A stretch of 64,000 nt of DNA from Prochlorococcus sp. AG-402-N23. GTDB taxonomy: Bacteria > Cyanobacteriota > Cyanobacteriia > PCC-6307 > Cyanobiaceae. This document shows positions 1 through 64,000 of this stretch, piece after piece. The stretch covers positions 1-64,000 of the forward strand of contig QCIX01000001.1 of NCBI GenBank assembly GCA_003216355.1, written 5' to 3'. The notes beneath the pieces are model-generated. The model did no database searches. It saw only the letters and a program-made list of their open reading frames with translations, and was not told the origin of the DNA. Made by a program: the position numbers and the translations under genes. Positions within the stretch are counted from its first letter, which is position 1. Each line of letters starts with the position of its first letter.

Positions 1-950
1 GGCAGAACAACTAACATTGGAAGACTAATTGCTGCTAATTCTGCAGTATTTGCTCCTACAGTTGTAATTGCAAGATCACATTCTTTTAATATTTCATAGC
101 AGGGATGTTTCTTGATTAGATAAATCTTTGTATTTTTTGATGTTTCAATTACATAATCAAAACGAGAGTCTTTGAAGTTTTTAATTGTTTTGATTTTTGA
201 TGAGTAATATTTAGCAATTGGATTTTTGTTGCTTTGAAAAAATAAATATTCACTTTTATCAGTAGTTGGGGCAATGGGAATTATAAAATGTATATTTTGA
301 TTTTCTTCAGCGATATGATCTGCAACTTCTAAAAAGAAAGGAATTCCAACAGAAAGCTTTGCTTTCTTAGAACCAGGCAACAATGCAATGTAGTGTTTTT
401 CTTTATTTTTTAATGATATTTCGCTATTAAGTTTGATATCTGCCATCAAATCGCCAATGACTTTACATTTATATTTATATCTTTTAGGTATTAACTCTTT
501 TACTTTTAAATTCATAGCAGCAATTTCGTTGGTCCATTTAGGCCATCGCGAAACCCATTCAGCATATGTGATATTTAAATATCCTAATCTTTTAGCTAAT
601 AAAATGCTCCAAAATTGATCCCCACCAAGGAAAATAACTACCCCTTTTTTTGGCCAATTAGCAAAAGAATTTGGCTTTATTAATAATTTCCAAAAACTTT
701 TGGATTTTGTAATTAATTCAAATTTGTTCCATGAATTTGCAACTAAAAATTCTTTACCAGTGGCATTTGGGCAAGGAACAAGGACTAACCTAAGAGTAAA
801 ATTGTGTTTATCGTCATCACAGAGTGATTTATTTATTTTGTTAAGCTCATCAACTACAGGATTTACCCATGTAGTTAATTCACCAGGACCATTGGAAATT
901 ATAACTACTGCAATTGATTTTTTTTTCACTGCAGTTAAACCAGAATACAT
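1..950 (-). CDS. LpxB-like glycosyltransferase, 3' end cut by window edge
   Basis: This gene runs off the left edge; about 316 codons are visible from an ATG at 950. My translation shows an N-terminal SNGPGELTTWVNP segment, a VIFLGGDQFWSILLAKRLG segment near residue 110, an LLPGSKKAKL segment near residue 200, and a C-terminal TTVGANTAELAAI segment. This resembles the lipid-A-disaccharide-synthase (GT19) fold, where the last segment corresponds to the donor-sugar site. Cyanobacteria carry such proteins without a confirmed substrate, so I would not call it lpxB. The start lies only 4 nt after the tRNA-Leu gene on the same strand, leaving no room for a separate promoter; a GTG at 929 is an alternative start. 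A second LpxB-like gene lies at 52643-53845. Confidence 0.75.
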   Translation of the reverse strand, partial: MYSGLTAVKKKSIAVVIISNGPGELTTWVNPVVDELNKINKSLCDDDKHNFTLRLVLVPCPNATGKEFLVANSWNKFELITKSKSFWKLLIKPNSFANWPKKGVVIFLGGDQFWSILLAKRLGYLNITYAEWVSRWPKWTNEIAAMNLKVKELIPKRYKYKCKVIGDLMADIKLNSEISLKNKEKHYIALLPGSKKAKLSVGIPFFLEVADHIAEENQNIHFIIPIAPTTDKSEYLFFQSNKNPIAKYYSSKIKTIKNFKDSRFDYVIETSKNTKIYLIKKHPCYEILKECDLAITTVGANTAELAAISLPMLVVL

Positions 951-954
951 TAAA

Positions 955-1036
955 TGCGGACGGCGAGACTTGAACTCGCAAGGCCGAAGCCACACGCTCC
1001 TTAGACGTGCGCGTCTACCAATTCCGCCACGTCCGC
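955..1036 (-). tRNA. tRNA-Leu (anticodon AAG)
   Basis: Reading the minus strand gives a class II tRNA of 82 nt without an encoded CCA. The acceptor stem GCGGACG pairs with CGTCCGC and is followed by discriminator A. The D arm begins TGGCGG. The anticodon stem CACGT/GCGTG (last pair U-G) closes the loop CTAAGGA, there is a long variable arm with a TTCG loop, and the T stem GCGAG/CTCGC closes TTCAAGT. The long variable arm and the D-arm sequence match bacterial leucine tRNAs. The seven-base loop puts AAG at positions 34-36 (plus-strand 1000-1002), so A34 would read CUN codons, probably as inosine or by extended wobble. An LpxB-like gene starts 4 nt downstream. Confidence 0.9.
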
Positions 1037-1295
1037 AAAGGGTTTTCAGCAACCGAGGGATACCTAAACCTTAAAAATATCATACATTATTGGCTGAAAT
1101 AAGCATGTAGTTCGAAAAGAGTTTTTTGGAAGATAAGGAATAATTTTTCTATTGCATAAAACAAATATTTATACATATATAACGTTTTAGGTTGTATTGT
1201 AAAAATGTCCTCTGATCACTAAAAAATTTTGTTGAATAATTTGGCAAATAATTTTTTATTTTAAGTCATTTCATTTCTTCAATATTATTTTCATA

Positions 1296-2642
1296 ATGGT
1301 TGAAAAAGTTTTAATTGCTAATCGTGGAGAAATAGCTTTACGAATTGTCAGAAGTTGTAGAGAACTAGGTATTGCAACCGTTGCAGTTTTTAGCACTGTA
1401 GATAAAAAAGCATTGCATGTTCAGCTTGCTGATGAGGCGGTTTGCGTCGGAGATTCATTAAGTAATAAGAGTTATTTAAATATTCCAAATATACTTGCTG
1501 CTGCTACATCGAGAGGAGTTGATGCTATTCATCCTGGTTATGGATTTCTTGCGGAAAATGATAAATTTGCTGAAATGTGTAACGATCATGGCATAGTTTT
1601 TATTGGCCCATCTCCTAAAGCTATTAGATCTATGGGAGATAAATCTACAGCTAAAGAAACTATGGAAGCAGTTGGAGTTCCAACAGTACCTGGTAGTAAA
1701 GGTTTGTTATCAAATGTTGATGAGGCTTATAAATTGGCAGATGATATTGGCTATCCGGTAATTATTAAAGCGACTGCTGGAGGAGGCGGAAGAGGTATGA
1801 GGTTGGTTGAAAACTCTGATAATCTCGAAAAAATGTTTAAAGCAGCTCAAGGCGAAGCAGAAGCAGCTTTTGGTAATGATGGTTTATATATGGAGAAATT
1901 TATAAAGAAGCCAAGACATGTAGAAATTCAAATTTTGGCCGACAGGTCGGGCAATGTTGTTCATTTAGGAGAACGAGATTGTTCAGTTCAAAGAAGACAT
2001 CAGAAGTTACTAGAAGAGTCTCCTAGTCCTGCAATTAACACTGAGCTAAGAAAAAAAATGGGGAACGCAGCTATTGCTGCTGCAAAAAGTATCGGCTACG
2101 AAGGAGCGGGGACAGTTGAATTTTTAGTTGATGATGATAATTTTTATTTTATGGAGATGAATACTAGGATTCAAGTTGAACATCCTGTTACTGAAATGGT
2201 TACAGGAGTTGATTTAATAGCTGAGCAAATTAAAATCGCAAGCGGAGCAAACTTGGAATTTAAACAGGATGATATCCATTTAAACGGTCATGCCATTGAA
2301 TGTAGAATTAATGCTGAAGATCCTTCTCACAATTTCCGACCATCACCTGGAAAAATAACTGGGTGGCTTCCTCCTGGTGGCCCTGGTGTAAGGGTGGATA
2401 GTCATGTTTATACAGGCTATGAAATACCTCCTTTTTATGATTCATTAATTGGTAAATTAATAGTCTGGGGAAAAGATCGTAATACTGCAATTAAACGTAT
2501 GAATAGAGCTTTAAATGAATGTGCAGTAACTGGTATTCCTACTACAATTAACTTCCATCTAACCTTACTGAATAAATCTAAATTTAAGCAGGGTAAGATT
2601 CATACTAAATATGTAGAAGAAGAATTATTGCCAAATTACTGA
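1296..2642 (+). CDS. accC: Biotin carboxylase subunit of acetyl-CoA carboxylase
   Basis: The enzyme carboxylates biotin on BCCP using ATP and bicarbonate, the first half-reaction of fatty-acid synthesis. The 448 residues match the usual length of about 450. Visible are the N-terminal [11 protein letters not shown] motif, [10 protein letters not shown] near residue 80, the ATP-grasp glycine loop GGGGRGM near 163, [12 protein letters not shown], and the catalytic [16 protein letters not shown] stretch. The start is ATG, with no strong Shine-Dalgarno upstream. It stands alone, as accC often does in cyanobacteria where acc genes are dispersed; 259 bp separate it from the divergent tRNA-Leu and presumably hold its promoter. 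Convergent with the YggT gene. Confidence 0.97.
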
Positions 2643-2659
2643 GAAATAATTAAATGTTT

Positions 2660-2974
2660 CTATGAAATATGTGAATGTAATGCAAGTTTTATAAGACCTT
2701 GCTGACCGACTAAAATTTCTCTTAAAAAGCTTATAACTCCAATCCAAATTACGGGTCCAACATCAACGCCTCCAATAGGAGGAATTAGTTTTCTTGTTAA
2801 ATTAAGAATAGAGCTTGATGGTATTGAAATTAATAACCATAAACCTTTACTTAAATCAATTTTTGGGTACCAAGTAAGTATTAATCGTATTAGAAAAACT
2901 ATAGTTAGATATGAAAGAGAAATTCCTAAACTAATATCTAAAATATGAAGAGAGTTTGCAAGCAAGGAAATCAC
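2660..2974 (-). CDS. YggT family integral membrane protein
   Basis: A 104-residue, strongly hydrophobic protein with two clear membrane-spanning stretches (about residues 10-35 and 70-90). Between them is the family-type segment LILTWYPKIDLSKGLW, followed by LTRKLIPPIGGVDVGPV. This pattern is typical of YggT/Ycf19 proteins. The plastid relative CCB3 acts in cytochrome b6 maturation, and other members affect thylakoid nucleoid or cell-division organisation; which role applies here cannot be read from sequence. It converges on accC (17 bp gap) and is divergent from psbX (80 bp gap). Confidence 0.85.
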   Translation of the reverse strand: MISLLANSLHILDISLGISLSYLTIVFLIRLILTWYPKIDLSKGLWLLISIPSSSILNLTRKLIPPIGGVDVGPVIWIGVISFLREILVGQQGLIKLALHSHIS

Positions 2975-3054
2975 AATTATTTAATTCATCTTAATAAATA
3001 ACCCATTGAAACGTATTTAATTCGTATTATAAATTGAGAATTTAATATTTAAAA

Positions 3055-3240
3055 GTGTTTCAAATCTCAAATTTATTACTAGCTGCAGATTTTTCTGCTG
3101 AAGTTGCAAATAATTCCGCAGTTGGAATGATTGGTAGTTTTATTGCCGCTGCCTTAATTATCGTTATTCCAGCCACTGCATTTTTGATTTTTGTCAGCCA
3201 GAAAGATTCTCTTGATCGTACTTCTACTGGAAGACGCTAG
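3055..3240 (+). CDS. psbX: Photosystem II protein PsbX
   Basis: A 61-residue protein with one membrane span (about residues 24-47, [20 protein letters not shown]) and a polar C-terminus ending [10 protein letters not shown], both characteristic of picocyanobacterial PsbX. PsbX is a small single-helix subunit at the periphery of photosystem II near cytochrome b559 and the quinone exchange channel. The predicted start is GTG; no ATG occurs in frame until Met25, inside the membrane span, so the GTG is needed. It is followed 80 bp later by ycf66 in the same orientation, so the two thylakoid genes may be cotranscribed. Confidence 0.9.
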
Positions 3241-3320
3241 TTTTTGTAGAAGTTTTAAGTACACTATATATAGAGGGGGTATAAGTAACCCTTTAAAAAA
3301 TAAATTTTTGGAGAAAGAAT

Positions 3321-4250
3321 GTGGTCAATGCTAGTCTCAATTGGGCAAGTATTGTTGGTATAGTTCTCGCTGTATGCGGAGGAGGCCTTTATTTTTTGAG
3401 GTCCTTTAAGCCTGCCTTGGCAAGGGATTATGATGTTTTCTTCGCAGCAATTGGACTTTTGTGCGGAGGAATATTATTTTTTCAAGGTTGGAGGTTAGAT
3501 CCTATCCTTCAGTTTGGTCAGTTTTTATTAGCAGGAACTACAGTTTTTTTTGCATATGAAAGTGTGCGATTGAGGGGAGTTGCTACTGATCAAGCTAGAA
3601 GGTCATCTTATTTTGATGATGATCCTATTTCTGATGTTCCCAGAAATTCTAGAGGTAGATTTAATGACGATTATGATAGGTTTGAGGAATCTGAAAGACC
3701 ATCCAGAAGATTTAAACCTCAAGAAGATGAATTTGAAGAAGAGTATACTGAGGGGAGATCTCGTAGGAGGAATGTTGCAAGAGCTATACCCTCTGCTGCA
3801 GCAAGTAGAAGTAGGCCATCTACAAGGGAAATAAGTAAGTTTGAAAATGACGAACCTATAAGAAGGAGAAGACAGACTTCTGAAGATAGAATTAGTAAAC
3901 AACCAGAAACAAATAACTTTGGTGAGAGAAGAAATTTATCTCGCGATGAAGTTAAAACAGGGTCAAGACCCAGAATGAATCGTACAGTTTCTAGACAAGA
4001 TAATATATCTGCTTCCAGTGATTCTTCTCCATTACGAAAGAAACCTACTAGATCCCCTATTAAGCAGCAAACTTCAATAGCTCAAGTAGAAGATGCTTCA
4101 TTTAAAGATGCTAATCAAGCCAAAAAACCACGTGAGACGCGGAGAGTAAGCTCTTCAGCTAGATCAAGTTCAAAAAATCAAAATAGTAGATATAACGTTG
4201 GAACAAACAAGAAGAAACCTAGAGATAACAGTTCTAGATTTGATGATTAA
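3321..4250 (+). CDS. ycf66: Ycf66 family thylakoid protein with long basic tail
   Basis: The first 90 residues form the Ycf66 domain: hydrophobic segments around residues 8-25, 40-55 and 63-80, with the motif FKPALARDYDVFFAAIGLL between the first two. From about residue 95 to 309 the protein becomes a hydrophilic tail rich in Arg, Ser, Asp and Glu, low in complexity and probably disordered. Ycf66 is conserved in cyanobacteria and some plastids; its function is unknown. The start is GTG, supported by GGAGAAAG just upstream; the nearby ATG at 3319 is in another frame. The stop codon abuts the convergent hli gene with no gap. Confidence 0.88.
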   Translation: MVNASLNWASIVGIVLAVCGGGLYFLRSFKPALARDYDVFFAAIGLLCGGILFFQGWRLDPILQFGQFLLAGTTVFFAYESVRLRGVATDQARRSSYFDDDPISDVPRNSRGRFNDDYDRFEESERPSRRFKPQEDEFEEEYTEGRSRRRNVARAIPSAAASRSRPSTREISKFENDEPIRRRRQTSEDRISKQPETNNFGERRNLSRDEVKTGSRPRMNRTVSRQDNISASSDSSPLRKKPTRSPIKQQTSIAQVEDASFKDANQAKKPRETRRVSSSARSSSKNQNSRYNVGTNKKKPRDNSSRFDD

Positions 4251-4526
4251 TTAAAAGATTCCTGCCCATTTTAAAAACGATTGTTTACTAAATAATTCAA
4301 TTAATATTATTGCAAGGAAGCCAATCATTGCAAATCTTCCATTAGTTGTTTCAGAATAACTACTCCATCCAAATTTATATTGATCTTTAATTTCTATAGA
4401 TTTATCGTCTAGTTTATTGTCTCCAATTTCTTCATTGCTGTAATTTGGATCTTTCTGCTGTGCTATAAAACTCTCATTGTCTAAATTAGTTGCTTCTGAG
4501 TTAGTTTGTTCTTCTTTAGAATTCAT
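4251..4526 (-). CDS. hli: High-light-inducible protein (Hli), 91 aa
   Basis: The C-terminal half carries the single chlorophyll-binding helix of the CAB/ELIP/HLIP family: ETTNGRFAMIGFLAIILIE at about residues 59-77, with the conserved E-x2-N-G-R-x-A-M chlorophyll-ligand pattern. The first 55 residues are an acidic, Asn- and Glu-rich extension typical of the longer Prochlorococcus Hli proteins. These proteins protect photosystem assembly intermediates and dissipate excess light energy. It lies 8 bp downstream of the ABC exporter gene on the same strand and is probably cotranscribed with it. It converges on ycf66 with directly adjacent stops. Confidence 0.92.
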   Translation of the reverse strand: MNSKEEQTNSEATNLDNESFIAQQKDPNYSNEEIGDNKLDDKSIEIKDQYKFGWSSYSETTNGRFAMIGFLAIILIELFSKQSFLKWAGIF

Positions 4527-4534
4527 TTTTTTTG

Positions 4535-6517
4535 TTAATCCTTAAAATTATACTTATCAGAAGTCAATAATTTCCAGTCTCCTTGTCCATTTAATTCTAA
4601 AATATTCTCATGAAACTCTTTCAAGCTAGGTCTATGTCCAACACTAATAAGAGAAAGTTCTCGTTCCTTTAGTAAACTATATAGTTTTTTTTCAGTTTTA
4701 ATATCTAAAGCACTTGTTGCTTCATCAAGTACTGCAAATCTTGGAGAATTTAGTAAGAGTCTTGCAAAAGCTAATCTTTGTTGCTCGCCTAGGGAAAGAA
4801 TTCGTGGCCAATCTTGTTTGATATCAAGATTAGGATACCGATCCACTAAGGTTATTAAATTTACTTCATGAAGAACAGAAGTAAGATGTTCATCACTAAA
4901 TTTCTTAACTTCTGTGGGATAACATAATTGTTCCCTTAAAGAACCAAGTAACATATATGGTTTTTGAGGTATGAATAGTAGTTCTCCAATTTTAGGTTTT
5001 TTAATTACTCCCTGATCGGGTTCCCATAAACCACTAATCATTCTTAGTAAAGATGTTTTTCCGCACCCAGATGGTCCTACAACCAAAAGTGATTGATTAT
5101 TGTCGATGCTCAAATTTAAATTTTTAATTATTGTTTTATTTGATCCTGGTGGACAAAGGTCGGCATTATTAATAAGAATTGAGGGATAATCTGAAATAAC
5201 GTTTTGATTGCTTGTTGGGTTGGTTTGACTAATGGATTCAACTTTTGATTGGAATCCTTCTAATCTGCCAATACCAGCAGTAAATTTTGCAAGTTCTTCG
5301 ATTTGATTAACAATGAAAAATAACGAACCCTCGACCATTCCAAATGCAAAGCTTGCCTGAATAAAGCGTCCATAATCAATATCACCTTTAAAGTAAGGGA
5401 CTGCCATTATTAAATATGGGAAGAAATTTCCTGCATAATTAATGGATCTTCTCATGACGTCTATTATTACTCTCCATATAATCAGTAAATTAAAGTTTCT
5501 CACCACTTCTCCTAAGCGTCTTTCAGTTTCACTTCGCTCAGGATTCTCCCCAGAGTAAAAGGCTATTGATTCAGCATTATCTCTAATATGTACTAAGCCA
5601 TATCGAAAATCAGCTTCATATCTAAGTTGATCAAAATCAATCTTTACAAGATTTTTTCCAGCAATTAAAAGGATAGAAGTTGCAAATGCAGCGTAACCAA
5701 ATAAAGAAAAAGTAAGTGTTGTACTAATACTCCATAAAATAAGAATATTAAGTGAAAATGTTAGCAGGGCATCAAAAATACCTAATGTGAAAGAGAGACT
5801 TTGTCCGGTAAAAGCTCGGGTATCATCTGTGATTCTTTGGTCAGGATTATCTACATCGGTTTGTTCTTCATCATTGGGATTTAATTGGTAATAAGCTTTA
5901 TTAGTCATATAATCTTTAACCAAACTTTTTGAAAGCCATTCTCTCCAAATTATTCCTAACTTATATGTAAAAAATATTTGGGAAACACGTATTGGTAGAG
6001 CCACAGCGAAACAACAAGCGTAAATCCCCAATATCCGATAAAACCCTTCTTCTTGTTTTTCTACCAGAGCATTTGTTAAATCTCTTGCAATGAATCCAAT
6101 ACCTGCGTTTATTCCGTTTACAGCTAAAAGCATTAATACAATTATCGCAAGGAATAACCAATGTAACCATCTACGGTTTTTTAATTGACGTCTTAAGCTA
6201 AAAAAGCTCCCTGATCCAATCAGAAATAAGGCAGAGAAAAGCAATCCCCAGCTACCAGCCCAAATTGAATTGACAGTGCTTACTACACCTCCAAAATACT
6301 TTTCAAGAAAAATTGGTTGAAAGCTTTCAAAAAAACTAATTATTCCTGTAAGACCAACAAGTACTACCCCTCCAACACAAAATAAAAGAGAAATCAAAAG
6401 CCATATGAATTGAAATCCATTACATTGATCTATGGGAAGAAAAAAAGGCTGAGATAGCTTCCTTAATTTTTGTAATTGGTACAATATTTTGGTTTTATTA
6501 TTAATTACTTTATTCAT
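4535..6517 (-). CDS. ABC exporter, ABCD/SbmA-BacA-like (membrane domain fused to ATPase)
   Basis: A 660-residue half-transporter. Residues about 30-400 hold six predicted membrane spans. The nucleotide-binding domain has Walker A GPSGCGKTSLLR near residue 477, the signature LSLGEQQRLAFAR near 595, and Walker B FAVLDEATSALD. The EEGFYRILGIYACCFAVALPIR region and domain order match the YddA/SbmA_BacA and peroxisomal ABCD group, whose substrates include peptides, cobalamin and fatty-acid derivatives; the substrate here is unknown. It sits 42 bp downstream of a small membrane-protein gene and 8 bp upstream of hli, in a leftward run starting at def. Confidence 0.88.
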   Translation of the reverse strand: MNKVINNKTKILYQLQKLRKLSQPFFLPIDQCNGFQFIWLLISLLFCVGGVVLVGLTGIISFFESFQPIFLEKYFGGVVSTVNSIWAGSWGLLFSALFLIGSGSFFSLRRQLKNRRWLHWLFLAIIVLMLLAVNGINAGIGFIARDLTNALVEKQEEGFYRILGIYACCFAVALPIRVSQIFFTYKLGIIWREWLSKSLVKDYMTNKAYYQLNPNDEEQTDVDNPDQRITDDTRAFTGQSLSFTLGIFDALLTFSLNILILWSISTTLTFSLFGYAAFATSILLIAGKNLVKIDFDQLRYEADFRYGLVHIRDNAESIAFYSGENPERSETERRLGEVVRNFNLLIIWRVIIDVMRRSINYAGNFFPYLIMAVPYFKGDIDYGRFIQASFAFGMVEGSLFFIVNQIEELAKFTAGIGRLEGFQSKVESISQTNPTSNQNVISDYPSILINNADLCPPGSNKTIIKNLNLSIDNNQSLLVVGPSGCGKTSLLRMISGLWEPDQGVIKKPKIGELLFIPQKPYMLLGSLREQLCYPTEVKKFSDEHLTSVLHEVNLITLVDRYPNLDIKQDWPRILSLGEQQRLAFARLLLNSPRFAVLDEATSALDIKTEKKLYSLLKERELSLISVGHRPSLKEFHENILELNGQGDWKLLTSDKYNFKD

Positions 6518-6559
6518 TACTAGACTAGTTTTATAAGGTAAATTATAACTTTTAGCAGT

Positions 6560-6838
6560 CTATTGACCAAAGCCAATAAATGAAAGTGCCCAGTCAGGTA
6601 AATTTAAGTAATTCAAGATTGTCATATCAAATTTATGAACCTTTGGAAAAGATTTATCTAATACCCACCATAAAAGAAAAGGTAGATTAAATAAAATTTG
6701 TAATTGCCATTTATAAGTTAAAATCTTCCAAATTTTTATTAACTTAATTTTGAGTGAATCGTCTAAATCTTCCCAATTTTTTGAGATTAAATTGAATAAA
6801 TTTTTGGATTTTGTATTTAAGGAATCTGTTGTATTCAT
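6560..6838 (-). CDS. Conserved small protein, one probable membrane segment
   Basis: A 92-residue protein I do not recognise. It begins with a polar Asn/Lys-rich stretch. A hydrophobic, Trp-rich segment (ILFNLPFLLWWVLDKSF) follows around residues 49-65, and a second weakly hydrophobic segment ends in SFIGFGQ. It resembles the small lineage-specific proteins of Prochlorococcus that sit inside conserved operons. It lies 46 bp after the HIT gene and 42 bp before the ABC exporter, all leftward, so cotranscription is likely. The function cannot be inferred from sequence. Confidence 0.7.
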   Translation of the reverse strand: MNTTDSLNTKSKNLFNLISKNWEDLDDSLKIKLIKIWKILTYKWQLQILFNLPFLLWWVLDKSFPKVHKFDMTILNYLNLPDWALSFIGFGQ

Positions 6839-6884
6839 TATGTTTTTACTTATTTATAACCCATAAACTTTTCTTTCGAGAGTT

Positions 6885-7226
6885 TTAACCTGGGGGCCAA
6901 TTCATTTTTCTTCCAGATAAAAAATGAATATGTAAATGAAAAACTGTTTGTCCGGATTCTGCTCCAGTATTAATTACTGTTCTCCAATTAGTTAAATTTT
7001 TTGATTTAGCCATTTTACTACCAACAAAAAGTAAATGCCCTAATAAATTTGCATCTTCTTCAATACAATCTAATAAACTAATAATTGGCTTTTTTGGGAT
7101 CACTAAAAAATGTACTGGTGCTTGTGCTTGGATATCATTAAAAGCAATACAAAACTCATCTTCATAAAGCTTTTCGCATGGTATTTCTTTATTAATTATT
7201 TTTTGAAATATTGTAGTTTCAGTCAT
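6885..7226 (-). CDS. HIT-family nucleotide-binding protein (HinT-like)
   Basis: A 113-residue HIT protein. The histidine-triad motif HLHIHFL carries His97, His99 and His101, and the family's N-terminal I-x-KIINKEIPCEKLYEDE and PVHFLVIPKKPI segments are present. HinT-type enzymes hydrolyse purine nucleoside phosphoramidates and acyl-AMP adducts. The C-terminal GRKMNWPPG is typical of the bacterial HinT branch. The gene starts 4 nt after the def stop codon, so it is almost certainly translated from the def transcript. Confidence 0.92.
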   Translation of the reverse strand: MTETTIFQKIINKEIPCEKLYEDEFCIAFNDIQAQAPVHFLVIPKKPIISLLDCIEEDANLLGHLLFVGSKMAKSKNLTNWRTVINTGAESGQTVFHLHIHFLSGRKMNWPPG

Positions 7227-7230
7227 TAGA

Positions 7231-7836
7231 TTAATTAATAGAAATTACGTCTTTTTCGTTGAACCCTTCCTTTATAAGTTCTTTGTTCAAATCATCTTTT
7301 GATGTAACTCTATCAACAAATAATATTCCGTTTAAGTGATCCATTTCGTGTTGAATACACCTCGCTAGAAGTCCGTCTGCTTTCATTTTACGTGGTCTCC
7401 CCATTTCATCTCTAAATTTTAATTTTATAGTTGATGGTCGTACTACATTCAAATAGACGCCAGGTATACTCAAGCAGCCTTCTTCATATGAATTAAGGGT
7501 TGTTCCAAAGTCTGTAATTTCTGGATTAATTAATATAAGAGGTTCTGCTGCTGAATCTTCAAAATTTACATCTATGACAAGAAGCTCTTTGTTGATACCA
7601 ATTTGAGGTGCTGCAAGTCCAATTCCTTTAGCTGCGTACATGCTTTGAAGCATTTCTCTAGCAAGTTTTCTAATCGATTCGTCAACCTTAGTTATTCTTT
7701 TGGAATTTTGTCTTAATACATCATCACCAAGTTTATAAATATCTAGAGATGGCTTACCTGTTTGTTCTTTTGCAATTTTTTCTGAGCTTCCATTTGTTCT
7801 TGACTTTTTTGCAAGTTGTGAAAAATGGTTTGCCAC
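7231..7836 (-). CDS. def: Peptide deformylase
   Basis: The enzyme removes the formyl group from the N-terminal methionine of nascent proteins. All three metal-site motifs are visible: GIGLAAPQIG, EEGCLSIPG with the metal-binding Cys, and QHEMDHLNG with the two His ligands and catalytic Glu. At 201 residues it carries an N-terminal extension of about 25 polar residues compared with the E. coli enzyme, as in other cyanobacterial and plastid PDF1B-like forms. It is the first gene of the leftward def-HIT-small protein-ABC-hli run. The 78 bp between it and the divergent peptidase gene must hold both promoters. Confidence 0.95.
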   Translation of the reverse strand: MANHFSQLAKKSRTNGSSEKIAKEQTGKPSLDIYKLGDDVLRQNSKRITKVDESIRKLAREMLQSMYAAKGIGLAAPQIGINKELLVIDVNFEDSAAEPLILINPEITDFGTTLNSYEEGCLSIPGVYLNVVRPSTIKLKFRDEMGRPRKMKADGLLARCIQHEMDHLNGILFVDRVTSKDDLNKELIKEGFNEKDVISIN

Positions 7837-7914
7837 GTTAAAAAAAGTTTTTAATTAAGAGTTTAGCTATAAAAATACTAGCACTTTAATTTACTTTCTT
7901 TATATTTTTTTTAA

Positions 7915-9840
7915 ATGAGTAATGATGATAAGTTAAAAGTTAGGCAAACTGAATCTAAAAAAAATGCTTATAAGGAATTAACTATTATTAGGGATACCAT
8001 TTTTTGGATTGATATTGTTGGTGAAGGTCAAAATGAAAATGCCATTTTTGCAAGACCATTTAATGTCAAAGAAGCGTTTCCCCAGCAATTAACAAGTAAA
8101 AAATATAATATTAAAAATAATTTTCATGGATATGGTGGTAAATCTTATAAATGTATAAATTTTAAAAATAATTTTTATTTGATATGGATAGATCAAATTA
8201 CCAAGGCAGTATGGTTTCAAATTTTTAAAGAGGCAGCGTCAACTTATAGAAGCCAAAATAAATACCTCGTTTCAGTTCAAGAACCTAATCAACTATCTAA
8301 ATCAATTGATGGAAATTTTGATTCTTCATTTGTCATTTCTGAAAAAAATTTATTATATGGAATTTGCGAAATCAATAATAGAGATTATTTATTTTCTTTA
8401 AATTTAAAAAAAACTAAACAAGATATTCATCGAATAAAAAAATTTAAAAATTTTGCTGGAGAATTATCTTCTAATAAATCTGCTAACTTACTTTCTTGGA
8501 TAGAGTGGGATTCTCCATATATGCCCTGGGAGAAAAATGAGCTGTTTTTTGCCCAAATAGATTTAGATGGCGAGATACAAAAAATAAAAAAATTCTCAAG
8601 TAAGCTGATAAATTCCAAAAAAAACGTTTCTTTTTTTCAACCCTATTGGATAAGTGAAACACATTTGGTATGTTCTGAAGATAGTTCTGGATGGTGGAAC
8701 TTATTGTTTTTAGATGTTAGTGAAATTGAGAATATTTTTATTAAGAAAAGAGTAGAGAGAAATTTGATTGAATATGGAGTACCACAATGGGTCACTGGAA
8801 TAGCATTCTTTTCAGGGACTATAAAAAATTTATTTTGTGTAGCAAAAAAAGAAAATAGTTTAATAGTGGAACAATATAAAGATCTTGAATTTGTTAAAGA
8901 ATTTTCTACTCCTTTTACCTCAATAAGTGATTTCAGTGTTTTTCGGAAAAAAGTTCTTTTAAAAGGTTGTGGATCTGATTTTTTGGGAATTGTATTTGAA
9001 ATTGATTTTGCAAAAAAAGTTTTATCAAATTTTTCTGAACAGATATTTTTTGATCAGATAAAAGATAGTTCAAAACCTGAAACATTTTGGTTTAAAGGTT
9101 TTGAGTCTCAATCTACTCATTCTTTTCTTTATAAGCCGCTTGTTGAAAATTTTAGAAAGCCACCGCTCCTTATTAGGGCACATAGCGGACCAACTTCATG
9201 TTTTGATGGATCATATAATTCTGAAGTTCAATATTGGACGTCGAAGGGATTTTTTGTTGCTGAAGTCAATTATGGAGGATCATCAGGATTTGGCAAAGCA
9301 TATAGAGAGAGGTTGAATTATAAATGGGGAGTTGTTGATTCTTATGATTGCAAAGCACTAGCTCTTGAATTGATTAATTCAAATCAAGTTGATAGTGAAA
9401 AAGTAGTAATTTTTGGTAATAGTGCAGGTGGTTTAACTGCCCTGAATTGTTTATTATATGGGTCTATTTTTACAGCAGCAATTTGTAAATATCCTGTTAT
9501 TGATTTGAAGGATATGCATTACAACACTCATAGGTTTGAAAAAGATTATTTAAATTCTTTGGTAGGAAATTATGTAAAAAACCATGATGATTATATAAAT
9601 AGATCACCGATCAATCATATTAACAAAATAAAAAAACCTATCTTATTGTTTCATGGAAAAAAAGATACAGTTATTTCTTATAAACAAACTTTAAAAATTC
9701 AAGAAATTTTGATTCAGAATAATAAATATTCAGAAGTTATTTTTTTTGATAATGAAGGGCATGGTTTTAGAAATATTGGAAATAAAGAACTAGTGATGCA
9801 AAAATCTCAGGAATTTTTAAAAAATGCTTTGAATATTTAA
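7915..9840 (+). CDS. S9-family serine peptidase (prolyl oligopeptidase/acylaminoacyl peptidase type)
   Basis: A 641-residue two-domain protein. About 385 N-terminal residues lack enzyme motifs and probably form the beta-propeller. The C-terminal alpha/beta-hydrolase domain has the nucleophile motif GNSAGG (Ser near 503), Asp near 583 in HGKKDTVI and His near 616 in NEGHGF, with an oxyanion-region RAHSGPTS earlier. No signal peptide is seen, so it probably acts on peptides in the cytoplasm. The stop overlaps the convergent sufS stop by 4 bp. The N-terminal half is very Lys/Asn/Phe-rich, following the AT bias. Confidence 0.9.
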   Translation: MSNDDKLKVRQTESKKNAYKELTIIRDTIFWIDIVGEGQNENAIFARPFNVKEAFPQQLTSKKYNIKNNFHGYGGKSYKCINFKNNFYLIWIDQITKAVWFQIFKEAASTYRSQNKYLVSVQEPNQLSKSIDGNFDSSFVISEKNLLYGICEINNRDYLFSLNLKKTKQDIHRIKKFKNFAGELSSNKSANLLSWIEWDSPYMPWEKNELFFAQIDLDGEIQKIKKFSSKLINSKKNVSFFQPYWISETHLVCSEDSSGWWNLLFLDVSEIENIFIKKRVERNLIEYGVPQWVTGIAFFSGTIKNLFCVAKKENSLIVEQYKDLEFVKEFSTPFTSISDFSVFRKKVLLKGCGSDFLGIVFEIDFAKKVLSNFSEQIFFDQIKDSSKPETFWFKGFESQSTHSFLYKPLVENFRKPPLLIRAHSGPTSCFDGSYNSEVQYWTSKGFFVAEVNYGGSSGFGKAYRERLNYKWGVVDSYDCKALALELINSNQVDSEKVVIFGNSAGGLTALNCLLYGSIFTAAICKYPVIDLKDMHYNTHRFEKDYLNSLVGNYVKNHDDYINRSPINHINKIKKPILLFHGKKDTVISYKQTLKIQEILIQNNKYSEVIFFDNEGHGFRNIGNKELVMQKSQEFLKNALNI

Positions 9841-11090
9841 GAATTGATTTTTAGAAAATCAATAGTATCTTTTAATTTTTCTATAAACATATCAATTTCT
9901 TCCTTATTGGTTGTGAAATTCATGCTGATTCTAGCTGTTGATTTAATTCCAATGTATCTGTGAAGAGGTTGACAGCAATGGTGGCCACTTCTGATGCAAA
10001 TTCCTTTTGAGTCAAGAATTTCAGCAATATCATTTGAATGTATATTTTTTATATAAAATGTGGCAAGTGAGGCTCTGTCTGGATCTATCTCTGGCGATGG
10101 TCCTATGATTTCAATATTTTCTATTTGATTTAATTTTTCAAATAAATATTTAGTAATTGTCTTTTCATATTCATGAATTTCATTCAATCCAATATTGTTA
10201 ATATAATTAATTGCTTCTGCAAGACCTATTGCTTCTGCAATGGCTGGAGTTCCAGCTTCAAATTTGTGTGGTAGCTCTGCCCAAGTACTTGTCTCTTCAA
10301 AAACATCTTGAATCATTTCGCCACCTCCAAAGAGAGGAGGAATTTTTTCTAGGATTTCTTTTCTTGACCAGAGGAAACCAATACCTGTAGGACCGCATAG
10401 TTTATGACCTGATCCAGCTAAAAAATCTATATTAAGATCAATCACATCCAGTTTTTGATGAGCCAAACTTTGGCATGCATCTATTAACACTAAAGAACCT
10501 TTTTGTTTGGCTAATTTAGTTATTTCTTTGATTGGATTACAGCAACCTAGAGTATTACTAATATGAACTAGGCTAACGAGTTTGGTTCTAGATGTTAGTT
10601 TTGATTTAAAGTCGTCTATATTTAATTTCCCATCTTTATCTATACCTATAAATTTTAATTTGCATTTATTTTTTGCTGCAACCATTTGCCATGGAACAAT
10701 ATTGCTATGATGCTCCATTATTGATAAGAGAATTTCATCGTTTTCTTTTAATGAATATTCGCCCCATGATCTAGCTACTAGATTGATTGCCTCAGTAGCA
10801 TTTCTTGTGAAAATAATTTCTTTTGCTGAATTCGCTTTTATATATTTGCTAATTAAATATCGTGCATTTTCAAATTCTTCTGTTGCTTTAGCACTTAATT
10901 GATGTGCCCCTCTATGTACATTGGCATTAAAGTTTTTGTAATATTCATCAATTTTTTTTAAGACTTGTATTGGTTTTTGTGTGGTTGCAGCATGGTCTAA
11001 ATAAATAATTTGCTCATTACTTTTTAATTTCTTATTTAAAAGAGGAAAGTCTTTCTTCGTTATTTCAGGAAAATTTTGAATCGTTTCCAT
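9837..11090 (-). CDS. sufS: Cysteine desulfurase SufS (group II)
   Basis: A PLP enzyme that takes sulfur from cysteine for Fe-S cluster assembly on SufBCD. Its 417 residues include YLDHAATTQKP at the N-terminus, the PLP lysine in GSGHKLCGPTG near residue 228, and the active-site loop cysteine in RSGHHCCQP near 370. The short loop identifies the SufS rather than the IscS group. It is the last gene of sufBCDS; its ATG overlaps the sufD stop by 1 nt, so translation is probably coupled. Its stop overlaps the convergent peptidase gene by 4 bp. Confidence 0.96.
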   Translation of the reverse strand: METIQNFPEITKKDFPLLNKKLKSNEQIIYLDHAATTQKPIQVLKKIDEYYKNFNANVHRGAHQLSAKATEEFENARYLISKYIKANSAKEIIFTRNATEAINLVARSWGEYSLKENDEILLSIMEHHSNIVPWQMVAAKNKCKLKFIGIDKDGKLNIDDFKSKLTSRTKLVSLVHISNTLGCCNPIKEITKLAKQKGSLVLIDACQSLAHQKLDVIDLNIDFLAGSGHKLCGPTGIGFLWSRKEILEKIPPLFGGGEMIQDVFEETSTWAELPHKFEAGTPAIAEAIGLAEAINYINNIGLNEIHEYEKTITKYLFEKLNQIENIEIIGPSPEIDPDRASLATFYIKNIHSNDIAEILDSKGICIRSGHHCCQPLHRYIGIKSTARISMNFTTNKEEIDMFIEKLKDTIDFLKINS

Positions 11091-12307
11091 TAATTCTCAT
11101 TTAAAAGTTTATCAAGCAAATCCCATTTATCTTTTGAAATGGGAATAAATGAAATTATTTCTTGAAAGTAAGAACTTAATTGTAGTTTACTTGCTTCTGT
11201 TAATGTGATCCCTCTTGTTCGCATATAAAAAAGTTCTTCTTCATTTAGTTGCGAAATTGTAGCTCCATGTTTGCATTTGACATCATCAGCAATTATTTCT
11301 AATTGAGGTTTGGTATCTATTTGTGCGAGATTTGATAAAAGTAAATTTCTGCTTAATTGGGAAGCATCAGTTCTCTGGGCAATTTTCGGAACTATTATTG
11401 AACCTTCAAATATTGCATGTGATTTATCATCAGCAAGTGATTTATTAATTTGATCTAGAAATCCATTTGGGCCATTAAATTCTATTTTTGTATAGGTTGA
11501 AATTTGCTCATCTTTTTTTGTTATTTGCATACCTTTGATATTTGTTTTAGCGTTTCCCGCAGATTGTTTAATACTAATTTCAAATCTCGCATAATTGAAT
11601 TTGAAATGTAAAGATCCTAAGTTGTATGCACTATTTTTTTGTTGAATTACATTGAGAGAATTTAGTAGATTGGATCTTTTTTCACCGTAAGAAACAACAC
11701 CATGATTTACGGAACTATTTTCTTTCAAGCAAAAGAAAGTTGATTGAGATAATGAAGAGTTTTCTTTACCAAGATTTACTTGTAATAATTCAACATCACA
11801 ATTCTTTTCTAAAAATATGACGAGGGTTTTTGCGTTAAAAGAATTACTTGATGCGTGACTAAAAATTTCAATTGGAGGAATTTTTGATCCATTTATTTTT
11901 AATCCCAAAATATTATTTTTACAACTTAAAGACAGATTTAGTAGGTCACTCCAATTTTCGTTTTGCTTAAAAAAAGATATCTGTTCCTTGATATATTTTT
12001 GTAATTCATCATCACTTAATTGCTGTATTGAATAATTTTTCTCTATTAATTTAATTTGGCAATTCTCACCGATTATTAATCTAATAGTACTTTGAGAATT
12101 TTTCGGATATGGTATATCAAATTTTGAATCTTTTTCATTAACTGAGTAATCTAAAAAGTTTGACAATTTTGATTTATTTGAAAGTCTCCATAGTTCACTT
12201 TTAGGATTAGGAAGAGGGCTTGATTGTAATTTACGAAGACAGATTTTTTGTATTTCTGTTAGGATATCATCCGATTTATTAGTTTTTATTTTTTCAATAA
12301 TTTCCAT
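11090..12307 (-). CDS. sufD: Fe-S cluster scaffold component SufD
   Basis: A 405-residue SufBD-family protein. The conserved core is in the C-terminal half: an NIKG-containing strand, then AIFEGSIIVPKIAQRTDA, the ADDVKCKHGATIS segment with Cys and His, and MRTRGI near the end. SufD pairs with SufB and two SufC subunits to form the SufBC2D scaffold. The N-terminal 140 residues are divergent, as usual. It starts 3 bp after sufC, and its stop overlaps the sufS start by 1 nt. Confidence 0.94.
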   Translation of the reverse strand: MEIIEKIKTNKSDDILTEIQKICLRKLQSSPLPNPKSELWRLSNKSKLSNFLDYSVNEKDSKFDIPYPKNSQSTIRLIIGENCQIKLIEKNYSIQQLSDDELQKYIKEQISFFKQNENWSDLLNLSLSCKNNILGLKINGSKIPPIEIFSHASSNSFNAKTLVIFLEKNCDVELLQVNLGKENSSLSQSTFFCLKENSSVNHGVVSYGEKRSNLLNSLNVIQQKNSAYNLGSLHFKFNYARFEISIKQSAGNAKTNIKGMQITKKDEQISTYTKIEFNGPNGFLDQINKSLADDKSHAIFEGSIIVPKIAQRTDASQLSRNLLLSNLAQIDTKPQLEIIADDVKCKHGATISQLNEEELFYMRTRGITLTEASKLQLSSYFQEIISFIPISKDKWDLLDKLLNEN

Positions 12308-12310
12308 TTT

Positions 12311-13096
12311 CTAGGTCTCTTTTATAAAGTTATCAGTCCATTCATACCCTTTTTCCTCAAGCTTTAGAGCAAGATCACTCTCACCAGTTTTTATGATTTG
12401 TCCGTCTGACATAACATGGACATAATTTGGTTTAATTTCATCTAATAATCTTTGATAGTGGGTAATAAGTATAATTCCAGTTTGTGCATTAAATATTTTT
12501 TTAATTCCTGATGCCACTATTCTGAGAGCATCGATATCTAGACCAGAATCAGTCTCATCTAATATTGCTATCTTGGGCTCAAGTAAAGCCATTTGCAGAA
12601 TCTCATTTCTTTTTTTTTCACCTCCCGAAAAGCCTTGATTTACACTCCTTGATAGGAATGCGTGATCCATTTTCACAATTTCTAACTTTTCTTTAACTAA
12701 TTCTTCAAAATCAAAAGTATCTAATTCTTCTTTGTTGAGGAATTTCCTTCTAGCATTAGTTGAAACTCTAAGAAACTCAAGATTACTTACACCTGGAATC
12801 TCAATTGGATATTGAAAACCAAGAAAAATTCCTGATTGAGATCTCTCTTCAGGTTCTAGAGAGTTGATATTTTCACCTAGAAATTTTATGTCGCCATTTG
12901 TAATGTTATACGAGGGATGTCCTGCAATGATTTTCGAAAGAGTACTTTTGCCACATCCATTTCTTCCCATAATGGCATGGATTTCTCCAGGATAGACAGT
13001 AAGTGAAACCCCTTTTAAAATTGGAAGATTATCAGTAGATGCAGAGAGATTTTCAACTTCTAAAATTGGATCTGATTCTTTCATTTTACTTTGCAT
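12311..13096 (-). CDS. sufC: ATPase SufC of the SufBCD complex
   Basis: A soluble ABC-type ATPase of 261 residues that drives Fe-S assembly with SufB and SufD. Walker A is [12 protein letters not shown] near residue 44, the signature is [10 protein letters not shown], and Walker B is [14 protein letters not shown], the variant typical of SufC. There are two candidate starts: ATG at 13096 and a second in-frame ATG four codons later (13084), beginning [10 protein letters not shown]. The family's usual N-terminus slightly favours the second. It lies 21 bp downstream of sufB. Confidence 0.96.
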
Positions 13097-13117
13097 TTCA
13101 GTTTAGAAATTGATTAA

Positions 13118-14560
13118 TTAACCTACTGATCCCTCTAGTTTAAGTGCCAGTAACTTATCTGCTTCAGCAGCAAATTCCATAGGTAATTGATTAAATACAT
13201 CTCTGCAAAAACCGCTGACCATCATAGATACTGCCTCCTCAAATTCTATACCTCTGCTTTGGAGATAAAAAAGTTGATCTTCTGAGATTCTACATGTGCT
13301 TGCTTCATGCTCAATTTCGGAATTAGGTTGTTGAGATTTGATGTAAGGGAATGTATTTGCAGAAGCTTGATCCCCTATTAACATTGAATCACATTGACTG
13401 TAATTTCTTGATCCTGTAGCTTTTGTTCCCATTTTGACAAGACCTCTGTAGCTATTTTTTGAGTTACCCGCACTAATACCCTTGCTTACAATAGTTGATT
13501 TAGTCTTAGGACCAATATGGATCATTTTTGTGCCGGTATCTGCTTGCTGAAGGTTATTGGTGAGAGCCACTGAATAAAATTCTCCTACAGATTCTTCCCC
13601 TAAAAGAAGACAGCTAGGATATTTCCATGTTATTGCAGACCCTGTTTCAACTTGAGACCAGCTAATTTTACTTCTCTTACCTAAACATTTTCCTCTCTTG
13701 GTGACAAAATTAAAAATTCCGCCAATACCTTCTTCATCACCTGCATACCAATTTTGCACTGTTGAATATTTTATTGAGGCGTCGTCTAATGCTATAAGCT
13801 CTACAACTGCTGCATGTAGGGTATTTGTATCAAACATTGGAGCTGTACAACCTTCTAGATAACTTACAGAACTTGATTCTTCAGCAATGATTAGTGTTCT
13901 TTCGAATTGTCCTGAATCTCCACTATTAATTCTGAAGTAGGAAGATAGATCCATAGGGCAGGTAACACCTTTTGGGATATAAACAAAAGAACCATCACTA
14001 AAAACTGCAGAATTTAGTGCTGCAAAATAATTATCACTAGCTGGAACTACTGTACCTAAATATTTTTCAATCAAATCCGCATGATTTTTTACTGCTTCAC
14101 TAATTGAGCAAAATATAACTCCATGTTCAGCAAGTTCTTCTCTAAAAGTTGTGGCTATAGAAACACTATCAAAGACAGCATCTACTGCTACATTTGTGAG
14201 TTTTTTTTGCTCCGTGAGGGGTATTCCTAATTTGTCAAAAGTCTCAAGAAGTTTGGGATCAACTTCATCTAAGCTAGAAATTTTCTCTTTTTGCTTAGGA
14301 GCAGAGTAATAAATAATATCTTGATAATCAATTTTTTTATATCCTAATGCTGCCCAATCAGGCTCTTTCATTTTTTGCCATTTTTTAAAGGCTTTTAATC
14401 TAAAATCAAGAAGAAATTTAGGCTCTTCTTTTTTCTGTGAAATTAATTTTATGATATCTTCATTTAATCCCTTTTCTATTTTTTCAGTTTCAATATCAGT
14501 AACGAAACCATATTTGTAAGGCTCTTTTACTACATCTTTAACTAAATTTTCGTTGACCAT
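13118..14560 (-). CDS. sufB: Fe-S cluster scaffold component SufB
   Basis: The first gene of the suf operon, 480 residues. Recognisable are [19 protein letters not shown], the core [20 protein letters not shown] stretch, [31 protein letters not shown] and a C-terminal [20 protein letters not shown]. SufB is the main cluster scaffold of SufBC2D. In many cyanobacteria a SufR repressor gene lies divergently upstream; here the divergent gene at 14656 has no helix-turn-helix or cysteine-cluster features, so SufR is not in this position. The 95 bp intergenic region must hold the suf promoter. Confidence 0.97.
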
Positions 14561-14655
14561 GTTATCAAAAATAACTTATTACAATTAGCTTTATATACTT
14601 TAACGAAAGATTCCCCCAATATTGAGTTTTTTTCCTTTATTAAAACTAAAAATTA

Positions 14656-15009
14656 ATGTCTAATCATCTTGATCCCTTGTCTAACCCATTAAACATAGAA
14701 ACTATTCAAGAAATTGATAATCTTGATCTACCTACAATGCAGAAACATCATTTAAGAATACTCGCTCATTGCCTTCAGATTTTAAAAATTATCAATGTAG
14801 ATAAAAGTTTGGAATATCAAAATAAAAATCCCCTGAGAGAATGGTGTGATAACCAATCCAAAAAATTTGATGATAAAAAATTTAGTGATCTTTTTTATGA
14901 GCAGTTAGAATCCACTTCGAAAAAATTAAGTACTTTTTCAAAAAAAATAGGTAAAAGTATTGAGGATTTAGAGATAGATGATTTAGTACTTCTAGTTGAA
15001 CAACGCTGA
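14656..15009 (+). CDS. Conserved hypothetical protein divergent from sufB
   Basis: A 117-residue, soluble, acidic-to-neutral protein I do not recognise. It appears mostly helical, with a His-rich stretch MQKHHLRILAHCLQIL around residues 28-43 and a C-terminal IEDLEIDDLVLLVEQR. It has no membrane segment, signal peptide or obvious DNA-binding motif, and only two Cys, far apart, so a SufR-like Fe-S sensor role is not supported. Its place divergent from the suf operon could reflect shared regulation but may simply be conserved order. ATG start; the upstream sequence is AT-rich. Confidence 0.7.
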   Translation: MSNHLDPLSNPLNIETIQEIDNLDLPTMQKHHLRILAHCLQILKIINVDKSLEYQNKNPLREWCDNQSKKFDDKKFSDLFYEQLESTSKKLSTFSKKIGKSIEDLEIDDLVLLVEQR

Positions 15010-15282
15010 ATTCTCTTTTATTTAACTGATCCCGAAGAAAAAATATATATTTGTTGAGTCGTTAACAAATTCAGGTAATAAAATTTAAAAAAAAAGAAAA
15101 TTAATTTAAATTTCAAAAAGATCTGAAAATTAATTAATTTCTTTGATACCAACTGTTTTGAAGAGAAATATCAGGTTTGAGAATTTTTTAGTAGTCAGAG
15201 GATCCTGACGACAGGCCAAAAAGACACACAATTCCTAAAAAAAAAGAACATACTGATCCCAAACAAAAACGGAGAATTTAAA

Positions 15283-16383
15283 GTGGCTGATGGGATCATG
15301 AATAAAGTTCAATTACTCTCACTAACCCTCAGACAATTACGTCAAGAAGCAAGTAGATTATCGGTTCCGCTGTACAGTCGCAAAACAAAAGCTCTTTTAG
15401 TTGATTTAATACTTAAATATCAAGAAAAATCTACAAAAAAAACATACACTACACCTCCTGAGTCAAAATCTGAAGAAACTTCTGAGTCCAATGCTTTCAA
15501 CAGTAGTGAAGAAGTTAAAACAAATGTAGTTTTCCTACCCCGAGATCCAGATTGGGCTTACGTTTTTTGGCAAATTTCAGATGCAGATAGAGAAAAAGCA
15601 CAATCTTTGGGAGCTAATAAATTATGTTTACGATTATTTGATGCATCTGGTTCTGAAGGAAGTAACATTAATCAAGGAACACTAAGGGAGATAGCAGTTG
15701 ATAGTTACAGTACCGAGTGGTACTTGCCAATCCCACTTGCAGATAGAGATTATAAAGTTGAATTAGGTTATAAATATGGTTTTAACTGGATGTCATTGGC
15801 ATTTTCTTCGATAAGCCATGTTCCTGGGTCTCATCCTTCTGAGCAAATTCTTGATAAATTTGTACCTTTTAATTTAGATTCTACTTCTGAGTCAATCCTA
15901 GATATTTCTGATCCTGTTGTTCCAGAACAAAATGGTATGCATGAAAGGTTATACCAAGCAGCAACTAACATTCCTCTCAGAAGAAAAGTTGGTTCTGAAG
16001 AATTTATGGAAAACGTAAATTCAACAAACCTTAATGATAATCTTACAGACTCAGGTGCTGGTAAATGGTCATCAGGTTTAAATGATTCTGGAAGCGGAAT
16101 TGTTAAAAATAGATCTTTTTGGCTCGTTGCTGATGCTGAATTAATTGTTTATGGAGCTACGGAGCCTTCTGCAAAACTGACAATAGGTGGAGAAGATGTA
16201 CCTCTTGCTGCAGATGGTACTTTTAGAATTCAAGTACCATTTAGAGACGGGACTCAAAAATATGATATTAAAGCTGTTGATGTATCTGGTGAACAACAAA
16301 AAAGTATATCAATGAAATTTGATAGAACTACACCACTTGACGATACTAATGAAAAAGATAATGCTGAGACTGAATGGTTTTAA
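15283..16383 (+). CDS. DUF4912 domain protein
   Basis: A 366-residue protein. Residues about 8-50 (LTLRQLRQEASRLSVPLYSRKTKALLVDLIL) look like a SAP/Rho-N-type helical module. The DUF4912 core follows around residues 85-180, with LPRDPDWAYVFWQISDADRE, then LCLRLFD, and ends in HVPGSHPSEQ. A C-terminal beta-rich part (about 280-350, FWLVADAELIVYGATEPSAK) resembles an Ig-like or carbohydrate-contacting fold. Known members are uncharacterised. The start is GTG with GGAG 8 nt upstream; Met7 (ATG at 15301) is an alternative. The preceding 273 bp contain only AT-rich sequence and a small GTCAG/CTGAC hairpin near 15195. Confidence 0.8.
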   Translation: MADGIMNKVQLLSLTLRQLRQEASRLSVPLYSRKTKALLVDLILKYQEKSTKKTYTTPPESKSEETSESNAFNSSEEVKTNVVFLPRDPDWAYVFWQISDADREKAQSLGANKLCLRLFDASGSEGSNINQGTLREIAVDSYSTEWYLPIPLADRDYKVELGYKYGFNWMSLAFSSISHVPGSHPSEQILDKFVPFNLDSTSESILDISDPVVPEQNGMHERLYQAATNIPLRRKVGSEEFMENVNSTNLNDNLTDSGAGKWSSGLNDSGSGIVKNRSFWLVADAELIVYGATEPSAKLTIGGEDVPLAADGTFRIQVPFRDGTQKYDIKAVDVSGEQQKSISMKFDRTTPLDDTNEKDNAETEWF

Positions 16384-16395
16384 TAAATTAAATTA

Positions 16396-16566
16396 ATGCT
16401 GAAAAAAATTGTAGCTTTTACTCCATTATTTGGGGCATTAACGTTTCCACTAATAGTTCCAATTACAATTTCTAAATTTGGTGTTAACTATGGAATTCTT
16501 AGTGCATTATTAATTTCCTCATTATGGTTTATCGCTATGTTAAGAACTTCCGAAATGCCTCATTAA
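16396..16566 (+). CDS. Small two-span membrane protein, 56 aa
   Basis: An ATG at 16396, 12 bp after the DUF4912 stop, opens a 56-codon frame. The product starts MLKKIVAFTP, has two hydrophobic stretches (about residues 8-25 and 31-47) and ends MLRTSEMPH. It lies in the same orientation as both neighbours, in a gap that is otherwise unexplained, and has the form of the many small membrane proteins of picocyanobacteria. I do not recognise a family. Coding status rests on hydrophobic pattern, position and clean start and stop. Confidence 0.6.
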   Translation: MLKKIVAFTPLFGALTFPLIVPITISKFGVNYGILSALLISSLWFIAMLRTSEMPH

Positions 16567-16598
16567 TTTAGTTAGATTTTTGGAAGTTTCTTAAAAAT

Positions 16599-18236
16599 AT
16601 GAATCAAGTTAGTGTAATTAATATCAATTCTCCTTTTCTAGATCAAAAACCAGGCACCTCTGGATTAAGAAAAAGTACTTTAAAGTTTCAGGAAGAACAT
16701 TATCTAGAGGTTTTTATTGAAGCAATCTTACAATCATTAGAAGATTTAAAAGGTTCAACATTAGTAGTTGGTGGTGATGGTAGATATGGCAATATTGAAG
16801 CAATAGAAAAAATTGTCCAAATATGCATTGCTCATAAAGTTCAAAAGGTTATTGTTCCAAAATATGGTTTATTATCTACTCCTGCGACATCACATTTAAT
16901 TAGAAAAGAAAAGGCTATTGGTGGAATTATTCTTTCTGCAAGCCATAATCCTGGTGGGATTGATGGCGACTTTGGAGTGAAATTGAATATCTCTAATGGT
17001 GGCCCAGCTCCTGAGATAATTACTAATAAGATTTTCAATGCTTCGCAATTACTAACTAGTTATAAAATTTCTAAAATTCAATTACCTGATTTTAGTGAAT
17101 ATGGAACTTATCCTTACGACGAAACTACCTTAGAAATTATTGATGGATTAACAAATTATTCTAATTTGATGGAGAAAATTTTTGACTTTGATCAAATTAG
17201 TGATTTTTTAAAAAAAGACTTCTCGTTAATCTTTGATGCAATGAATGCGGTTACAGGCCCATATGCAAAAAATATTTTTGTTGAAAAAATGGGTCTTGCA
17301 CCTGATTGTGTCATGAATGGTAACCCTTTAAAAGATTTTGGAGGTTTACATCCTGATCCTAATCTTACTTACGCATCCCATTTGGCTGATTTGTTATTAA
17401 ATAAAAAATCTTATAGTTTTGGTGCTGCATGCGATGGAGATGGAGATAGGAATATGATTTTAGGAAGTGGATGTTTTGTAAATCCTAGTGATAGCCTTGC
17501 AGTTATCACTGCTAACACAAAATGTGTACCTGGTTATAAAGATGGTATTACAGGTGTGGCAAGATCCATGCCAACCAGCTCAGCGGTTGATAATGTTGCT
17601 CGGGCATTAAATATACCTTGTTTCGAGACACCTACTGGCTGGAAGTTTTTTGGAAATCTTTTAGATTCTAATTTAATTACTTTATGTGGAGAAGAAAGTT
17701 TCGGAACAGGTAGTAATCATGTGAGAGAGAAAGATGGACTATGGGCAGTTTTGTATTGGTTACAAGTTTTAGCTGAGAAAAAATGTTCGGTAAGTGATTT
17801 GATGCAGAATCATTGGAAACAATTTGGTAGGAATTATTATTCAAGACATGATTATGAGGCAATTCCCTCAAATATTGCTAATCAAATTTTTGGTAATCTA
17901 ACTTCTATGCTCGAAAATTTAAAAGGAAATAGTTTTGCAGGTCATTTAGTTAAAGTTGCAGATAACTTTTCATATTTAGATCCCGTTGATAATTCCATAA
18001 GTGAAAATCAAGGTTTAAGATTGGTCCTTGATGATAATTCTCGAGTAATTGTGCGCCTTTCTGGAACTGGAACTAAGGGTGCAACATTAAGACTTTACTT
18101 TGAGAAATTTTTCGATCCTCAACAGAATCTTTCGTTAAATCCTCAGATCGCTTTGAAACCTCTAATAGATGATTTAGATGCTTTATTGAACATTTCAAAA
18201 CTTACTCAAATGGAAACTCCTACAGTAATTACATAG
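16599..18236 (+). CDS. pgm: Phosphoglucomutase
   Basis: This enzyme interconverts glucose-1-phosphate and glucose-6-phosphate, feeding glycogen and sugar-nucleotide synthesis. All four family signatures of the alpha-D-phosphohexomutases are present: the phosphoserine loop SASHNPGG near residue 113, the Mg-binding CDGDGDR near 276, the sugar-binding GEESFGTG near 367, and the phosphate-contacting RLSGTGTKGATLRLY near 485. The 545 residues and these motifs match the PGM1/bacterial Pgm group rather than phosphomannomutases. ATG start 32 bp after the small membrane protein. Confidence 0.95.
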   Translation: MNQVSVININSPFLDQKPGTSGLRKSTLKFQEEHYLEVFIEAILQSLEDLKGSTLVVGGDGRYGNIEAIEKIVQICIAHKVQKVIVPKYGLLSTPATSHLIRKEKAIGGIILSASHNPGGIDGDFGVKLNISNGGPAPEIITNKIFNASQLLTSYKISKIQLPDFSEYGTYPYDETTLEIIDGLTNYSNLMEKIFDFDQISDFLKKDFSLIFDAMNAVTGPYAKNIFVEKMGLAPDCVMNGNPLKDFGGLHPDPNLTYASHLADLLLNKKSYSFGAACDGDGDRNMILGSGCFVNPSDSLAVITANTKCVPGYKDGITGVARSMPTSSAVDNVARALNIPCFETPTGWKFFGNLLDSNLITLCGEESFGTGSNHVREKDGLWAVLYWLQVLAEKKCSVSDLMQNHWKQFGRNYYSRHDYEAIPSNIANQIFGNLTSMLENLKGNSFAGHLVKVADNFSYLDPVDNSISENQGLRLVLDDNSRVIVRLSGTGTKGATLRLYFEKFFDPQQNLSLNPQIALKPLIDDLDALLNISKLTQMETPTVIT

Positions 18237-18269
18237 AATTGAAAGTAATGGTTTTTTGATTTTATTTAT

Positions 18270-19559
18270 ATGCATTCAGAAAATTTATTTACTAATTATT
18301 CTCAAATAGAAAACAATGCACCTTTGGCAGATAAATTAAGACCAAAGAATTTGGAAGATTTTTTTGGTCAACAACCAATCCTGAATGAGAATTCGCTTTT
18401 AAGAAGTGCAATATTAAACGATAAGATTAGTAATTTTATTTTTTCTGGCCCTCCGGGTGTTGGAAAAACTACTCTAATTGAAATTATTTCTTTTAATACG
18501 CGGTCAAAATTAATTAAGTTAAATGCAGTATTATCAAGTGTTAAAGAATTAAGAAATGAAATCGCTAATGCAAAAGATAGATTAATAAATTCAAAAAGAA
18601 AAACAATTTTATTTATCGATGAGGTTCATAGATTTACATCAGTTCAGCAAGATGCTTTATTACCTTCAATAGAAAATGGAACTATAACTTTTATTGGGGC
18701 TACAACTGAAAACCCTTTCTTTGCTGTTAATAAAGCGCTTGTTAGCAGGTCTCGTATTTTTACATTACTTCCTTTGGCAGAAAATGATTTGCAGAAAATA
18801 ATACAAAAAGTCATTACTCACTATTCAAAACAAAAAGATTCAAAAAAGGTTTATTTAACTCAAGATGCTATAAGTCATTTAATTAAATTTTCTGGCGGAG
18901 ATGCAAGGACATTAATCAATGCGCTAGAGATGGCAATAGAAATAACTGCTGAAAATGATGCTAAAGAAATCAACATTAATCTCTCAATAGCAGAGGATGC
19001 ACTACAAAAGAAAAATATTGTTTACGATAAAAATGGTCAAAATCATTATGATGTAATAAGTGCCTTTATCAAGTCCATAAGAGGTTCTGATCCCGATGCA
19101 ACTTTATTCTGGCTTGCGAATATGCTGGAGGCTGGTGAAGATCCTAATTTTATTTTTAGAAGACTACTTATATCTGCTAGTGAGGATATTGGAATAGCTG
19201 ATCCTAATGCCATAGTAGTTGTACAATCCTGTTGTGATGCTTTTGATAGAGTTGGTTTTCCAGAAGGATTATATTTTTTAACGCAGGCTTCTTTATATTT
19301 AGCTATTTCTCCAAAAAGTAATAGTACGAAAAGTATTTTTAAAGCAATTGAAACAATCAAATCTATCAATGCATTTGATGTTCCGCTTCATTTAAAAAAT
19401 AATTCTAATAGTTATGTAAATCCTCATAATTATCCAGGTAATTGGGTCTTACAAGAATATCTTCCTAAATCTTTAAGAAATTTAAAAATATGGGAACCAA
19501 ATAATAATGGATGGGAAAAAACTCAATATGAAGAACTGCTTAGAAGAAAAGAAAATTAA
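18270..19559 (+). CDS. rarA: Replication-associated AAA+ ATPase RarA (MgsA)
   Basis: A clamp-loader-like ATPase that acts at stalled replication forks. Its 429 residues hold Walker A GPPGVGKTTLIE near residue 60, Walker B ILFIDEVHRF near 113, sensor-1 GATTENPFF near 145, and the family-specific C-terminal segments RGSDPDATLFWLANMLEAGEDP in shortened form (DPDATLFWLANMLEAGE) and RRLLISASEDIG. These distinguish RarA from RuvB and DnaX. It lies 33 bp after pgm in the same direction. Its stop overlaps the convergent phosphopantetheinyl transferase gene by 4 bp. Confidence 0.95.
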   Translation: MHSENLFTNYSQIENNAPLADKLRPKNLEDFFGQQPILNENSLLRSAILNDKISNFIFSGPPGVGKTTLIEIISFNTRSKLIKLNAVLSSVKELRNEIANAKDRLINSKRKTILFIDEVHRFTSVQQDALLPSIENGTITFIGATTENPFFAVNKALVSRSRIFTLLPLAENDLQKIIQKVITHYSKQKDSKKVYLTQDAISHLIKFSGGDARTLINALEMAIEITAENDAKEININLSIAEDALQKKNIVYDKNGQNHYDVISAFIKSIRGSDPDATLFWLANMLEAGEDPNFIFRRLLISASEDIGIADPNAIVVVQSCCDAFDRVGFPEGLYFLTQASLYLAISPKSNSTKSIFKAIETIKSINAFDVPLHLKNNSNSYVNPHNYPGNWVLQEYLPKSLRNLKIWEPNNNGWEKTQYEELLRRKEN

Positions 19560-20212
19560 AAATTTTTCGAACAACAAATAATCTCAGGATTAAAAGAAGT
19601 TTTTTCTTCGTAGGCTAAAGCGATAGTCCAATTATGGAAGTTAATCTGTGAATAATTTAAATGTATATTTTTCTTATTATGAATTAACTCTTTTGGCTTT
19701 TCAAAAAATTGCCAATACCTAATGTCTTTAGCTATTTTTCCATGATCCCATTTTATAGCCGCTTCAACAGCACACCATTGATTCAATATCATATTTTTTG
19801 TTAAATAATTATTATGGTTTGATTTATTGGTATGAAAAAAATATTTTTTTGCAAATTTTATATGGTTAAAATCTCTATCTGTTCTCTCTATATCAATCCC
19901 TATTTTGCCTTTATGCCAGACTATAGTAATGGCATCTTTACAATGACTTAAACTGATATTTCCCATGCCAGAGGGTAAACTTGGAGGTTCTCCAGGTCGA
20001 GCATTAATTGGAATTTCTAGGGGGTCTAAATCAAAAAGTGTTGAAAGTGATTGTCGCAAATAAGCTCTTGTTTCTAAGAAAATTTTTGATCTTGAATTAG
20101 TTAGGTTTTTTGCAGTTTTAATTTCTTCTATAGTTGCGACATCTTGCACACCTTTAATCTCATAAAACCAAATTTTTGGTATTTTATATTCATACTCATT
20201 TAATAATTTCAA
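19556..20212 (-). CDS. 4'-phosphopantetheinyl transferase (Sfp/HetI type) with altered WxxKE motif
   Basis: Transfers phosphopantetheine from CoA to carrier proteins such as ACP. The 218 residues show the metal-binding GIDIER (Asp107, Glu109) and the downstream helix WCAVEAAIK (Trp146 to Lys154). The usual W-x-x-K-E-x-x-x-K has Val149 where the first Lys is expected; Glu150 and Lys154 are kept. The start is TTG at 20212, because no ATG occurs in frame until Met83. This start shares its first base with the ATG of the divergent bcp gene, so each gene's upstream signals lie inside the other. Confidence 0.85.
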   Translation of the reverse strand: MKLLNEYEYKIPKIWFYEIKGVQDVATIEEIKTAKNLTNSRSKIFLETRAYLRQSLSTLFDLDPLEIPINARPGEPPSLPSGMGNISLSHCKDAITIVWHKGKIGIDIERTDRDFNHIKFAKKYFFHTNKSNHNNYLTKNMILNQWCAVEAAIKWDHGKIAKDIRYWQFFEKPKELIHNKKNIHLNYSQINFHNWTIALAYEEKTSFNPEIICCSKNF

Positions 20213-20679
20213 TGGCTCTTAAGGTTGGCGACAAAGCACCAGAATTTAAATTAAAAGATTCTTTTGAGAAAGAAGTTTCTCTTAGTGATTTTAAAGGTAA
20301 AAGAATAATACTATATTTTTATCCAAAAGATAATACTCCAGGATGTACTAAAGAAGCATGTAATTTTAAAGAGAATTGGGATTTACTCCAAAAAAATAAT
20401 ATTGTTGTGCTTGGTATTAGTAAAGATAATGCATCCTCTCATCAGAAGTTTATAGAAAAATTTAATTTACCTTTTATTCTTTTAACTGATCCTGAACCTT
20501 TCAAAGTTTCTTCTGATTACGATAGCTATGGACTGAAAAAATTTATGGGAAAAGAATATATGGGAATGATGAGAAATACTTTTTTAATTGATACTGAAGG
20601 TAACATCGAAAAAATTTACTTAAAGGTAAAAGCAGCAATAATGGCTGATCATATAATTGCAGACCTTGGGTTAAGCTAA
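20212..20679 (+). CDS. bcp: Thioredoxin-dependent peroxiredoxin Bcp (PrxQ)
   Basis: A 155-residue peroxiredoxin that reduces peroxides with thioredoxin. The peroxidatic Cys45 and resolving Cys50 lie in PGCTKEAC, four residues apart as in Bcp/PrxQ, preceded by FYPKDNTPG. The C-terminus has MRNTFLIDTEG and the expected helix. I take the ATG at 20212, because MALKVGDKAPEF is the normal family N-terminus; an in-frame upstream TTG at 20176 would only add residues encoded inside the phosphopantetheinyl transferase gene. The 3' end overlaps coaX by 9 bp. Confidence 0.95.
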   Translation: MALKVGDKAPEFKLKDSFEKEVSLSDFKGKRIILYFYPKDNTPGCTKEACNFKENWDLLQKNNIVVLGISKDNASSHQKFIEKFNLPFILLTDPEPFKVSSDYDSYGLKKFMGKEYMGMMRNTFLIDTEGNIEKIYLKVKAAIMADHIIADLGLS

Positions 20680-21366
20680 TTTTTTTATGGACAGGTGTTG
20701 AATTATCATCCCCTCCATAACTAAATTAGGAGCATTGATAATAGTTTCTTTTTTAGTTTTTAGAGATTTTGTGAGTAATTGAGAGTCTCCTCCACAGATT
20801 ATTAAAATATCCTTTTCGGGATTAAATAAACTATTAATCACGCTGGTAAGAGAGTTGATTACTCCTTTTAAGATAGCTTCTTCTGTATTAATTAAAAAAT
20901 CTTTGATCGGAATATCATATGTTTTAGGAATTTTAAGATTTTTTGTATTTTGTTCCATTGATTTTAATTGTGTTAGAAAACCTGGAAGAAGTTGACCTCC
21001 AATAATAGATCCATTTGAATTCAATTTTGTTATTGATAATATTGTCCCAAAATCTGCAATTAGCAAATCTTTTTTGAACGGGTTTTCAATAATTTTTAAA
21101 GCGGCAACACAGGCAAGAGCTCTATCAACTCCAAAATAATCAGGAAGATTTGATAATTGGATATCTTTAGTTTTTATTTCATTTTCTTTTTTCAGCAAAA
21201 AATTTGGTAGTTTTCCTACAGAAGCCCAAATTAATTGATCAAGATCTATATTTTCGGGAACTTTTTGCTCTTTTTTGGTATGGAAGAATTTAGATTGATT
21301 TTTAGAATATTTAGCCCAATGAAGCCTACTATTGCCTATTAATAGAAAATTTATATCTGAGACCAT
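20671..21366 (-). CDS. coaX: Type III pantothenate kinase
   Basis: Phosphorylates pantothenate, the first step of CoA synthesis. The 231 residues follow the CoaX plan: an N-terminal phosphate loop FLLIGNSRLHWAKY, a central FGVDRALACVAA, the second Asp-containing loop LIADFGTILSI, and IIGGQLLPGF. The first loop has Leu where most bacterial CoaX proteins have an Asp; I believe the variant is common in cyanobacteria but cannot check here. It is convergent with bcp (9 bp overlap) and 15 bp downstream of cysH on the same strand. Confidence 0.9.
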   Translation of the reverse strand: MVSDINFLLIGNSRLHWAKYSKNQSKFFHTKKEQKVPENIDLDQLIWASVGKLPNFLLKKENEIKTKDIQLSNLPDYFGVDRALACVAALKIIENPFKKDLLIADFGTILSITKLNSNGSIIGGQLLPGFLTQLKSMEQNTKNLKIPKTYDIPIKDFLINTEEAILKGVINSLTSVINSLFNPEKDILIICGGDSQLLTKSLKTKKETIINAPNLVMEGMIIQHLSIKKLA

Positions 21367-21381
21367 TGTTCTATGATCAAT

Positions 21382-22104
21382 TTAATTATTAGTATGTATT
21401 CCACATTCTTGTTTAATCCCCCCAAATCTTGTATTTCTGCCTTTTGTTTCAATACCATCGGGACTGCTTGAATGCCAATCTCCTACAGAAGAATAACCTT
21501 TGATAAAAAGTGGATGGGCAGGTAAATTATTCTCTTCCATATAATAAAAAATATCTTTATTTGTCCAATTTAATAAAGGTCTTAAAGAGAGTCTTTGACG
21601 AATTACGTCTATGAATTTCATTTTGTTTCTATTTTCTGTTTGATTTGATCTAACACCGCTTGCCCAGCAGAAAATATCATATTTTTCTAGACCATTTTCT
21701 AAAGGTTTTATCTTTCTCAATTCATGATACTTATCTAAATCACTCTCTTTTTTTGTTTCCCAAAGTTTTCCGTATTTGGCCTCCATTCTTGCTGGAGATA
21801 ATTCACTTTGAAGAACTTCAACTTCTAAGGATAAATTATCAATAAGCTTTTCAGCGTAATAGTATGTTTCTGGAGGAAGGTAACCTGTATCTATCCAAAA
21901 TATTTTGATTTTTTTTTGTAGAGATAATTTACTGACCATATCTAAAAGGACTGATGAATGTATACCAAAACTTGTTGTAATAGCAAATTGATTATCAAAC
22001 TTTTCATAACCCCATGCAAGCATTCCTTGAGGCTTCATATCTACAAGCTCTTGATTATATTTCCTCAAGTTAGTTTGAATATCTTTGTGGATTTTTTCAA
22101 TCAT
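21382..22104 (-). CDS. cysH: Phosphoadenosine phosphosulfate reductase
   Basis: Reduces PAPS to sulfite with thioredoxin during sulfate assimilation. The 240 residues contain the substrate loop TTSFGIHSSVLLD, IFWIDTGYLPPETY, SGVRSNQT, the ATP-sulfurylase-like RPLLNWTNKDIF, and the C-terminal catalytic ECGIHT (Cys near 234). The paired CC...CxxC motif of Fe-S-containing APS reductases is absent, so PAPS is the expected substrate. It lies upstream of coaX on the same strand and 95 bp from the divergent NDH-2 gene. It pairs functionally with cysK at 56063. Confidence 0.93.
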   Translation of the reverse strand: MIEKIHKDIQTNLRKYNQELVDMKPQGMLAWGYEKFDNQFAITTSFGIHSSVLLDMVSKLSLQKKIKIFWIDTGYLPPETYYYAEKLIDNLSLEVEVLQSELSPARMEAKYGKLWETKKESDLDKYHELRKIKPLENGLEKYDIFCWASGVRSNQTENRNKMKFIDVIRQRLSLRPLLNWTNKDIFYYMEENNLPAHPLFIKGYSSVGDWHSSSPDGIETKGRNTRFGGIKQECGIHTNN

Positions 22105-22199
22105 TCTTCAGTTTGATTATGAGTTTAATTTTATTTCGCTCAAATTAAAAATTATTCGTATAGTTTAATAATACATTTACGCATAACAATATTTCTCTA

Positions 22200-23393
22200 A
22201 TGAAATCAATACAAAAACCAATAGTAATAGTTGGAGCAGGTTTTGCAGGTATGACATTTGCTTTGAATTTAAAGAATCTTAATCCTTCTTTACCGATTCT
22301 TGTGGTTGATTCTGAAACTAATTTTATATTTAAACCTTTAATGTACGAAGTTTTAAGTAAAGAAATAAGAAGTTGGGAAGCCACCCCAAAATTTGCAAAT
22401 ATTTTTTCTGATGCCGGTATAACTTTTTTAAGAAATTGTTTAACCAAGATTTCCTTCAAAGATAATATTCTTGAATTTAGTGACGAATTAAAATTAAGTT
22501 ATCAGTATCTCGTTATCTGTACAGGATCTATTCCAAATAGTTTTTTTATAAAAGGTGTAGATGAAAATTGTTATTTTTTTAATGACGTGCATGATTTAAA
22601 TAAATTAAATTCTTTTTTAAAAGAATCACAAGATACTGCGTTGCATAAAAAGTTATTCATAGTTGGTGGTGGTCCCTCTGGCATCGAGTTGGCATGCAAA
22701 ATTAAAGATATATTTACAGACCAATTTGAAATTAATGTAATAGAAAAATCAAACGAAATCTTAAATAAAAACAAAATTTTCAATAGAGAACAAGCAGAGA
22801 AGGCATTAGAAAAAAGAAAAATCAACGTTCTTTTGAATTCCACAGTTAAAGAAGTCTCAGAAACTAAGATTAGTATTTCTAGCGAGGATGGAATAACTTC
22901 CTTTGATAAAGATATTGTTATTTGGACAGCAGGTGTTAAACCTAATTTGTCTTACTTAGAAACTGATCAAATAACAAAAAAATTTGGACGCATTTTAGTT
23001 AATAATAATTTGCAAATAGAAAACCATGAAGACTGTTTTGCTATTGGTGATATTTCAGTTATTGAAGGAATGGAGGATTTACCGATAACTGCTCAGGTTG
23101 CTATGCAGGAAGGAAATCATCTTGCTAATAATTTAGAACTTTTAATTCAAGGAAAAGATCCTTTACCCTTTCAATTTCAAGACAAAGGTGAAATGATTAG
23201 CTTAGGAATAGGCGAAGCTTCAATTTCTGGGCTTGGGGTTACTTTATCTGGGAAATTGGCTTTTGAGGCAAGAAGACTTATATATGCTTCCAAGTTGCCT
23301 GATATTACAGAAAGCTTAAAATCTGCATCTTCATGGATATTCCAAAAAAAATTTATTTTTAAAAAGTTTCTTAAAAAAGATTATTCGAATTAA
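22200..23393 (+). CDS. ndb: Type II NADH dehydrogenase (NDH-2)
   Basis: A 397-residue single-subunit flavoenzyme that oxidises NAD(P)H and reduces quinone without pumping protons. It has two Rossmann motifs: the FAD-binding IVIVGAGFAGMTFALNL at the N-terminus and the nucleotide-binding KLFIVGGGPSGIELACKI near residue 160. A C-terminal FAD contact CFAIGDI is followed by TAQVAMQEG. The C-terminal 60 residues are basic and amphipathic, suiting peripheral membrane attachment. Cyanobacterial homologues (NdbA/B/C) are thought to act in redox sensing. It lies 49 bp upstream of the SLC13-type carrier gene in the same orientation. Confidence 0.9.
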   Translation: MKSIQKPIVIVGAGFAGMTFALNLKNLNPSLPILVVDSETNFIFKPLMYEVLSKEIRSWEATPKFANIFSDAGITFLRNCLTKISFKDNILEFSDELKLSYQYLVICTGSIPNSFFIKGVDENCYFFNDVHDLNKLNSFLKESQDTALHKKLFIVGGGPSGIELACKIKDIFTDQFEINVIEKSNEILNKNKIFNREQAEKALEKRKINVLLNSTVKEVSETKISISSEDGITSFDKDIVIWTAGVKPNLSYLETDQITKKFGRILVNNNLQIENHEDCFAIGDISVIEGMEDLPITAQVAMQEGNHLANNLELLIQGKDPLPFQFQDKGEMISLGIGEASISGLGVTLSGKLAFEARRLIYASKLPDITESLKSASSWIFQKKFIFKKFLKKDYSN

Positions 23394-23442
23394 ACTTTTT
23401 TGAAATATTGTTTTTGGGTATATTGAGTTAAATAAGTTTTGT

Positions 23443-25251
23443 ATGAATTTAATTGCAGTAGTTAGTAATAATTTTGATGCGTTTATAACGGTAGTTGTTT
23501 TAATAATGTCAATAATTTTGTTTATTAGAAATACTATTGCACCAGAATTGACTGGTTTGTTATGTGTCGGAATATTTATATCTACTGGGGTTCTTTCTCC
23601 TGAAAAAGCTTTAGCTGGATTTGGTAGCCCCTCTTTAATTACCCTTATGGGTTTATTTGCAGTTTCCTCAGCATTATTTAAAAGTGGTGCCTTAGACAGA
23701 GTAAGAGAATTAATTTCTTCTGAAAGTATTCGAACTCCAAGGAAATTAATTTCTTTAATAGCTTTTTTGATTGCTCCAATATCTGGCATTGTACCTAATA
23801 CTCCAGTAGTAGCATCTTTGTTACCTTTAATTGAAAGTTGGTGCGAGCGAAGAAATATATCACCGTCAAAAGTTTTACTACCTCTTTCTTTTGCTACTTT
23901 ACTCGGTGGAACTCTGACATTATTAGGTAGCTCAGTAAATCTTCTTGTAAGTGATATTAGTCAACAATTAGGTTATGGAGGTTTGGAATTATTTAGTTTG
24001 ACTTCAATAGGAATTCCTGTTTGGCTTATAGGTACAACCTATATGATTCTTGTTTCTGACATGCTTTTGCCAGATAGAGGGAGAGATAAGGAGTTTATTA
24101 AAAATGGTGATATGAATATATATTTTACCGAAGTTACTATTCCCTCTACTTCAGAATTAGTTGGACAATCTGTAAGAAATAGTAGATTGCAAAGACGATT
24201 TGACGTTGATGTTCTGGAATTGCAACGAAATGGAAAAGTTATTCTTCCTCCTTTGGCTGATAGAAAGATTGAACCGGATGATAGATTAATAATCCGCGTT
24301 ACAAGGGCAGACTTATTTAGGCTGCAGCAGGAACATACTATTCTGTTAGGAGAAAACAAAACATCTTTCGAAGGGGCTAATTTTTTCTCAGATGATGAAG
24401 GAACTAAGACCTTTGAAGCCTTGTTACCAGCTGGTTCAACTTTAGCCGGTGCAAGTTTGAGAGAATTAAGATTTAGGCAGCGTCATAATGCAACAGTTTT
24501 AGCATTAAGAAGAGGTCAACAAACTGTCCAGGAGAGATTAGGTCAAGCTGTTTTAAGGGCTGGAGATGTTTTATTATTGCAAGCACCGCTAGATTCAATA
24601 AGAGGTTTGCAGGCTAGTAATGATTTGCTTATTTTAGATCAATTCGAAGATGACTTACCTTTTTTGATAAAAAAACCTATATCGATTGCAATTGCAATAG
24701 GAATGGTGGTTTTGCCTTCGGTTTCTAATATTCCATTAGTAGGTTCAGTTCTTTTGGCAGTGATTGCAATGGTTGCTTGTGGATGTTTAAGACCTGTAGA
24801 GATACAAAAATCAATTAGGTTAGACGTCATTTTATTGCTGGGATCTTTATCGTGTTTTAGTGTAGCTATGCAGATAACTGGATTGGCAGATTTAATTGCA
24901 GTTAATCTAAACTTTGCCCTTAACGGAATGCCTCTTTATTTTGCACTTGTCGTAATTTTTGTATCTACAGTTATTCTTACGCAATTTATAAGTAATGCTG
25001 CTTCGGTTGCTTTGATTTTACCTGTTGCTATTGAATTCTCAAATGTTTTAGAAATTTCACCAAGCGCTTTAATAATGCTTGTTTTATTCGGTGCAAGTCA
25101 ATCTTTTTTGACTCCAATGGGTTATCAAACAAATTTAATGGTTTATGGTCCTGGAAGATATAGATTTTTTGATATCGCAAAATACGGAGCTGGATTAACA
25201 CTTATAATGTCATTTACTGTACCAGCATTGATAATTTTAAATTACGGGTAA
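23443..25251 (+). CDS. SLC13/DASS-type anion carrier with two RCK_C (TrkA-C) domains
   Basis: A 602-residue membrane protein with about ten spans split by a large soluble insert. The first half contains LITLMGLFAVSSALFKSGAL and GIVPNTPVVASLLPLIE, the second SNAASVALILPVAIEFSN and SQSFLTPMGYQTNLMVYGPG, the pattern of the divalent anion:Na+ symporter family. Residues about 212-300 and 315-400 are two RCK_C ligand-binding modules (STSELVGQSVRNSRLQRR; STLAGASLRELRFRQRH). Members transport sulfate or dicarboxylates; the substrate here is not evident. The ktrB GTG starts 4 nt after its stop, so the three transport genes form one operon. Confidence 0.88.
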   Translation: MNLIAVVSNNFDAFITVVVLIMSIILFIRNTIAPELTGLLCVGIFISTGVLSPEKALAGFGSPSLITLMGLFAVSSALFKSGALDRVRELISSESIRTPRKLISLIAFLIAPISGIVPNTPVVASLLPLIESWCERRNISPSKVLLPLSFATLLGGTLTLLGSSVNLLVSDISQQLGYGGLELFSLTSIGIPVWLIGTTYMILVSDMLLPDRGRDKEFIKNGDMNIYFTEVTIPSTSELVGQSVRNSRLQRRFDVDVLELQRNGKVILPPLADRKIEPDDRLIIRVTRADLFRLQQEHTILLGENKTSFEGANFFSDDEGTKTFEALLPAGSTLAGASLRELRFRQRHNATVLALRRGQQTVQERLGQAVLRAGDVLLLQAPLDSIRGLQASNDLLILDQFEDDLPFLIKKPISIAIAIGMVVLPSVSNIPLVGSVLLAVIAMVACGCLRPVEIQKSIRLDVILLLGSLSCFSVAMQITGLADLIAVNLNFALNGMPLYFALVVIFVSTVILTQFISNAASVALILPVAIEFSNVLEISPSALIMLVLFGASQSFLTPMGYQTNLMVYGPGRYRFFDIAKYGAGLTLIMSFTVPALIILNYG

Positions 25252-25255
25252 TATC

Positions 25256-26659
25256 GTGAAATTCACAAGTAAGGTTTATAAGTTAAAAGATGCTTACAAA
25301 AAGCTATCTGTACCTCAATTTACTATTGTTACAGGGTTGTTTATTATTTGCCTTGGAACTTTAATTTTGAGCTCTCCATTATGTTCATCTTCAAAGGTTG
25401 GTTTGTGGGAAGCATTTTTTACATCTACTTCTGCAATAACCGTTACTGGCTTAACCATAATAGATATTGGTGTTGATTTAAATTTCTTTGGCCAAGTTTT
25501 CTTAGCTTTTATGCTTTTATCAGGTGGTCTAGGATTAATGGCCATTACAACATTTTTACAAGGGTTTGTTGTAAAGGGGACAAAGCTAAGAACTAGATTA
25601 GACAAAGGAAAGACTTTAGATGAATTTGGAGTTGGAGGAATTGGTCGAACTTTTCAAAGCATTGCTATTACTGCGATTAGTATCATATCCTTGGGCGCAA
25701 TTGTCTTATATTCTTTTGGATTTGTAGACATTCAAAATAATTGGGAACGACTATGGTCCTCGATTTTTCACAGCATTTCTGCATATAACAATGCAGGATT
25801 TTCATTAATGTCAAATAGTCTTCAAGACTATAGAACAAATTATTTGGTGAATAGTGTTTTTGTTTTTCTCATTGTTATGGGTGGATTGGGTTGGCGGGTT
25901 ATTGATGATATTTGGAGTCATAAAAAAAATCTTTCTTATAAGAAATTAAGCCTTCATTCCAGACTAGTTATTAGGACAAGTTTATCTCTAATATTGTTCG
26001 GATCATTAGGATTCTTTATCACTGAATCATTGCTAAATAGTCAATTTTTTAATGATTTAAATTTGTTTGAACGGTTAATGTCATCTATCTTCGAAACAGT
26101 TAGTGCAAGAACTGCAGGCTTTACAAATTTTCCGATTTCTTTGAACTCTATCTCAGATACAGGCCTTTTATTATTAATGACACTTATGTTTATTGGAGCA
26201 AGTACAGGAGGTACTGGTGGAGGCATAAAAACAACTACATTTATTGCTTTAATGGCTGCAACTAGATCAACTTTAAGAGGTCAGAAAGATGTAATTATTA
26301 GCAATAGATTAATTTCAGATAAAGTAATTCTAAAGGCAGTTGGAATCACAGTTGGATCTTTGCTTTTTGTTCTTTTAATGGCAATGTTGCTTAGTACAAC
26401 AAATACTTTTGTTAAAAAAGAATCATTCACATTCTTAGAAATTCTGTTCACTTGCATATCTGCATTTGCAACAGTTGGTTTTGATATTGGTTTAACCGCA
26501 AAATTAAATCATTTTGGTCAATTTATTCTTATTGTGGGTATGTTTGTAGGCAGACTTGGGATCCTTTTGCTTTTAAGTGCACTTTGGCAGGCTCTTTATA
26601 AGAGTAGAATAGATAGACAAAAGAGAATTGGCTATCCTAAGGCTGATCTATATGTTTAG
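25256..26659 (+). CDS. ktrB: Ktr/Trk-type cation channel subunit
   Basis: A 467-residue member of the TrkH/KtrB superfamily that takes up K+ (or Na+) with a KtrA regulatory ring. Four pore-loop repeats can be read: TSTSAITVTGL, SAYNNAGFS, SARTAGFTN and SAFATVGFD, each with the selectivity-filter Gly except that the first has TVTG. The RCK partner ktrA lies 18 bp downstream. The start is GTG, 4 nt after the SLC13 stop codon. Cyanobacterial Ktr systems are Na+-dependent K+ importers important in salt and osmotic adjustment, which fits a marine cell. Confidence 0.92.
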   Translation: MKFTSKVYKLKDAYKKLSVPQFTIVTGLFIICLGTLILSSPLCSSSKVGLWEAFFTSTSAITVTGLTIIDIGVDLNFFGQVFLAFMLLSGGLGLMAITTFLQGFVVKGTKLRTRLDKGKTLDEFGVGGIGRTFQSIAITAISIISLGAIVLYSFGFVDIQNNWERLWSSIFHSISAYNNAGFSLMSNSLQDYRTNYLVNSVFVFLIVMGGLGWRVIDDIWSHKKNLSYKKLSLHSRLVIRTSLSLILFGSLGFFITESLLNSQFFNDLNLFERLMSSIFETVSARTAGFTNFPISLNSISDTGLLLLMTLMFIGASTGGTGGGIKTTTFIALMAATRSTLRGQKDVIISNRLISDKVILKAVGITVGSLLFVLLMAMLLSTTNTFVKKESFTFLEILFTCISAFATVGFDIGLTAKLNHFGQFILIVGMFVGRLGILLLLSALWQALYKSRIDRQKRIGYPKADLYV

Positions 26660-26677
26660 AATTGACTGAGTTTTATT

Positions 26678-27382
26678 ATGGCTGATTGGTGGCAGTGGTC
26701 TCAAAAGAAAGAAAATGAAGCACTTACTTTTGCAGTTGTCGGCGTTGGAAGATTTGGAACCGCAGTTTGCAGAGAACTTATTAGTAATGGTGCTGATGTT
26801 TTGGCTGCAGATTATTCGGAAAAAGCTATTGATGATTTAAGGCAATTAGAACCTTCGATAGAAGCGAGAGTTGTAGATTGTACTGATGAAGAGTCTATGA
26901 AGGAATCGGGAATTCTTGAAATGAATACTGTTGTAGTGGGTATTAGTGAGCCTATTGAAGCGAGTATAACTACAACTCTTATTGCTAAGGATAGTGAAGG
27001 TAGCAAAGTGAAAAGAGTAATAGCGAGAGCTACCAGTGACTTGCACGAAAAAATGTTAAAAAGAGTAGGTGCAGATAAAGTTGTTTTCCCATCTAGGATG
27101 CAAGGAGAAAGATTAGGTTTAGAACTAGTTAGACCAAACCTAATCGAAAGATTGGAACTAGATAATCAAACTGGTATAGATGAGATAACTGTTCCAGAGG
27201 AATTTATTGGAAGATCTTTAAGAGATTTAAATTTGAGGAAAAATTATTTAGTAAATGTTCTTGCTGCAGGACCTGCTGAAGAGTTAACAGTTAATCCTCC
27301 AGCAAAATATATTTTGGAAAGAGGAAATATTTTGGTAGTCATGGGTAAAACAGTAGATTTACAGAAATTGCCTCAAAATTAA
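26678..27382 (+). CDS. ktrA: K+ uptake regulatory subunit KtrA (RCK domain)
   Basis: A 234-residue cytoplasmic regulator. An RCK_N Rossmann domain with VVGVGRFGTAVCREL near residue 20 and an acidic residue after the second strand (AADYSEKA) binds adenine nucleotides; a C-terminal RCK_C domain begins EEFIGRSLRDLNLRK. It forms a ring that gates KtrB. Third gene of the transport cluster, 18 bp after ktrB. Its stop lies 6 bp from that of the convergent ribbon-helix-helix gene. Confidence 0.93.
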   Translation: MADWWQWSQKKENEALTFAVVGVGRFGTAVCRELISNGADVLAADYSEKAIDDLRQLEPSIEARVVDCTDEESMKESGILEMNTVVVGISEPIEASITTTLIAKDSEGSKVKRVIARATSDLHEKMLKRVGADKVVFPSRMQGERLGLELVRPNLIERLELDNQTGIDEITVPEEFIGRSLRDLNLRKNYLVNVLAAGPAEELTVNPPAKYILERGNILVVMGKTVDLQKLPQN

Positions 27383-27388
27383 TTATTT

Positions 27389-27691
27389 TTAATCAGATTT
27401 TTTATAGTATCTAATCCTTTGAGGAGCTCTTTTTAATCTTCTGACGCTTTGTTTTTCAAGTTCATCTCTAAATTTATCAGTATTTAAATTATTTTCTGAA
27501 ACAGGTGATTTACTTTCTTTTTCGAAATATTTTTTTATACCCTCTTGTATTAACACTTTTGCCATATTACTGACTGTCCTAGATTCATTATCGGCCAAAA
27601 TAGTTAATTGCTCACATATTAATTCTGGAAGAACTACCTGAATTCTGGGGGATTTAGGCTTCCCATTAGTTGAGTTTTGGCGGGTAGCCAT
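27389..27691 (-). CDS. Ribbon-helix-helix (CopG-like) small DNA-binding protein
   Basis: A 100-residue protein. The middle segment PRIQVVLPELICEQLTILA followed by SRTVSNMAKVLIQEGIKKYF has the strand-helix-helix pattern of RHH repressors: alternating residues in a beta-strand, then a helix with a Ser/Thr turn. The C-terminus is basic (RRLKRAPQRIRYY). Such proteins bind operators as dimers and often control their own gene. The 117 bp upstream contains two inverted repeats that could be its operator. The next gene diverges, so both may be controlled together. Confidence 0.75.
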   Translation of the reverse strand: MATRQNSTNGKPKSPRIQVVLPELICEQLTILADNESRTVSNMAKVLIQEGIKKYFEKESKSPVSENNLNTDKFRDELEKQSVRRLKRAPQRIRYYKKSD

Positions 27692-27705
27692 GAGTCAAAG
27701 TTGAT

Positions 27706-27758
27706 AACTGTTACTTATAAGTATACACAGTTAGTCAAGGATACTATCTTTGTGTATA
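27706..27758. promoter_or_regulatory. Candidate operator: nested inverted repeats upstream of the RHH gene
   Basis: A perfect 12-bp palindrome TACTTATAAGTA lies at 27712-27723, flanked by AACTG (27706-27710) and CAGTT (27728-27732). A second inverted pair, TATACACA (27722-27729) and TGTGTATA (27751-27758), is 21 bp apart. Both lie between the divergent RHH gene and the gene at 27809. Small RHH regulators usually bind symmetrical sites next to their own gene, so operator function is a reasonable inference but is not shown by sequence alone. Confidence 0.45.
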
Positions 27759-27808
27759 TTATTAGTAAGGAAATTTATGTCCGTATCAATTAATTGTTTT
27801 ATTGTCCC

Positions 27809-28147
27809 ATGAAAAATTCAAGAAAAATTGATTCTCCTAAAAGGTCGATAATTGATAAACCGAAAAAAAGATTAGTCAATTCTGATTCTCACGATCATGA
27901 AAATAGTGACGTTTTGGTATCAGCTGTAATTAGTCCATATTTGTTAACTCATCTTCATCATATTCTTCAGCAGTCTGAGTATTATGCCCAAAAAGATGGT
28001 AGAAAATCTCACGCAGCTAACTTTGCGAAACTAAGAAAAGTTTTATGTTTAGACGCAAGAAGTATGGCAGATGCCTCTGCAAAAGAGATAAAAGATGTGG
28101 ATAATGATTTATCTAATAATAAATATAATGAAAAAAATGTAGCTTGA
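27809..28147 (+). CDS. Conserved hypothetical protein, 112 aa
   Basis: I start this at the ATG at 27809 (MKNSRKIDSP); an in-frame TTG at 27794 would add five residues without support. The first 40 residues are basic and polar. The conserved-looking part is SAVISPYLLTHLHHILQQSEYYAQKDGRKSH, given here as SAVISPYLLTHLHHILQQ then SEYYAQKDGRKSH, followed by KLRKVLCLDARSMADASA. It is soluble and helical with no recognised domain. It has the same orientation as, and lies 34 bp before, the Nif11-like gene, and is divergent from the RHH gene. Confidence 0.7.
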   Translation: MKNSRKIDSPKRSIIDKPKKRLVNSDSHDHENSDVLVSAVISPYLLTHLHHILQQSEYYAQKDGRKSHAANFAKLRKVLCLDARSMADASAKEIKDVDNDLSNNKYNEKNVA

Positions 28148-28181
28148 AGTAATAATCTATTAATAAATAGATTTTAAAACC

Positions 28182-28412
28182 ATGTCCAGTAATGCTGAAA
28201 AGCTCTATAAGTTAATAGCCAACGATTCCAAAAAGAAACAAAGTCTGTTTATGACAGCATTAACTAATCCCAAAAAAGCCTTAGATAAAATATGCGATAT
28301 TGGCAACGAGTTAAATATTTCTGTGACTAAAGAAGAGGTTATTGAATATTTAAGTACTATTGATGATGAGGCAACTAAAATGTGGTTAATCAAGGCTCGA
28401 GGAGGTCTTTAG
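28182..28412 (+). CDS. Small Nif11-like protein, 76 aa
   Basis: The N-terminal 55 residues (EKLYKLIANDSKKKQSLF; NPKKALDKICDIGNEL; VTKEEVIEYLS) follow the two-helix spacing of the Nif11 family, which occurs both as nitrogen-fixation-linked small proteins and as leader regions of peptide natural products. The protein ends IKARGGL, with a Gly-Gly two residues before the C-terminus like a leader cleavage site but with no core peptide. Nothing nearby resembles a lanthipeptide synthetase or peptidase transporter. A conserved stand-alone protein is the simpler reading. Its 3' end overlaps the next small minus-strand gene by 23 bp. Confidence 0.65.
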   Translation: MSSNAEKLYKLIANDSKKKQSLFMTALTNPKKALDKICDIGNELNISVTKEEVIEYLSTIDDEATKMWLIKARGGL

Positions 28413-28566
28413 GAAAAGGTTTCGAATAATTATTATTTGGATTAGGAATAGGTTTTATTCTTTTGTTGTAGCCACCTCCACCAGCCAAAGTCCAAAAAAA
28501 CCAATAACTCGGAATTGCAAGAGCTGCAGCTATGAAAATCACTACAATTTGTTCTATTCTTTTCAT
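28390..28566 (-). CDS. Small single-span membrane protein, 58 aa
   Basis: An ATG at 28566 opens a 58-codon frame ending in TGA at 28390. The product has one membrane span (about residues 6-29: IVVIFIAAALAIPSYWFF), a glycine run GGGG, and a proline/asparagine-rich tail KPIPNPNNNYSKPFPKDLL. This single-span-plus-polar-tail form is common among small thylakoid proteins, but I cannot name the family. It fills an otherwise empty 220-bp gap and overlaps the Nif11-like gene by 23 bp at the 3' end. Confidence 0.6.
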   Translation of the reverse strand: MKRIEQIVVIFIAAALAIPSYWFFWTLAGGGGYNKRIKPIPNPNNNYSKPFPKDLLEP

Positions 28567-28638
28567 GATTTAATTTTATTCCACAAAATATTTTTTAGTA
28601 AATAAGCCACAGATTTTGTAAATTCTATTTTTAAAACA

Positions 28639-30264
28639 GTGATTAGATTCGATGGTGTAAGCAAAATTTATTCTACAGATGTTGTTTTAAAGAATATTAG
28701 TTGGGAGATTAAAAAAGGAGAAAAAGTTGGCTTAGTTGGTTCTAATGGTGCAGGTAAATCAACCCAATTTAAGATTTTAATTGGAGAGGAAGAGCAAACA
28801 AGTGGAACGATCATTAAAGAGGGAAATCCTAAAATTGCCCATTTAAAGCAAGAGTTTGATTGTAATTTGAATTTTTCAGTAAGACAGGAATTAGAAAGTT
28901 CTTTTAAAGATATACAAATTGTTGCCATTAAACTTTTAGAAATTGAGAATAAAATGAAATCGTTGGATATAAAAAAAAATTCCGATGAACTTGAAATATT
29001 TGTAAATCAACTCGCAAAATATCAAGCAAAATTTGAAGCTTTAGGTGGTTATAAAATGCAATCTGATGTAGAAAAAATATTACCAAAATTAGGCTTTTCT
29101 ATAGAAGATGCTGATAAATTAGTTGGCAATTTCTCAGGTGGTTGGCAGATGAAAGTTGCACTTGGAAAAATAATCTTACAAAAACCTGATTTACTTTTAC
29201 TGGATGAACCAACCAATCATTTAGATTTAGAAACTATTTTTTGGTTGGAAGAATATCTATCATCGCTTAAAATTGCAGTTATAATGATTAGCCATGATAG
29301 ATATTTCTTAGATAAATTATGTAAAAAAATAATTTTTGTAGATAGAGGAACATCTGAAACATATAATGGGAACTATTCTTTTTTTGTCGAACAGAAATCT
29401 TTGAATGAAGAATCACAAAATAAGGCATATCAATTACAACAAAAAGAAATTGAGTTACAGAAGAGGTATATAGATAGATTTAGAGCTAGTGCAACTAGAA
29501 GTTCTCAAGCAAAGAGTAGAGAAAAACAATTAAAAAAGATTTCTAAAATTGAGGCTCCCATAGCAAAATCAAAAAGTCCTGTTTTTAATTTTCCAGAGTG
29601 CCCTCGCTCAGGAAAATTAGTTCTAAATATCAAAAATTTGTCCCATAGTTTCGAGGATAAAATTCTTTTTTTAGATATTAATTTAAAGATTTCTTCTGGG
29701 GAGAAAATAGCAATATTGGGACCTAATGGCTGCGGCAAATCTACATTGCTTAAAATTATTATGAAAAAAATATCTCCTGAAATTGGAGAAATTAATCTTG
29801 GTAAACATAATATAATTACTAGCTATTATGAACAGAATCAGGCTGAAGCACTTTCACTTGACGAAAGGGTTATTGATTTAATATGTAATAAGTCTCCAGA
29901 ATGGTCCCAAAAAAAAGTTAGAACATTTTTAGGGGGTTTTGGCTTTCAAAATGAAACTGTTTTTAAATACATTAAACAACTCAGTGGGGGAGAAAAGGCA
30001 AGATTAGCATTGGCGCTCATGATTATTTATCCTAGTAATTTCCTTCTTTTGGACGAACCAACTAATCATTTGGATCTGCAATCTAAGGAAAACTTAGAAT
30101 TAGCAATTAAAAATTATAAAGGTTCATTATTAATCATTTCTCATGATCGGTATTTTATTTCAAAGGTTGCAAATAGAATTATCGAAATTAAAGATTCAAA
30201 GTTATTTTCATATGATGGTAATTACGAATATTTTTTAGAAAAAACTCAAAGTCAAAAAATTTGA
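28639..30264 (+). CDS. ABC-F family ATPase (translation factor, Uup/EttA-like)
   Basis: A 541-residue soluble protein with two ABC domains and no membrane segments. Domain 1 has GSNGAGKSTQFK near residue 34, signature FSGGWQMKVALGK, and LLLDEPTNHLDL. Domain 2 has [12 protein letters not shown] near 360, LSGGEKARLAL, and LLLDEPTNHLDL again. The linker between them (about residues 240-310) is Lys/Gln-rich and helical (KEIELQKRYIDRFRA), as expected for the ribosome-contacting P-site tRNA-interaction motif. ABC-F proteins act on stalled or initiating ribosomes. The start is GTG. Confidence 0.92.
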   Translation: MIRFDGVSKIYSTDVVLKNISWEIKKGEKVGLVGSNGAGKSTQFKILIGEEEQTSGTIIKEGNPKIAHLKQEFDCNLNFSVRQELESSFKDIQIVAIKLLEIENKMKSLDIKKNSDELEIFVNQLAKYQAKFEALGGYKMQSDVEKILPKLGFSIEDADKLVGNFSGGWQMKVALGKIILQKPDLLLLDEPTNHLDLETIFWLEEYLSSLKIAVIMISHDRYFLDKLCKKIIFVDRGTSETYNGNYSFFVEQKSLNEESQNKAYQLQQKEIELQKRYIDRFRASATRSSQAKSREKQLKKISKIEAPIAKSKSPVFNFPECPRSGKLVLNIKNLSHSFEDKILFLDINLKISSGEKIAILGPNGCGKSTLLKIIMKKISPEIGEINLGKHNIITSYYEQNQAEALSLDERVIDLICNKSPEWSQKKVRTFLGGFGFQNETVFKYIKQLSGGEKARLALALMIIYPSNFLLLDEPTNHLDLQSKENLELAIKNYKGSLLIISHDRYFISKVANRIIEIKDSKLFSYDGNYEYFLEKTQSQKI

Positions 30265-30375
30265 TTACTTTTAATAAAATTTACAATTGGCTAAGTAAGA
30301 TCACTCATTTATCTTTACATAGTTTACCGTCCTTGATTAATCTTAAAAATATAAAAATAGGTTTTAATAATTCAA

Positions 30376-30519
30376 ATGAAAAATTACGATTTCCAAGAAA
30401 AACATTTTCAAATTTCTGATCCTATTGAAAGTTATTTTGAATGCATTACTTCCTGCGATATAAGGGATGGTAGATGTATTTCTAGATGTGTGGAAATACT
30501 TAAAAGGAATGACAATTAA
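30376..30519 (+). CDS. 47-aa protein with twin CX3C motif
   Basis: An ATG at 30376 opens a 47-codon frame. The product contains Cys23, Cys27, Cys34 and Cys38, that is two CX3C motifs six residues apart (CITSC and CISRC), within a predicted helix-turn-helix hairpin; the rest is polar and there is no signal peptide. Twin CX3C hairpins are known from mitochondrial small-Tim and COX17-like proteins and could here carry two disulfides or bind a metal ion. It fills most of the gap between the ABC-F gene and the convergent HtrA protease. Conservation would settle whether it is real. Confidence 0.6.
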   Translation: MKNYDFQEKHFQISDPIESYFECITSCDIRDGRCISRCVEILKRNDN

Positions 30520-30524
30520 ATTCT

Positions 30525-31646
30525 TTAGTTATTTTGTAGATTAGTAATATCAGTTGGTATTACTTTTAATTTAATAAATTTATTATTACGCTTCAATAAT
30601 ATATTTACTTGTTTTTTGATACCATTTTTACTAATTTGTTCTATTACGTCTGATGCGGTTCTAATATCTTTATTGTCTATTTTAATTAAAATATCATCTA
30701 TCTTGATTCCACTTTTTTCAGCTGGACTGTTCGGCACTACATATCCAACTTTTACGACATTATTTTTTCTCTCAGAAATACTTTCTTCTATTAGGCTAAT
30801 TCCAATCATAGGATGTATTACTTTCCCATTGTTTAAAAGTTGATAGGCAATTTCCTTAGCTTTATTAATTGGGATTGCGAAACTCAAACCCGCTCCTGGA
30901 CCTGATCTTATCAACGTATTAATTCCAATTACTTCTCCATCGCTATTCAAAAGTGGACCTCCAGAATTTCCAGGATTAATAGCAGCGTCTGTTTGTATAA
31001 GTTCAAGTTTTTTATCATATATTCCTAATTGAGTTACGTTTCTATTTAGATTACTAATAATACCAAGGGTAACTGTGTTTTCCAGTCCGAATGGATTTCC
31101 AACTGCTATAGCCCAATCACCAACTTTAATCTTTGCAGAATCGCCCAATTTTGCTTTTGGCCAAGGCCCTTTTCCTTCAACCTTTAGCACAGCTAAATCA
31201 GTAAAAGAGTCTTGACCTATCAGTTTAGCATTTAATTTTTTGCCATTGGTTAAACCAACAATTACCTTATCTGATCCATTCACTACATGAGCATTGGTCA
31301 TTACAAGTCCATCCGCAAATATAAATCCACTGCCTTGGTTTTGCTCTATCCTTGGTCGATTTTCGTTAGGCAAATCTAATCCAAAAAATCTTTCAAAATA
31401 TGGGTCTAGAAATAGTTGAGAATTTCTTGGAAAATTTCTTTTTTTAACATATTTTTGAGTATCAATTGTCACCACAGCTGCACCGGTTCTTTCTACAGCT
31501 TTAGTTATGAAAGATTTGTTTGAAAATAAACTAACTTCATTAATTTTTGGTTTGCTTAATTGTTGGGATATTACTTTTGCAGGATATGTAATGCCAACTG
31601 GAATTAATGAGACGATTAGTAATAGATTTTGGATGTATCTTTTCAA
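30525..31646 (-). CDS. Periplasmic/thylakoid serine protease, HtrA/Deg family
   Basis: A 373-residue trypsin-like protease with a C-terminal PDZ domain. A hydrophobic N-terminal segment (NLLLIVSLIPVGITY) is a signal peptide or anchor. The triad residues are His near 117 in TNAHVV, Asp near 148 in FTDLAVLK, and Ser near 225 in GNSGGPLLN. The single PDZ begins around HPMIGISLIEE and contains GYVVPNSPAEKSGIK. Deg proteases degrade damaged periplasmic and photosystem proteins in cyanobacteria. The 5-bp gap to the convergent twin-CX3C gene leaves no room for a terminator. Confidence 0.94.
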   Translation of the reverse strand: MKRYIQNLLLIVSLIPVGITYPAKVISQQLSKPKINEVSLFSNKSFITKAVERTGAAVVTIDTQKYVKKRNFPRNSQLFLDPYFERFFGLDLPNENRPRIEQNQGSGFIFADGLVMTNAHVVNGSDKVIVGLTNGKKLNAKLIGQDSFTDLAVLKVEGKGPWPKAKLGDSAKIKVGDWAIAVGNPFGLENTVTLGIISNLNRNVTQLGIYDKKLELIQTDAAINPGNSGGPLLNSDGEVIGINTLIRSGPGAGLSFAIPINKAKEIAYQLLNNGKVIHPMIGISLIEESISERKNNVVKVGYVVPNSPAEKSGIKIDDILIKIDNKDIRTASDVIEQISKNGIKKQVNILLKRNNKFIKLKVIPTDITNLQNN

Positions 31647-31819
31647 TTTTGATTTTCTTATGTTTTTCGAGAGATTAAATCCACCTTACATGTGTAATTT
31701 AAATATAACTAGTAATTTAATTAATTGAATCTAGAGAATAATTTAGTGACTTAAAATAGCTAAATTTCTTTTTTTCGGGCTATGATATTAAACATATAAC
31801 CAACTAATTTATAAATTCA

Positions 31820-32083
31820 ATGACTATTCTATTTCCAATTATATATTCTGCGGCCTTAACTTATTTAATTTGGAAAGCTTTCAAAGTAATGTCTAATGGC
31901 TGGGGTATATCAGATAATAAAAATAAACGTTTAAGTACTTCCAGTTTTAAACAAAAAAAGTACACAATACATCCAGAACTTTTAGATAAATCAGGTAACC
32001 TAACAGAAGAGGAGCTGTTAACAGTAAGGTTTTCGAACGATAATGACTCTACATTAGAAGAAAAAGGTTCAACAACTGATTAA
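31820..32083 (+). CDS. DUF2973 family protein
   Basis: An 87-residue protein with one N-terminal membrane span (about residues 3-25) and a cytoplasmic tail that includes YTIHPELLDKSGNLTEEELL. The HPELLD-x-x-GN-x-T segment is the hallmark of cyanobacterial DUF2973. Its function is unknown. It is the first gene of a rightward group with the 127-aa protein (24 bp later) and the short Hli. The 173 bp between it and the divergent HtrA gene contain AT-rich sequence suitable for promoters but no motif I can name. Confidence 0.8.
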   Translation: MTILFPIIYSAALTYLIWKAFKVMSNGWGISDNKNKRLSTSSFKQKKYTIHPELLDKSGNLTEEELLTVRFSNDNDSTLEEKGSTTD

Positions 32084-32107
32084 TCAAAATATATCTAAGG
32101 AAAAAAA

Positions 32108-32491
32108 TTGGAATTAAGAACAAAAATTGTTTCAGCGGTAATAAGATCTCTCAAATTGCCACCAAGGTTTCGTTTGAAAATGGTTAAAGAAGATCCAGTG
32201 AGACTTGAACTAAGCCTTACTCCCTCTTACGGTAAAAATCCAGTTATTGTTGGTATAGTTGAATCTTTAGACTTAGTCGCGCGAAGAGATAGAGAAGGTA
32301 GGCTCCCCAGAGATCTTCAAGGAACTTGGGACTGGACTGTAAGACATGGAAAAGTTAGTACCGGAGGGTGGAATCCTATGTTAAAAGAAGCATTGCAAAC
32401 AATGTTTGATACAGGATTGCCAGCCATCGTATATGAGGAATTAACTGGAGATGAGTATCGACCTGTTGATGGTGTAAGACATGTTAAATAA
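32108..32491 (+). CDS. Conserved hypothetical soluble protein, 127 aa
   Basis: A 127-residue protein I do not recognise. It has many basic residues, no membrane segment, and a composition richer in Gly, Arg and Trp than its neighbours (LPRDLQGTWDWTVRHGK; STGGWNPMLKEALQTMF), which suggests strong conservation. The start appears to be TTG at 32108, preceded by AAGGAAAAAAA as a Shine-Dalgarno (AAGGA about 8 nt away); the first in-frame ATG is near codon 25. It lies between a DUF2973 gene and an hli gene, so a thylakoid link is possible but unproven. Confidence 0.75.
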   Translation: MELRTKIVSAVIRSLKLPPRFRLKMVKEDPVRLELSLTPSYGKNPVIVGIVESLDLVARRDREGRLPRDLQGTWDWTVRHGKVSTGGWNPMLKEALQTMFDTGLPAIVYEELTGDEYRPVDGVRHVK

Positions 32492-32560
32492 ATAATTTAT
32501 TATTTTTCATAAAATCTTCCTTAAAACGTTAAAATAATCTGATATATAACTTAGTTAATT

Positions 32561-32707
32561 ATGAATAAAGACAATCAACCAAGATTTGGCTTTGTAAATT
32601 TTGCAGAAACTTGGAATGGCCGTATGGCAATGATGGGTATTTTGATTGGACTTGGTACTGAATTAATTACTGGACAAAGTATTCTTAGACAAATTGGAAT
32701 TGGTTAG
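32561..32707 (+). CDS. hli: Short high-light-inducible protein (Hli), 48 aa
   Basis: An ATG at 32561 opens a 48-codon frame encoding a single chlorophyll-binding helix: FAETWNGRMAMMGILIGLG, with the E-x2-N-G-R-x-A-M signature of Hli/Scp proteins, then a short ELITGQSILRQIG tail. Such one-helix proteins pair up to bind chlorophyll and carotenoid and protect photosystem assembly under light stress. The 69 bp upstream contains AT-rich sequence only; I saw no clear pair of RpaB-type HLR1 repeats. It is convergent with the zinc-ribbon membrane protein (4-bp gap). Confidence 0.93.
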   Translation: MNKDNQPRFGFVNFAETWNGRMAMMGILIGLGTELITGQSILRQIGIG

Positions 32708-32711
32708 TATT

Positions 32712-33053
32712 TTACTTAATTTCTTCTGCTTTCACATCAATAGTACTTTCACTAGGCTTTTTATCTAATTGATTTTTCTTATTTATATTCTCTAAATCTG
32801 CACCGCAATTCATGCAGGTTTCACTTAAACCTAATGATATTGACCCACAATTACTGCATGTATTAATTGTAGATTTGTAAGAGTTAAAACCAATAAACAC
32901 TAAAACTAATAATAGAAGAGGAATTAAAAATAAAAGAAGTATAATATTTCCAACAAAGCTAATGAAAAAGTTAAATCCAAAAATTGGAATAACGATAAGT
33001 ATGATTAATGAGTAAGTAAGAAGATTTTTATTAGATTTAAGAAAATAATTCAC
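32712..33053 (-). CDS. Membrane protein with zinc-ribbon tail
   Basis: A 113-residue protein with two close hydrophobic stretches (about residues 10-32 and 34-57), followed by a short ribbon CSNCGSISLGLSETCMNC: two CX2C pairs 11 residues apart, suited to one zinc or iron atom. The C-terminus is Lys/Glu-rich. I do not recognise the family; small membrane-anchored zinc ribbons are common in bacteria and usually uncharacterised. It lies 11 bp downstream of the YihY gene on the same strand. Confidence 0.75.
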   Translation of the reverse strand: MNYFLKSNKNLLTYSLIILIVIPIFGFNFFISFVGNIILLLFLIPLLLLVLVFIGFNSYKSTINTCSNCGSISLGLSETCMNCGADLENINKKNQLDKKPSESTIDVKAEEIK

Positions 33054-33064
33054 CTTAATTATCC

Positions 33065-33994
33065 TTATCTATGATTTCTTTTTTTATTTACTAAAGTCAT
33101 ACTAGCAATTACTACGCTCCAACATTGTCCAAAATATAAAATTACTCCTAATAGCCATACCCACAAAGTAAGTACTAGAAAACCTCCAATAAAACCGTAT
33201 GCTTGAAATCTTACTCCAAGTGAGAGAATACTTTTACTTACTGCTAGGTTCAAAGTGGTTAGGCCAATTCCAATAAGAAAAGATCCAGGTAACAGTGGTT
33301 TTAATGGAACTTTTCTACTGGGTAAAAGTGCCTGTAATAAAAGAGCCATTAAAGAAAAGCCAATTAGTGGTATTGCAAACTGACCAACTTGTAATAACGG
33401 CAACTTTAATAATAAATCAGAAATAAGATTATTAGATTTTGAAATATTTTCTAAAACGTTACTTGGGATCATCCTAAGATTTGCACTAATTTGATCTAGT
33501 ACCATTAAAAAACCAATAAAGAATACTATTAAAAAGGCTTCAACTCTATTTCGAAGAAACTTCGAAGCTTGCACTCTCCAAGCAGCATTAACTTTTTTAG
33601 AAGGAATTTCGTCTTCCCAAAGTCTATCCGAACCTCTTTGAAGAGATAGATATGCATTTCCTGCTGTAAAAAGCAAAAACATAGCCCCAAGAATTCCTGC
33701 TCCAAAACCTTGATCTATCAAATTAAATAATGTTGTCTCTACTAACTCAACTACTGAAGGAGGTAAGAGCTGAGCAGCAATGGCAATTATTTGTTGATCT
33801 AATCCTTCTTGTTTTCCTAGAAACCATGAAGCTATTGAAAGAGAAATTAGAAGTATGGGAAAAAATGATTGAAGTGTGTAGTATGCAAATGCAGCGCTTA
33901 AATCAACACAATCAGATTTGCTCCATCGCTCACAAGCTCCCCATAAACTTTTCAGTATCCATGTTGAACTTCTCTGCATATTAATTTTCTTCAA
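33065..33994 (-). CDS. YihY/BrkB family integral membrane protein
   Basis: A 309-residue protein with about six membrane spans. Family features are the N-terminal WSKSDCVDLSAAFAYYTLQS, the PILLISLSIASWF segment, and a central GNAYLSLQRGSDRLW followed by a C-terminal FGQCW. YihY proteins were once misannotated as RNase BN; their actual role is unknown, with transport or envelope functions suggested. It lies 75 bp downstream of the suhB gene on the same strand. Confidence 0.88.
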   Translation of the reverse strand: MKKINMQRSSTWILKSLWGACERWSKSDCVDLSAAFAYYTLQSFFPILLISLSIASWFLGKQEGLDQQIIAIAAQLLPPSVVELVETTLFNLIDQGFGAGILGAMFLLFTAGNAYLSLQRGSDRLWEDEIPSKKVNAAWRVQASKFLRNRVEAFLIVFFIGFLMVLDQISANLRMIPSNVLENISKSNNLISDLLLKLPLLQVGQFAIPLIGFSLMALLLQALLPSRKVPLKPLLPGSFLIGIGLTTLNLAVSKSILSLGVRFQAYGFIGGFLVLTLWVWLLGVILYFGQCWSVVIASMTLVNKKRNHR

Positions 33995-34069
33995 ATATTT
34001 ATTTAATTACTTAATTTTTATTGTATCTGATTAAGAAATTTTTCAAGCAATTTTTTATTTATGATGCAA

Positions 34070-34885
34070 CTATTTTGCTAATAATAAATTGCCCCATGGC
34101 TTTAAAATTTCAAATTTTTCAATAGATCTACAAGCAATTAATGGAAAATTAACATCGCTCAAGTCTTCTCCTGAAACTAAATTTAAAGGATCTGTTTCTA
34201 ACCACTCTATAGAACAATTGAGTTCTTCCAATAGCAGCCAGGCTGCTGCAATATCCCATATCTTAGGGGTTGATTCTATTGCTCCGAAAGTTTGTCCCAT
34301 CGCTACACTCGTAAGATTTAAACTCGATACACCTAAGAGTCTGATTTTGCCAGGAAATACTGAGTTTGGTTTTTTTTGTAAAATTTTTATTGATCTACTA
34401 CATAAAGAAATGCATTCACTTTGACGATTATTTTGGCTAGGATCAATTTGCTTGTTATTTAACCAAACCCCTTTACCTTTAATGGATACAAACTTTTTTT
34501 TCAATGTAGGAATTATTAAAAAAGAAGATTGTGGTTTACCATCAACGAATCTTGCTACAGATATAGACCAGTAAGGAATACCGGCAGCAAAATTTGTTGT
34601 CCCATCGAGTGGATCGACGACCCAGTAAGCTTTTGAATTTGGAATTAACTTTTGCCCTTCTTCACTAAGGACGCCTTCACCTGGAGCTATTGAAGCTAAG
34701 CCATCTACGATTGTTTTGTCACTCCATAAATCACAGCTTGTTAATAATGATCCATCTGCTTTATTGCTGGCACTAATATTTCCAAAATCTTTTGTTTGAC
34801 GTTGACTAACCAATTCAAATAAAGAATCTAATTCACGGAGTTGCTTATTAGTTAAATTTGGTGGATTCATCTTTATAAATTGCAA
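34070..34885 (-). CDS. suhB: Inositol monophosphatase family phosphatase
   Basis: A 271-residue Mg-dependent phosphatase. The metal-site motifs are present: GEGVLSEEG (family G-E-x4-S-E-E), WVVDPLDGTTNFAAG (DPLDGT), and KIWDIAAAWLLLEE (WDxAA). Cyanobacterial members act on inositol-phosphate, histidinol-phosphate or fructose-1,6-bisphosphate-like substrates, so the symbol is provisional. Its ATG lies inside the 3' end of the TolC-like gene (13-bp overlap), and both run leftward, so they are probably translated from one message. Confidence 0.88.
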   Translation of the reverse strand: MQFIKMNPPNLTNKQLRELDSLFELVSQRQTKDFGNISASNKADGSLLTSCDLWSDKTIVDGLASIAPGEGVLSEEGQKLIPNSKAYWVVDPLDGTTNFAAGIPYWSISVARFVDGKPQSSFLIIPTLKKKFVSIKGKGVWLNNKQIDPSQNNRQSECISLCSRSIKILQKKPNSVFPGKIRLLGVSSLNLTSVAMGQTFGAIESTPKIWDIAAAWLLLEELNCSIEWLETDPLNLVSGEDLSDVNFPLIACRSIEKFEILKPWGNLLLAK

Positions 34886-36300
34886 ATAGACTCTTTATCT
34901 TTAATTTTAGTATTATTACTACCCAAACAATTTTTACTTTTATCAAGGAAAGTTAATCTTTCTAATTCATCTATATTCAGATTGTAATTATATATTGCAT
35001 TAGTATTTTTTGATTTCGCATTACTTAATTCACTTTGCCTAACAAGAACATCTTTTAGAGTTGATATTCCGACATCATATCTAAGCCTGGAAAGCCTTAC
35101 AGACTCTTTGCTAGATTCAATTTCTTTAAGAGAAGAGATTATTTTTTCTTCATTTAATTTAAGATTCAAATAGGCTTTACTAATACTTGTGGTTAAAACA
35201 TTTTTTAGATTTTCATAACCATATTTTTCGGATTCTGCATCTGCTATTTTTGATTTGTAGGAGTTCTTATTTTGTCCGCCATCAAAAATACTCCATGAAA
35301 AATTTAGACTTATGGTATTTGTATAATTAGATCCAGATTTTTCAGAGTCGATATTAGTTGCTAGAGAGTCACCCTTTGAAAATGTACTAGATAATGAATT
35401 ACTGATATAGATATTTGGCTTATTTTGAGCTAAAAAGCTCTCTGCTTGGCTCTTTTTGATTGATTTTTGAAGAATAAGGTTTTTTAAGGAAAGATTTTTA
35501 TCTAAACCCTCATTAATATTCTTATTCAATTTATGATTCCAAAACCCTATAAGATTTTGCTCTTTATTAGTTTCGAAATCTCCCTTAAGATTAAGAATCT
35601 CTTTAAGAGAAATTTTATTAATTTCATGTTCTATTTTCTTTTCATTAAGTGATTGTTTATCTCGAGATAATTGAGATTCTGCTTCAAGAACTTCAAATTT
35701 TGTACCAATTCCAGCATCTAGCTTTGCCTCAGCATTTTCTAAACTTGTAATTGATAAATCAAGTATGAATTTTTTATTTTGAATATCTTCATGTGACTTT
35801 TTGTATTTGTGATATCTGATTCTTGCTTCTTGAATTAAATCTTTTTTCTTAATCTCATAATTATTTTCTGCAATTTTGTAATTTGTTTTGGCAATTTTAA
35901 TTTCAGATCCTCTTAGCGGGGCAATTACATCCCATTTAATGTTCAGGGAGGGATTAGCCGTAAATTGTGATGTTTTTAAAGTAGGAGAATTGCTATTGTA
36001 ATTTTTACCTGCCACATATTTTGGTAACCCATTGGCTTGAAAATCTAAGGATGGGTATCTTTTGGCAATTTGACTGGAAAGATTAAAGCTTGCAGAGGTT
36101 ACTAAGTTTTGTAATGATCTTAATTCTTGATTATTTAATACAAGTTTTTCTATTTCTTGATAATCAACAAAAGTAATATTTGATTTTTCTTCTAAAACAT
36201 TATCAATGTAATTTTTTATTTCGCTCGATAGAACATTAAAGGTATTCATACTTAGAGTAAGCGGCAATAATAAGAAAGGATTTATTACTCTTCTAAGCAT
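34873..36300 (-). CDS. tolC: TolC-like outer-membrane efflux protein
   Basis: A 475-residue outer-membrane channel protein. The N-terminal hydrophobic stretch (NPFLLLPLTLSMNTF) is a signal peptide. Two repeats of long helices separated by beta segments follow; the helix segments DAGIGTKFEVLEAESQLSRDKQ and RYDVGISTLKDVLVRQSELSNAK are the internal repeat characteristic of the OEP family (shown here in part: DAGIGTKFEVLEAESQL; RYDVGISTLKDVLVRQSEL). It would link inner-membrane exporters, type I secretion or RND/ABC pumps, to the outside. It lies 25 bp after the DUF512 radical-SAM gene on the same strand. Confidence 0.9.
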   Translation of the reverse strand: MLRRVINPFLLLPLTLSMNTFNVLSSEIKNYIDNVLEEKSNITFVDYQEIEKLVLNNQELRSLQNLVTSASFNLSSQIAKRYPSLDFQANGLPKYVAGKNYNSNSPTLKTSQFTANPSLNIKWDVIAPLRGSEIKIAKTNYKIAENNYEIKKKDLIQEARIRYHKYKKSHEDIQNKKFILDLSITSLENAEAKLDAGIGTKFEVLEAESQLSRDKQSLNEKKIEHEINKISLKEILNLKGDFETNKEQNLIGFWNHKLNKNINEGLDKNLSLKNLILQKSIKKSQAESFLAQNKPNIYISNSLSSTFSKGDSLATNIDSEKSGSNYTNTISLNFSWSIFDGGQNKNSYKSKIADAESEKYGYENLKNVLTTSISKAYLNLKLNEEKIISSLKEIESSKESVRLSRLRYDVGISTLKDVLVRQSELSNAKSKNTNAIYNYNLNIDELERLTFLDKSKNCLGSNNTKIKDKESICNL

Positions 36301-36325
36301 GTTTTATATTCTCGAAAATATTCGA

Positions 36326-37705
36326 TTAACCAATCAAAGTATTAATAATATCATTTGAATCATCAAGAACGTGAATTTTAGCATTTATTTGATTCTCAAC
36401 TTCTTGAATATTTTTATCATCTAAAAATAAATCAGTATTAATTTTTAACATAATAGATGGTATGTAAACAGCTTCTCCTAAATCCTTATTTTTCAGCCCG
36501 TAAATTAGATCTTCTCCAGTAAGAAGACCTGTAACAACTTGATCTTGACCCCAATAAATACTTGGCAAACCATATAAATTAATTGTTAATCCATTAATTA
36601 AGTTTAATTTTTTAACTGTAGGAATTAGGGCTTCATAAACTAATTTACCAACAATCCAACTAACTTTTTTTGGCTTTTTTACTTTTTTGGGTAGGTTTTG
36701 AGTCTTCTCTCTTAATACCTCTAGAAAGTTTCTAATAGTCCCAACTCCATTAGATTCTTGTGGCATATTTTCGTAGGTTTTGTAATTAGGTAAATTTGTA
36801 CCAGCAATTAAATACCATTCGTCTGATAGCCAACAAAAACGAGTCCCAAGAGTAATTTGTAGGGAGGCTTGAATTCTCTCTACTTGTTTAATAGTTTTTT
36901 TTGCGTATTCTGGGCTGATTGATTTCAATCCATCATTTTCAGGTCTAAATTTTGTAAGTCCTACAGGAACTATTGCGACTGAAAGTACTGTTTGAGAGGT
37001 TTTTTTGTAGAATTCAGCAAGTTCCAAAATTGAATTCTCAAGAATATCCCCATCATTTATATCTGGACAAACAACAATTTGAGCATGTATCTGAATAGAG
37101 TTTTTTTCAAACCACGAAATTTGATCAAGTATCACTCCTGCTTTTTTATTTTTTAATAATTTTTCTCTTGTGGCGGGATCAGTAGCATGAACTGAAATAA
37201 AAAGTGGGGATAGTTTTTGCATAGCAATTCTCTCCCAGTCTTCTTTTTTTAAATTCGTAAGAGTTAAATAAGAGCCATATAGGAAACTTAATCTATAATC
37301 ATCATCTTTTATATATAGGCTTTTTCTTTTACCACTTGGCTGTTGATCAATAAAACAAAATGGACATCTATTATTGCATTGCTTGATTGAATCAAATAAT
37401 GCATCTTTAAAATTTATACCTAAATTAACGTCTTGATCTTTTTCAATATTTATATTGTGAATCTCATGATTTTTATCTAAAACTGATATGTCTAAAATTT
37501 CTTCACTAATCAGAATCTGATAATCAATTAAATCTCTTGGTTTTTTCCCATTAATACTAATAATTGAATCACCTGATTCAAATCCTATTTCTTCAGCAAT
37601 AGAATTAGCTTCAATACTTTCAATTTCTGCTGGGTTTATTCTATAAGTAATATTAGGAACCAAAAGATCAATGGGATCTTCCGTGTAATTAATTTCTTGC
37701 CACAC
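36326..37705 (-). CDS. PDZ / radical-SAM DUF512 family Fe-S protein
   Basis: A 459-residue protein found across cyanobacteria. Residues about 15-65 form a PDZ-like module (NSIAEEIGFESGDSIISING). Cys108, Cys112 and Cys115 in CNNRCPFCFIDQQP form the CX3CX2C site of a radical-SAM [4Fe-4S] cluster, and the rest matches the DUF512 C-terminal region, with YLIAGTNLPNYKTYE and a GLTINLYGLPSIYWG segment. The reaction is unknown. It is the first gene of a leftward series with tolC and suhB. It needs Fe-S clusters supplied by the suf system. Confidence 0.9.
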   Translation of the reverse strand: MWQEINYTEDPIDLLVPNITYRINPAEIESIEANSIAEEIGFESGDSIISINGKKPRDLIDYQILISEEILDISVLDKNHEIHNINIEKDQDVNLGINFKDALFDSIKQCNNRCPFCFIDQQPSGKRKSLYIKDDDYRLSFLYGSYLTLTNLKKEDWERIAMQKLSPLFISVHATDPATREKLLKNKKAGVILDQISWFEKNSIQIHAQIVVCPDINDGDILENSILELAEFYKKTSQTVLSVAIVPVGLTKFRPENDGLKSISPEYAKKTIKQVERIQASLQITLGTRFCWLSDEWYLIAGTNLPNYKTYENMPQESNGVGTIRNFLEVLREKTQNLPKKVKKPKKVSWIVGKLVYEALIPTVKKLNLINGLTINLYGLPSIYWGQDQVVTGLLTGEDLIYGLKNKDLGEAVYIPSIMLKINTDLFLDDKNIQEVENQINAKIHVLDDSNDIINTLIG

Positions 37706-37751
37706 AATTTAAGGCCAAATACTCTTATTTATATTTATTCTAAACTTATAT

Positions 37752-37865
37752 ATGACTCAAAGTGTATTAAATACTTTTAAAAAACTAAATATAGATGTGA
37801 AATTATGGGCCTTTTATTTATTAAAATATGGCATTCGCAGTTTTCTAAAACACGATTTAGATTAA
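37752..37865 (+). CDS. Possible micro-gene, 37 aa
   Basis: An ATG at 37752 opens a 37-codon frame with product MTQSVLNTFKKLNID followed by VKLWAFYLLKYGIRSFLKHDLD in two parts. It forms one plausible amphipathic helix and ends 18 bp before the DUF3120 gene in the same orientation. Only length, clean boundaries and reasonable residue composition support it. An untranslated leader of the DUF3120-nadB operon is equally likely. Confidence 0.35.
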   Translation: MTQSVLNTFKKLNIDVKLWAFYLLKYGIRSFLKHDLD

Positions 37866-37883
37866 TTAAAATAACCTTTTTCA

Positions 37884-38651
37884 TTGAAAGAATTAATTAC
37901 AAAAAATTTAGAAGTAAAAGATAAATTCAACTATGAATCCCATAAGACAGTTGATTCATACGAAAATAGTTTTTTATCAAATCCTATATCTTTAAGATTG
38001 TGGTCTTCTTTTTTTGTAATTTTACCTATTTTTGTTCAAGCCCCTTGGGTTAGATTAGAACCAATAAGTGCTCTTTGTTTTACTTTTGTTATTGTCTTAG
38101 TGGCAATTGTTTTGAATCAGAAAGGATCAAATAAGTGGTTTATTGTCAGTTCATTATTACTTGGTATATCAGGTAGTTGGCTTGGTGGATGTTTGTTCTG
38201 GGGATGGTTAAGCCCATTTCCTATCCTACACATACCTGTTGAAGCTGTAGTTCTTCCATTAGCTTTAATTGGATTTGGTACTAATTGGAAAATAGGTTCA
38301 AGTTTTTATATCTCTTCTTTATTTGGAACTGCAGTTACCGACATTACAATATTTTTAATCGGAATCATGGATCAATGGAGGCATGTAATTACAGCAGATT
38401 CTGAAAATGCACCCATGATTCTTCAAAAAACTTCAGAGAGTCTTATTCAAATAAAATCATTATCTATTATCGTTTTTGTTGCTCTTATACTATGGTTTAT
38501 TTCAAAAGAAATTTTAGATTCTGGCACAATTAATACTACAAGTGGTAAAGCACTCTTAGTTTCTGGTTACGTAATTCAAACGACATTAATTGTTGATGGT
38601 ATTTTTATTGTTTTAGCAATTCTGCAACCAACTTTTAGTGGATTGGTTTAA
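37884..38651 (+). CDS. DUF3120 family integral membrane protein
   Basis: A 255-residue protein with about seven hydrophobic spans. Conserved-looking segments are FVQAPWVRLEP, WLGGCLFWGWLSPFPILHIPVEA and a central LIGFGTNWKIGSSFYISSLFG. This matches cyanobacterial DUF3120, of unknown function. The start is apparently TTG at 37884; the next ATG in frame is far into the protein. Its TAA stop overlaps the nadB ATG by 1 nt, so the two are co-translated. A link between this membrane protein and NAD synthesis is only suggested by this coupling. Confidence 0.85.
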   Translation: MKELITKNLEVKDKFNYESHKTVDSYENSFLSNPISLRLWSSFFVILPIFVQAPWVRLEPISALCFTFVIVLVAIVLNQKGSNKWFIVSSLLLGISGSWLGGCLFWGWLSPFPILHIPVEAVVLPLALIGFGTNWKIGSSFYISSLFGTAVTDITIFLIGIMDQWRHVITADSENAPMILQKTSESLIQIKSLSIIVFVALILWFISKEILDSGTINTTSGKALLVSGYVIQTTLIVDGIFIVLAILQPTFSGLV

Positions 38652-40318
38652 TGTTAAGGCTTCCATTTTCGCAAGAACCGATACCAATAAATAATTGGGA
38701 TGTAATCGTTATAGGCGCTGGAGCTGCTGGCCTTATGACTTGTCTTGAATTACCCTCAAATTTAAAAGTGCTTCTTTTAAATAGAAATACTAGTAAGGTA
38801 TCTTCCAGTAGATGGGCTCAAGGCGGAATTGCATCTGTTGTTAGACAAGATGATTCATTTGATCTTCATGCTGAGGATACTTTAAAAGCTGGTGATGGAC
38901 TATGTGATTTTCAAGCTGTAGAAATGCTTGTTAAAGAAGCTCCAGGTTGTGTAGAAAGGTTGCAGAATTTAGGGATGATTTTTGATCAAAGTTCTGATCA
39001 ACTAGCTACTACCTTGGAAGCAGCTCATTCACGAAGGAGAGTCTTACATGTTAAAGATCGTACTGGACGAGCATTAGTTGAAGTTCTAGAAGATCATATT
39101 GAGAATCAAAAAAATATTCTTCACTGCAGGGGTGTAAGAGTAACTGAACTTCTCATTGAAAATAAAGAATGTAGAGGAGTTCAGGTTCTTGATGGAGCAA
39201 ATTTATATTGGATTAAATCTAGAGCTGTTGTTTTGGCTACAGGTGGGGGTGGGCACTTATTTACAAATACAACTAATCCTGCTCAATCATCTGGTGAAGG
39301 GATTGCTCTTGCATGGAAAGCAGGAGCTGCTATCGAAGATTTAGAGTTCGTGCAATTTCATCCAACAGCTTTAAAATTTTATGGTGCACCTTGCTTCTTA
39401 ATATCTGAGGCACTTAGAGGGGAAGGAGCGATTTTAGTTGATAAAAATGGTGAAAGTCCAGTTAAAAATCTTGAAAAACGTGATCTAGCTACTAGAGACC
39501 AGGTAAGTAGAGCAATTATGAAAAATATGCATGATAATAATGTAGAGCATGTTGGCTTAGATCTTCGGTATATTGACCCAGAAAAAATTGTAGAGCGCTT
39601 CCCCACGATCTTAAGTCGATGTCAGGATTATGGCGTTAACCCTTTAAATGAGGTTATTCCCGTAGCTCCTGCAGCTCATTATTGGATGGGAGGTGTTAAA
39701 ACTGATCTAAATGCATCTTCAACAAGAAAAGGATTATATGCCGTTGGAGAAGTTGCTTCTACAGGTGTTCATGGTGCTAATAGATTGGCAAGTAATTCAC
39801 TGATGGAGTGTCTTGTTTTCGCAAGAAAAATGTCCTCAATTGTTTTGAGTGACCTTTCTAAATTTGGAAAATTTGATAGATCATTTCAAGAGTTTGATAT
39901 TGAAGATCCTAAAGAAGATCAAATTTCTGTAATTGCTGAAAAAATTGATGAACTAAGAAAACTATGTTGGTTAAATTTAGGTGTATCTCGAAATAAGTTA
40001 AATATGAGTAAATTTTTAAATTATATTCAAAATGATATAAATAAATTAAATAAAAATGATTTACTAAATAGTCTTGAAAAAATAAAATTTGATCAAAAAA
40101 TAAAACTTAGTGAACGCAATAGAAGAGCATTAAATCTTTTACTTGATTTAAAGAATAGACAAATAACCACTATAACTTTATTAAAAGCTTGTCTATTTAG
40201 AGAGGAAAGTAGAGGAGGGCATTATAGAGATGATTTCCCTGATAAAGATAAAAATTGGGAATGCCATACTAGACAACAGTTAGATGAAAAAATTCAAAAA
40301 AGATTTGTTAAAAATTAA
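38651..40318 (+). CDS. nadB: L-aspartate oxidase
   Basis: A flavoenzyme of 555 residues that oxidises aspartate to iminoaspartate for quinolinate and NAD synthesis. It has the FAD-binding VIGAGAAGLMTCLEL at the N-terminus, the substrate-loop SSRWAQGGIASV, HSRRRVLHVKD, ATGGGGHLF, EFVQFHPTAL, and the late APAAHYWMGGVKTDL and HGANRLASNSLMECLVFA. The HxxR and SSRWAQGG features separate it from succinate dehydrogenase flavoproteins. The start overlaps the DUF3120 stop by 1 nt; the 3' end overlaps the convergent VKOR gene by 11 bp. Confidence 0.95.
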   Translation: MLRLPFSQEPIPINNWDVIVIGAGAAGLMTCLELPSNLKVLLLNRNTSKVSSSRWAQGGIASVVRQDDSFDLHAEDTLKAGDGLCDFQAVEMLVKEAPGCVERLQNLGMIFDQSSDQLATTLEAAHSRRRVLHVKDRTGRALVEVLEDHIENQKNILHCRGVRVTELLIENKECRGVQVLDGANLYWIKSRAVVLATGGGGHLFTNTTNPAQSSGEGIALAWKAGAAIEDLEFVQFHPTALKFYGAPCFLISEALRGEGAILVDKNGESPVKNLEKRDLATRDQVSRAIMKNMHDNNVEHVGLDLRYIDPEKIVERFPTILSRCQDYGVNPLNEVIPVAPAAHYWMGGVKTDLNASSTRKGLYAVGEVASTGVHGANRLASNSLMECLVFARKMSSIVLSDLSKFGKFDRSFQEFDIEDPKEDQISVIAEKIDELRKLCWLNLGVSRNKLNMSKFLNYIQNDINKLNKNDLLNSLEKIKFDQKIKLSERNRRALNLLLDLKNRQITTITLLKACLFREESRGGHYRDDFPDKDKNWECHTRQQLDEKIQKRFVKN

Positions 40319-41243
40319 GATCTCCCTGATAGCCAGTTTTTGTTGCTAATTCATTTAAGTCACGCGTACCACTAATAATTTCTCCATTTATTTCCCAAGA
40401 AGGAAATCCACTGATTCCTTTCGTTTGGCATAGTTCATACTCATTATTTTTACCATCTTTAGCACACTCAACTACTTTTAATTCTTTAGCTGCTTCCTTA
40501 CCAAATAATTGTTTCTGATCGTGGCAATGTGGGCACCAGTATGCACTATACATAACAATATTGTTTTCACTTAAAAATTTTGCAAACTTTACCTTCTGGG
40601 AAGAGCTGGAAGTGGTAATTATTGGTGATACATTTTCAGTGGGGTTTGCAACATCAATAGCATTTGAGGGGTCAACGTTTGTTGACCAAATTAGGCCCCC
40701 CAGCAGGACACTAATGGCTACAACGAAACCTCTAAAAATCATAGGTTCTCTACTTTCGAACTTTGCTCCAATCATAGAAATTATAAAGATAGAAAACGAT
40801 AAAATTGCTGAAAGTATACAAAAAAAGCAATATGATTGAATCTTAAAAAACATTATATTTATCAATAAAAAGCTAAATGTTGATGACGCACAAGAAATTA
40901 GAAATACTAACCACCATAAAAACTTATTTAGTTTTTCTTTTGGGGAAATTACATTAAGCGACAGTATTATTGTGATAACTAATATTGATAAATATGTTAT
41001 AAATCCAGCTAATGAGAGAGGTATATTAACTTGATTATTTTCAAATAAAGTACCCCAAGGACTATTTAAAACTGTTTCACAACCATTTTGTATCCCTGGG
41101 CATGAAAGCGAAGTAAATAATCCCCAGTTTTTTAAAGTAATCGAACCTGTATCAACTATGCCTATAGTGCTAAGAATTGCGATTAGGATTTTTGGCCATT
41201 TCAAATCTTTTTTATTTCTTCTGTTTAAAGTCTTAAGTGCCAT
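40308..41243 (-). CDS. VKOR-thioredoxin fusion (disulfide-bond formation)
   Basis: A 311-residue membrane protein. Residues about 17-190 form the VKOR core with roughly five spans, loop cysteines Cys48 and Cys55 (SCPGIQNGC), and the quinone-side CFFC near 137-140. The C-terminal thioredoxin-like domain (about 215-311) carries the active site CPHC near 236 and a GFPSWEI cis-Pro region. Cyanobacterial fusions of this form make disulfides in the lumen or periplasm and have the plastid relative LTO1. It is convergent with nadB (11-bp overlap). Confidence 0.94.
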   Translation of the reverse strand: MALKTLNRRNKKDLKWPKILIAILSTIGIVDTGSITLKNWGLFTSLSCPGIQNGCETVLNSPWGTLFENNQVNIPLSLAGFITYLSILVITIILSLNVISPKEKLNKFLWWLVFLISCASSTFSFLLINIMFFKIQSYCFFCILSAILSFSIFIISMIGAKFESREPMIFRGFVVAISVLLGGLIWSTNVDPSNAIDVANPTENVSPIITTSSSSQKVKFAKFLSENNIVMYSAYWCPHCHDQKQLFGKEAAKELKVVECAKDGKNNEYELCQTKGISGFPSWEINGEIISGTRDLNELATKTGYQGDLNF

Positions 41244-41348
41244 ACAAAAAGAAAGTTTGTTATTTACATTATCTATCCTAGTATTATCTAGGCATGAGAG
41301 TTATATACGAAATGCTCTTTAAATCTTTTAATTCTTATTTTTCAAGTT

Positions 41349-42716
41349 GTGAAACAAAATAGCAGTCTCAATGTAAAAGAAAAAAAACTATCTAAGATTG
41401 CATTCAGTCATGTTGGTTGTGAGAAAAATCTTGTTGATACTGAACATATGCAAGGCTTATTAGATAAAGAGGGTTATGAAGTTGAAAGCAATATAAATGA
41501 TGCAAATGTTGTTGTTGTAAATACTTGCAGTTTTATTGAAACAGCTAGAGAAGAATCTATTAGAAAAATTTTAGAATATACAAATCAAGGAAAGGAAGTA
41601 ATAGTTGCAGGCTGTATGGCTCAGCATTTTAAAGATGAGCTTATAAAAGAAATCCCCGAAATAAAAGGTTTGGTAGGAACAGGAGATTATCAAAAGATAG
41701 CCAAGGTTTTAGACAGAGTAGAAAAAGGGGAAATCGTTAATGAAGTTTCAAAAATACCTGAATTTATTGCAGATGAGGAAATGCCTCGTTTTGTAGATAA
41801 AAACAAATTTGTTGCTTATCTTCGCATTGCTGAAGGCTGTAACTATAATTGCGCTTTTTGTATTATTCCTAAGTTGAGAGGTCCTCAAAGAAGTAGAACA
41901 ATAGAATCTATAGTTTCAGAAGCCAAAAGTCTTGCAAAAAAGGGTATTCAAGAAATTATATTAATTAGTCAAATAACAACTAATTATGGTCAAGATATTT
42001 ATGGAAAACCATCATTAGCCAAACTTTTGAATGAGCTGTCTAAAGTTCCAATTCCTTGGATAAGGATACATTATGCTTATCCAACAGGTTTAACTGATGA
42101 AGTTATTAGAGCTTTCAAAGATTCAAAGAATATAGTGCCTTACTTTGATTTGCCACTTCAGCATAGTCATCCAGATGTGTTGAAGAGTATGAATAGACCT
42201 TGGCAAGCTTCTTTGAATGAATCAATTTTGGAGAAAATTAGAGAAGAAATTTCATCTGCTGTATTAAGAACTAGTCTCATTGTTGGTTTCCCAGGAGAAA
42301 AAAAAGAACATTTTGAACATCTTCTCGAATTTTTGGATAGGCACAAATTTGATCATGTGGGAGTGTTTATTTTTTCTCCTGAGGAAGGAACTGCAGCTTT
42401 TCATTTGCCAAATAAAGTATCTCCAGAGGTTGCAGAGGCAAGAAAAGATAACGTTATTTCAGTGCAACAAAATATCTCTAAAAATAAAAATCAGACATAT
42501 GTTGGTTCAAAAATGAAGATTTTGGTAGAAAAAATATCACACAATAACGAATTAATAGGTCGGTCCTACAATTTCGCCCCTGAAATTGACGGGACTGTAA
42601 TTTTATCTGTTAAAGATAAAATTGATTTGAAAAATTATATTGGTAAATTTGTTGAAGCAAATATTTCTTTTGCAGATGAATATGATTTGTATGGAGAGAC
42701 TATTAAAATTTTGTAG
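41349..42716 (+). CDS. rimO: Ribosomal protein S12 methylthiotransferase
   Basis: A radical-SAM enzyme of 455 residues that adds a methylthio group to an Asp of ribosomal protein S12. The N-terminal UPF0004 domain supplies three cluster cysteines ([20 protein letters not shown]). The radical-SAM cluster is Cys164, Cys168 and Cys171 in CNYNCAFC, followed by [17 protein letters not shown] domain ends the protein. [13 protein letters not shown] is RimO-specific rather than MiaB. The start is GTG with no obvious Shine-Dalgarno. It is convergent with petL, with stops 5 bp apart. Confidence 0.95.
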
Positions 42717-42721
42717 TTTTT

Positions 42722-42814
42722 TTAAATTAATTTAACTGTTCTTAAGAGCTTATCTAACGCGAAAGCAGCTCCAAAACCAAAACCAATAAATGCAAAATAG
42801 AAAATGATGTTCAT
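42722..42814 (-). CDS. petL: Cytochrome b6f subunit PetL, 30 aa
   Basis: An ATG at 42814 opens a 30-codon frame. The product MNIIFYFAFIGFGFGAAFAL is one membrane span, followed by a basic DKLLRTVKLI tail. Cyanobacterial PetL proteins are about 30-32 residues, start near a MI-x-x-x-YF pattern, carry a Gly/Ala in mid-helix and end in KLI. PetL is a peripheral single-helix subunit of the cytochrome b6f complex that stabilises the dimer. The gene is too short for most ORF callers and lies in the gap between rimO and the DUF4346 gene. Confidence 0.7.
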   Translation of the reverse strand: MNIIFYFAFIGFGFGAAFALDKLLRTVKLI

Positions 42815-42878
42815 TAATTTTTTTATTTTTATTTAATTTAACATCAGATGAAAAGATTAGATTTTTTCGTTTAATTTC

Positions 42879-43265
42879 TTAATCTTGGATATAGGGTAAT
42901 TTTTTGTATAAACATTCTTCTGCTTTTTGCAGTTCCCGGCCTAAATATAAAGCATGGTCGAATCTGGTTATTAAGTCATTTCTTTCTTCAGTGATCAATA
43001 TTCCAAGTTGTTTCGCACTAATACCTTTAAAAACTTCATTACTAACTCTTTTATTTTTAGAGTCGCATTTGATTAGTTCATTTGTTTCTGGGTCAAGCGC
43101 ATAGCCTTCCTCATCGATGTTATTTAAAAAGTGCTCTAAAATTATTTTATTTTCTTCTAAATCTACTTTTATAATAAAATAACCATTTGGATCTAAGTCT
43201 ATATATCGGTTGGATAGATCATTATCAATCATTATTTTTTTATCTAAACTTTTACTAGAATCCAT
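42879..43265 (-). CDS. DUF4346 family protein
   Basis: A 128-residue soluble protein. The central core SNRYIDLDPNGYFIIKVD, the EGYALDPETNELIKC segment, FKGISAKQLGI and the C-terminal RFDHALYLGRELQKAE match the DUF4346 family of cyanobacteria, where the domain also occurs fused to dihydropteroate-synthase-like proteins. Its function is unknown. Leftward gene; the GNAT-like gene upstream ends 59 bp away. Confidence 0.8.
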   Translation of the reverse strand: MDSSKSLDKKIMIDNDLSNRYIDLDPNGYFIIKVDLEENKIILEHFLNNIDEEGYALDPETNELIKCDSKNKRVSNEVFKGISAKQLGILITEERNDLITRFDHALYLGRELQKAEECLYKKLPYIQD

Positions 43266-43324
43266 CCTTAGAAGTTAATAAAAACTATATTACTAATATA
43301 ATATTTCGTAAGCCAAATAATTTT

Positions 43325-44479
43325 TTATTTAAAGGGTATAGAATTATTCTCAAATTCAATTTCCGTCTCGGTTTGTTTATTAACTTCATTTAGCCAAGGA
43401 TAAATTATATTTTCCATATTTTTGTCAAACCACTTATGCAAGCTAATTGTGCTTTTTGCAAAAAAACCCCTCCGCCTTTTATGTTTACCACCTGCTCCAG
43501 GATCAAAAAAATGGATACTATTTTTTATTGCCCATTCAATTGGCTGGTAGTAACATAATTCAAAATGTAAATTAGATATGTCTTCTTGACTACCCCAATA
43601 TCTACCCCATAAGTTTTTTTTATTTTTAACGCACATCGACATAGCAAAAATATCATTTGAATCATTTTTTGATGCGCTAAAAAGTAAAAGATTTTTTTTA
43701 TTATCAACAATTTTTTCGAAAAATGTAGATGTTAGATATTTACTTCCCCAAACTCCCCACCTCGAGCAATGTTGTTCATAAAAATTATGCATTTTTTTGA
43801 GGATATCTTGGTTGATATCATCGTTATTAAAAATTTCTATTTTAATATCTTGTTTAGTAATTGATTTCCTCTCTTTTTTGATATTTTTTCTCTGATTAGA
43901 ATTAAATCTAGAAAGAAAATCATCAAACGTTTTTTCTCCATTATTCCTCCATTCACTGCTGGAATTTATCCATTCATAGTATCCCAAAGATTTAAGATGG
44001 TTGCCCCAGCTTTCATCAATATATAAAAAATTACAACTTAAAATTTTGTTTGTAATCGCGAAGCTTTCGATATTATTTATGAGTAAATTTGTAATTTCTT
44101 TCTTATCTTTATTTTTTTTATAAAGAAATTGATATCCATTTACAGGACTATAAGGACTCATTCCAATTAATTTAGGGTAATAATTTAAATTCAGCTCTTG
44201 AGCCAATCCTGCAAATGATTGATCAAAAATGAATTCTCCATAGCTATGATTTTTTAAAAAAAGTGGAGCAATTCCTAATATTTCTTTATTTTTATAAGCA
44301 ACAAAATATAGAGGCTGCCAACCAGTTTCTCTTGAAACACTTTTTGATATTTCAAGGTTTTTAAGCCAAGTCCATTCATAAAATGGATTATTGATTTCAT
44401 TTGCTAATTCATTCCATATCTCCTTGGAGATTTCCTTAATTGACAATTTGACTTCAACTTTATGTATTTTTTGGTTCAT
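43325..44479 (-). CDS. FemAB/GNAT-like acyltransferase (COG3146 type)
   Basis: A 384-residue protein with the duplicated GNAT-like fold expected of the COG3146 peptidogalycan-biosynthesis family. Recognisable segments are NPFYEWTWLKNLE at the N-terminus, YFVAYKNKEILGIAPLFLK, GMSPYSPVNGYQFL, RFNSNQRKNIKKERKSI, and PGAGGKHKRRRGF near residue 340, the last being the most conserved patch. The acyl donor and acceptor are unknown. It is 17 bp downstream of the RibD-C gene on the same strand. Confidence 0.85.
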   Translation of the reverse strand: MNQKIHKVEVKLSIKEISKEIWNELANEINNPFYEWTWLKNLEISKSVSRETGWQPLYFVAYKNKEILGIAPLFLKNHSYGEFIFDQSFAGLAQELNLNYYPKLIGMSPYSPVNGYQFLYKKNKDKKEITNLLINNIESFAITNKILSCNFLYIDESWGNHLKSLGYYEWINSSSEWRNNGEKTFDDFLSRFNSNQRKNIKKERKSITKQDIKIEIFNNDDINQDILKKMHNFYEQHCSRWGVWGSKYLTSTFFEKIVDNKKNLLLFSASKNDSNDIFAMSMCVKNKKNLWGRYWGSQEDISNLHFELCYYQPIEWAIKNSIHFFDPGAGGKHKRRRGFFAKSTISLHKWFDKNMENIIYPWLNEVNKQTETEIEFENNSIPFK

Positions 44480-44496
44480 TTATTATTAAATCTATT

Positions 44497-45147
44497 TCAA
44501 ATTTTTTTGTAATGAACATGGATTTCATTATTCATTAAATTTTTAATTGATTTTATTTCCCATAGTCTTTTGAGATTAAAAATCTCATTTGTTTGTTCTG
44601 GAGGGATCCATGTATATCTACCTCCAATAATTCGTGGAATTATTGTAATTTTTATATCTGTTATAAGATCCTCTTTTACAAATGAATTTATAAGTTTTGC
44701 ACCTCCTAAAAGAGCTAGATTATTTATCCCTTGTTTTTTTAGTGAAATTAAAGTTTTCCGCCATGAATCTTCTAAAAAGAGTTGTTTCTCGAAGTCATTA
44801 TTTGACGAATTATCAACTTTACTTGAGCTTATTAGCCATCTTCTAATTGGTTGACGAAAGTACTTCCAATTACTGTTAAAGTTTTTGCTATTTGAAGCAA
44901 CTATAGAAATTGGTTGACTTTTTGATATATTTATTTCGTCATTATCATTGAGATTTTTAATTAAGTAAGTTGATTGATGAGCTATTAAAGTACCTAAACC
45001 AAAAATGGTGGCGTCAACCATTGATAAGTTTTGATTTAACATTTTTTTATCTTCTTCACTTCCAAGATGCGATTCCCCACCTCCAGGAAATGCAATTCTC
45101 CCGTCAAGACTTGATGCTATAAGAATTATTACTCTAGGGATACTCAA
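44497..45147 (-). CDS. RibD C-terminal-domain reductase (DHFR-like fold)
   Basis: A 216-residue stand-alone RibD_C domain. It has IILIASSLDGRIAFPGG at the N-terminus, the nucleotide-binding LLGGAKLINSF near residue 155, and IIPRIIGGRYTWIPPE. This family reduces pyrimidine intermediates of riboflavin synthesis or pterins using NADPH; no deaminase domain is present. The start is TTG at 45147, overlapping the stop of the pterin synthase gene by 4 nt, so the two are co-translated, which supports a pterin or flavin role. Confidence 0.85.
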   Translation of the reverse strand: MSIPRVIILIASSLDGRIAFPGGGESHLGSEEDKKMLNQNLSMVDATIFGLGTLIAHQSTYLIKNLNDNDEINISKSQPISIVASNSKNFNSNWKYFRQPIRRWLISSSKVDNSSNNDFEKQLFLEDSWRKTLISLKKQGINNLALLGGAKLINSFVKEDLITDIKITIIPRIIGGRYTWIPPEQTNEIFNLKRLWEIKSIKNLMNNEIHVHYKKI

Positions 45148-46070
45148 GTTTGTGTGACTAAACTATTTTCAAATTTCAACTGCAATGAATTGGTTAACTT
45201 TTGATCAACATAAATTTCTGCAGCATTATTTGGACTCTCTTGGAGTCTTATTTTGTGTAATGTTGCACCAATTTTATGTATTGGATTTTTAAGAATATCA
45301 GAAATGTATAAAGCTATATTTTCAGCAGTTGGAACACAATTATGGAAAAATTCGATGTCCTTATTTAGAAAAGTATGATCTAGTTGTTCAACAACCAAAT
45401 CATTAATTATTTCTTGGAGGGCAGATAAGTCGCAAACCATTCCTGTTCTTTTATCAATTTCTCCTTTTACAGTTATTTCGACAAGATAGTTATGCCCATG
45501 TCCATTGACTCTGGCACATTTCCCATAGATTTTTGTATTTTCATCAAAGGATATCTCTTCTTTTGCAAGTCTATGAGCGGCTGCAAAATGAGTTTTTACT
45601 GTTAAAAATGCTTCCATGTTTTTTCCAAAATAATCTGCCCATAAATTTGGGTTTTCATAAAGCCTTAGACTTGTAAGAGGTAAATCATCCTTTAGACGAC
45701 TCCAAATAACCTTTACTAATGCTTCAGTTGTGGGAAGTATACCCTCTTGATTATTAACATTAAATTCAGGCCAGACATCATTTAAAAAACGAAAATCTAG
45801 TTGTTCTGTAACCTTATCTTTAATAGAGTGTTTTACATCAGAGAGATTAAGTACCATTCCATCAGAGTCTAGTTCTCCACCCATTGAAACAATAAGTTCA
45901 TAATTATGACCATGACCTGGTGCAATACTGCACTTTCCAAAAAGAGATAAATTTTCTTCTGGGCTTTTTTCAGGGAGCCAATAACGGTGACTAGAACTAA
46001 AGCAGGCACGTCGAGTTATGACGCATTCACGTCCTTTTCCATGTAATGGTTTGGATTGTGTAGAAGTCAT
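45144..46070 (-). CDS. Tandem 6-pyruvoyl/6-carboxy-tetrahydropterin synthase (two QueD-like domains)
   Basis: A 308-residue protein with two PTPS/QueD domains. Domain 1 has His29, Cys47 (GKCSIAPGHGH) with His54 and His56. Domain 2 has His166, Cys185 (GKCARVNGHGH) with His191 and His193. Both keep zinc ligands and the nucleophilic Cys, but the Asp-His pair is intact only in domain 2 (Asp231-His232 in LDHTFLN). Domain 1 has Asp92-Phe93 (LDFRFLN), so its catalytic His is lost. The product may be a pterin or a queuosine precursor. ATG at 46070, 50 bp from the divergent aroK. Confidence 0.9.
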   Translation of the reverse strand: MTSTQSKPLHGKGRECVITRRACFSSSHRYWLPEKSPEENLSLFGKCSIAPGHGHNYELIVSMGGELDSDGMVLNLSDVKHSIKDKVTEQLDFRFLNDVWPEFNVNNQEGILPTTEALVKVIWSRLKDDLPLTSLRLYENPNLWADYFGKNMEAFLTVKTHFAAAHRLAKEEISFDENTKIYGKCARVNGHGHNYLVEITVKGEIDKRTGMVCDLSALQEIINDLVVEQLDHTFLNKDIEFFHNCVPTAENIALYISDILKNPIHKIGATLHKIRLQESPNNAAEIYVDQKLTNSLQLKFENSLVTQT

Positions 46071-46120
46071 ACCTGTCTGCGATAATACTATCTTAAGGTT
46101 TTAAATACGCTTTTGTCTTT

Positions 46121-46678
46121 ATGGAACAATCCATTATCAAAAAAACAGTTCATACTTTAAAGGGCAGAAGCATATTTTTAATAGGAATGATGGGTTCTGG
46201 TAAGTCACAAACCGGTTTGAAGCTGGCTGAATTATTGAAGTATAAATACATTGATTTAGATTCACTAATAGAGAAGTTGTCAAAAAAATCTATCAATCAA
46301 ATTTTCAATGATGCAGGAGAAGATAATTTCCGTGAATTAGAAGCAAACTGCCTTAAAGAAACTATCAAAATTCCTTCATTAGTAATCTCAACTGGGGGAG
46401 GAATAGTTACCAAATCGGAAAACTGGGGAATCTTAAGACAGGGAATAATTGCTTGGATAGATCTCGACAAAGATATAGCAATTGAAAGATTGAAAAATGA
46501 AATTGAAAATAGGCCACTTCTTCAGGGAAAGAATCTAAATGATTTATATATGAGCATTTTTCAATCTAGAGAAAATTTGTATTCTCAAGCAGATTTAAGA
46601 ATTCAAGTAAAAAGGGAAAATATTGAAGAAGTCGCTATGAAAATAATTAATGCAATTCATAAAGAAATAATTAGTTAA
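46121..46678 (+). CDS. aroK: Shikimate kinase
   Basis: Phosphorylates shikimate in chorismate synthesis. The 185 residues have Walker A GMMGSGKSQTG (about 22-32), the shikimate-binding DLDSLIEK and FRELEANCLKE, the conserved STGGGIV, and the lid-and-adenine region RENLYSQADLRI. ATG start. The stop overlaps that of the convergent CRR7-like gene by 4 bp; the upstream neighbour is the divergent PTPS gene. Confidence 0.95.
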   Translation: MEQSIIKKTVHTLKGRSIFLIGMMGSGKSQTGLKLAELLKYKYIDLDSLIEKLSKKSINQIFNDAGEDNFRELEANCLKETIKIPSLVISTGGGIVTKSENWGILRQGIIAWIDLDKDIAIERLKNEIENRPLLQGKNLNDLYMSIFQSRENLYSQADLRIQVKRENIEEVAMKIINAIHKEIIS

Positions 46679-46932
46679 TCTGGTTCAATTCTTACTGCAA
46701 ACCATTTGATAACGTATCCTAATTTTATTTCTAATTCATAAGTGCTTTCCAATAATTCTTCAAAAAATTCCTGATCAGGATCTTCTATATTTTGATATAT
46801 TGTTTGTGTTTCTGTCTTACTAAGCCAATTCTTCAACCATAAAATTGCTTCTTGCTTTGATACAATTTTTTCTTTTGAATCTGGCTCTAATAATACATAA
46901 TGATCTGATGCTCTTATTAGTGGATTTGACAT
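46675..46932 (-). CDS. CRR7-like small protein (NDH-1 related)
   Basis: An 85-residue soluble acidic protein. Its start DHYVLLEPDSKE and its end LGYVIKWFAVRIEPD recall the CHLORORESPIRATORY REDUCTION 7 family (YVVLE... and ...WYAVRLE), which in plants is needed for assembly of the plastid NDH complex and has cyanobacterial relatives. The assignment rests on this memory of terminal motifs and is tentative. The ATG lies 1 bp from the ATG of the divergent DUF6816 gene; the stop overlaps aroK by 4 bp. Confidence 0.6.
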   Translation of the reverse strand: MSNPLIRASDHYVLLEPDSKEKIVSKQEAILWLKNWLSKTETQTIYQNIEDPDQEFFEELLESTYELEIKLGYVIKWFAVRIEPD

Positions 46933-46933
46933 A

Positions 46934-47641
46934 ATGAAGATTCTTCTTGGATTAATTCTTTGCTTGATTTTTCAAGGAATTTTTTTAGAAAGTTCTTTTG
47001 CTCTAGTAGATTCTAACGTAAGAGAGTTTTTGGAAAATCGTGAAAATCAATGGCCGGAATTATATTTGCCAAATTTTAAATTATCTGATACTTCTAAAGA
47101 TTTAATTTATCCTAAATGGTTCGAGGGGAATTGGCTTGTTACTTCTCAAGATATAGTTAATGATTCAGAAGAGCCAGTTATTTATAAAGTAAATTTTTTT
47201 AAGAATGATTCAGATTTAATTGTTGGTAATCGTGCAAAAAATTCTGAATCTATTGGAAAAGCAATATTTGGAGAAACTTTAATCAAGGTTGTAAATGATC
47301 CTCAATCTTTTAATAATCAAATTACTTATTTAAAAGATGATTTTTACATCGATTCAAGAATTACAGGTAGAAATCAGATCCAAGATGATGATATTTTTTT
47401 CGCAGATGAGCTAGTTATACAAACAGTGCATAAGCCAGGCGCTTCAAGGATTAATCAGGTAGAGACCATTAGTAAATTTCAAAAATGCTCCGAAGAAATA
47501 TTGGAAGTTGATAATTCAATCAAACCAACAATTTGTGGAGTGCAATATGTTGCTTCTTATGGTTCAAAAGTGGGTGATCCTTCTATTCTTGCTATAAAAA
47601 CAAATAAATATAAATTGACGTTTGAATTTATTGAGAGTTAG
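46934..47641 (+). CDS. DUF6816-like lumenal or periplasmic protein
   Basis: A 235-residue exported protein. The N-terminus MKILLGLILCLIFQGIFL is followed by a processing region ESSFALVD, a typical signal peptide. The mature part starts ENRENQWPELYLPNFKLS and includes KWFEGNWLVTSQDI, a lipocalin-like opening that occurs in cyanobacterial and plastid lumen proteins of this group. Function unknown. Its 3' end overlaps the convergent glutathione-transferase gene by 14 bp, and its start is 1 bp from the divergent CRR7-like gene. Confidence 0.75.
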   Translation: MKILLGLILCLIFQGIFLESSFALVDSNVREFLENRENQWPELYLPNFKLSDTSKDLIYPKWFEGNWLVTSQDIVNDSEEPVIYKVNFFKNDSDLIVGNRAKNSESIGKAIFGETLIKVVNDPQSFNNQITYLKDDFYIDSRITGRNQIQDDDIFFADELVIQTVHKPGASRINQVETISKFQKCSEEILEVDNSIKPTICGVQYVASYGSKVGDPSILAIKTNKYKLTFEFIES

Positions 47642-48353
47642 CACTAAAAAGATATTCTTCTAAGTTGTTTCTCCACATAAAAAGATTTTCTAAATAAGGG
47701 TTATTTATGTATTCTTGGCAACCCTCTCCTGAAAGAATTGGTCCTGAAGACTTTGGAAATTTAAGAAGAGATAATTGAGAAGCAATTGAAATATCTGCAA
47801 TTGATAAACTATCTCCAACTAAATATTTTTTGTTGATCAAGGATTTTGATAAAGCTTCCAGTAATTTTTGAAGTTCTAAATTATCTTTAGAAGACAAAAC
47901 TACATTAGAAATTTTACTAAGATTTTCAAAAGGTAATTTATCAACAATACTTTTAACTGAAGAAGGTATTTCATCCGGAAGTAATGCAGTTCTTAGCTGT
48001 GGATTTTCTATTGCAGATTTGATTAAAGCTTTTCTACAAGTTGAAGCCATCGTAGTATCTGCCCAGTCTTCAATTAGTTTGCATTGTGCAAATAATATTG
48101 GGTCCTCAGGAAAGAGTGGATTGTTATCATTTTTTTTATCTATATATTCGCAAATAGTTGAAGAGTCATTAATAACTTGATCATTACTATCGACTATTAT
48201 AGGGACTTGTTTTTGACCTGATAATTTAAAGATTTCAAATTGGCCTATTCCAGGTGTTACTTCTTCAACTCGATATTGTAGTTTTTTTGCATGAAGAGCC
48301 ATTCTTGTTTTTAAACAAAAAGCACTATGCCTAAATTGATATAATGTAATCAT
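47628..48353 (-). CDS. Glutathione S-transferase family protein
   Basis: A 241-residue two-domain protein. Residues 1-80 are the thioredoxin-like domain, with LYQFRHSAFCLKTRMAL (a Cys-containing active-site region), GQKQVPIIVDS with the cis-Pro, and DSSTICEYID. The rest is helical, ending with the N-capping-type LVGDSLSIADISIASQLS. The role could be conjugation, dehalogenation or redox repair. The neighbours give no substrate clue; it is convergent with the DUF6816 gene (14-bp overlap) and divergent from the DUF751 gene. Confidence 0.88.
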   Translation of the reverse strand: MITLYQFRHSAFCLKTRMALHAKKLQYRVEEVTPGIGQFEIFKLSGQKQVPIIVDSNDQVINDSSTICEYIDKKNDNNPLFPEDPILFAQCKLIEDWADTTMASTCRKALIKSAIENPQLRTALLPDEIPSSVKSIVDKLPFENLSKISNVVLSSKDNLELQKLLEALSKSLINKKYLVGDSLSIADISIASQLSLLKFPKSSGPILSGEGCQEYINNPYLENLFMWRNNLEEYLFSANSQ

Positions 48354-48407
48354 GCTGTTTAATGTTTGTTAAAACTTAGCTAAAAAAGTAATCTATTTGT
48401 GGAGCTG

Positions 48408-48617
48408 ATGGGCGAATTTTTCTCTAATGTTGCGAGATATCCAAAGTATTTGATATCTATCATTGTTGGGGGACTTGTTGCTTTGCTTGAACCTTTATTT
48501 AAGAATAGATCAAATCCACTCACAATAGTAGGTTTGATATCTTCTGTCTTAAGTGCTTTCATAACTGTTTATTTTGTCTTGCAAGCGATGACAAACCCAA
48601 TAAATTTACAACCATAA
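48408..48617 (+). CDS. DUF751 (Ycf33-like) membrane protein
   Basis: I start this at ATG 48408 (MGEFFSNVARYPKYLIS), because GGAG lies 6 nt upstream and the N-terminus fits the family; an in-frame GTG at 48399 would add three residues. The 69-residue protein has two spans (about 15-35 and 42-62) and the FFSNVARYP and YFVLQAM segments of Ycf33/DUF751. Ycf33 is thought to be a thylakoid protein possibly linked to cyclic electron transport. Its stop overlaps the rbfA ATG by 1 nt. Confidence 0.85.
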   Translation: MGEFFSNVARYPKYLISIIVGGLVALLEPLFKNRSNPLTIVGLISSVLSAFITVYFVLQAMTNPINLQP

Positions 48618-49009
48618 TGCCAAATAATTTCCGTCTTGCAAAAGTTTCTTCTCTTTTGAAGAAAGAAATAACCCTTATTTTGCAGAATGATTTGGAAAAT
48701 GAACTTATTAGAGATCATTTCGTCAATATTTCTAAAATTGATTTATCAGGTGATTTGCAACACTGTAAAATTTACATAACTTCAACTGCTCAAGAGAAAG
48801 TGAGGAAAGAGATTGTAGCAAACTTGAATACTGCTAAAAGCTCTATAAGGCATTGTTTAGGAAAAAGAATAGAGATGAGAAGAGTTCCAGAGATAATTTT
48901 TAAAGACGATGTTGTTCTTGATAAAGGATTATCAGTCTTGAAACTTCTCGATGAATTAAAAAATAAAAATCAAAATAATAATGTTGAGGATAAGGATGCC
49001 AATAGTTGA
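48617..49009 (+). CDS. rbfA: Ribosome-binding factor A
   Basis: A 130-residue KH-type factor for 30S maturation and 16S rRNA 5' processing. It has the N-terminal RLAKVSSLLKKEITLIL, the DLQHCKIYIT strand, GKRIEMRRVPEIIFKDD and a C-terminal LDKGLSVLKLLDELK, all RbfA features. The start overlaps the DUF751 stop by 1 nt, and its 3' end overlaps hemD, so three genes are translationally coupled. Confidence 0.94.
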   Translation: MPNNFRLAKVSSLLKKEITLILQNDLENELIRDHFVNISKIDLSGDLQHCKIYITSTAQEKVRKEIVANLNTAKSSIRHCLGKRIEMRRVPEIIFKDDVVLDKGLSVLKLLDELKNKNQNNNVEDKDANS

Positions 49010-49793
49010 TCTACCTCTTGATCAAAGAAATATAATTATTACTCGATCAAAAGAAGGGATATTGGATATACAAAAGATATTCACAAGCAAGGGTGCTAAT
49101 GTATTTGATTTGCCTGCAATAAGTATTGGTGATCCTGATGATTTGAATCCTCTTGATGAAGCATTAAATCAAATAAATGATTTTCATTGGATTATTTTTT
49201 CCAGTAGTAATGGGATCAAATTTGTGGATAAAAGACTTAGATACTTTAATAGTTCATTAAAAGAATGTTCTAAAAAAACAAAAATCGCCGTGGTCGGAGA
49301 AAAAACCTCAAAAACTCTTGATGATTTTGGGATTAAGGCTGATTTCATACCTCCAGAATTCGTTGCTGAAAGTTTAATTGATAATTTCCCAGTATCTGGT
49401 TATGGACTTCGAGTTTTTGTACCAAGAGTTCAAACAGGTGGTAGGGATTTAATTGCAGATCAATTTAGAAAGGCTGGTTCACGTGTATTTGAGGTTGCTG
49501 CATATGAAACTAGATGTCCTGACTCAATTCCGGAAGAAACAATTGATATTATTTCTAATCGAAAAGTAGATGCAATTATTTTCTCAAGCGGTAAAACCGT
49601 AGTAAATGCTGCTTTTTTACTAGAAAAAAAACTTGGTAAACAATGGTTAGAATATTTTGATCAGATTAAGTTGTTAAGTATTGGACCTCAGACAACAAAA
49701 ATATGTAACAAGATTTTTGGAAGGGTTGATAGTCAGGCACAAAAATATACTTTTGAAGGACTGCTAGATCAGGCAATTAATATTTTTAGTTAG
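48996..49793 (+). CDS. hemD: Uroporphyrinogen-III synthase
   Basis: Closes hydroxymethylbilane to uroporphyrinogen III on the way to haem, chlorophyll and B12. HemD is poorly conserved, but RNIIITRSKEGI, WIIFSSSNGIKF, AVVGEKTSKTLDDFGI, FVPRVQTGGRDLIADQFRKAG, AIIFSSGKTVVNA and LLSIGPQTTKIC give the expected two-lobe pattern. I favour ATG 48996 (MPIVDLPLDQ), with GAGG 7 nt upstream; ATG 48981 would add five residues. It overlaps rbfA by 14 bp and converges on the SRPBCC gene (8-bp overlap). Confidence 0.9.
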   Translation: MPIVDLPLDQRNIIITRSKEGILDIQKIFTSKGANVFDLPAISIGDPDDLNPLDEALNQINDFHWIIFSSSNGIKFVDKRLRYFNSSLKECSKKTKIAVVGEKTSKTLDDFGIKADFIPPEFVAESLIDNFPVSGYGLRVFVPRVQTGGRDLIADQFRKAGSRVFEVAAYETRCPDSIPEETIDIISNRKVDAIIFSSGKTVVNAAFLLEKKLGKQWLEYFDQIKLLSIGPQTTKICNKIFGRVDSQAQKYTFEGLLDQAINIFS

Positions 49794-50256
49794 AAAAATT
49801 TTTTGAATAGTTCTTTTCAACTAAATCTTTGAACCTATCAATATTGGCCTGTAATTCGTTTGTAACCATTTTGCCTAAGATATTTTCTTCCATAAAACGC
49901 GCAATCATTTTAGGTAACTCATAAGTTATTGCTAAATTTACCGTTGTAATTTGATCAGTTTTACTTTCGAAAACTACTGATCCCTCAGTTGGTAAACCTC
50001 CTATAGATTTCCATTTAAGTTTGCTTTTTTCGACCCTTTCTATAATTTGAGCCTTCCATTTAAACCTAAAGCCATTTGCAGCCAAAGTCCATTCTGTTAA
50101 ATCTGGTAATGTATTAGTCTCTTCATCAACTGTTTTTACAGATTCAATCCAGTTCATCCAAAGTGACATTGAGTCTAAATCGCTCCATGTATCCCAAACA
50201 TTTTCAAGAGGCGCATTAACAACTGTTATCACGTCATGTTTTAGCCAAGTACCCAT
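49786..50256 (-). CDS. SRPBCC (START-like) lipid-binding family protein
   Basis: A 156-residue protein starting at ATG 50256 (MGTWLKHDVITVVNAP), preceded by an in-frame TTG that need not be used. The opening hydrophobic strand and the VWDTWSDLDSMSLWMNWI segment, with a long C-terminal helix NELQANIDRFKDLVE, match cyanobacterial SRPBCC/polyketide cyclase-like proteins that bind hydrophobic ligands. It lies 3 bp after zds on the same strand, so it may act with carotenoid desaturation, perhaps carrying intermediates; that is inference from position. Confidence 0.82.
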   Translation of the reverse strand: MGTWLKHDVITVVNAPLENVWDTWSDLDSMSLWMNWIESVKTVDEETNTLPDLTEWTLAANGFRFKWKAQIIERVEKSKLKWKSIGGLPTEGSVVFESKTDQITTVNLAITYELPKMIARFMEENILGKMVTNELQANIDRFKDLVEKNYSKNFSN

Positions 50257-50259
50257 CAA

Positions 50260-51714
50260 TTAACTTACTGCAAGATTCTTTGCTAATTCTGCTTTCTTCT
50301 CTAAAATTGCAGCAGCAGCCAAATGACCACTCATTGTAGCTCCCTCCATAGAGTCTATGTAATCTTGTTTTGTATAACTACCAGCCATGAAGAAATTAGA
50401 TATAGATGTTTTTTGATTAGGTCTGAAAGGTTCCATCCCGGGAGCTTCTCTATAAAGTGATTGTGGAATTTGTACTACATTACTCCAAAGTAATTTAAGG
50501 TTTTTTGAGGATGGGAATAGACGTCTAACCTCTTTATCTATTTCTTTTGTAATTCTTTCTGTAGATCTTCCCATCCATCTATCGCCCGGAGTTAAAACAC
50601 ATTGGAGAAGTGATCCCATATCTTTTTTTCTATAATCTGCTGGACTCGCTAGTGCTAAATCAGCAAAACAACTGAAAGAGGCATCAGCAGAATAAAGAAG
50701 GTTATCTAGTCCAATTGGTTCGTTTCCAGTATTATCTTTTTGTAATTCAGTAACCCACCCGTCATATCTTAATTGGATTGTGGCAACAGCAACAGCTCTA
50801 AGTTTTTTTAAACCTTCAAATTCTTTAAATTGATACCATTCTTTTGGAATTATTTTTTTTATTCCAGGAACATCACAAGCAGCTAGAAATTTATCTGCAA
50901 ACACTGCCTTAATTCCTTCGGGAGAAGATATTTTTAAATGATTAACTGAATAAGAGGAAGATTCCTTTTCAAAAAAGATTTCCTCTACCTTATGGTTAAG
51001 ATGTATTTTTGCTCCTTTGTTTGTGATGTAGTCGACAATAGGTTGAGTTAACCACTTATGTGGAGAACCTTTTAAAAGATTCAGTTTTGAGGCTTCTGTT
51101 TTTGAAGCAAACATCATGAAGATAGTTAGCATGCATCTTGCTGAAATTTCTTTGCAATTAATAAAACCTAAAGCATATGCGATAGGATCCCACATTCTTT
51201 CTAAGCTTTTTTCACTTCCACCATGGTTTAAAAACCATTCTTTAAAACTAATTTTATCTAGATCTCTAATTATTTTCATTGCTCCTTCATAGTCTATCAA
51301 TCCTCGAACTATTGGGCTTGTCCCTAAAGCTAAGGCATTTCTGAACTTATCTACCCAAGTAAGTTGTTCGGTTGTAAAAAAAGCTTTTAGTCCATTAAAT
51401 GGAGCACCTAAAGGGAATCTGAAGTCTAAAGATTTTAAATTACCACCATTATTGATGAATAGATGAGTATGGTCTTTCGGGAGTAAATTGTCTAAAGCTC
51501 CTACTTTTTTCATTAATTTAAAAAGATTTGCATAATTGTAAAAAAATACATGTAAACCCATTTCTATGTGGTTGCCATCCTTATCTTCCCAACTTCCCAC
51601 TTTACCTCCCCAAAATGACCTGCTCTCGTAAATTTCTACTTCGTGACCTTCATCAACTAAATTGACTGCTGCTGTAAGACCAGCTAATCCAGAACCAACT
51701 ATTGCAATTTTCAC
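50260..51714 (-). CDS. zds: Zeta-carotene desaturase
   Basis: A 484-residue FAD enzyme that desaturates zeta-carotene towards lycopene with plastoquinone as acceptor. The FAD motif [17 protein letters not shown] is followed by [13 protein letters not shown] and [10 protein letters not shown]. The C-terminal [20 protein letters not shown] and [17 protein letters not shown] form the carotenoid-desaturase-specific end. This is the plant-type CrtQ/ZDS rather than CrtI. The SRPBCC gene follows 3 bp downstream; the sufA-type gene diverges 99 bp away. Confidence 0.95.
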
Positions 51715-51813
51715 TTTTTCTTAAAATTATAACAAATCAAGTTTGGATAATGTTTGTTCTATGCATCCTATCGATTAAGTTTTTATATTATAAATAGTAT
51801 AAATCCTTCGTTT

Positions 51814-52206
51814 ATGGAAAATGTAGAAGTTAAACAGGAAATTAAAAATTCCGATGATGGCAAAGGTATCTTAATTACGAATGATGCTATAGAACAAATT
51901 TCAAATTTATTGAAGGGCCAAATTGATAAAAAAGCACTAAGGGTAGGAGTAAGATCAGGCGGTTGTAGTGGGATGAGTTATACGATGGATTTTATAGGAA
52001 CTAATGAAATAAATCCCGATGATAAAGTTTATGATTATTCATTAAAAGCTGATCAAAGCTTTCAAGTAGTTTGTGATCCTAAAAGTCTCTTATATATTTA
52101 TGGAATGCAATTAGATTTTAGTAAGGAATTAATTGGAGGTGGCTTTAATTTTGTAAATCCCAATGCTTCTCAAACTTGCGGTTGTGGAAGCTCCTTTGCA
52201 GTTTAA
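51814..52206 (+). CDS. sufA: A-type Fe-S carrier (HesB/IscA/SufA)
   Basis: I start at ATG 51814 ([10 protein letters not shown]); an earlier frame opening at 51754 adds a hydrophobic peptide that overlaps promoter-like sequence. The 130-residue protein has the three conserved cysteines: Cys51 in [10 protein letters not shown] and Cys122 and Cys124 in TCGCGSSF. A-type proteins carry Fe-S clusters between scaffold and targets. It is unlinked to sufBCDS 37 kb away but very likely serves it. The TPR gene begins 6 bp after its stop. Confidence 0.93.
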
Positions 52207-52212
52207 TAAATA

Positions 52213-52641
52213 ATGAATAACGAAGTTAATCCTATCGAAGAGGATTTTAATGCAGCTTTATCAAGATATAAAGCAGGAAAAGATTTAATTCCAATCGTTC
52301 AAGATTTTCAAAAAATTATACAGCAAATTCCAAATCATTTTGCTGCCTGGACTTGTTTATCGTGGCTTCAATTACTTTTGAAAAATAATGAAGAAGCTTT
52401 GTCAGCTGCCAGACAAGCTGTTCGATTAAATCAGCAAGATCCACAAGCAAGAATGAATTTGTCTTTAGCTCTTTTGGCTACCAATAATAAAGGTGTTAGG
52501 GATCATATTGAGTTAATCAAAAAAATGTCTATGATGATGCCAGATGTCAAAAGTGAGTTGAAAGAATCTATTGAAGACGGATTAAGTAGATATCCAGATT
52601 GGCCTGAATTAACCAAAGTAAAAAAATGGTTGGAATTTTAA
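52213..52641 (+). CDS. TPR-like protein, 142 aa
   Basis: A 142-residue helical protein. Residues about 38-85 fit a pair of tetratricopeptide repeats (NHFAAWTCLSWLQLLLKNNEEAL followed by RQAVRLNQQDPQARMNLSLAL; shown here only in part as NHFAAWTCLSWLQLLL and AARQAVRLNQQDPQA). The C-terminal half is helical with no clear repeat. TPR proteins scaffold protein complexes. It sits between sufA and the LpxB-like gene, each 1-6 bp away, so all three are likely one transcript. Confidence 0.82.
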   Translation: MNNEVNPIEEDFNAALSRYKAGKDLIPIVQDFQKIIQQIPNHFAAWTCLSWLQLLLKNNEEALSAARQAVRLNQQDPQARMNLSLALLATNNKGVRDHIELIKKMSMMMPDVKSELKESIEDGLSRYPDWPELTKVKKWLEF

Positions 52642-52642
52642 A

Positions 52643-53845
52643 TTGTTTAAAATTTTAATATTAAGTAATGGGCATGGAGAAGATCTATCTGGCAGTCTAA
52701 TAGCTAAGCAATTCGTAAAAAATGGTTATTCTGTTCATGCTTTGCCAATTGTTGGTATGGGAAACCATTACGAAAAAGAAAAAATTAAGATTATCGGTAA
52801 AACTAAAGAATTTAGTACTGGAGGAATTGGCTATAATTCTTTTAAGGGAAGAATTACTGAAATTTTAGGAGGAGAGATATTTTATCTTCTAAAAAGATTA
52901 TATTTAACTTTTAAAATAAAAAAAAAATATGATTATTTTTTTGTAGTTGGAGATATTGTGCCAGTTTTTTTTGCATGGGTTTGTAAGAAAGATTTTTTTA
53001 CATATCTAGTTGCTTATTCTAGTCATTATGAAGGGAAGTTAAAATTACCATGGCCTTCTAAATTTTTCTTGGTCTCACAAAAAGCAAAAAAAATATATAC
53101 CAGAGATTCTCTTACAGCTAATGATTTAACTTTGCAATTAAAAAAGAAAGTATCTTTTTTAGGCAACCCATTTATGGATAAGTTTTTTCCTAAAAACAAA
53201 GAATTAAAGAAAGATGAATTTAGTATAGGATTATTTCCAGGAAGTAGATTTCCTGAAACTTTAGATAATTTTGTTTTGATTTTAGAGGTATTAGAGGCAT
53301 TGTCAGATTTAAGATATTTTCAAAAAATTAAGTTTAATTTTGCAATAGTTAATGCTTTATCCTCATTAAAAATAAAGGAGATATTTCAAAAAAGAGGATG
53401 GTTAAAACTAGAAAAAATAAAAGATAATAATCTCTTGAAATTTCAATATAAATTTTTAGAAGTGAATATATATTGGAATAATTTTGACAAAATATTATTG
53501 AAAAGTAATTGCTGTATTAGCATGGCAGGAACAGCAGCAGAGCAAGCGATTGGATTAGGAAAACCGGTTATTCAGATTGAAGGTAAAGGTCCACAATTTA
53601 CAAAAACTTTTGCAGAAGCGCAAAGACGTTTGCTTGGAAAATATGTTTTTTGTGCCATTAATTATAAAGATAAGAATGATCAAATCAAGCAGACAACAAA
53701 ATTGATTATAAAAATAATATATCTTATACAGCTAAATAAGAAGTTTATGATCTCATGTAATGAAAATGCCAAAAAAAGACTTGGTGAAAACAAAGCTTGT
53801 CTTAAAATGGTTGATGATATGAATATTGTTATAAAAAATGACTAA
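52643..53845 (+). CDS. Lipid-A-disaccharide-synthase-related protein
   Basis: A 400-residue glycosyltransferase-like protein. It opens FKILILSNGHGEDLSGSLIAK and carries ALPIVGMGNHYE, SVSFLGNPFMDK-like VSFLGNPFMDKFFP, LFPGSRFPETLDN, and a donor-side SMAGTAAEQAIGLGKPVIQIEGKGPQ split as SMAGTAAEQAIGLGKPV and IQIEGKGPQ. This matches the LpxB-related family conserved in cyanobacteria, whose substrate is unknown. The start is TTG at 52643, one base after the TPR stop codon, so translation is probably coupled. Its 3' end overlaps the next gene by 8 bp. Confidence 0.85.
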   Translation: MFKILILSNGHGEDLSGSLIAKQFVKNGYSVHALPIVGMGNHYEKEKIKIIGKTKEFSTGGIGYNSFKGRITEILGGEIFYLLKRLYLTFKIKKKYDYFFVVGDIVPVFFAWVCKKDFFTYLVAYSSHYEGKLKLPWPSKFFLVSQKAKKIYTRDSLTANDLTLQLKKKVSFLGNPFMDKFFPKNKELKKDEFSIGLFPGSRFPETLDNFVLILEVLEALSDLRYFQKIKFNFAIVNALSSLKIKEIFQKRGWLKLEKIKDNNLLKFQYKFLEVNIYWNNFDKILLKSNCCISMAGTAAEQAIGLGKPVIQIEGKGPQFTKTFAEAQRRLLGKYVFCAINYKDKNDQIKQTTKLIIKIIYLIQLNKKFMISCNENAKKRLGENKACLKMVDDMNIVIKND

Positions 53846-54107
53846 GGAGAATAATCAAAATAAGTTAAAACAAATTATCGATAATTTGTTATTAATAAAT
53901 TTATTTACAGTCATTTTTTGTGCAATATTTTTTATTTTTGCAATCATCATGCAATTTAATGGAATATTTATTTTTATTAATTTTATTCAGATAGTTTGGA
54001 ATCCTCTTGTAGTTCCATTGATAACAATTCTTATTATTGGTGCTTTAGTAAACGGTATTAATTCTTGGTGGAGGCGTAAATTGCTTTCTCAAGAAGAGGA
54101 TATTTAA
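53838..54107 (+). CDS. Small two-span membrane protein
   Basis: An 89-residue protein with two strong hydrophobic segments (about residues 17-41 and 51-71) and a basic-acidic tail RRKLLSQEEDI. I do not recognise a family. It overlaps the upstream LpxB-related gene by 8 bp and the convergent epimerase gene by 50 bp at the 3' end. The long overlap means its last 16 codons are constrained by the other gene. Coding is supported by hydrophobic pattern and close coupling. Confidence 0.65.
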   Translation: MTKENNQNKLKQIIDNLLLINLFTVIFCAIFFIFAIIMQFNGIFIFINFIQIVWNPLVVPLITILIIGALVNGINSWWRRKLLSQEEDI

Positions 54108-54984
54108 AAGTATAATTTTTGAGTTTACTGCTAATTACTTTTTGTCCTTCTAATACAACTTTTGCTCCATCTCCTAACAATATTTTTAAAACCGCTCCAG
54201 GCACTGGAAGTAAATTAGGTCTATTAAGACATTTGCCTAAAGTCTGAGAAAAGTCTCTCATTAATACTGGATTTGGTGCAACAGCATTAAATACTCCCGA
54301 ATATTTTTTATCAACTAATGCTTGAGTAATTAATGCACATAAATCAGTTCTATGAATCCAACTCATCCATTGCTTACCATCTCCAATTGGTCCACCTAAT
54401 CCAACTTTAAATATAGGGAGCATTTTTCCTAATGCTCCTCCATCTGCCTCTAAAACAATTCCAATTCTAAAAACAACTAACCTTGAGAAAAATGGTTTTT
54501 CAGCAGCGACCGCTTCCCATTTTTTGCAAAGATTAGCTAAAAAGTCTTTTCCTCCAATACTATTTTCAGTGAATTCACCAGACAAACTTGTACCGTAATA
54601 ACCTATTGCTGATCCATTTATAATGACTTTTGGGTTTATTTTTAAATTTTTAAGGGTCTTCATCATAAATTTCGTGGTGTTAATACGACTATTTTCAATC
54701 TCCTGTTTTTGTTCAGAAGTCCATTTTTTTTCTGCTATGGGTTCTCCCATCAAGTTAATAATTCCATCTGTCTCTCTTAAAATATTTAGAAGATTTTCGT
54801 TAATCCAGTTTATTTCTTTTGATAAATCTATTTGAAAAAACTTAAACTTATTAAAATCTAAATCAACATTTAATTTACTAATAGGTTTTCTACTTACAAT
54901 GTATATTTCGTGATTTTCATTGAGTAGTGTTGGTACTAATTCTTTACCAACAAATCCAGTGCAGCCAAGTAGTAAAAGACGCAT
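54058..54984 (-). CDS. TIGR01777-type NAD-dependent epimerase/dehydratase
   Basis: I start at ATG 54984, where MRLLLLGCTGFVGKELV gives a proper Rossmann GxxGxxG; an ORF opening at 55152 adds 56 residues of unlikely sequence that overlap ndhO. The 308-residue protein has IYIVSRKP, IINLMGEPIAEKKW, NGSAIGYYG, GIVLEADGGALGKML, and the DUF1731 C-terminus LLPVPGAVLKILLGDGAKVV. This family includes the SulA/YfcH proteins, of unknown substrate. Its 3' end overlaps the small membrane gene by 50 bp. Confidence 0.9.
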   Translation of the reverse strand: MRLLLLGCTGFVGKELVPTLLNENHEIYIVSRKPISKLNVDLDFNKFKFFQIDLSKEINWINENLLNILRETDGIINLMGEPIAEKKWTSEQKQEIENSRINTTKFMMKTLKNLKINPKVIINGSAIGYYGTSLSGEFTENSIGGKDFLANLCKKWEAVAAEKPFFSRLVVFRIGIVLEADGGALGKMLPIFKVGLGGPIGDGKQWMSWIHRTDLCALITQALVDKKYSGVFNAVAPNPVLMRDFSQTLGKCLNRPNLLPVPGAVLKILLGDGAKVVLEGQKVISSKLKNYTFKYPLLEKAIYASTKN

Positions 54985-55120
54985 ATCATATAAATGTTTA
55001 TCATTTAAGACTATTAAATTTTTTAGACGTTTGTAATTATTATTCTGGTATAAATTTTTTTCAATATTTTTCAAACAAGTTTTTGTATAATAAATTTCAA
55101 ATAACTTCCTTGAATTTATT

Positions 55121-55357
55121 ATGACAGATTCTATTCCAAAGACACCTCTCAAGAAAGGAAGCTTAGTTTTTGTTGATAGAGAAAATTATATAAAAAGTAT
55201 CGAAGCTCTAGCCAGTGATAATGATCTACCTAATTATGTCTTTGAAGGTCCTGGAGAGATTCTTTCACTCAAAGACGAATATGCTCAGGTTCGATGGCGC
55301 AGACCTGTTCCAGATGTTTGGTTGAAATTAGAACAACTTAAAGAATATACTCAATAA
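55121..55357 (+). CDS. ndhO: NDH-1 complex subunit O
   Basis: A 78-residue cyanobacteria-and-plastid-specific subunit of the NADH dehydrogenase-like complex in the thylakoid membrane, used in cyclic electron flow and respiration. The SH3-like core includes KKGSLVFVDRENY, YVFEGPGEIL and YAQVRWRRPVPDVWLKLEQL, which is the recognised NdhO signature. ATG start; 136 bp separate it from the divergent epimerase start. It is convergent with the DnaJ gene (11 bp between stops). Confidence 0.95.
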   Translation: MTDSIPKTPLKKGSLVFVDRENYIKSIEALASDNDLPNYVFEGPGEILSLKDEYAQVRWRRPVPDVWLKLEQLKEYTQ

Positions 55358-55368
55358 AATTTTTATAT

Positions 55369-56046
55369 CTAAAAGTTTTTATTTTTTTTCTCTGTAGACA
55401 TCTTTGATTGGATTACTTTTGCTTCTTTGATCATTTCTTTGCCATCAAATAAGTAATTATCTACGTATCCTTGTGTATATCTATCAAATTCTGATAGCGC
55501 ATCTTTAACTTGTGAAAAACAATGATAAAGATCTAAGCCTAAAGCTGAAATAGACTTTGGAACTTTTTTTTTGTTATAAATTTTTTCAACTTTTTCTATT
55601 TTCTTTTGTGAAAGAATTATGTAACTGCAAAAATTTTCCATTAGTTGGTCATCATATGGATCCGCAGATAGTTCTTTTATTTCGTTATTCAAAGGTTTAA
55701 TTATTTGACTTATTAATCTATTGATCGGAGTGTAAATTTCTTTAATCCACGTTTCAACTTCTTTGTCTTTAATTGAAGAATTATATTTTTTTGAATTAAA
55801 TTTCTCTTCCCAATTTACATTTAATGAATCAAATGATGAACCGGAAGAGAAAAAACTGCTATCATAATCTTTTTTTTTGATAGGGTCATTCAGAGTTTCC
55901 CAGGCATTTTGTATTGCAAGAAATCTTTCTTTCTTGCCGCCTGCATCAGGATGATGTTGCTTAACTAAAGAGCGATATGAAGATTTAATTTCACTTCTGG
56001 TTGCATTTTTTTTGAGACCTAATTCTTCATATAAATTTTTTTTCAT
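55369..56046 (-). CDS. DnaJ-domain protein
   Basis: A 225-residue protein. The J-domain occupies residues about 4-60 with the catalytic HPD at 32-34 (QHHPDAGGKKERF), enough to stimulate an Hsp70 ATPase. There is no Gly/Phe region, zinc finger or classic C-terminal substrate domain; the remaining 165 residues are helical, Lys-rich and specific to this group (DLYHCFSQVKDALSEFDRY). It lies 16 bp downstream of cysK on the same strand. Confidence 0.88.
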   Translation of the reverse strand: MKKNLYEELGLKKNATRSEIKSSYRSLVKQHHPDAGGKKERFLAIQNAWETLNDPIKKKDYDSSFFSSGSSFDSLNVNWEEKFNSKKYNSSIKDKEVETWIKEIYTPINRLISQIIKPLNNEIKELSADPYDDQLMENFCSYIILSQKKIEKVEKIYNKKKVPKSISALGLDLYHCFSQVKDALSEFDRYTQGYVDNYLFDGKEMIKEAKVIQSKMSTEKKNKNF

Positions 56047-56062
56047 TTTTATAAATTATCCA

Positions 56063-57031
56063 TTAAAGATAACCATCTTTTCTAGCTTGAATTGAGGTAT
56101 TCGATTCAAACATTGCTGTTGATAAATATCTTTCTCCGAAACTTGGAAGAATTACTATCAATCTTTTATTCATTAATTCTTTTCTTTTACCGATTTTTAT
56201 AGTTGCTGCTACAGCTGCACCGCTGCTGATGCCAGATAAAAGCCCTTCCAATCGAGCTAATAAACGGCCATAATAAAATGCTTCATCGTCATCTATTTTT
56301 ATAATTTCATCAATTAATTTAGTATTAAGTACTTTAGGTAAGAAACCTGCTCCTATTCCTTGAATCGAATGAGAACCTGCTTTTTCTCCGGAAATCACAG
56401 CACTTTTTTTGGGCTCTACGGCATAAATTTTGCAATTTGGATTTACTTTTTTCAAAAAACGTGCACAACCAGTAATTGTTCCTCCTGTGCCTACTCCTGT
56501 AACTAGTCCATCTAAATTGTAATTTGATTGGGACCATATTTCTTGAGCCGTTGTTCTTTCATGAATATCTGGATTAGCAAAGTTTTCAAACTGATTAAAT
56601 TGATAGCAATTTGCAATGGTTGAAGACAACTCATTAGCTAAATCTAAAGCTCCTTTCATTCCGTCTTTCCCCGGTGTTAGCTGTAATTCAGCTCCATATG
56701 CTCTCAACATTGCCCTTCTCTCAATACTCATCGTATCTGGCATAGTTAATATCAATTTATAGCCTTTTGCTGCGGCAACCATTGCTAATGCGATGCCAGT
56801 ATTCCCACTAGTTGCTTCAATTAAAGTTGTTTTATCTGGTGTTATCAATCCTTCTTCTTCAGCTTTACATAGCATTGAATAAGCGATCCGATCCTTAACG
56901 GACGCTGATGGATTGAAACTTTCTAGTTTGGCTATTATTTCTGGATAACAATCAAAATACTTTCTGATTCGATTTAATTTAACTAATGGGGTATTTCCAA
57001 CTAGAGAAGTTATATCATTTGCTATTTCCAT
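56063..57031 (-). CDS. cysK: Cysteine synthase (O-acetylserine sulfhydrylase)
   Basis: Makes cysteine from O-acetylserine and sulfide with PLP. The 322 residues contain the PLP lysine Lys46 in NPSASVKDRIA, the substrate loop EATSGNTGIALAMVAA, GVGTGGTITGCARFLK for the cofactor phosphate, and the C-terminal GISSGAAVAA. It completes the sulfur path begun by cysH at 21382 and supplies cysteine for SufS. DnaJ follows 16 bp downstream. The 146-bp divergent gap to the UPF0367 gene is AT-rich and holds both promoters. Confidence 0.95.
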   Translation of the reverse strand: MEIANDITSLVGNTPLVKLNRIRKYFDCYPEIIAKLESFNPSASVKDRIAYSMLCKAEEEGLITPDKTTLIEATSGNTGIALAMVAAAKGYKLILTMPDTMSIERRAMLRAYGAELQLTPGKDGMKGALDLANELSSTIANCYQFNQFENFANPDIHERTTAQEIWSQSNYNLDGLVTGVGTGGTITGCARFLKKVNPNCKIYAVEPKKSAVISGEKAGSHSIQGIGAGFLPKVLNTKLIDEIIKIDDDEAFYYGRLLARLEGLLSGISSGAAVAATIKIGKRKELMNKRLIVILPSFGERYLSTAMFESNTSIQARKDGYL

Positions 57032-57177
57032 GAAATTATTTTTTAAAATGCAAAATAAAATCTCCTATATCTATAATAATTGTATTTAAAGATTTTTTAT
57101 ATAATTTTCTCAAAAGAATTTAATTTAAATAACTTCCTGCGGAAAAATATTTAGTAGTATAAGAGGTAGTTTTTATT

Positions 57178-57456
57178 ATGATTATGTATTCGTTGGAACT
57201 AAGTCTGAGATATTCACCTTTTCCACTTTCAATTCAGAAGAAAGAATTTAATGATGCTAAACGAATTTATGATGAAATAAAAAGTTCTATGAATGAAACT
57301 ATAGAATCCTCAAACTTGATCGAATTAAGGTGTGACAAAGTGCAAGATAAATTAATTGCTGTAAGAGCTAAAGAAATCATTTCTGTTCAGATATATGAAA
57401 AATCGTCAGTAGCAGGAGGAGCTAAAAGACCAGGATTTTCTCTCAACATAGATTGA
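57178..57456 (+). CDS. UPF0367 family protein
   Basis: A 92-residue protein matching cyanobacterial UPF0367: MYSLELSLRYSPFPLSIQKK at the start, AVRAKEIISVQIYEKSS in the middle and GGAKRPGFSLNID at the end. Function unknown. The ATG at 57178 is 11 nt from GAGG; the ATG at 57184, which gives the family-like MYSLEL start, is 17 nt away, so I kept the first but the choice is open. The ATPase gene follows at once, suggesting cotranscription. Confidence 0.85.
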   Translation: MIMYSLELSLRYSPFPLSIQKKEFNDAKRIYDEIKSSMNETIESSNLIELRCDKVQDKLIAVRAKEIISVQIYEKSSVAGGAKRPGFSLNID

Positions 57457-57464
57457 TAGAATTA

Positions 57465-58139
57465 ATGCGAGATTACCTTGAAAATGAAATACCTCATGTC
57501 AAATTCAAAGATGTTTCTTTTTCGTATCCTGGAAAAAAAGGAAATTTAATTTTTAAATGTAACTTCTCAATAAAAAAACCAGGATTTTGGATGGTCGTAG
57601 GTAGAAACGGGAGCGGAAAAAGTACTCTTTTAAAATTAATTAATGGAATAATCAAACCCAAAAATGGTTTCATTGACTCTAAAGCAAATATTGGCATGGT
57701 CTTTCAAAACCCTGATCATCAAATATTGATGCCTAATTGCAGGAGTGAACTTCTGATAAATATTAATGAAAATATAAGTCAAAATGAAATTAATAAAAAA
57801 ATTGAATATGTGCTTGATCAGGTAGGAATGACTGGTTTTGAAAAAAGGCCAGTTCATACCTTGAGCGGTGGACAAAAACAACGCTTAACTATTGCATGCG
57901 CTCTGATTAGTAATAGAAATTTTATTCTTTTAGATGAGCCTACAGCGTTACTTGATCAAACCAGCCAATTAAAAGTTTTACAAACTATTAAAAATCTTAC
58001 AAGTGACCATAAAAAACCTTTATCAGCTTTATGGATTACTCATCGTTATGAAGAATTAACTTATGCTGATGCAGTAGCGGAGTTGAAAAATGGTTTTTTA
58101 TCTGGTTGGCAAGAACCATCAAAATTTCAATATAATTAA
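57465..58139 (+). CDS. CbiO/EcfA-like ABC ATPase
   Basis: A 224-residue ATP-binding subunit. Walker A is GRNGSGKSTLLK near residue 47, the Q-loop region is GMVFQNPDHQI, the signature is LSGGQKQRLTIA, and Walker B is FILLDEPTALLDQ. The QNPDHQ and DEPTALLD forms are typical of energy-coupling-factor (cobalt, vitamin) transporters, but no transmembrane partner lies next to it. I start at ATG 57465; an in-frame TTG at 57453 would overlap the UPF0367 stop. It ends 49 bp before tRNA-Asn. Confidence 0.88.
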   Translation: MRDYLENEIPHVKFKDVSFSYPGKKGNLIFKCNFSIKKPGFWMVVGRNGSGKSTLLKLINGIIKPKNGFIDSKANIGMVFQNPDHQILMPNCRSELLININENISQNEINKKIEYVLDQVGMTGFEKRPVHTLSGGQKQRLTIACALISNRNFILLDEPTALLDQTSQLKVLQTIKNLTSDHKKPLSALWITHRYEELTYADAVAELKNGFLSGWQEPSKFQYN

Positions 58140-58188
58140 CTCTTGTACTTGTCATAAGGTACTTTAAAGAGCTAAATTCATTCTATAT

Positions 58189-58260
<72 letters not shown>

Positions 58261-58285
58261 TTCAATTTCAAAATTTAATTTTCAG

Positions 58286-58310
58286 GAGACTTCAATAGAG
58301 GTCTTTTTTT
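58286..58310 (+). terminator. Rho-independent terminator after tRNA-Asn, inside the element
   Basis: A hairpin with stem GAGACTT (58286-58292) and AGGTCTT (58299-58305), including two G-U pairs, and a 6-base loop CAATAG, runs directly into a T tract ending at 58310. It lies just inside the left element end, so the element appears to provide the terminator for the tRNA gene it interrupted. Confidence 0.65.
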
Positions 58311-58324
58311 ATTGATTTGAAAGT

Positions 58325-58392
58325 TTGTGGTGGGGAAATGGTGGGGAAGATATAGTCTCGTGGTGGGGAAGATATAGTCTCGTGGCGGGGAA
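58325..58392 (+). repeat. Left phased repeat array, four TGGTGGGGAA copies
   Basis: Copies start at 58328, 58339, 58361 and 58383 (the last is TGGCGGGGAA), so the spacings are 11, 22 and 22 bp. 58339-58360 and 58361-58382 are an exact 22-bp tandem repeat. The first 24 bp (58325-58348) are identical to 60949-60972 at the right end. All copies have the same orientation and lie within about 65-130 bp of the left attachment repeat, as arm-type recombinase or excisionase sites would. Confidence 0.8.
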
Positions 58393-58513
58393 ATATATTG
58401 AAAGTTTTATCTAAATTCTCAAAAATTTGTTAATCAAATGTACTTCTATATTTTTTTTTGAATATGGTAGTAAAACATATTTATATTTTTTTTATAAAAA
58501 GGAATTTTCCTGG

Positions 58514-59176
58514 ATGACCTTCTTAAGAAAAAAATGGATTTTATTAGCATTTCTGAGTTTTTTACAACCTGTTGATGTATACGCGGGAATTGAAAATGAT
58601 TATAAAAGGCAGCAAATAGGTGGCGGGTGTAGTTATGATAATGCTCAATTTTATAGTGAATTTTCAAAATATTGCGTAATTGATGGATATTGGACTGAAT
58701 ATTCTAATAGTTTTAAAAGTGTACGCTCTACTGGGGTTTTAAATAGACATACAGAAGGTCTGGGATCTATAAAAAAAGTAAAAATAGAGGGCAAAAAGTT
58801 GGTTGAATATAGTTGTAAAGGAACTCTTTATTATGGTTGTAAAAGTCTTGTTAAAAAAAAGATCCTTGGGTGGAAAAGAAATTTAACTAAAGCGTATTCA
58901 TTTAATTCTACAAGTAATGGTTCTTTTAACTCTCTAATGCTTAGCGGAATAGCACAATTTAGATCTGGTAATAAGATCAAAGCAATTAAGTATTTTTCAG
59001 ACGCCATCGCAATTGATCCTGAAAATGCTGATGCCTATGCTTGGCGCGGTGAATCAAGAATGAGTGTTTCAAGGAGTAATAATGGTTGTGATGATATTGA
59101 ATTGGCAATATCAATTAACCCAAACCACTCTGGACCAAGGTATTACCATAGAATATGCAATCATAAACATTATTAA
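58514..59176 (+). CDS. Secreted TPR-repeat protein (island cargo)
   Basis: I start at ATG 58514, giving a signal peptide (MTFLRKKWILLAFLSFLQPV, then DVYAG); an earlier TTG at 58427 would add a doubtful hydrophobic peptide. The 220-residue protein has a cysteine-containing middle domain (GGCSYDNAQF, YSCKGTLYYGCKSL) and, from about residue 137, TPR-like repeats (GIAQFRSGNKIKAIKYFSDAI; short form AIAIDPENADAYAWRGESR). Lys, Ser and Tyr are frequent and composition is AT-driven. Exported TPR proteins often mediate protein contacts at the envelope. First gene of the element. Confidence 0.75.
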   Translation: MTFLRKKWILLAFLSFLQPVDVYAGIENDYKRQQIGGGCSYDNAQFYSEFSKYCVIDGYWTEYSNSFKSVRSTGVLNRHTEGLGSIKKVKIEGKKLVEYSCKGTLYYGCKSLVKKKILGWKRNLTKAYSFNSTSNGSFNSLMLSGIAQFRSGNKIKAIKYFSDAIAIDPENADAYAWRGESRMSVSRSNNGCDDIELAISINPNHSGPRYYHRICNHKHY

Positions 59177-59312
59177 AGATTGGATTGGACTAAATTTAAA
59201 CATATAAAAAATAATCTGAGTTAAGTTTTAATTGATTTCAGCGTAGTAGGGTTAATGATTTATATTTAATTCCAGATAGGTTGGACTATTAAGTTATAAA
59301 AGAAGACAGATT

Positions 59313-59729
59313 ATGAATCAAGCAATTAAAAAATTTATAAGAGATTATTTGAGATTGTTGTTTATTTGTGGGACTCCTTGGTTTTCTGAGTTTTTACCAA
59401 GAGTTGAATTTGGTGCAGAAGGATTTTTGTTATTTGGTGCTTTATTTATTGTGTTTTCACTATTTGTTCTAAATTGGTCTATCAAACTTGTGAGAATATT
59501 TGGAAAAGAAAGTATAAATTCATTATTTTATGCAGTCCCATTAAGTGCTTTCTATATGCCTTATGTAATGTTTATCATTTCAGTAGGTTCTGAGATGTCC
59601 AATTATGGTTATTACTTTATAAAAGAAGACTTTAGTGAATTCTTCTATAGAGCAAATATTAGTGGTCTTTATTACCTAATAATATTTTTTATAATAATGT
59701 TTACTTTGTATTACAAATTAAGAGACTAA
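59313..59729 (+). CDS. Island membrane protein, paralogue A
   Basis: A 138-residue protein with about four hydrophobic segments (around residues 12-27, 37-60, 73-92 and 115-133) and the internal motif FIVFSLFVLNWSIKLVRIFGKE. It opens MNQAIKKFIRDYLRLLF and ends MFTLYYKLRD. I do not recognise the family. The next gene is a clear paralogue with about half the residues identical and the same ends. The 10-15 bases before both starts (AAGAAGA-AGATT) also match, which implies tandem duplication including the leader. Confidence 0.7.
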   Translation: MNQAIKKFIRDYLRLLFICGTPWFSEFLPRVEFGAEGFLLFGALFIVFSLFVLNWSIKLVRIFGKESINSLFYAVPLSAFYMPYVMFIISVGSEMSNYGYYFIKEDFSEFFYRANISGLYYLIIFFIIMFTLYYKLRD

Positions 59730-59777
59730 TATTTACTCTATAGAACTATTAATTAAAAATCACTAAGAAGAAAGATT

Positions 59778-60188
59778 ATGAATCAAGAAATTAAAAAATT
59801 AGTGAGTGATTATTTGAGATTGTTATTTATTTTCAGCGTCCCTTGGTATTTTGAATTTCTACCACGAACTGATATTGATAATAGTCTTTTATTATTAATT
59901 TTTTTATTTATTGTGTTTTCACTATTTGTTCTCAATTTGTCTATAAAATTGGTAAAAGTTCTTGGGAAAGAAAATATATATTCAATCTTTTATGCAGTAC
60001 CATTAAGTCTTATTTGTATTCCTTATTTTGGTTTTATTGTTCAAGTTGGTTATGATTTTTCTCGATTTAATTATGAATATATAAAAAATTTTAGTGATTT
60101 CTTGAATGATGCACAAGACTCCCGTCTAAATTATCTGATAATACTTAATGCAACAATGTTTACTTCCTATTACAAATTAAGAGACTAG
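59778..60188 (+). CDS. Island membrane protein, paralogue B
   Basis: A 136-residue protein, the tandem partner of the gene at 59313: it opens MNQEIKKLVSDYLRLLF, shares FIVFSLFVLN-SIKLV in the middle and FYAVPLS, and ends MFTSYYKLRD. The central loop (RFNYEYIKNFSDF) is the most divergent part. Its stop is 3 bp from the convergent DUF805 gene. A two-component membrane complex or simple copy-number increase are both possible. Confidence 0.7.
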   Translation: MNQEIKKLVSDYLRLLFIFSVPWYFEFLPRTDIDNSLLLLIFLFIVFSLFVLNLSIKLVKVLGKENIYSIFYAVPLSLICIPYFGFIVQVGYDFSRFNYEYIKNFSDFLNDAQDSRLNYLIILNATMFTSYYKLRD

Positions 60189-60191
60189 TAT

Positions 60192-60566
60192 TTACTTTCT
60201 TGAAATTCTTAAAGGAATAAAATATATAATCAAACAACCAAATGGATTAATTATATTTAAGAAAGTCCAATACCATTTTGCTCCAGCAGACCTTAAACAT
60301 CTGACCGTAAAAGGAATTTGCGCAATGATACTTCCCCATAGATAAAACACATAAAATATTGCTAACAATTGATAGATAACGGCAATTACTTCAGAGAGAA
60401 TGCTAATTTCCATAGTTGAATATTGGATATTAAGCAGAATTTTTTTGAAAAGAGATAAGACGATAATGATTAGATAATGTAATAAATAATATTCTAAAAA
60501 TTCTCTTCTGGATGACTTTCCTTTATATTTAAAACCCTGACTCCAAACTGTTTTAAGTAAATTCAA
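60192..60566 (-). CDS. DUF805 family membrane protein (island)
   Basis: A 124-residue inner-membrane protein. The N-terminal GFKYKGKSSRREFLEYYL corresponds to the DUF805 start (Y-x-G-R-x-S-R-x-E-F), and the second half has VRCLRSAGAKWYWTFLNII, where many members read RRLHD-x-GRSGWW. Three or four spans. The family is common near prophages and toxin-like loci but has no assigned role. The start is TTG at 60566, since a stop lies in frame upstream without an ATG between them. Confidence 0.75.
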   Translation of the reverse strand: MNLLKTVWSQGFKYKGKSSRREFLEYYLLHYLIIIVLSLFKKILLNIQYSTMEISILSEVIAVIYQLLAIFYVFYLWGSIIAQIPFTVRCLRSAGAKWYWTFLNIINPFGCLIIYFIPLRISRK

Positions 60567-60751
60567 ATATTTTATTAAATTGGAGTTATATGTTTGTTTA
60601 TGATCTCATTAATCAGTTGGTTCAGGCAATTCTTTTGTAAAAAGATATTTCTTTACAACATTAACTATTAAGAAATATTTTTCAGAAATTATTTTTCTTT
60701 CCTTTATTTGCGAAGTCTTTAAAATCGCATCAGATAGTATTCTCTAAGAAA

Positions 60752-60949
60752 TTAACCTTTCGAATTACTTCTGCGGTTATCAATCCATTCTTGTATTTGA
60801 TATTTCATAAAAACCATTCTTCCTGGTGATATTTTTCTTTTAGGAGGAAATTCTCCTCTTTTGATTAGGCGATTAATTGTTGATACTGAAATTCCAAGAA
60901 GTTCTGATACTTCTTTGATGGTTATAAAAGGACGATTTTCTTTATTCAT
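60752..60949 (-). CDS. AlpA/excisionase-like helix-turn-helix protein
   Basis: A 65-residue DNA-binding protein. Residues 10-33 (TIKEVSELLGISVSTINRLI, then KRGEFP) form a MerR/AlpA-type helix-turn-helix, and PPKRKISPGRMVFMKYQIQEW is the wing region typical of AlpA and recombination directionality factors. Such proteins steer integrases towards excision and regulate element genes. Its ATG coincides with the start of the right phased repeat (60949), so those repeats lie exactly where its own operator would be. The 185 bp downstream to the DUF805 gene contains no gene. Confidence 0.88.
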   Translation of the reverse strand: MNKENRPFITIKEVSELLGISVSTINRLIKRGEFPPKRKISPGRMVFMKYQIQEWIDNRRSNSKG

Positions 60950-60972
60950 TGTGGTGGGGAAATGGTGGGGAA
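60949..60972 (+). repeat. Right phased repeat, two TGGTGGGGAA copies
   Basis: Copies start at 60952 and 60963, 11 bp apart, within a 24-bp sequence identical to 58325-58348. The following ATATAT also resembles the sequence after the last left copy (58393-58398). It lies directly upstream of the AlpA-like gene and about 70 bp inside the right attachment repeat. Confidence 0.8.
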
Positions 60973-61041
60973 ATATATCAAAATCGCAAAATTCTTATCT
61001 CATATTCAGTCATACACCTTCAGGAAACATCACCCCGACTA

Positions 61042-61055
61042 CCGCCCGGGGAGTT
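61042..61055 (+). repeat. Right attachment repeat (partial tRNA-Asn 3' end)
   Basis: An exact copy of CCGCCCGGGGAGTT from the tRNA-Asn 3' end at 58249-58262, in the same orientation, without the rest of a tRNA. This marks the right end of the integrated segment. Confidence 0.78.
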
Positions 61056-61074
61056 TATATTCCATTTCATATGA

Positions 61075-61102
61075 CCTAAAGTTAAGTCACTTGGGGTTTT
61101 TT
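61075..61102 (+). terminator. Candidate terminator, possibly the original tRNA-Asn terminator
   Basis: CCTAAAGT (61075-61082) can pair with ACTTGGGG (61089-61096) with one mismatch and one G-U, across a 6-base loop, followed by six T. Placed 20 bp after the displaced tRNA 3' end, it may be the terminator that served the tRNA before insertion. Confidence 0.45.
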
Positions 61103-61393
61103 ATTGCCATTTAATAATTTGAATTCAACCTATTGATGAGAATAGTGGTTAGCCAAGATATAATCGAGTATATTTGATACAATATTAAGAACAGTATATA
61201 GAACATCAAAAATAATCAAATTTTAGTTTATATATTATTTTTAAAAAATTAAAAATCTTTTTTTAAGAACAGTAATTGGAACGTTTACTGAATTCTCTAC
61301 AAAAATGAAAAAGCTCTTTGATTGATTTTTATTTTTTAAAATTAAGACATATTTCCGTTGCATCGTTTCAATTATTACACCATTCTGGAAATT

Positions 61394-61753
61394 CTAGTCA
61401 TCCCACATATCCTTTTTCTCTTGATCCAAATTATTCCTTTCAAGTAATTCTATTCTTTGCTTCTGAGAATCTATTTCTGCTTCAATTATGTTTTTATCGT
61501 CAATGTATTTTGTTCGTATTTCTAAGATATTTATTTCAAATTGTTCCCCAAAAAAATCTGACATTTCTCTCCATGCTTCCATTTCCTCTTCTTTGTCAAT
61601 AGTATCGTTTATCTGATGGGAAATAATTTCTAATACAAATTGTTTAAGTTCTTGATGACTCATCGATTCAACTTTTTTTTGAATGTAAAGTTCTTTAAGA
61701 GTTTCTAGTTGTTTTTTTGATAAATCAGAATAGATAATAGACTTCTTTTTCAT
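61394..61753 (-). CDS. Charged helical hypothetical protein, 119 aa
   Basis: A 119-residue protein with high Glu and Lys content. It begins MKKKSIIYSDLSKKQLETLK and continues YIQKKVESMSHQELKQFVLE, a segment that looks like a two-helix module; residues about 60-115 (EAEIDSQKQRIELLERNN) could be a coiled coil. No membrane segment or known domain. It lies just outside the right end of the element and upstream of rpaA on the opposite strand; I cannot tell from sequence whether it came with the accessory region. Confidence 0.7.
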   Translation of the reverse strand: MKKKSIIYSDLSKKQLETLKELYIQKKVESMSHQELKQFVLEIISHQINDTIDKEEEMEAWREMSDFFGEQFEINILEIRTKYIDDKNIIEAEIDSQKQRIELLERNNLDQEKKDMWDD

Positions 61754-62155
61754 AGATACTTAAATTTTTTTTAATATAGACAAAATTATGAGTTTAAACA
61801 TTATGGAGAAATTAAAAATTTTAAACTTAGTAAATTCCTATTTGAAAGCAGAAAATCTCTTTTTAATTCAATTTTTCTAAACCTTATAATTGCAATCTGA
61901 ATTAGATATTCTTTCAATTTGAACCATTATTTTTTTCTAATAATCCTTTGATTGTTAAGAAAAAGTAAATAAAATCGAAAGAAATTCTAAAATTTAAAAT
62001 TTTTTAAAATTTACAATTTCTATCTAATCCATTGCTATCACTATTTTATTTGATAAATTTAATTGATAAAATTTTTTACAGTAATTCAGCAATCTTTATA
62101 AATTCTTGAGAGAATCAAATAATAAAAATTAATTTTAATTTAATAGTTCATAAAT
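61754..62155. other. Intergenic: upstream region of rpaA
   Basis: About 400 bp of very AT-rich sequence between two divergent genes. It should hold the rpaA promoter. I see no tRNA, strong hairpin or recognisable operator; a 30-codon frame at 61788-61880 is within chance expectation. Confidence 0.4.
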
Positions 62156-62938
62156 ATGAAAATTTCAATCCTTCTAATTGAAGACGACCGTGATATGCGT
62201 GATTTGGTTGCTAGGCATTTAGAACATTCAGGTTTCGATGTCCAAAAAGCTGAAGATGGAATTAAAGGACAAGCATTAGCTCTTCAATACTCACCAGATT
62301 TAATACTTTTGGATTTAATGTTACCAAGTGTTGATGGTTTAACTTTATGCCAGCGACTAAGGAGAGATGAAAGAACATCAAATATACCAATTTTGATGAT
62401 AACTGCGTTAGGCGGCCTTAAAGATAAAGTTACTGGGTTTAATTCTGGAGCAGATGATTACATTACTAAACCATTCGATTTAGAAGAATTATATGTACGC
62501 ATAAAAGCTTTATTAAGAAGAACCAACAGAGCACAATTAAATTCTAGTAACCAGCAAGAAATATTAAATTATGGCCCTTTAACTCTTGTTCCTGAAAGAT
62601 TTGAAGCTATATGGTTTGAATCTCCTGTTAGGTTAACGCATCTTGAATTTGAACTTCTTCATTGTCTTTTGCAGAGACATGGTCAAACCGTATCGCCAGC
62701 ATTAATTCTTAAAGAAGTATGGGGATATGAACCTGATGATGATATTGAGACAATAAGAGTTCATATTAGACACTTACGCACTAAACTTGAACCCGATCCA
62801 CGCAAACCTATGTATATAAAAACTGTATATGGTGCAGGATATTGTCTTGAGTTACCTATTGGTTCTCAAGTGGAAACTGCTAGGAAAGAGTTCATTCAAG
62901 CAAGAAATCCTGACTTGATAAATTCAGCAGTAGATTAA
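62156..62938 (+). CDS. rpaA: Response regulator RpaA
   Basis: A 260-residue OmpR-family regulator. The receiver has acidic Asp10-Asp11, the phosphoacceptor Asp53 in [13 protein letters not shown] and Lys105 in TKPFDLEEL. The DNA-binding half reads [54 protein letters not shown] and [15 protein letters not shown]. These sequences are those of RpaA, the circadian output regulator that controls dusk genes and phycobilisome coupling in cyanobacteria, rather than RpaB. holB lies convergent 2 bp away. Confidence 0.93.
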
Positions 62939-62940
62939 TC

Positions 62941-63903
62941 TCATATATCTTCCATTGAAATTTTTAAAAAAGCTATTTCCCATGCCAACCTTGGTTGAAT
63001 GTTTTTTCTTAAGAGGTATTTTAAATTTTCAAGTTTTTTAACTAAACCGATATTTTTTGTTTTTCCCCACCAAATTGTTTGAATTATATTTACTAAACAA
63101 ATCTGTTCAATAATTTCTAATTTTTCTGATATTGATTTAGATATTTCTAATATTTCCAGACTATTTTTAATTGGAGAATGCAATTTACTTATAATTTCAT
63201 CTGAAAAATTATTCCAAATTTCAATATTTTTGAATAATTGATTTGGAGATCCATTTGCAGAGTTTATTAAATCTTCAAATTTTAATTGTTTATTTATCTT
63301 TAATTTAGAAGTATCTAAATATTCTTTTAAAATTGACTTTATTTGTTTACTAGAAAAAGATCTAAATCTGACGATTTGACATCTTGAGATGATCGTATCT
63401 AAGAGAAGGTTTAATTTAGATGTTAGTAAAATAAAAATGCCGTTACTAGGTTCTTCTAAGGTTTTTAAAAGGCAATTTGAGGCTGCTTCGTTTAAGAGGT
63501 GTGCATCAATAATCAAAACAATTTTTTTCCCCGAGTTTATTGATTTTTGACTAAGAAAAGTTTTGATATTACGTATTTGAGCAATTTTAATAATCTCAGA
63601 TCCACTTTTTATTGTTTTTTCAAGATCGAAACTTCCTGAACTTTTTGTTGTCAAAAGAGAATCAGGTTCGATAATTAACAAATCAGGATGGTTATTGTTT
63701 GTAATTCTCTCTTCAACTTTCTCGCTTGGTGAAGACTGTTTGAAAATCTCTTTTATAAATTGAAGAGCAGTTTGCTTTTTGTCTAATCCTTCAGCACCAT
63801 AAAATATATAACCATTAGCCAATGATTTGTTTTTAATTATGTTCTTAAGAAAGATATTGACTTCTTCATTCAAGAAAAAATTATTTTTTTTAACCGCAAT
63901 CAT
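62941..63903 (-). CDS. holB: DNA polymerase III delta' subunit
   Basis: A 320-residue clamp-loader subunit. The N-terminal region [18 protein letters not shown] aligns with the AAA+ P-loop, but the GxxGxGKT is degenerate, as is normal for delta', which does not hydrolyse [47 protein letters not shown] and the SRC motif ([11 protein letters not shown]) are present. Its ATG overlaps the stop codon of tmk by 3 nt (ATGA), so the two genes are co-translated. Confidence 0.93.
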
Positions 63904-64000
63904 TTTTTATTAGAAAAATTTTTTAGCAAAGTCTCTTTAATTTGATTAGAAATAGTTTCAATATTTTGTGAAGCAGATATTACTTTCCAGTTTTTTTGTT
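63900..64000 (-). CDS. tmk: Thymidylate kinase, C-terminal end only
   Basis: Only the last 32 codons are inside the window; they end in TGA at 63900. The visible part reads [20 protein letters not shown], then LLKNFSNKK, which fits the C-terminal helix of thymidylate kinase (W-x-x-I-x-A then a final amphipathic helix). The tmk-holB order with rpaA alongside is, to my knowledge, the usual one in Prochlorococcus. The stop overlaps the holB start. Most of the protein lies beyond the right edge. Confidence 0.7.

Follow-up and report, generated by a model that had tools for sequence, protein, structure and literature searches.

Results

A 2.8-kb gene block lies within the tRNA-Asn of a Prochlorococcus genome, and the question is whether it is a decayed remnant or a minimal element mobilised in trans, the two readings left by a first-pass annotation. 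The window (the whole 64-kb stretch of DNA that we analysed) holds two exact copies of the 14-bp sequence CCGCCCGGGGAGTT. The left attachment core (58249..58262, plus strand) is the 3' end of the tRNA-Asn (GTT; 58188..58261, plus strand, ARAGORN), the integration target, and its junction is present in relatives' empty sites; the right attachment core (61042..61055, plus strand) repeats it exactly. The repeat, already reported in the annotation, was reproduced in none of 100 dinucleotide shuffles with one mismatch allowed, which rules out chance boundaries. Just 3' of the tRNA the element carries an intrinsic terminator, a hairpin with a T run (58284..58307, plus strand), which would stand in for the one displaced from tRNA-Asn. 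Outside the element, 61056..61140 (no strand assigned) is an atypical flank without a match to the usual empty-site flank, and homology to relatives starts again at about 61141, some 85 bp beyond the right core. This stretch might perhaps be the leftover left end of another unit.

The annotation's refuting outcome (no relative with an empty site, no 14-bp repeat in relatives) was checked: many relatives have the tRNA-Asn site empty, and others have it filled. The right flank was present in 180 of 200 genomes, and 132 of 150 listed rows were typed; left out were the window itself and 17 rows that start far inside the query or have no listed partner. Both flanks lay on one contig in 120 of the 132. 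In 47 rows the distance between them exceeded the canonical gap by no more than 100 bp (in some cases it fell short of it) and in 73 by more than 100 bp, values that are rough where the right match starts late. Twenty of the 47 short-gap loci were fetched: 19 had a single core, and L140 held a 189-bp unit. A second core (at most one mismatch) was found in 47 of the 73 long loci. Empty and occupied sites, together with the tandem arrays and integrase-bearing elements at tRNA-Asn cores described below, confirm tRNA-targeted integration. Parsing of units required a core with at most one mismatch and thus misses degraded units; since loci added later were chosen for the arm pair, AlpA or integrase, shares among the 85 parsed units are not population frequencies. 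A terminator-like hairpin with a T run was seen at the left ends of 77 of these 85.

The cargo begins with a TPR-like protein of 220 amino acids (58514..59176, plus strand; start codon chosen in the analysis), whose match to TPR_2 (E 1.6e-5) is under the Pfam gathering score. Small protein 1 (138 amino acids; 59313..59729, plus strand) is followed by its tandem duplicate, small protein 2 (136 amino acids; 59778..60188, plus strand); neither has a Pfam family. A DUF805 gene (60192..60566, minus strand) has a relative at another place in this genome with 89% identity at the DNA level, and DNA relatives in the genome's tRNA-Cys island; the tRNA-Cys site also carries a unit of like design. Last comes an AlpA/excisionase-type protein of 65 amino acids (60752..60949, minus strand), a putative recombination directionality factor (Pfam HTH_17 2.3e-12, Phage_AlpA 5.1e-9; PHROG excisionase 6.4e-14). 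This inventory bears out the annotated cargo, with the TPR assignment sub-threshold and the membrane nature of small protein 1 a matter of appearance only. Searches of the element's open reading frames against Pfam and PHROGs found no recombinase, integrase or transfer gene, and the claimed absence of a recombinase holds.

Several other identities were considered. The sole PADLOC match, of AlpA to mad1, was taken as helix-turn-helix similarity, as was a weak match of AlpA to the small-terminase family phrog_57 (3.6e-5). That match aside, Pfam and PHROGs gave no packaging, capsid or replication genes among the five proteins, and a phage satellite (PICI and similar) was rejected on this ground. 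The tRNA-end cores made an integron cassette array seem unlikely.

Direct repeats of TGGTGGGGAA lie inside both element ends in 11- or 22-bp steps. The left arm-type sites (58328..58392, plus strand) comprise TGGTGGGGAA at 58328, 58339 and 58361 and TGGCGGGGAA at 58383. The right arm-type sites (60952..60972, plus strand) are two copies of TGGTGGGGAA with an 11-bp period, the first base 90 bp before the right core, from which a spacer (60973..61041, plus strand) separates them. Of 65 units longer than 900 bp, 59 had a tandem word with a 10-12-bp period, compared with 3-6 of 65 for control windows, and identical 8-mer pairs numbered 32 in units of this size against none in controls. Its distance from the right core is mostly about 91 bp, with 71 of the 78 words detected falling 89-94 bp ahead of the core; no word was detected in 7 of the 85 parsed units. 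In 34 of 64 units an exact copy of the right-end word was also present at the left end of the same unit, compared with 160 of 4383 pairings with other loci's left ends; the remaining 30 units lacked it there. Among 266 genomes, 18 contain the window's arm pair, at 32 places in total, each adjoining a tRNA-Asn-type core; a reversed-pattern control gave 0 and the exact pair was found in none of the viral contigs searched. On sequence grounds, this geometry of core and arms corresponds to a lambda-type attachment anatomy. The arm repeats, the terminator and the DUF805 relative had been missed by the first-pass annotation.

The annotation had proposed a search for larger elements with a tyrosine recombinase at the same site, and these were found. 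The 10.3-kb element of G021 carries an intact integrase and, at both ends, the window's arm pair with one base different; among five close integrase units it alone has the window's arm word. Intact integrases were present in 5 of 85 parsed units, and integrase relatives in 24 of 265 genomes, five of them close. R, K, R and Y are invariant in 17 integrases and H nearly so (the R-K-HxxR-Y set). Integrase P0001 was recognised by PHROGs (4.5e-25), with no Pfam family at E 0.1 and no match to the PDB by sequence. The best solved matches of the predicted integrase model (pTM 0.49) are to lambda integrase (E 3.4e-8), at 12-14% identity and with low overall TM-scores of about 0.3 for the top fold matches; the model has an N-terminal beta-beta-beta-alpha domain. 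The candidate helper integrase is thus predicted to be lambda-Int-like, with the catalytic set and an N-terminal domain of the arm-binding type. The integrase matched 110 phage records, all below 60% identity; among the 20 of them listed, identity was about 23% and none came from Prochlorococcus. In viral contigs there was no confirmed integrase or AlpA relative, the candidate stretches being unconfirmed. A resolvase (PF00239) is encoded in L119, L120 and L122.

Discussion

The window element is probably a non-autonomous integrative cassette mobilised in trans. A lambda-type tyrosine recombinase, supplied by a larger element at the same tRNA-Asn site, would bind the arm repeats and the 14-bp cores and move the cassette as an att-to-att block, and the cassette would bring its own AlpA-type directionality factor, acting as an excisionase. 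The left end would rebuild the tRNA 3' end and bring a new terminator, so that insertion need not harm the host. We infer that the window's own copy may be active at present. Related cassettes suggest a class that borrows its integrase from larger same-site elements.

Between the annotation's two readings, the comparative data favour mobilisation in trans, through the spread of one unit and a separate, maintained AlpA lineage. Four genomes (G144, G004, G001 and G208) share a 987-bp unit that has neither integrase nor AlpA; its copies are 95-98% identical, their flanks 83-91%. The similarity breaks off at the right core in every copy and, in G144, which has a different neighbour there, also at the left core. 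This integrase-less unit has spread as a discrete block. Likewise, the window's 104-bp right end (arms, spacer and core) is identical to units in G107 and G128, despite G107 flanks that are only 87-90% identical. Counted against the trans reading were the window's cargo DNA, not found in any of the 264 other genomes searched; a window genome (81% complete) in which no P0001-type integrase was found; the 987-bp unit's lack of AlpA, its arms, which differ from the window's, and its four genomes, also without a P0001-type integrase; and homologous recombination, which could likewise move units.

AlpA relatives occur in 47 of 265 genomes, and the cultured strain MIT 9107 has an AlpA of this group. 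In a tree of 64 columns (four rows left out: L124 twice, L258 and the dissimilar AlpA of L119), the AlpA of integrase-less units is separate from integrase-linked AlpA with a split of 100/100; that of L258, if included, would have crossed the split. The median dN/dS was 0.30 over overlapping pairs, and 0.12-0.55 in 14 disjoint pairs (copies with stops, L124 and L258 left out), values that point to purifying selection on the AlpA of integrase-less units.

The element could instead be a decayed remnant, a CIME-like relic of an autonomous element that lost its integrase and is now fixed, with AlpA and arms as leftovers. Decay does occur. In L258 an A-type AlpA, departing from its family in the second half, lies beside a 57-amino-acid integrase match, and some integrase-less units thus arose in this way; stops are present in some AlpA copies. 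Integrase-less units have a median size of 1.2 kb, and shells of 169-257 bp make up 15 of the 85 units; the 169-bp shell of L061 corresponds to a crossover between the left and right arms of a window-like unit (170/180 identical, no internal gap). However, in 30 integrase-less units AlpA shows no stop over its aligned length; it belongs to a lineage distinct from integrase-linked AlpA, with dN/dS of about 0.3 (selection that could partly predate integrase loss), and the 987-bp unit spread after its integrase loss. We regard a remnant as unlikely.

Movement in cis only, the cassette travelling when a tandem integrase-bearing neighbour excises from the outer att sites, is less likely still. It would fit the at least three cores in 12 of the 73 long loci and G035, where an integrase-less unit directly follows an integrase-bearing one, and cis mobilisation of CIMEs is among the statements of PMC5704250. 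Yet the 987-bp unit is the one next to the tRNA in three genomes (G001, G004, G208) and the second one along in G144, with no P0001-type integrase found in these genomes. G190 was rejected as a clean tandem of helper and satellite, no core being found between the two. Homologous recombination between the tRNA and the conserved flank, with AlpA a local transcription regulator and the repeats its operators, is very improbable: the right arms do sit immediately 5' of the AlpA start codon, and AlpA proteins can regulate transcription, but arms stand at both ends and also in units without AlpA, and the 987-bp similarity stops at the cores.

Mobilisation in trans may extend to a wider picture, which we offer tentatively and rate as short of probable: a long-lived class of non-autonomous tRNA cassettes, a tyrosine-recombinase counterpart of MITEs or CALINs, each having its own arm word and tRNA terminator and many their own AlpA directionality factor. 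They would depend on another element for the integrase alone, would build up arrays, and would be reduced to arm-only shells through end-repeat recombination; as a class they would be one of the main small-cargo exchange systems of Prochlorococcus. The genomes of Prochlorococcus are small and their islands highly variable between strains; if there is a class of cassettes of roughly 1 kb that lack an integrase and have recognisable ends, it would account for the addition of small cargo at tRNA genes. Such cassettes can be searched for by their signature, a tRNA core and, roughly 91 bp further in, tandem words with a period near 11 bp.

Lambda integrase shares with the candidate helper its fold, catalytic residues and logic of core and arms; sequence identity is as low as given above, and in the present units the arms repeat directly, with a period of about 11 bp and a word that varies from unit to unit. 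The Prochlorococcus tycheposons (Hackl et al. 2023) reportedly target seven tRNAs and are cargo islands with a tyrosine recombinase. The annotation had likened the element to these and to phage satellites. Integration at a tRNA 3' end with a partial tRNA repeat is indeed found here, whereas the window element has neither the hallmark tyrosine recombinase, which some same-site elements encode, nor satellite genes. As cited in PMC10872708, tycheposons are tRNA-targeted cargo islands of Prochlorococcus, and to that extent the window element resembles them, apart from its lack of a tyrosine recombinase.

CIMEs (cis-mobilizable elements) are described in PMC3146451 and PMC5704250 as att-bounded, and include the ssrA islands of Dehalococcoides, 15 of them without an integration module, where the integrase is a serine recombinase. 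Like these, the units here are att-bounded, tandem and without integrase; the window element retains both att sites and has no integration or transfer genes, yet it keeps an excisionase-type AlpA. In contrast to CIMEs as outlined there, many units keep AlpA and paired arm sites at the small median size given above, and one spread without a co-resident P0001-type helper. As for a CIME-like origin by decay and movement in cis, L258 shows decay, and the 987-bp unit points to movement with no integrase next to it. Additive flexible genomic islands, in which cassettes with tRNA-fragment repeats are added at a tRNA (Actinomarinales, PMC7771536; Alteromonas, PMC4119200), differ in that arm sites, terminators and helper integrases are absent from the excerpted descriptions. 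The picocyanobacterial islands of PMC10187409 lie at tRNA-Phe and tRNA-Cys and have an atypical tyrosine integrase and often a small serine recombinase; the resolvase loci and the tRNA-Cys unit noted above recall them, whereas the site here is tRNA-Asn. The mobilisation mechanism of such islands is stated in that account as not yet known, and the proposed class of cassettes would offer candidate helper integrases and a testable mechanism for them.

Results

Boundaries of the window element

The tRNA-Asn gene of the window (58188-58261) is the integration target of the element. The last 14 bp of the gene have one exact second copy, at 61042-61055, and no other in the window; no such repeat arose in 100 shuffles, even with one mismatch allowed, which bears out the repeat reported in the first-pass annotation. 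Five genes lie between these two cores (58249-58262 and 61042-61055): one for a TPR-like protein, a tandem-duplicated pair for small proteins (59313-59729 and 59778-60188; about 76% DNA identity, with no Pfam family matched), one for a DUF805 protein and one for an AlpA/excisionase-type protein of 65 aa. As the same annotation had held, none encodes a recombinase. Inwards from the left core there is a terminator (58284-58307), followed by copies of the word TGGTGGGGAA at 58328, 58339 and 58361, with a one-change copy at 58383; two further copies (60952 and 60963) lie on the inner side of the right core. The window contains 11 matches to this word at up to one mismatch, whereas shuffled sequences average 2 and never exceed 6; five of the 11 are outside the element, including an exact one at 63063. 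Beyond the right core, the stretch 61056-61140 is unlike the flank normally seen at empty sites. It contains a terminator-like hairpin of its own and may be the left-end remnant of another unit. A DUF7326 protein (61394-61753) is encoded immediately to the right of the element.

We searched 200 genus genomes for the flanks of the site, and found the right flank in 180 and the left in 197. Sites were typed from 132 of the 150 right-flank matches listed, with both flanks on one contig in 120 genomes; in 47 of these the gap between the flanks exceeded the canonical one by no more than 100 bp, and in 73 by more, up to 10.9 kb. A single core was present in 19 of 20 short loci fetched, the remaining one (L140) having a 189-bp unit, while 47 of the 73 long loci had a second core (up to one mismatch) and 12 had three or more. 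These distances and core counts indicate that empty and occupied tRNA-Asn sites coexist in the genus, the comparison that the first-pass annotation had proposed. At empty sites GAGTTTATA directly follows tRNA-Asn and precedes the native flank; TTTATA also directly follows the window's right core. The evidence for the insertion and for its anatomy is firm.

Common anatomy of the units

We parsed 85 core-to-core units from 64 loci including the window, some loci having been added because of the arms, the integrase or the AlpA in them. Near the right core, 78 of the 85 units have an 8-base word in tandem with a period of 10-12, and in 71 of these it lies 89-94 bp ahead of the core. Among the 65 units longer than 900 bp the word was found in 59, versus 3-6 at five control offsets, and identical word pairs numbered 32 versus 0. 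The word is not constant between units. Of 64 units above 430 bp, 34 have an exact copy of their right-end word at their own left end; when right-end words were paired instead with left ends from other loci, 160 of 4383 pairings matched. In 77 of 85 units a hairpin with a T run is found no more than 85 nt from the left core (3-5 of 50 in four control-window sets), and 18 of 20 sites that are empty or short have one after the tRNA. From sequence, we interpret the unit ends as core and arm sites of lambda type, together with a terminator replacing that of the tRNA gene.

The window's 21-bp arm pair, with one mismatch allowed, occurs at 32 places in 18 of 266 genomes, and its reversed pattern at none in the same 266. 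All 32 places adjoin a tRNA-Asn-type core, although near the left-end pair of L153 this core is degenerate and a clear one lies 292 bp away; several right-end pairs are on short contigs whose fetched stretch lacks the tRNA gene itself. Right-end pairs start 92 bp before the core (91 in L160), and left-end pairs mostly 77 or 88 bp after it (96 in L148, 133-134 in L162 and L170). Tandem 11-bp words also occur near related integrases in L232 (genome G221) and L242 (G133), in fetched stretches without a tRNA-Asn core; the arm design may therefore serve other sites.

At tRNA-Cys (contig C2, 10913-10985, minus strand; L311) the window genome has a second unit built on this plan, 1.6 kb long: the tRNA end is repeated over 20 bp, and tandem GGATGGTAA-type words lie within each end. 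The DNA of DUF805 genes in this unit and immediately past it is in parts 86-90% identical to the window's, so cargo seems to move between sites.

AlpA and candidate helper integrases

AlpA is present in 38 of the 85 units, 33 of them without an integrase, and 30 of these 33 copies are stop-free in the aligned part. AlpA dN/dS had a median of 0.30 in 365 overlapping pairs drawn from 29 sequences, and ranged from 0.12 to 0.55 in 14 disjoint pairs. Five integrase-linked AlpA sequences and 32 others fall on opposite sides of one branch (support 100/100), in a tree that leaves out four rows (L124 twice, L258 and the dissimilar AlpA of L119) and scores the A-type row (the lineage typical of integrase-less units) of L247 as unlinked, though an integrase unit follows on the same contig. 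Relatives in named genome records were from Prochlorococcus in 28 of 28 loci.

A larger same-site element with a tyrosine recombinase, which the first-pass annotation had suggested seeking, exists in genome G021: 10.3 kb at tRNA-Asn, with AlpA, a 437-aa integrase and, at both ends, the window's arm pair with one base different. Relatives of this integrase occur in 24 of 265 genomes; a tRNA-Asn-type core lies beside the integrase in G021, G111, G190, G035 and G050 (66-73% identity), and also in G082 and G180. Among these core-adjoining elements the window's arm word is found in G021 only, the rest having similar or different words. R, K, R and Y are invariant in 17 of 17 aligned integrases. An AlphaFold model (pLDDT 81, pTM 0.49) shows a beta-beta-beta-alpha domain at the N-terminus, and the solved structures that match the model best are of lambda integrase (E 3.4e-8; whole-chain TM-score about 0.3). 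An intact integrase is present in five of the 85 units (L119, L120, L122, L178 and L246); L247 and L248 contain more, in units without two closing cores. The sole PF00589 match of the window genome is a tyrosine-recombinase-like 389-aa protein (contig C3, 72743-73195; L312), possibly a housekeeping enzyme; many genus genomes have such a match in a 389-aa frame.

Discussion

Probable mobilisation in trans, and decay

The first-pass annotation had left two readings of the integrase-less element, mobilisation in trans and decay. Mobilisation is favoured by a 987-bp unit, with neither integrase nor AlpA, that is 95-98% identical in genomes G144, G004, G001 and G208, between flanks only 83-91% identical (all compared except the right flank in G208). 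In each of the four, the alignment ends at the right core; on the left it ends at the core in G144, where the neighbour is another unit, and G004, G001 and G208 share the tRNA. As the integrase-less interior is common to all copies, we infer that integrase loss preceded the spread. No P0001-type integrase, the type of the candidate helpers, was found in these four genomes. In addition, G107 and G128 both have the 104-bp right end of the window element without a difference, and the flanks in G107 are 87-90% identical to the window's. The AlpA data point the same way: most AlpA copies in integrase-less units are free of stops, their dN/dS is low, and they are set apart in the tree from integrase-linked AlpA.

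Decay, the other reading, has support of its own. At 3572-4368 of L258 (G022) an A-type AlpA departs from its family in the second half, beside a 57-aa integrase match and with a tandemly repeated stretch, and this locus is likely a decay intermediate. Short shells of 169-257 bp make up 15 of the 85 units (L061, L055, L057, L063, L079, L088, L140, L254 and others); they consist of two cores and intervening sequence only, with an arm word in most, and the 169-bp shell of L061 (G107) matches a left-arm/right-arm crossover of a window-like unit at 170 of 180 bases without an internal gap. In G035 an integrase-bearing unit is directly followed by an integrase-less one with a stop in AlpA. Judged on sequence comparison, the best reading of the window element is nonetheless that it is probably a non-autonomous cassette moved in trans.

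Relation to known systems

Integrase-less and additive islands have precedents in the literature: 15 Dehalococcoides ssrA islands without an integration module (PMC3146451), CIMEs, as defined in PMC5704250 and reviewed among hitchhiking elements in PMC11389934, and additive tRNA cassettes (PMC7771536, PMC4119200). A brief literature search, with most subscription journals outside it, found no report on the tRNA-Asn gene of Prochlorococcus that deals with arm sites or with units lacking an integrase. In picocyanobacteria, PMC10187409 describes an integrase encoded close to tRNA-Phe or tRNA-Cys, in many cases together with a small serine recombinase, the mechanism being given as not known. Three integrase-bearing tRNA-Asn units here also contain a resolvase.
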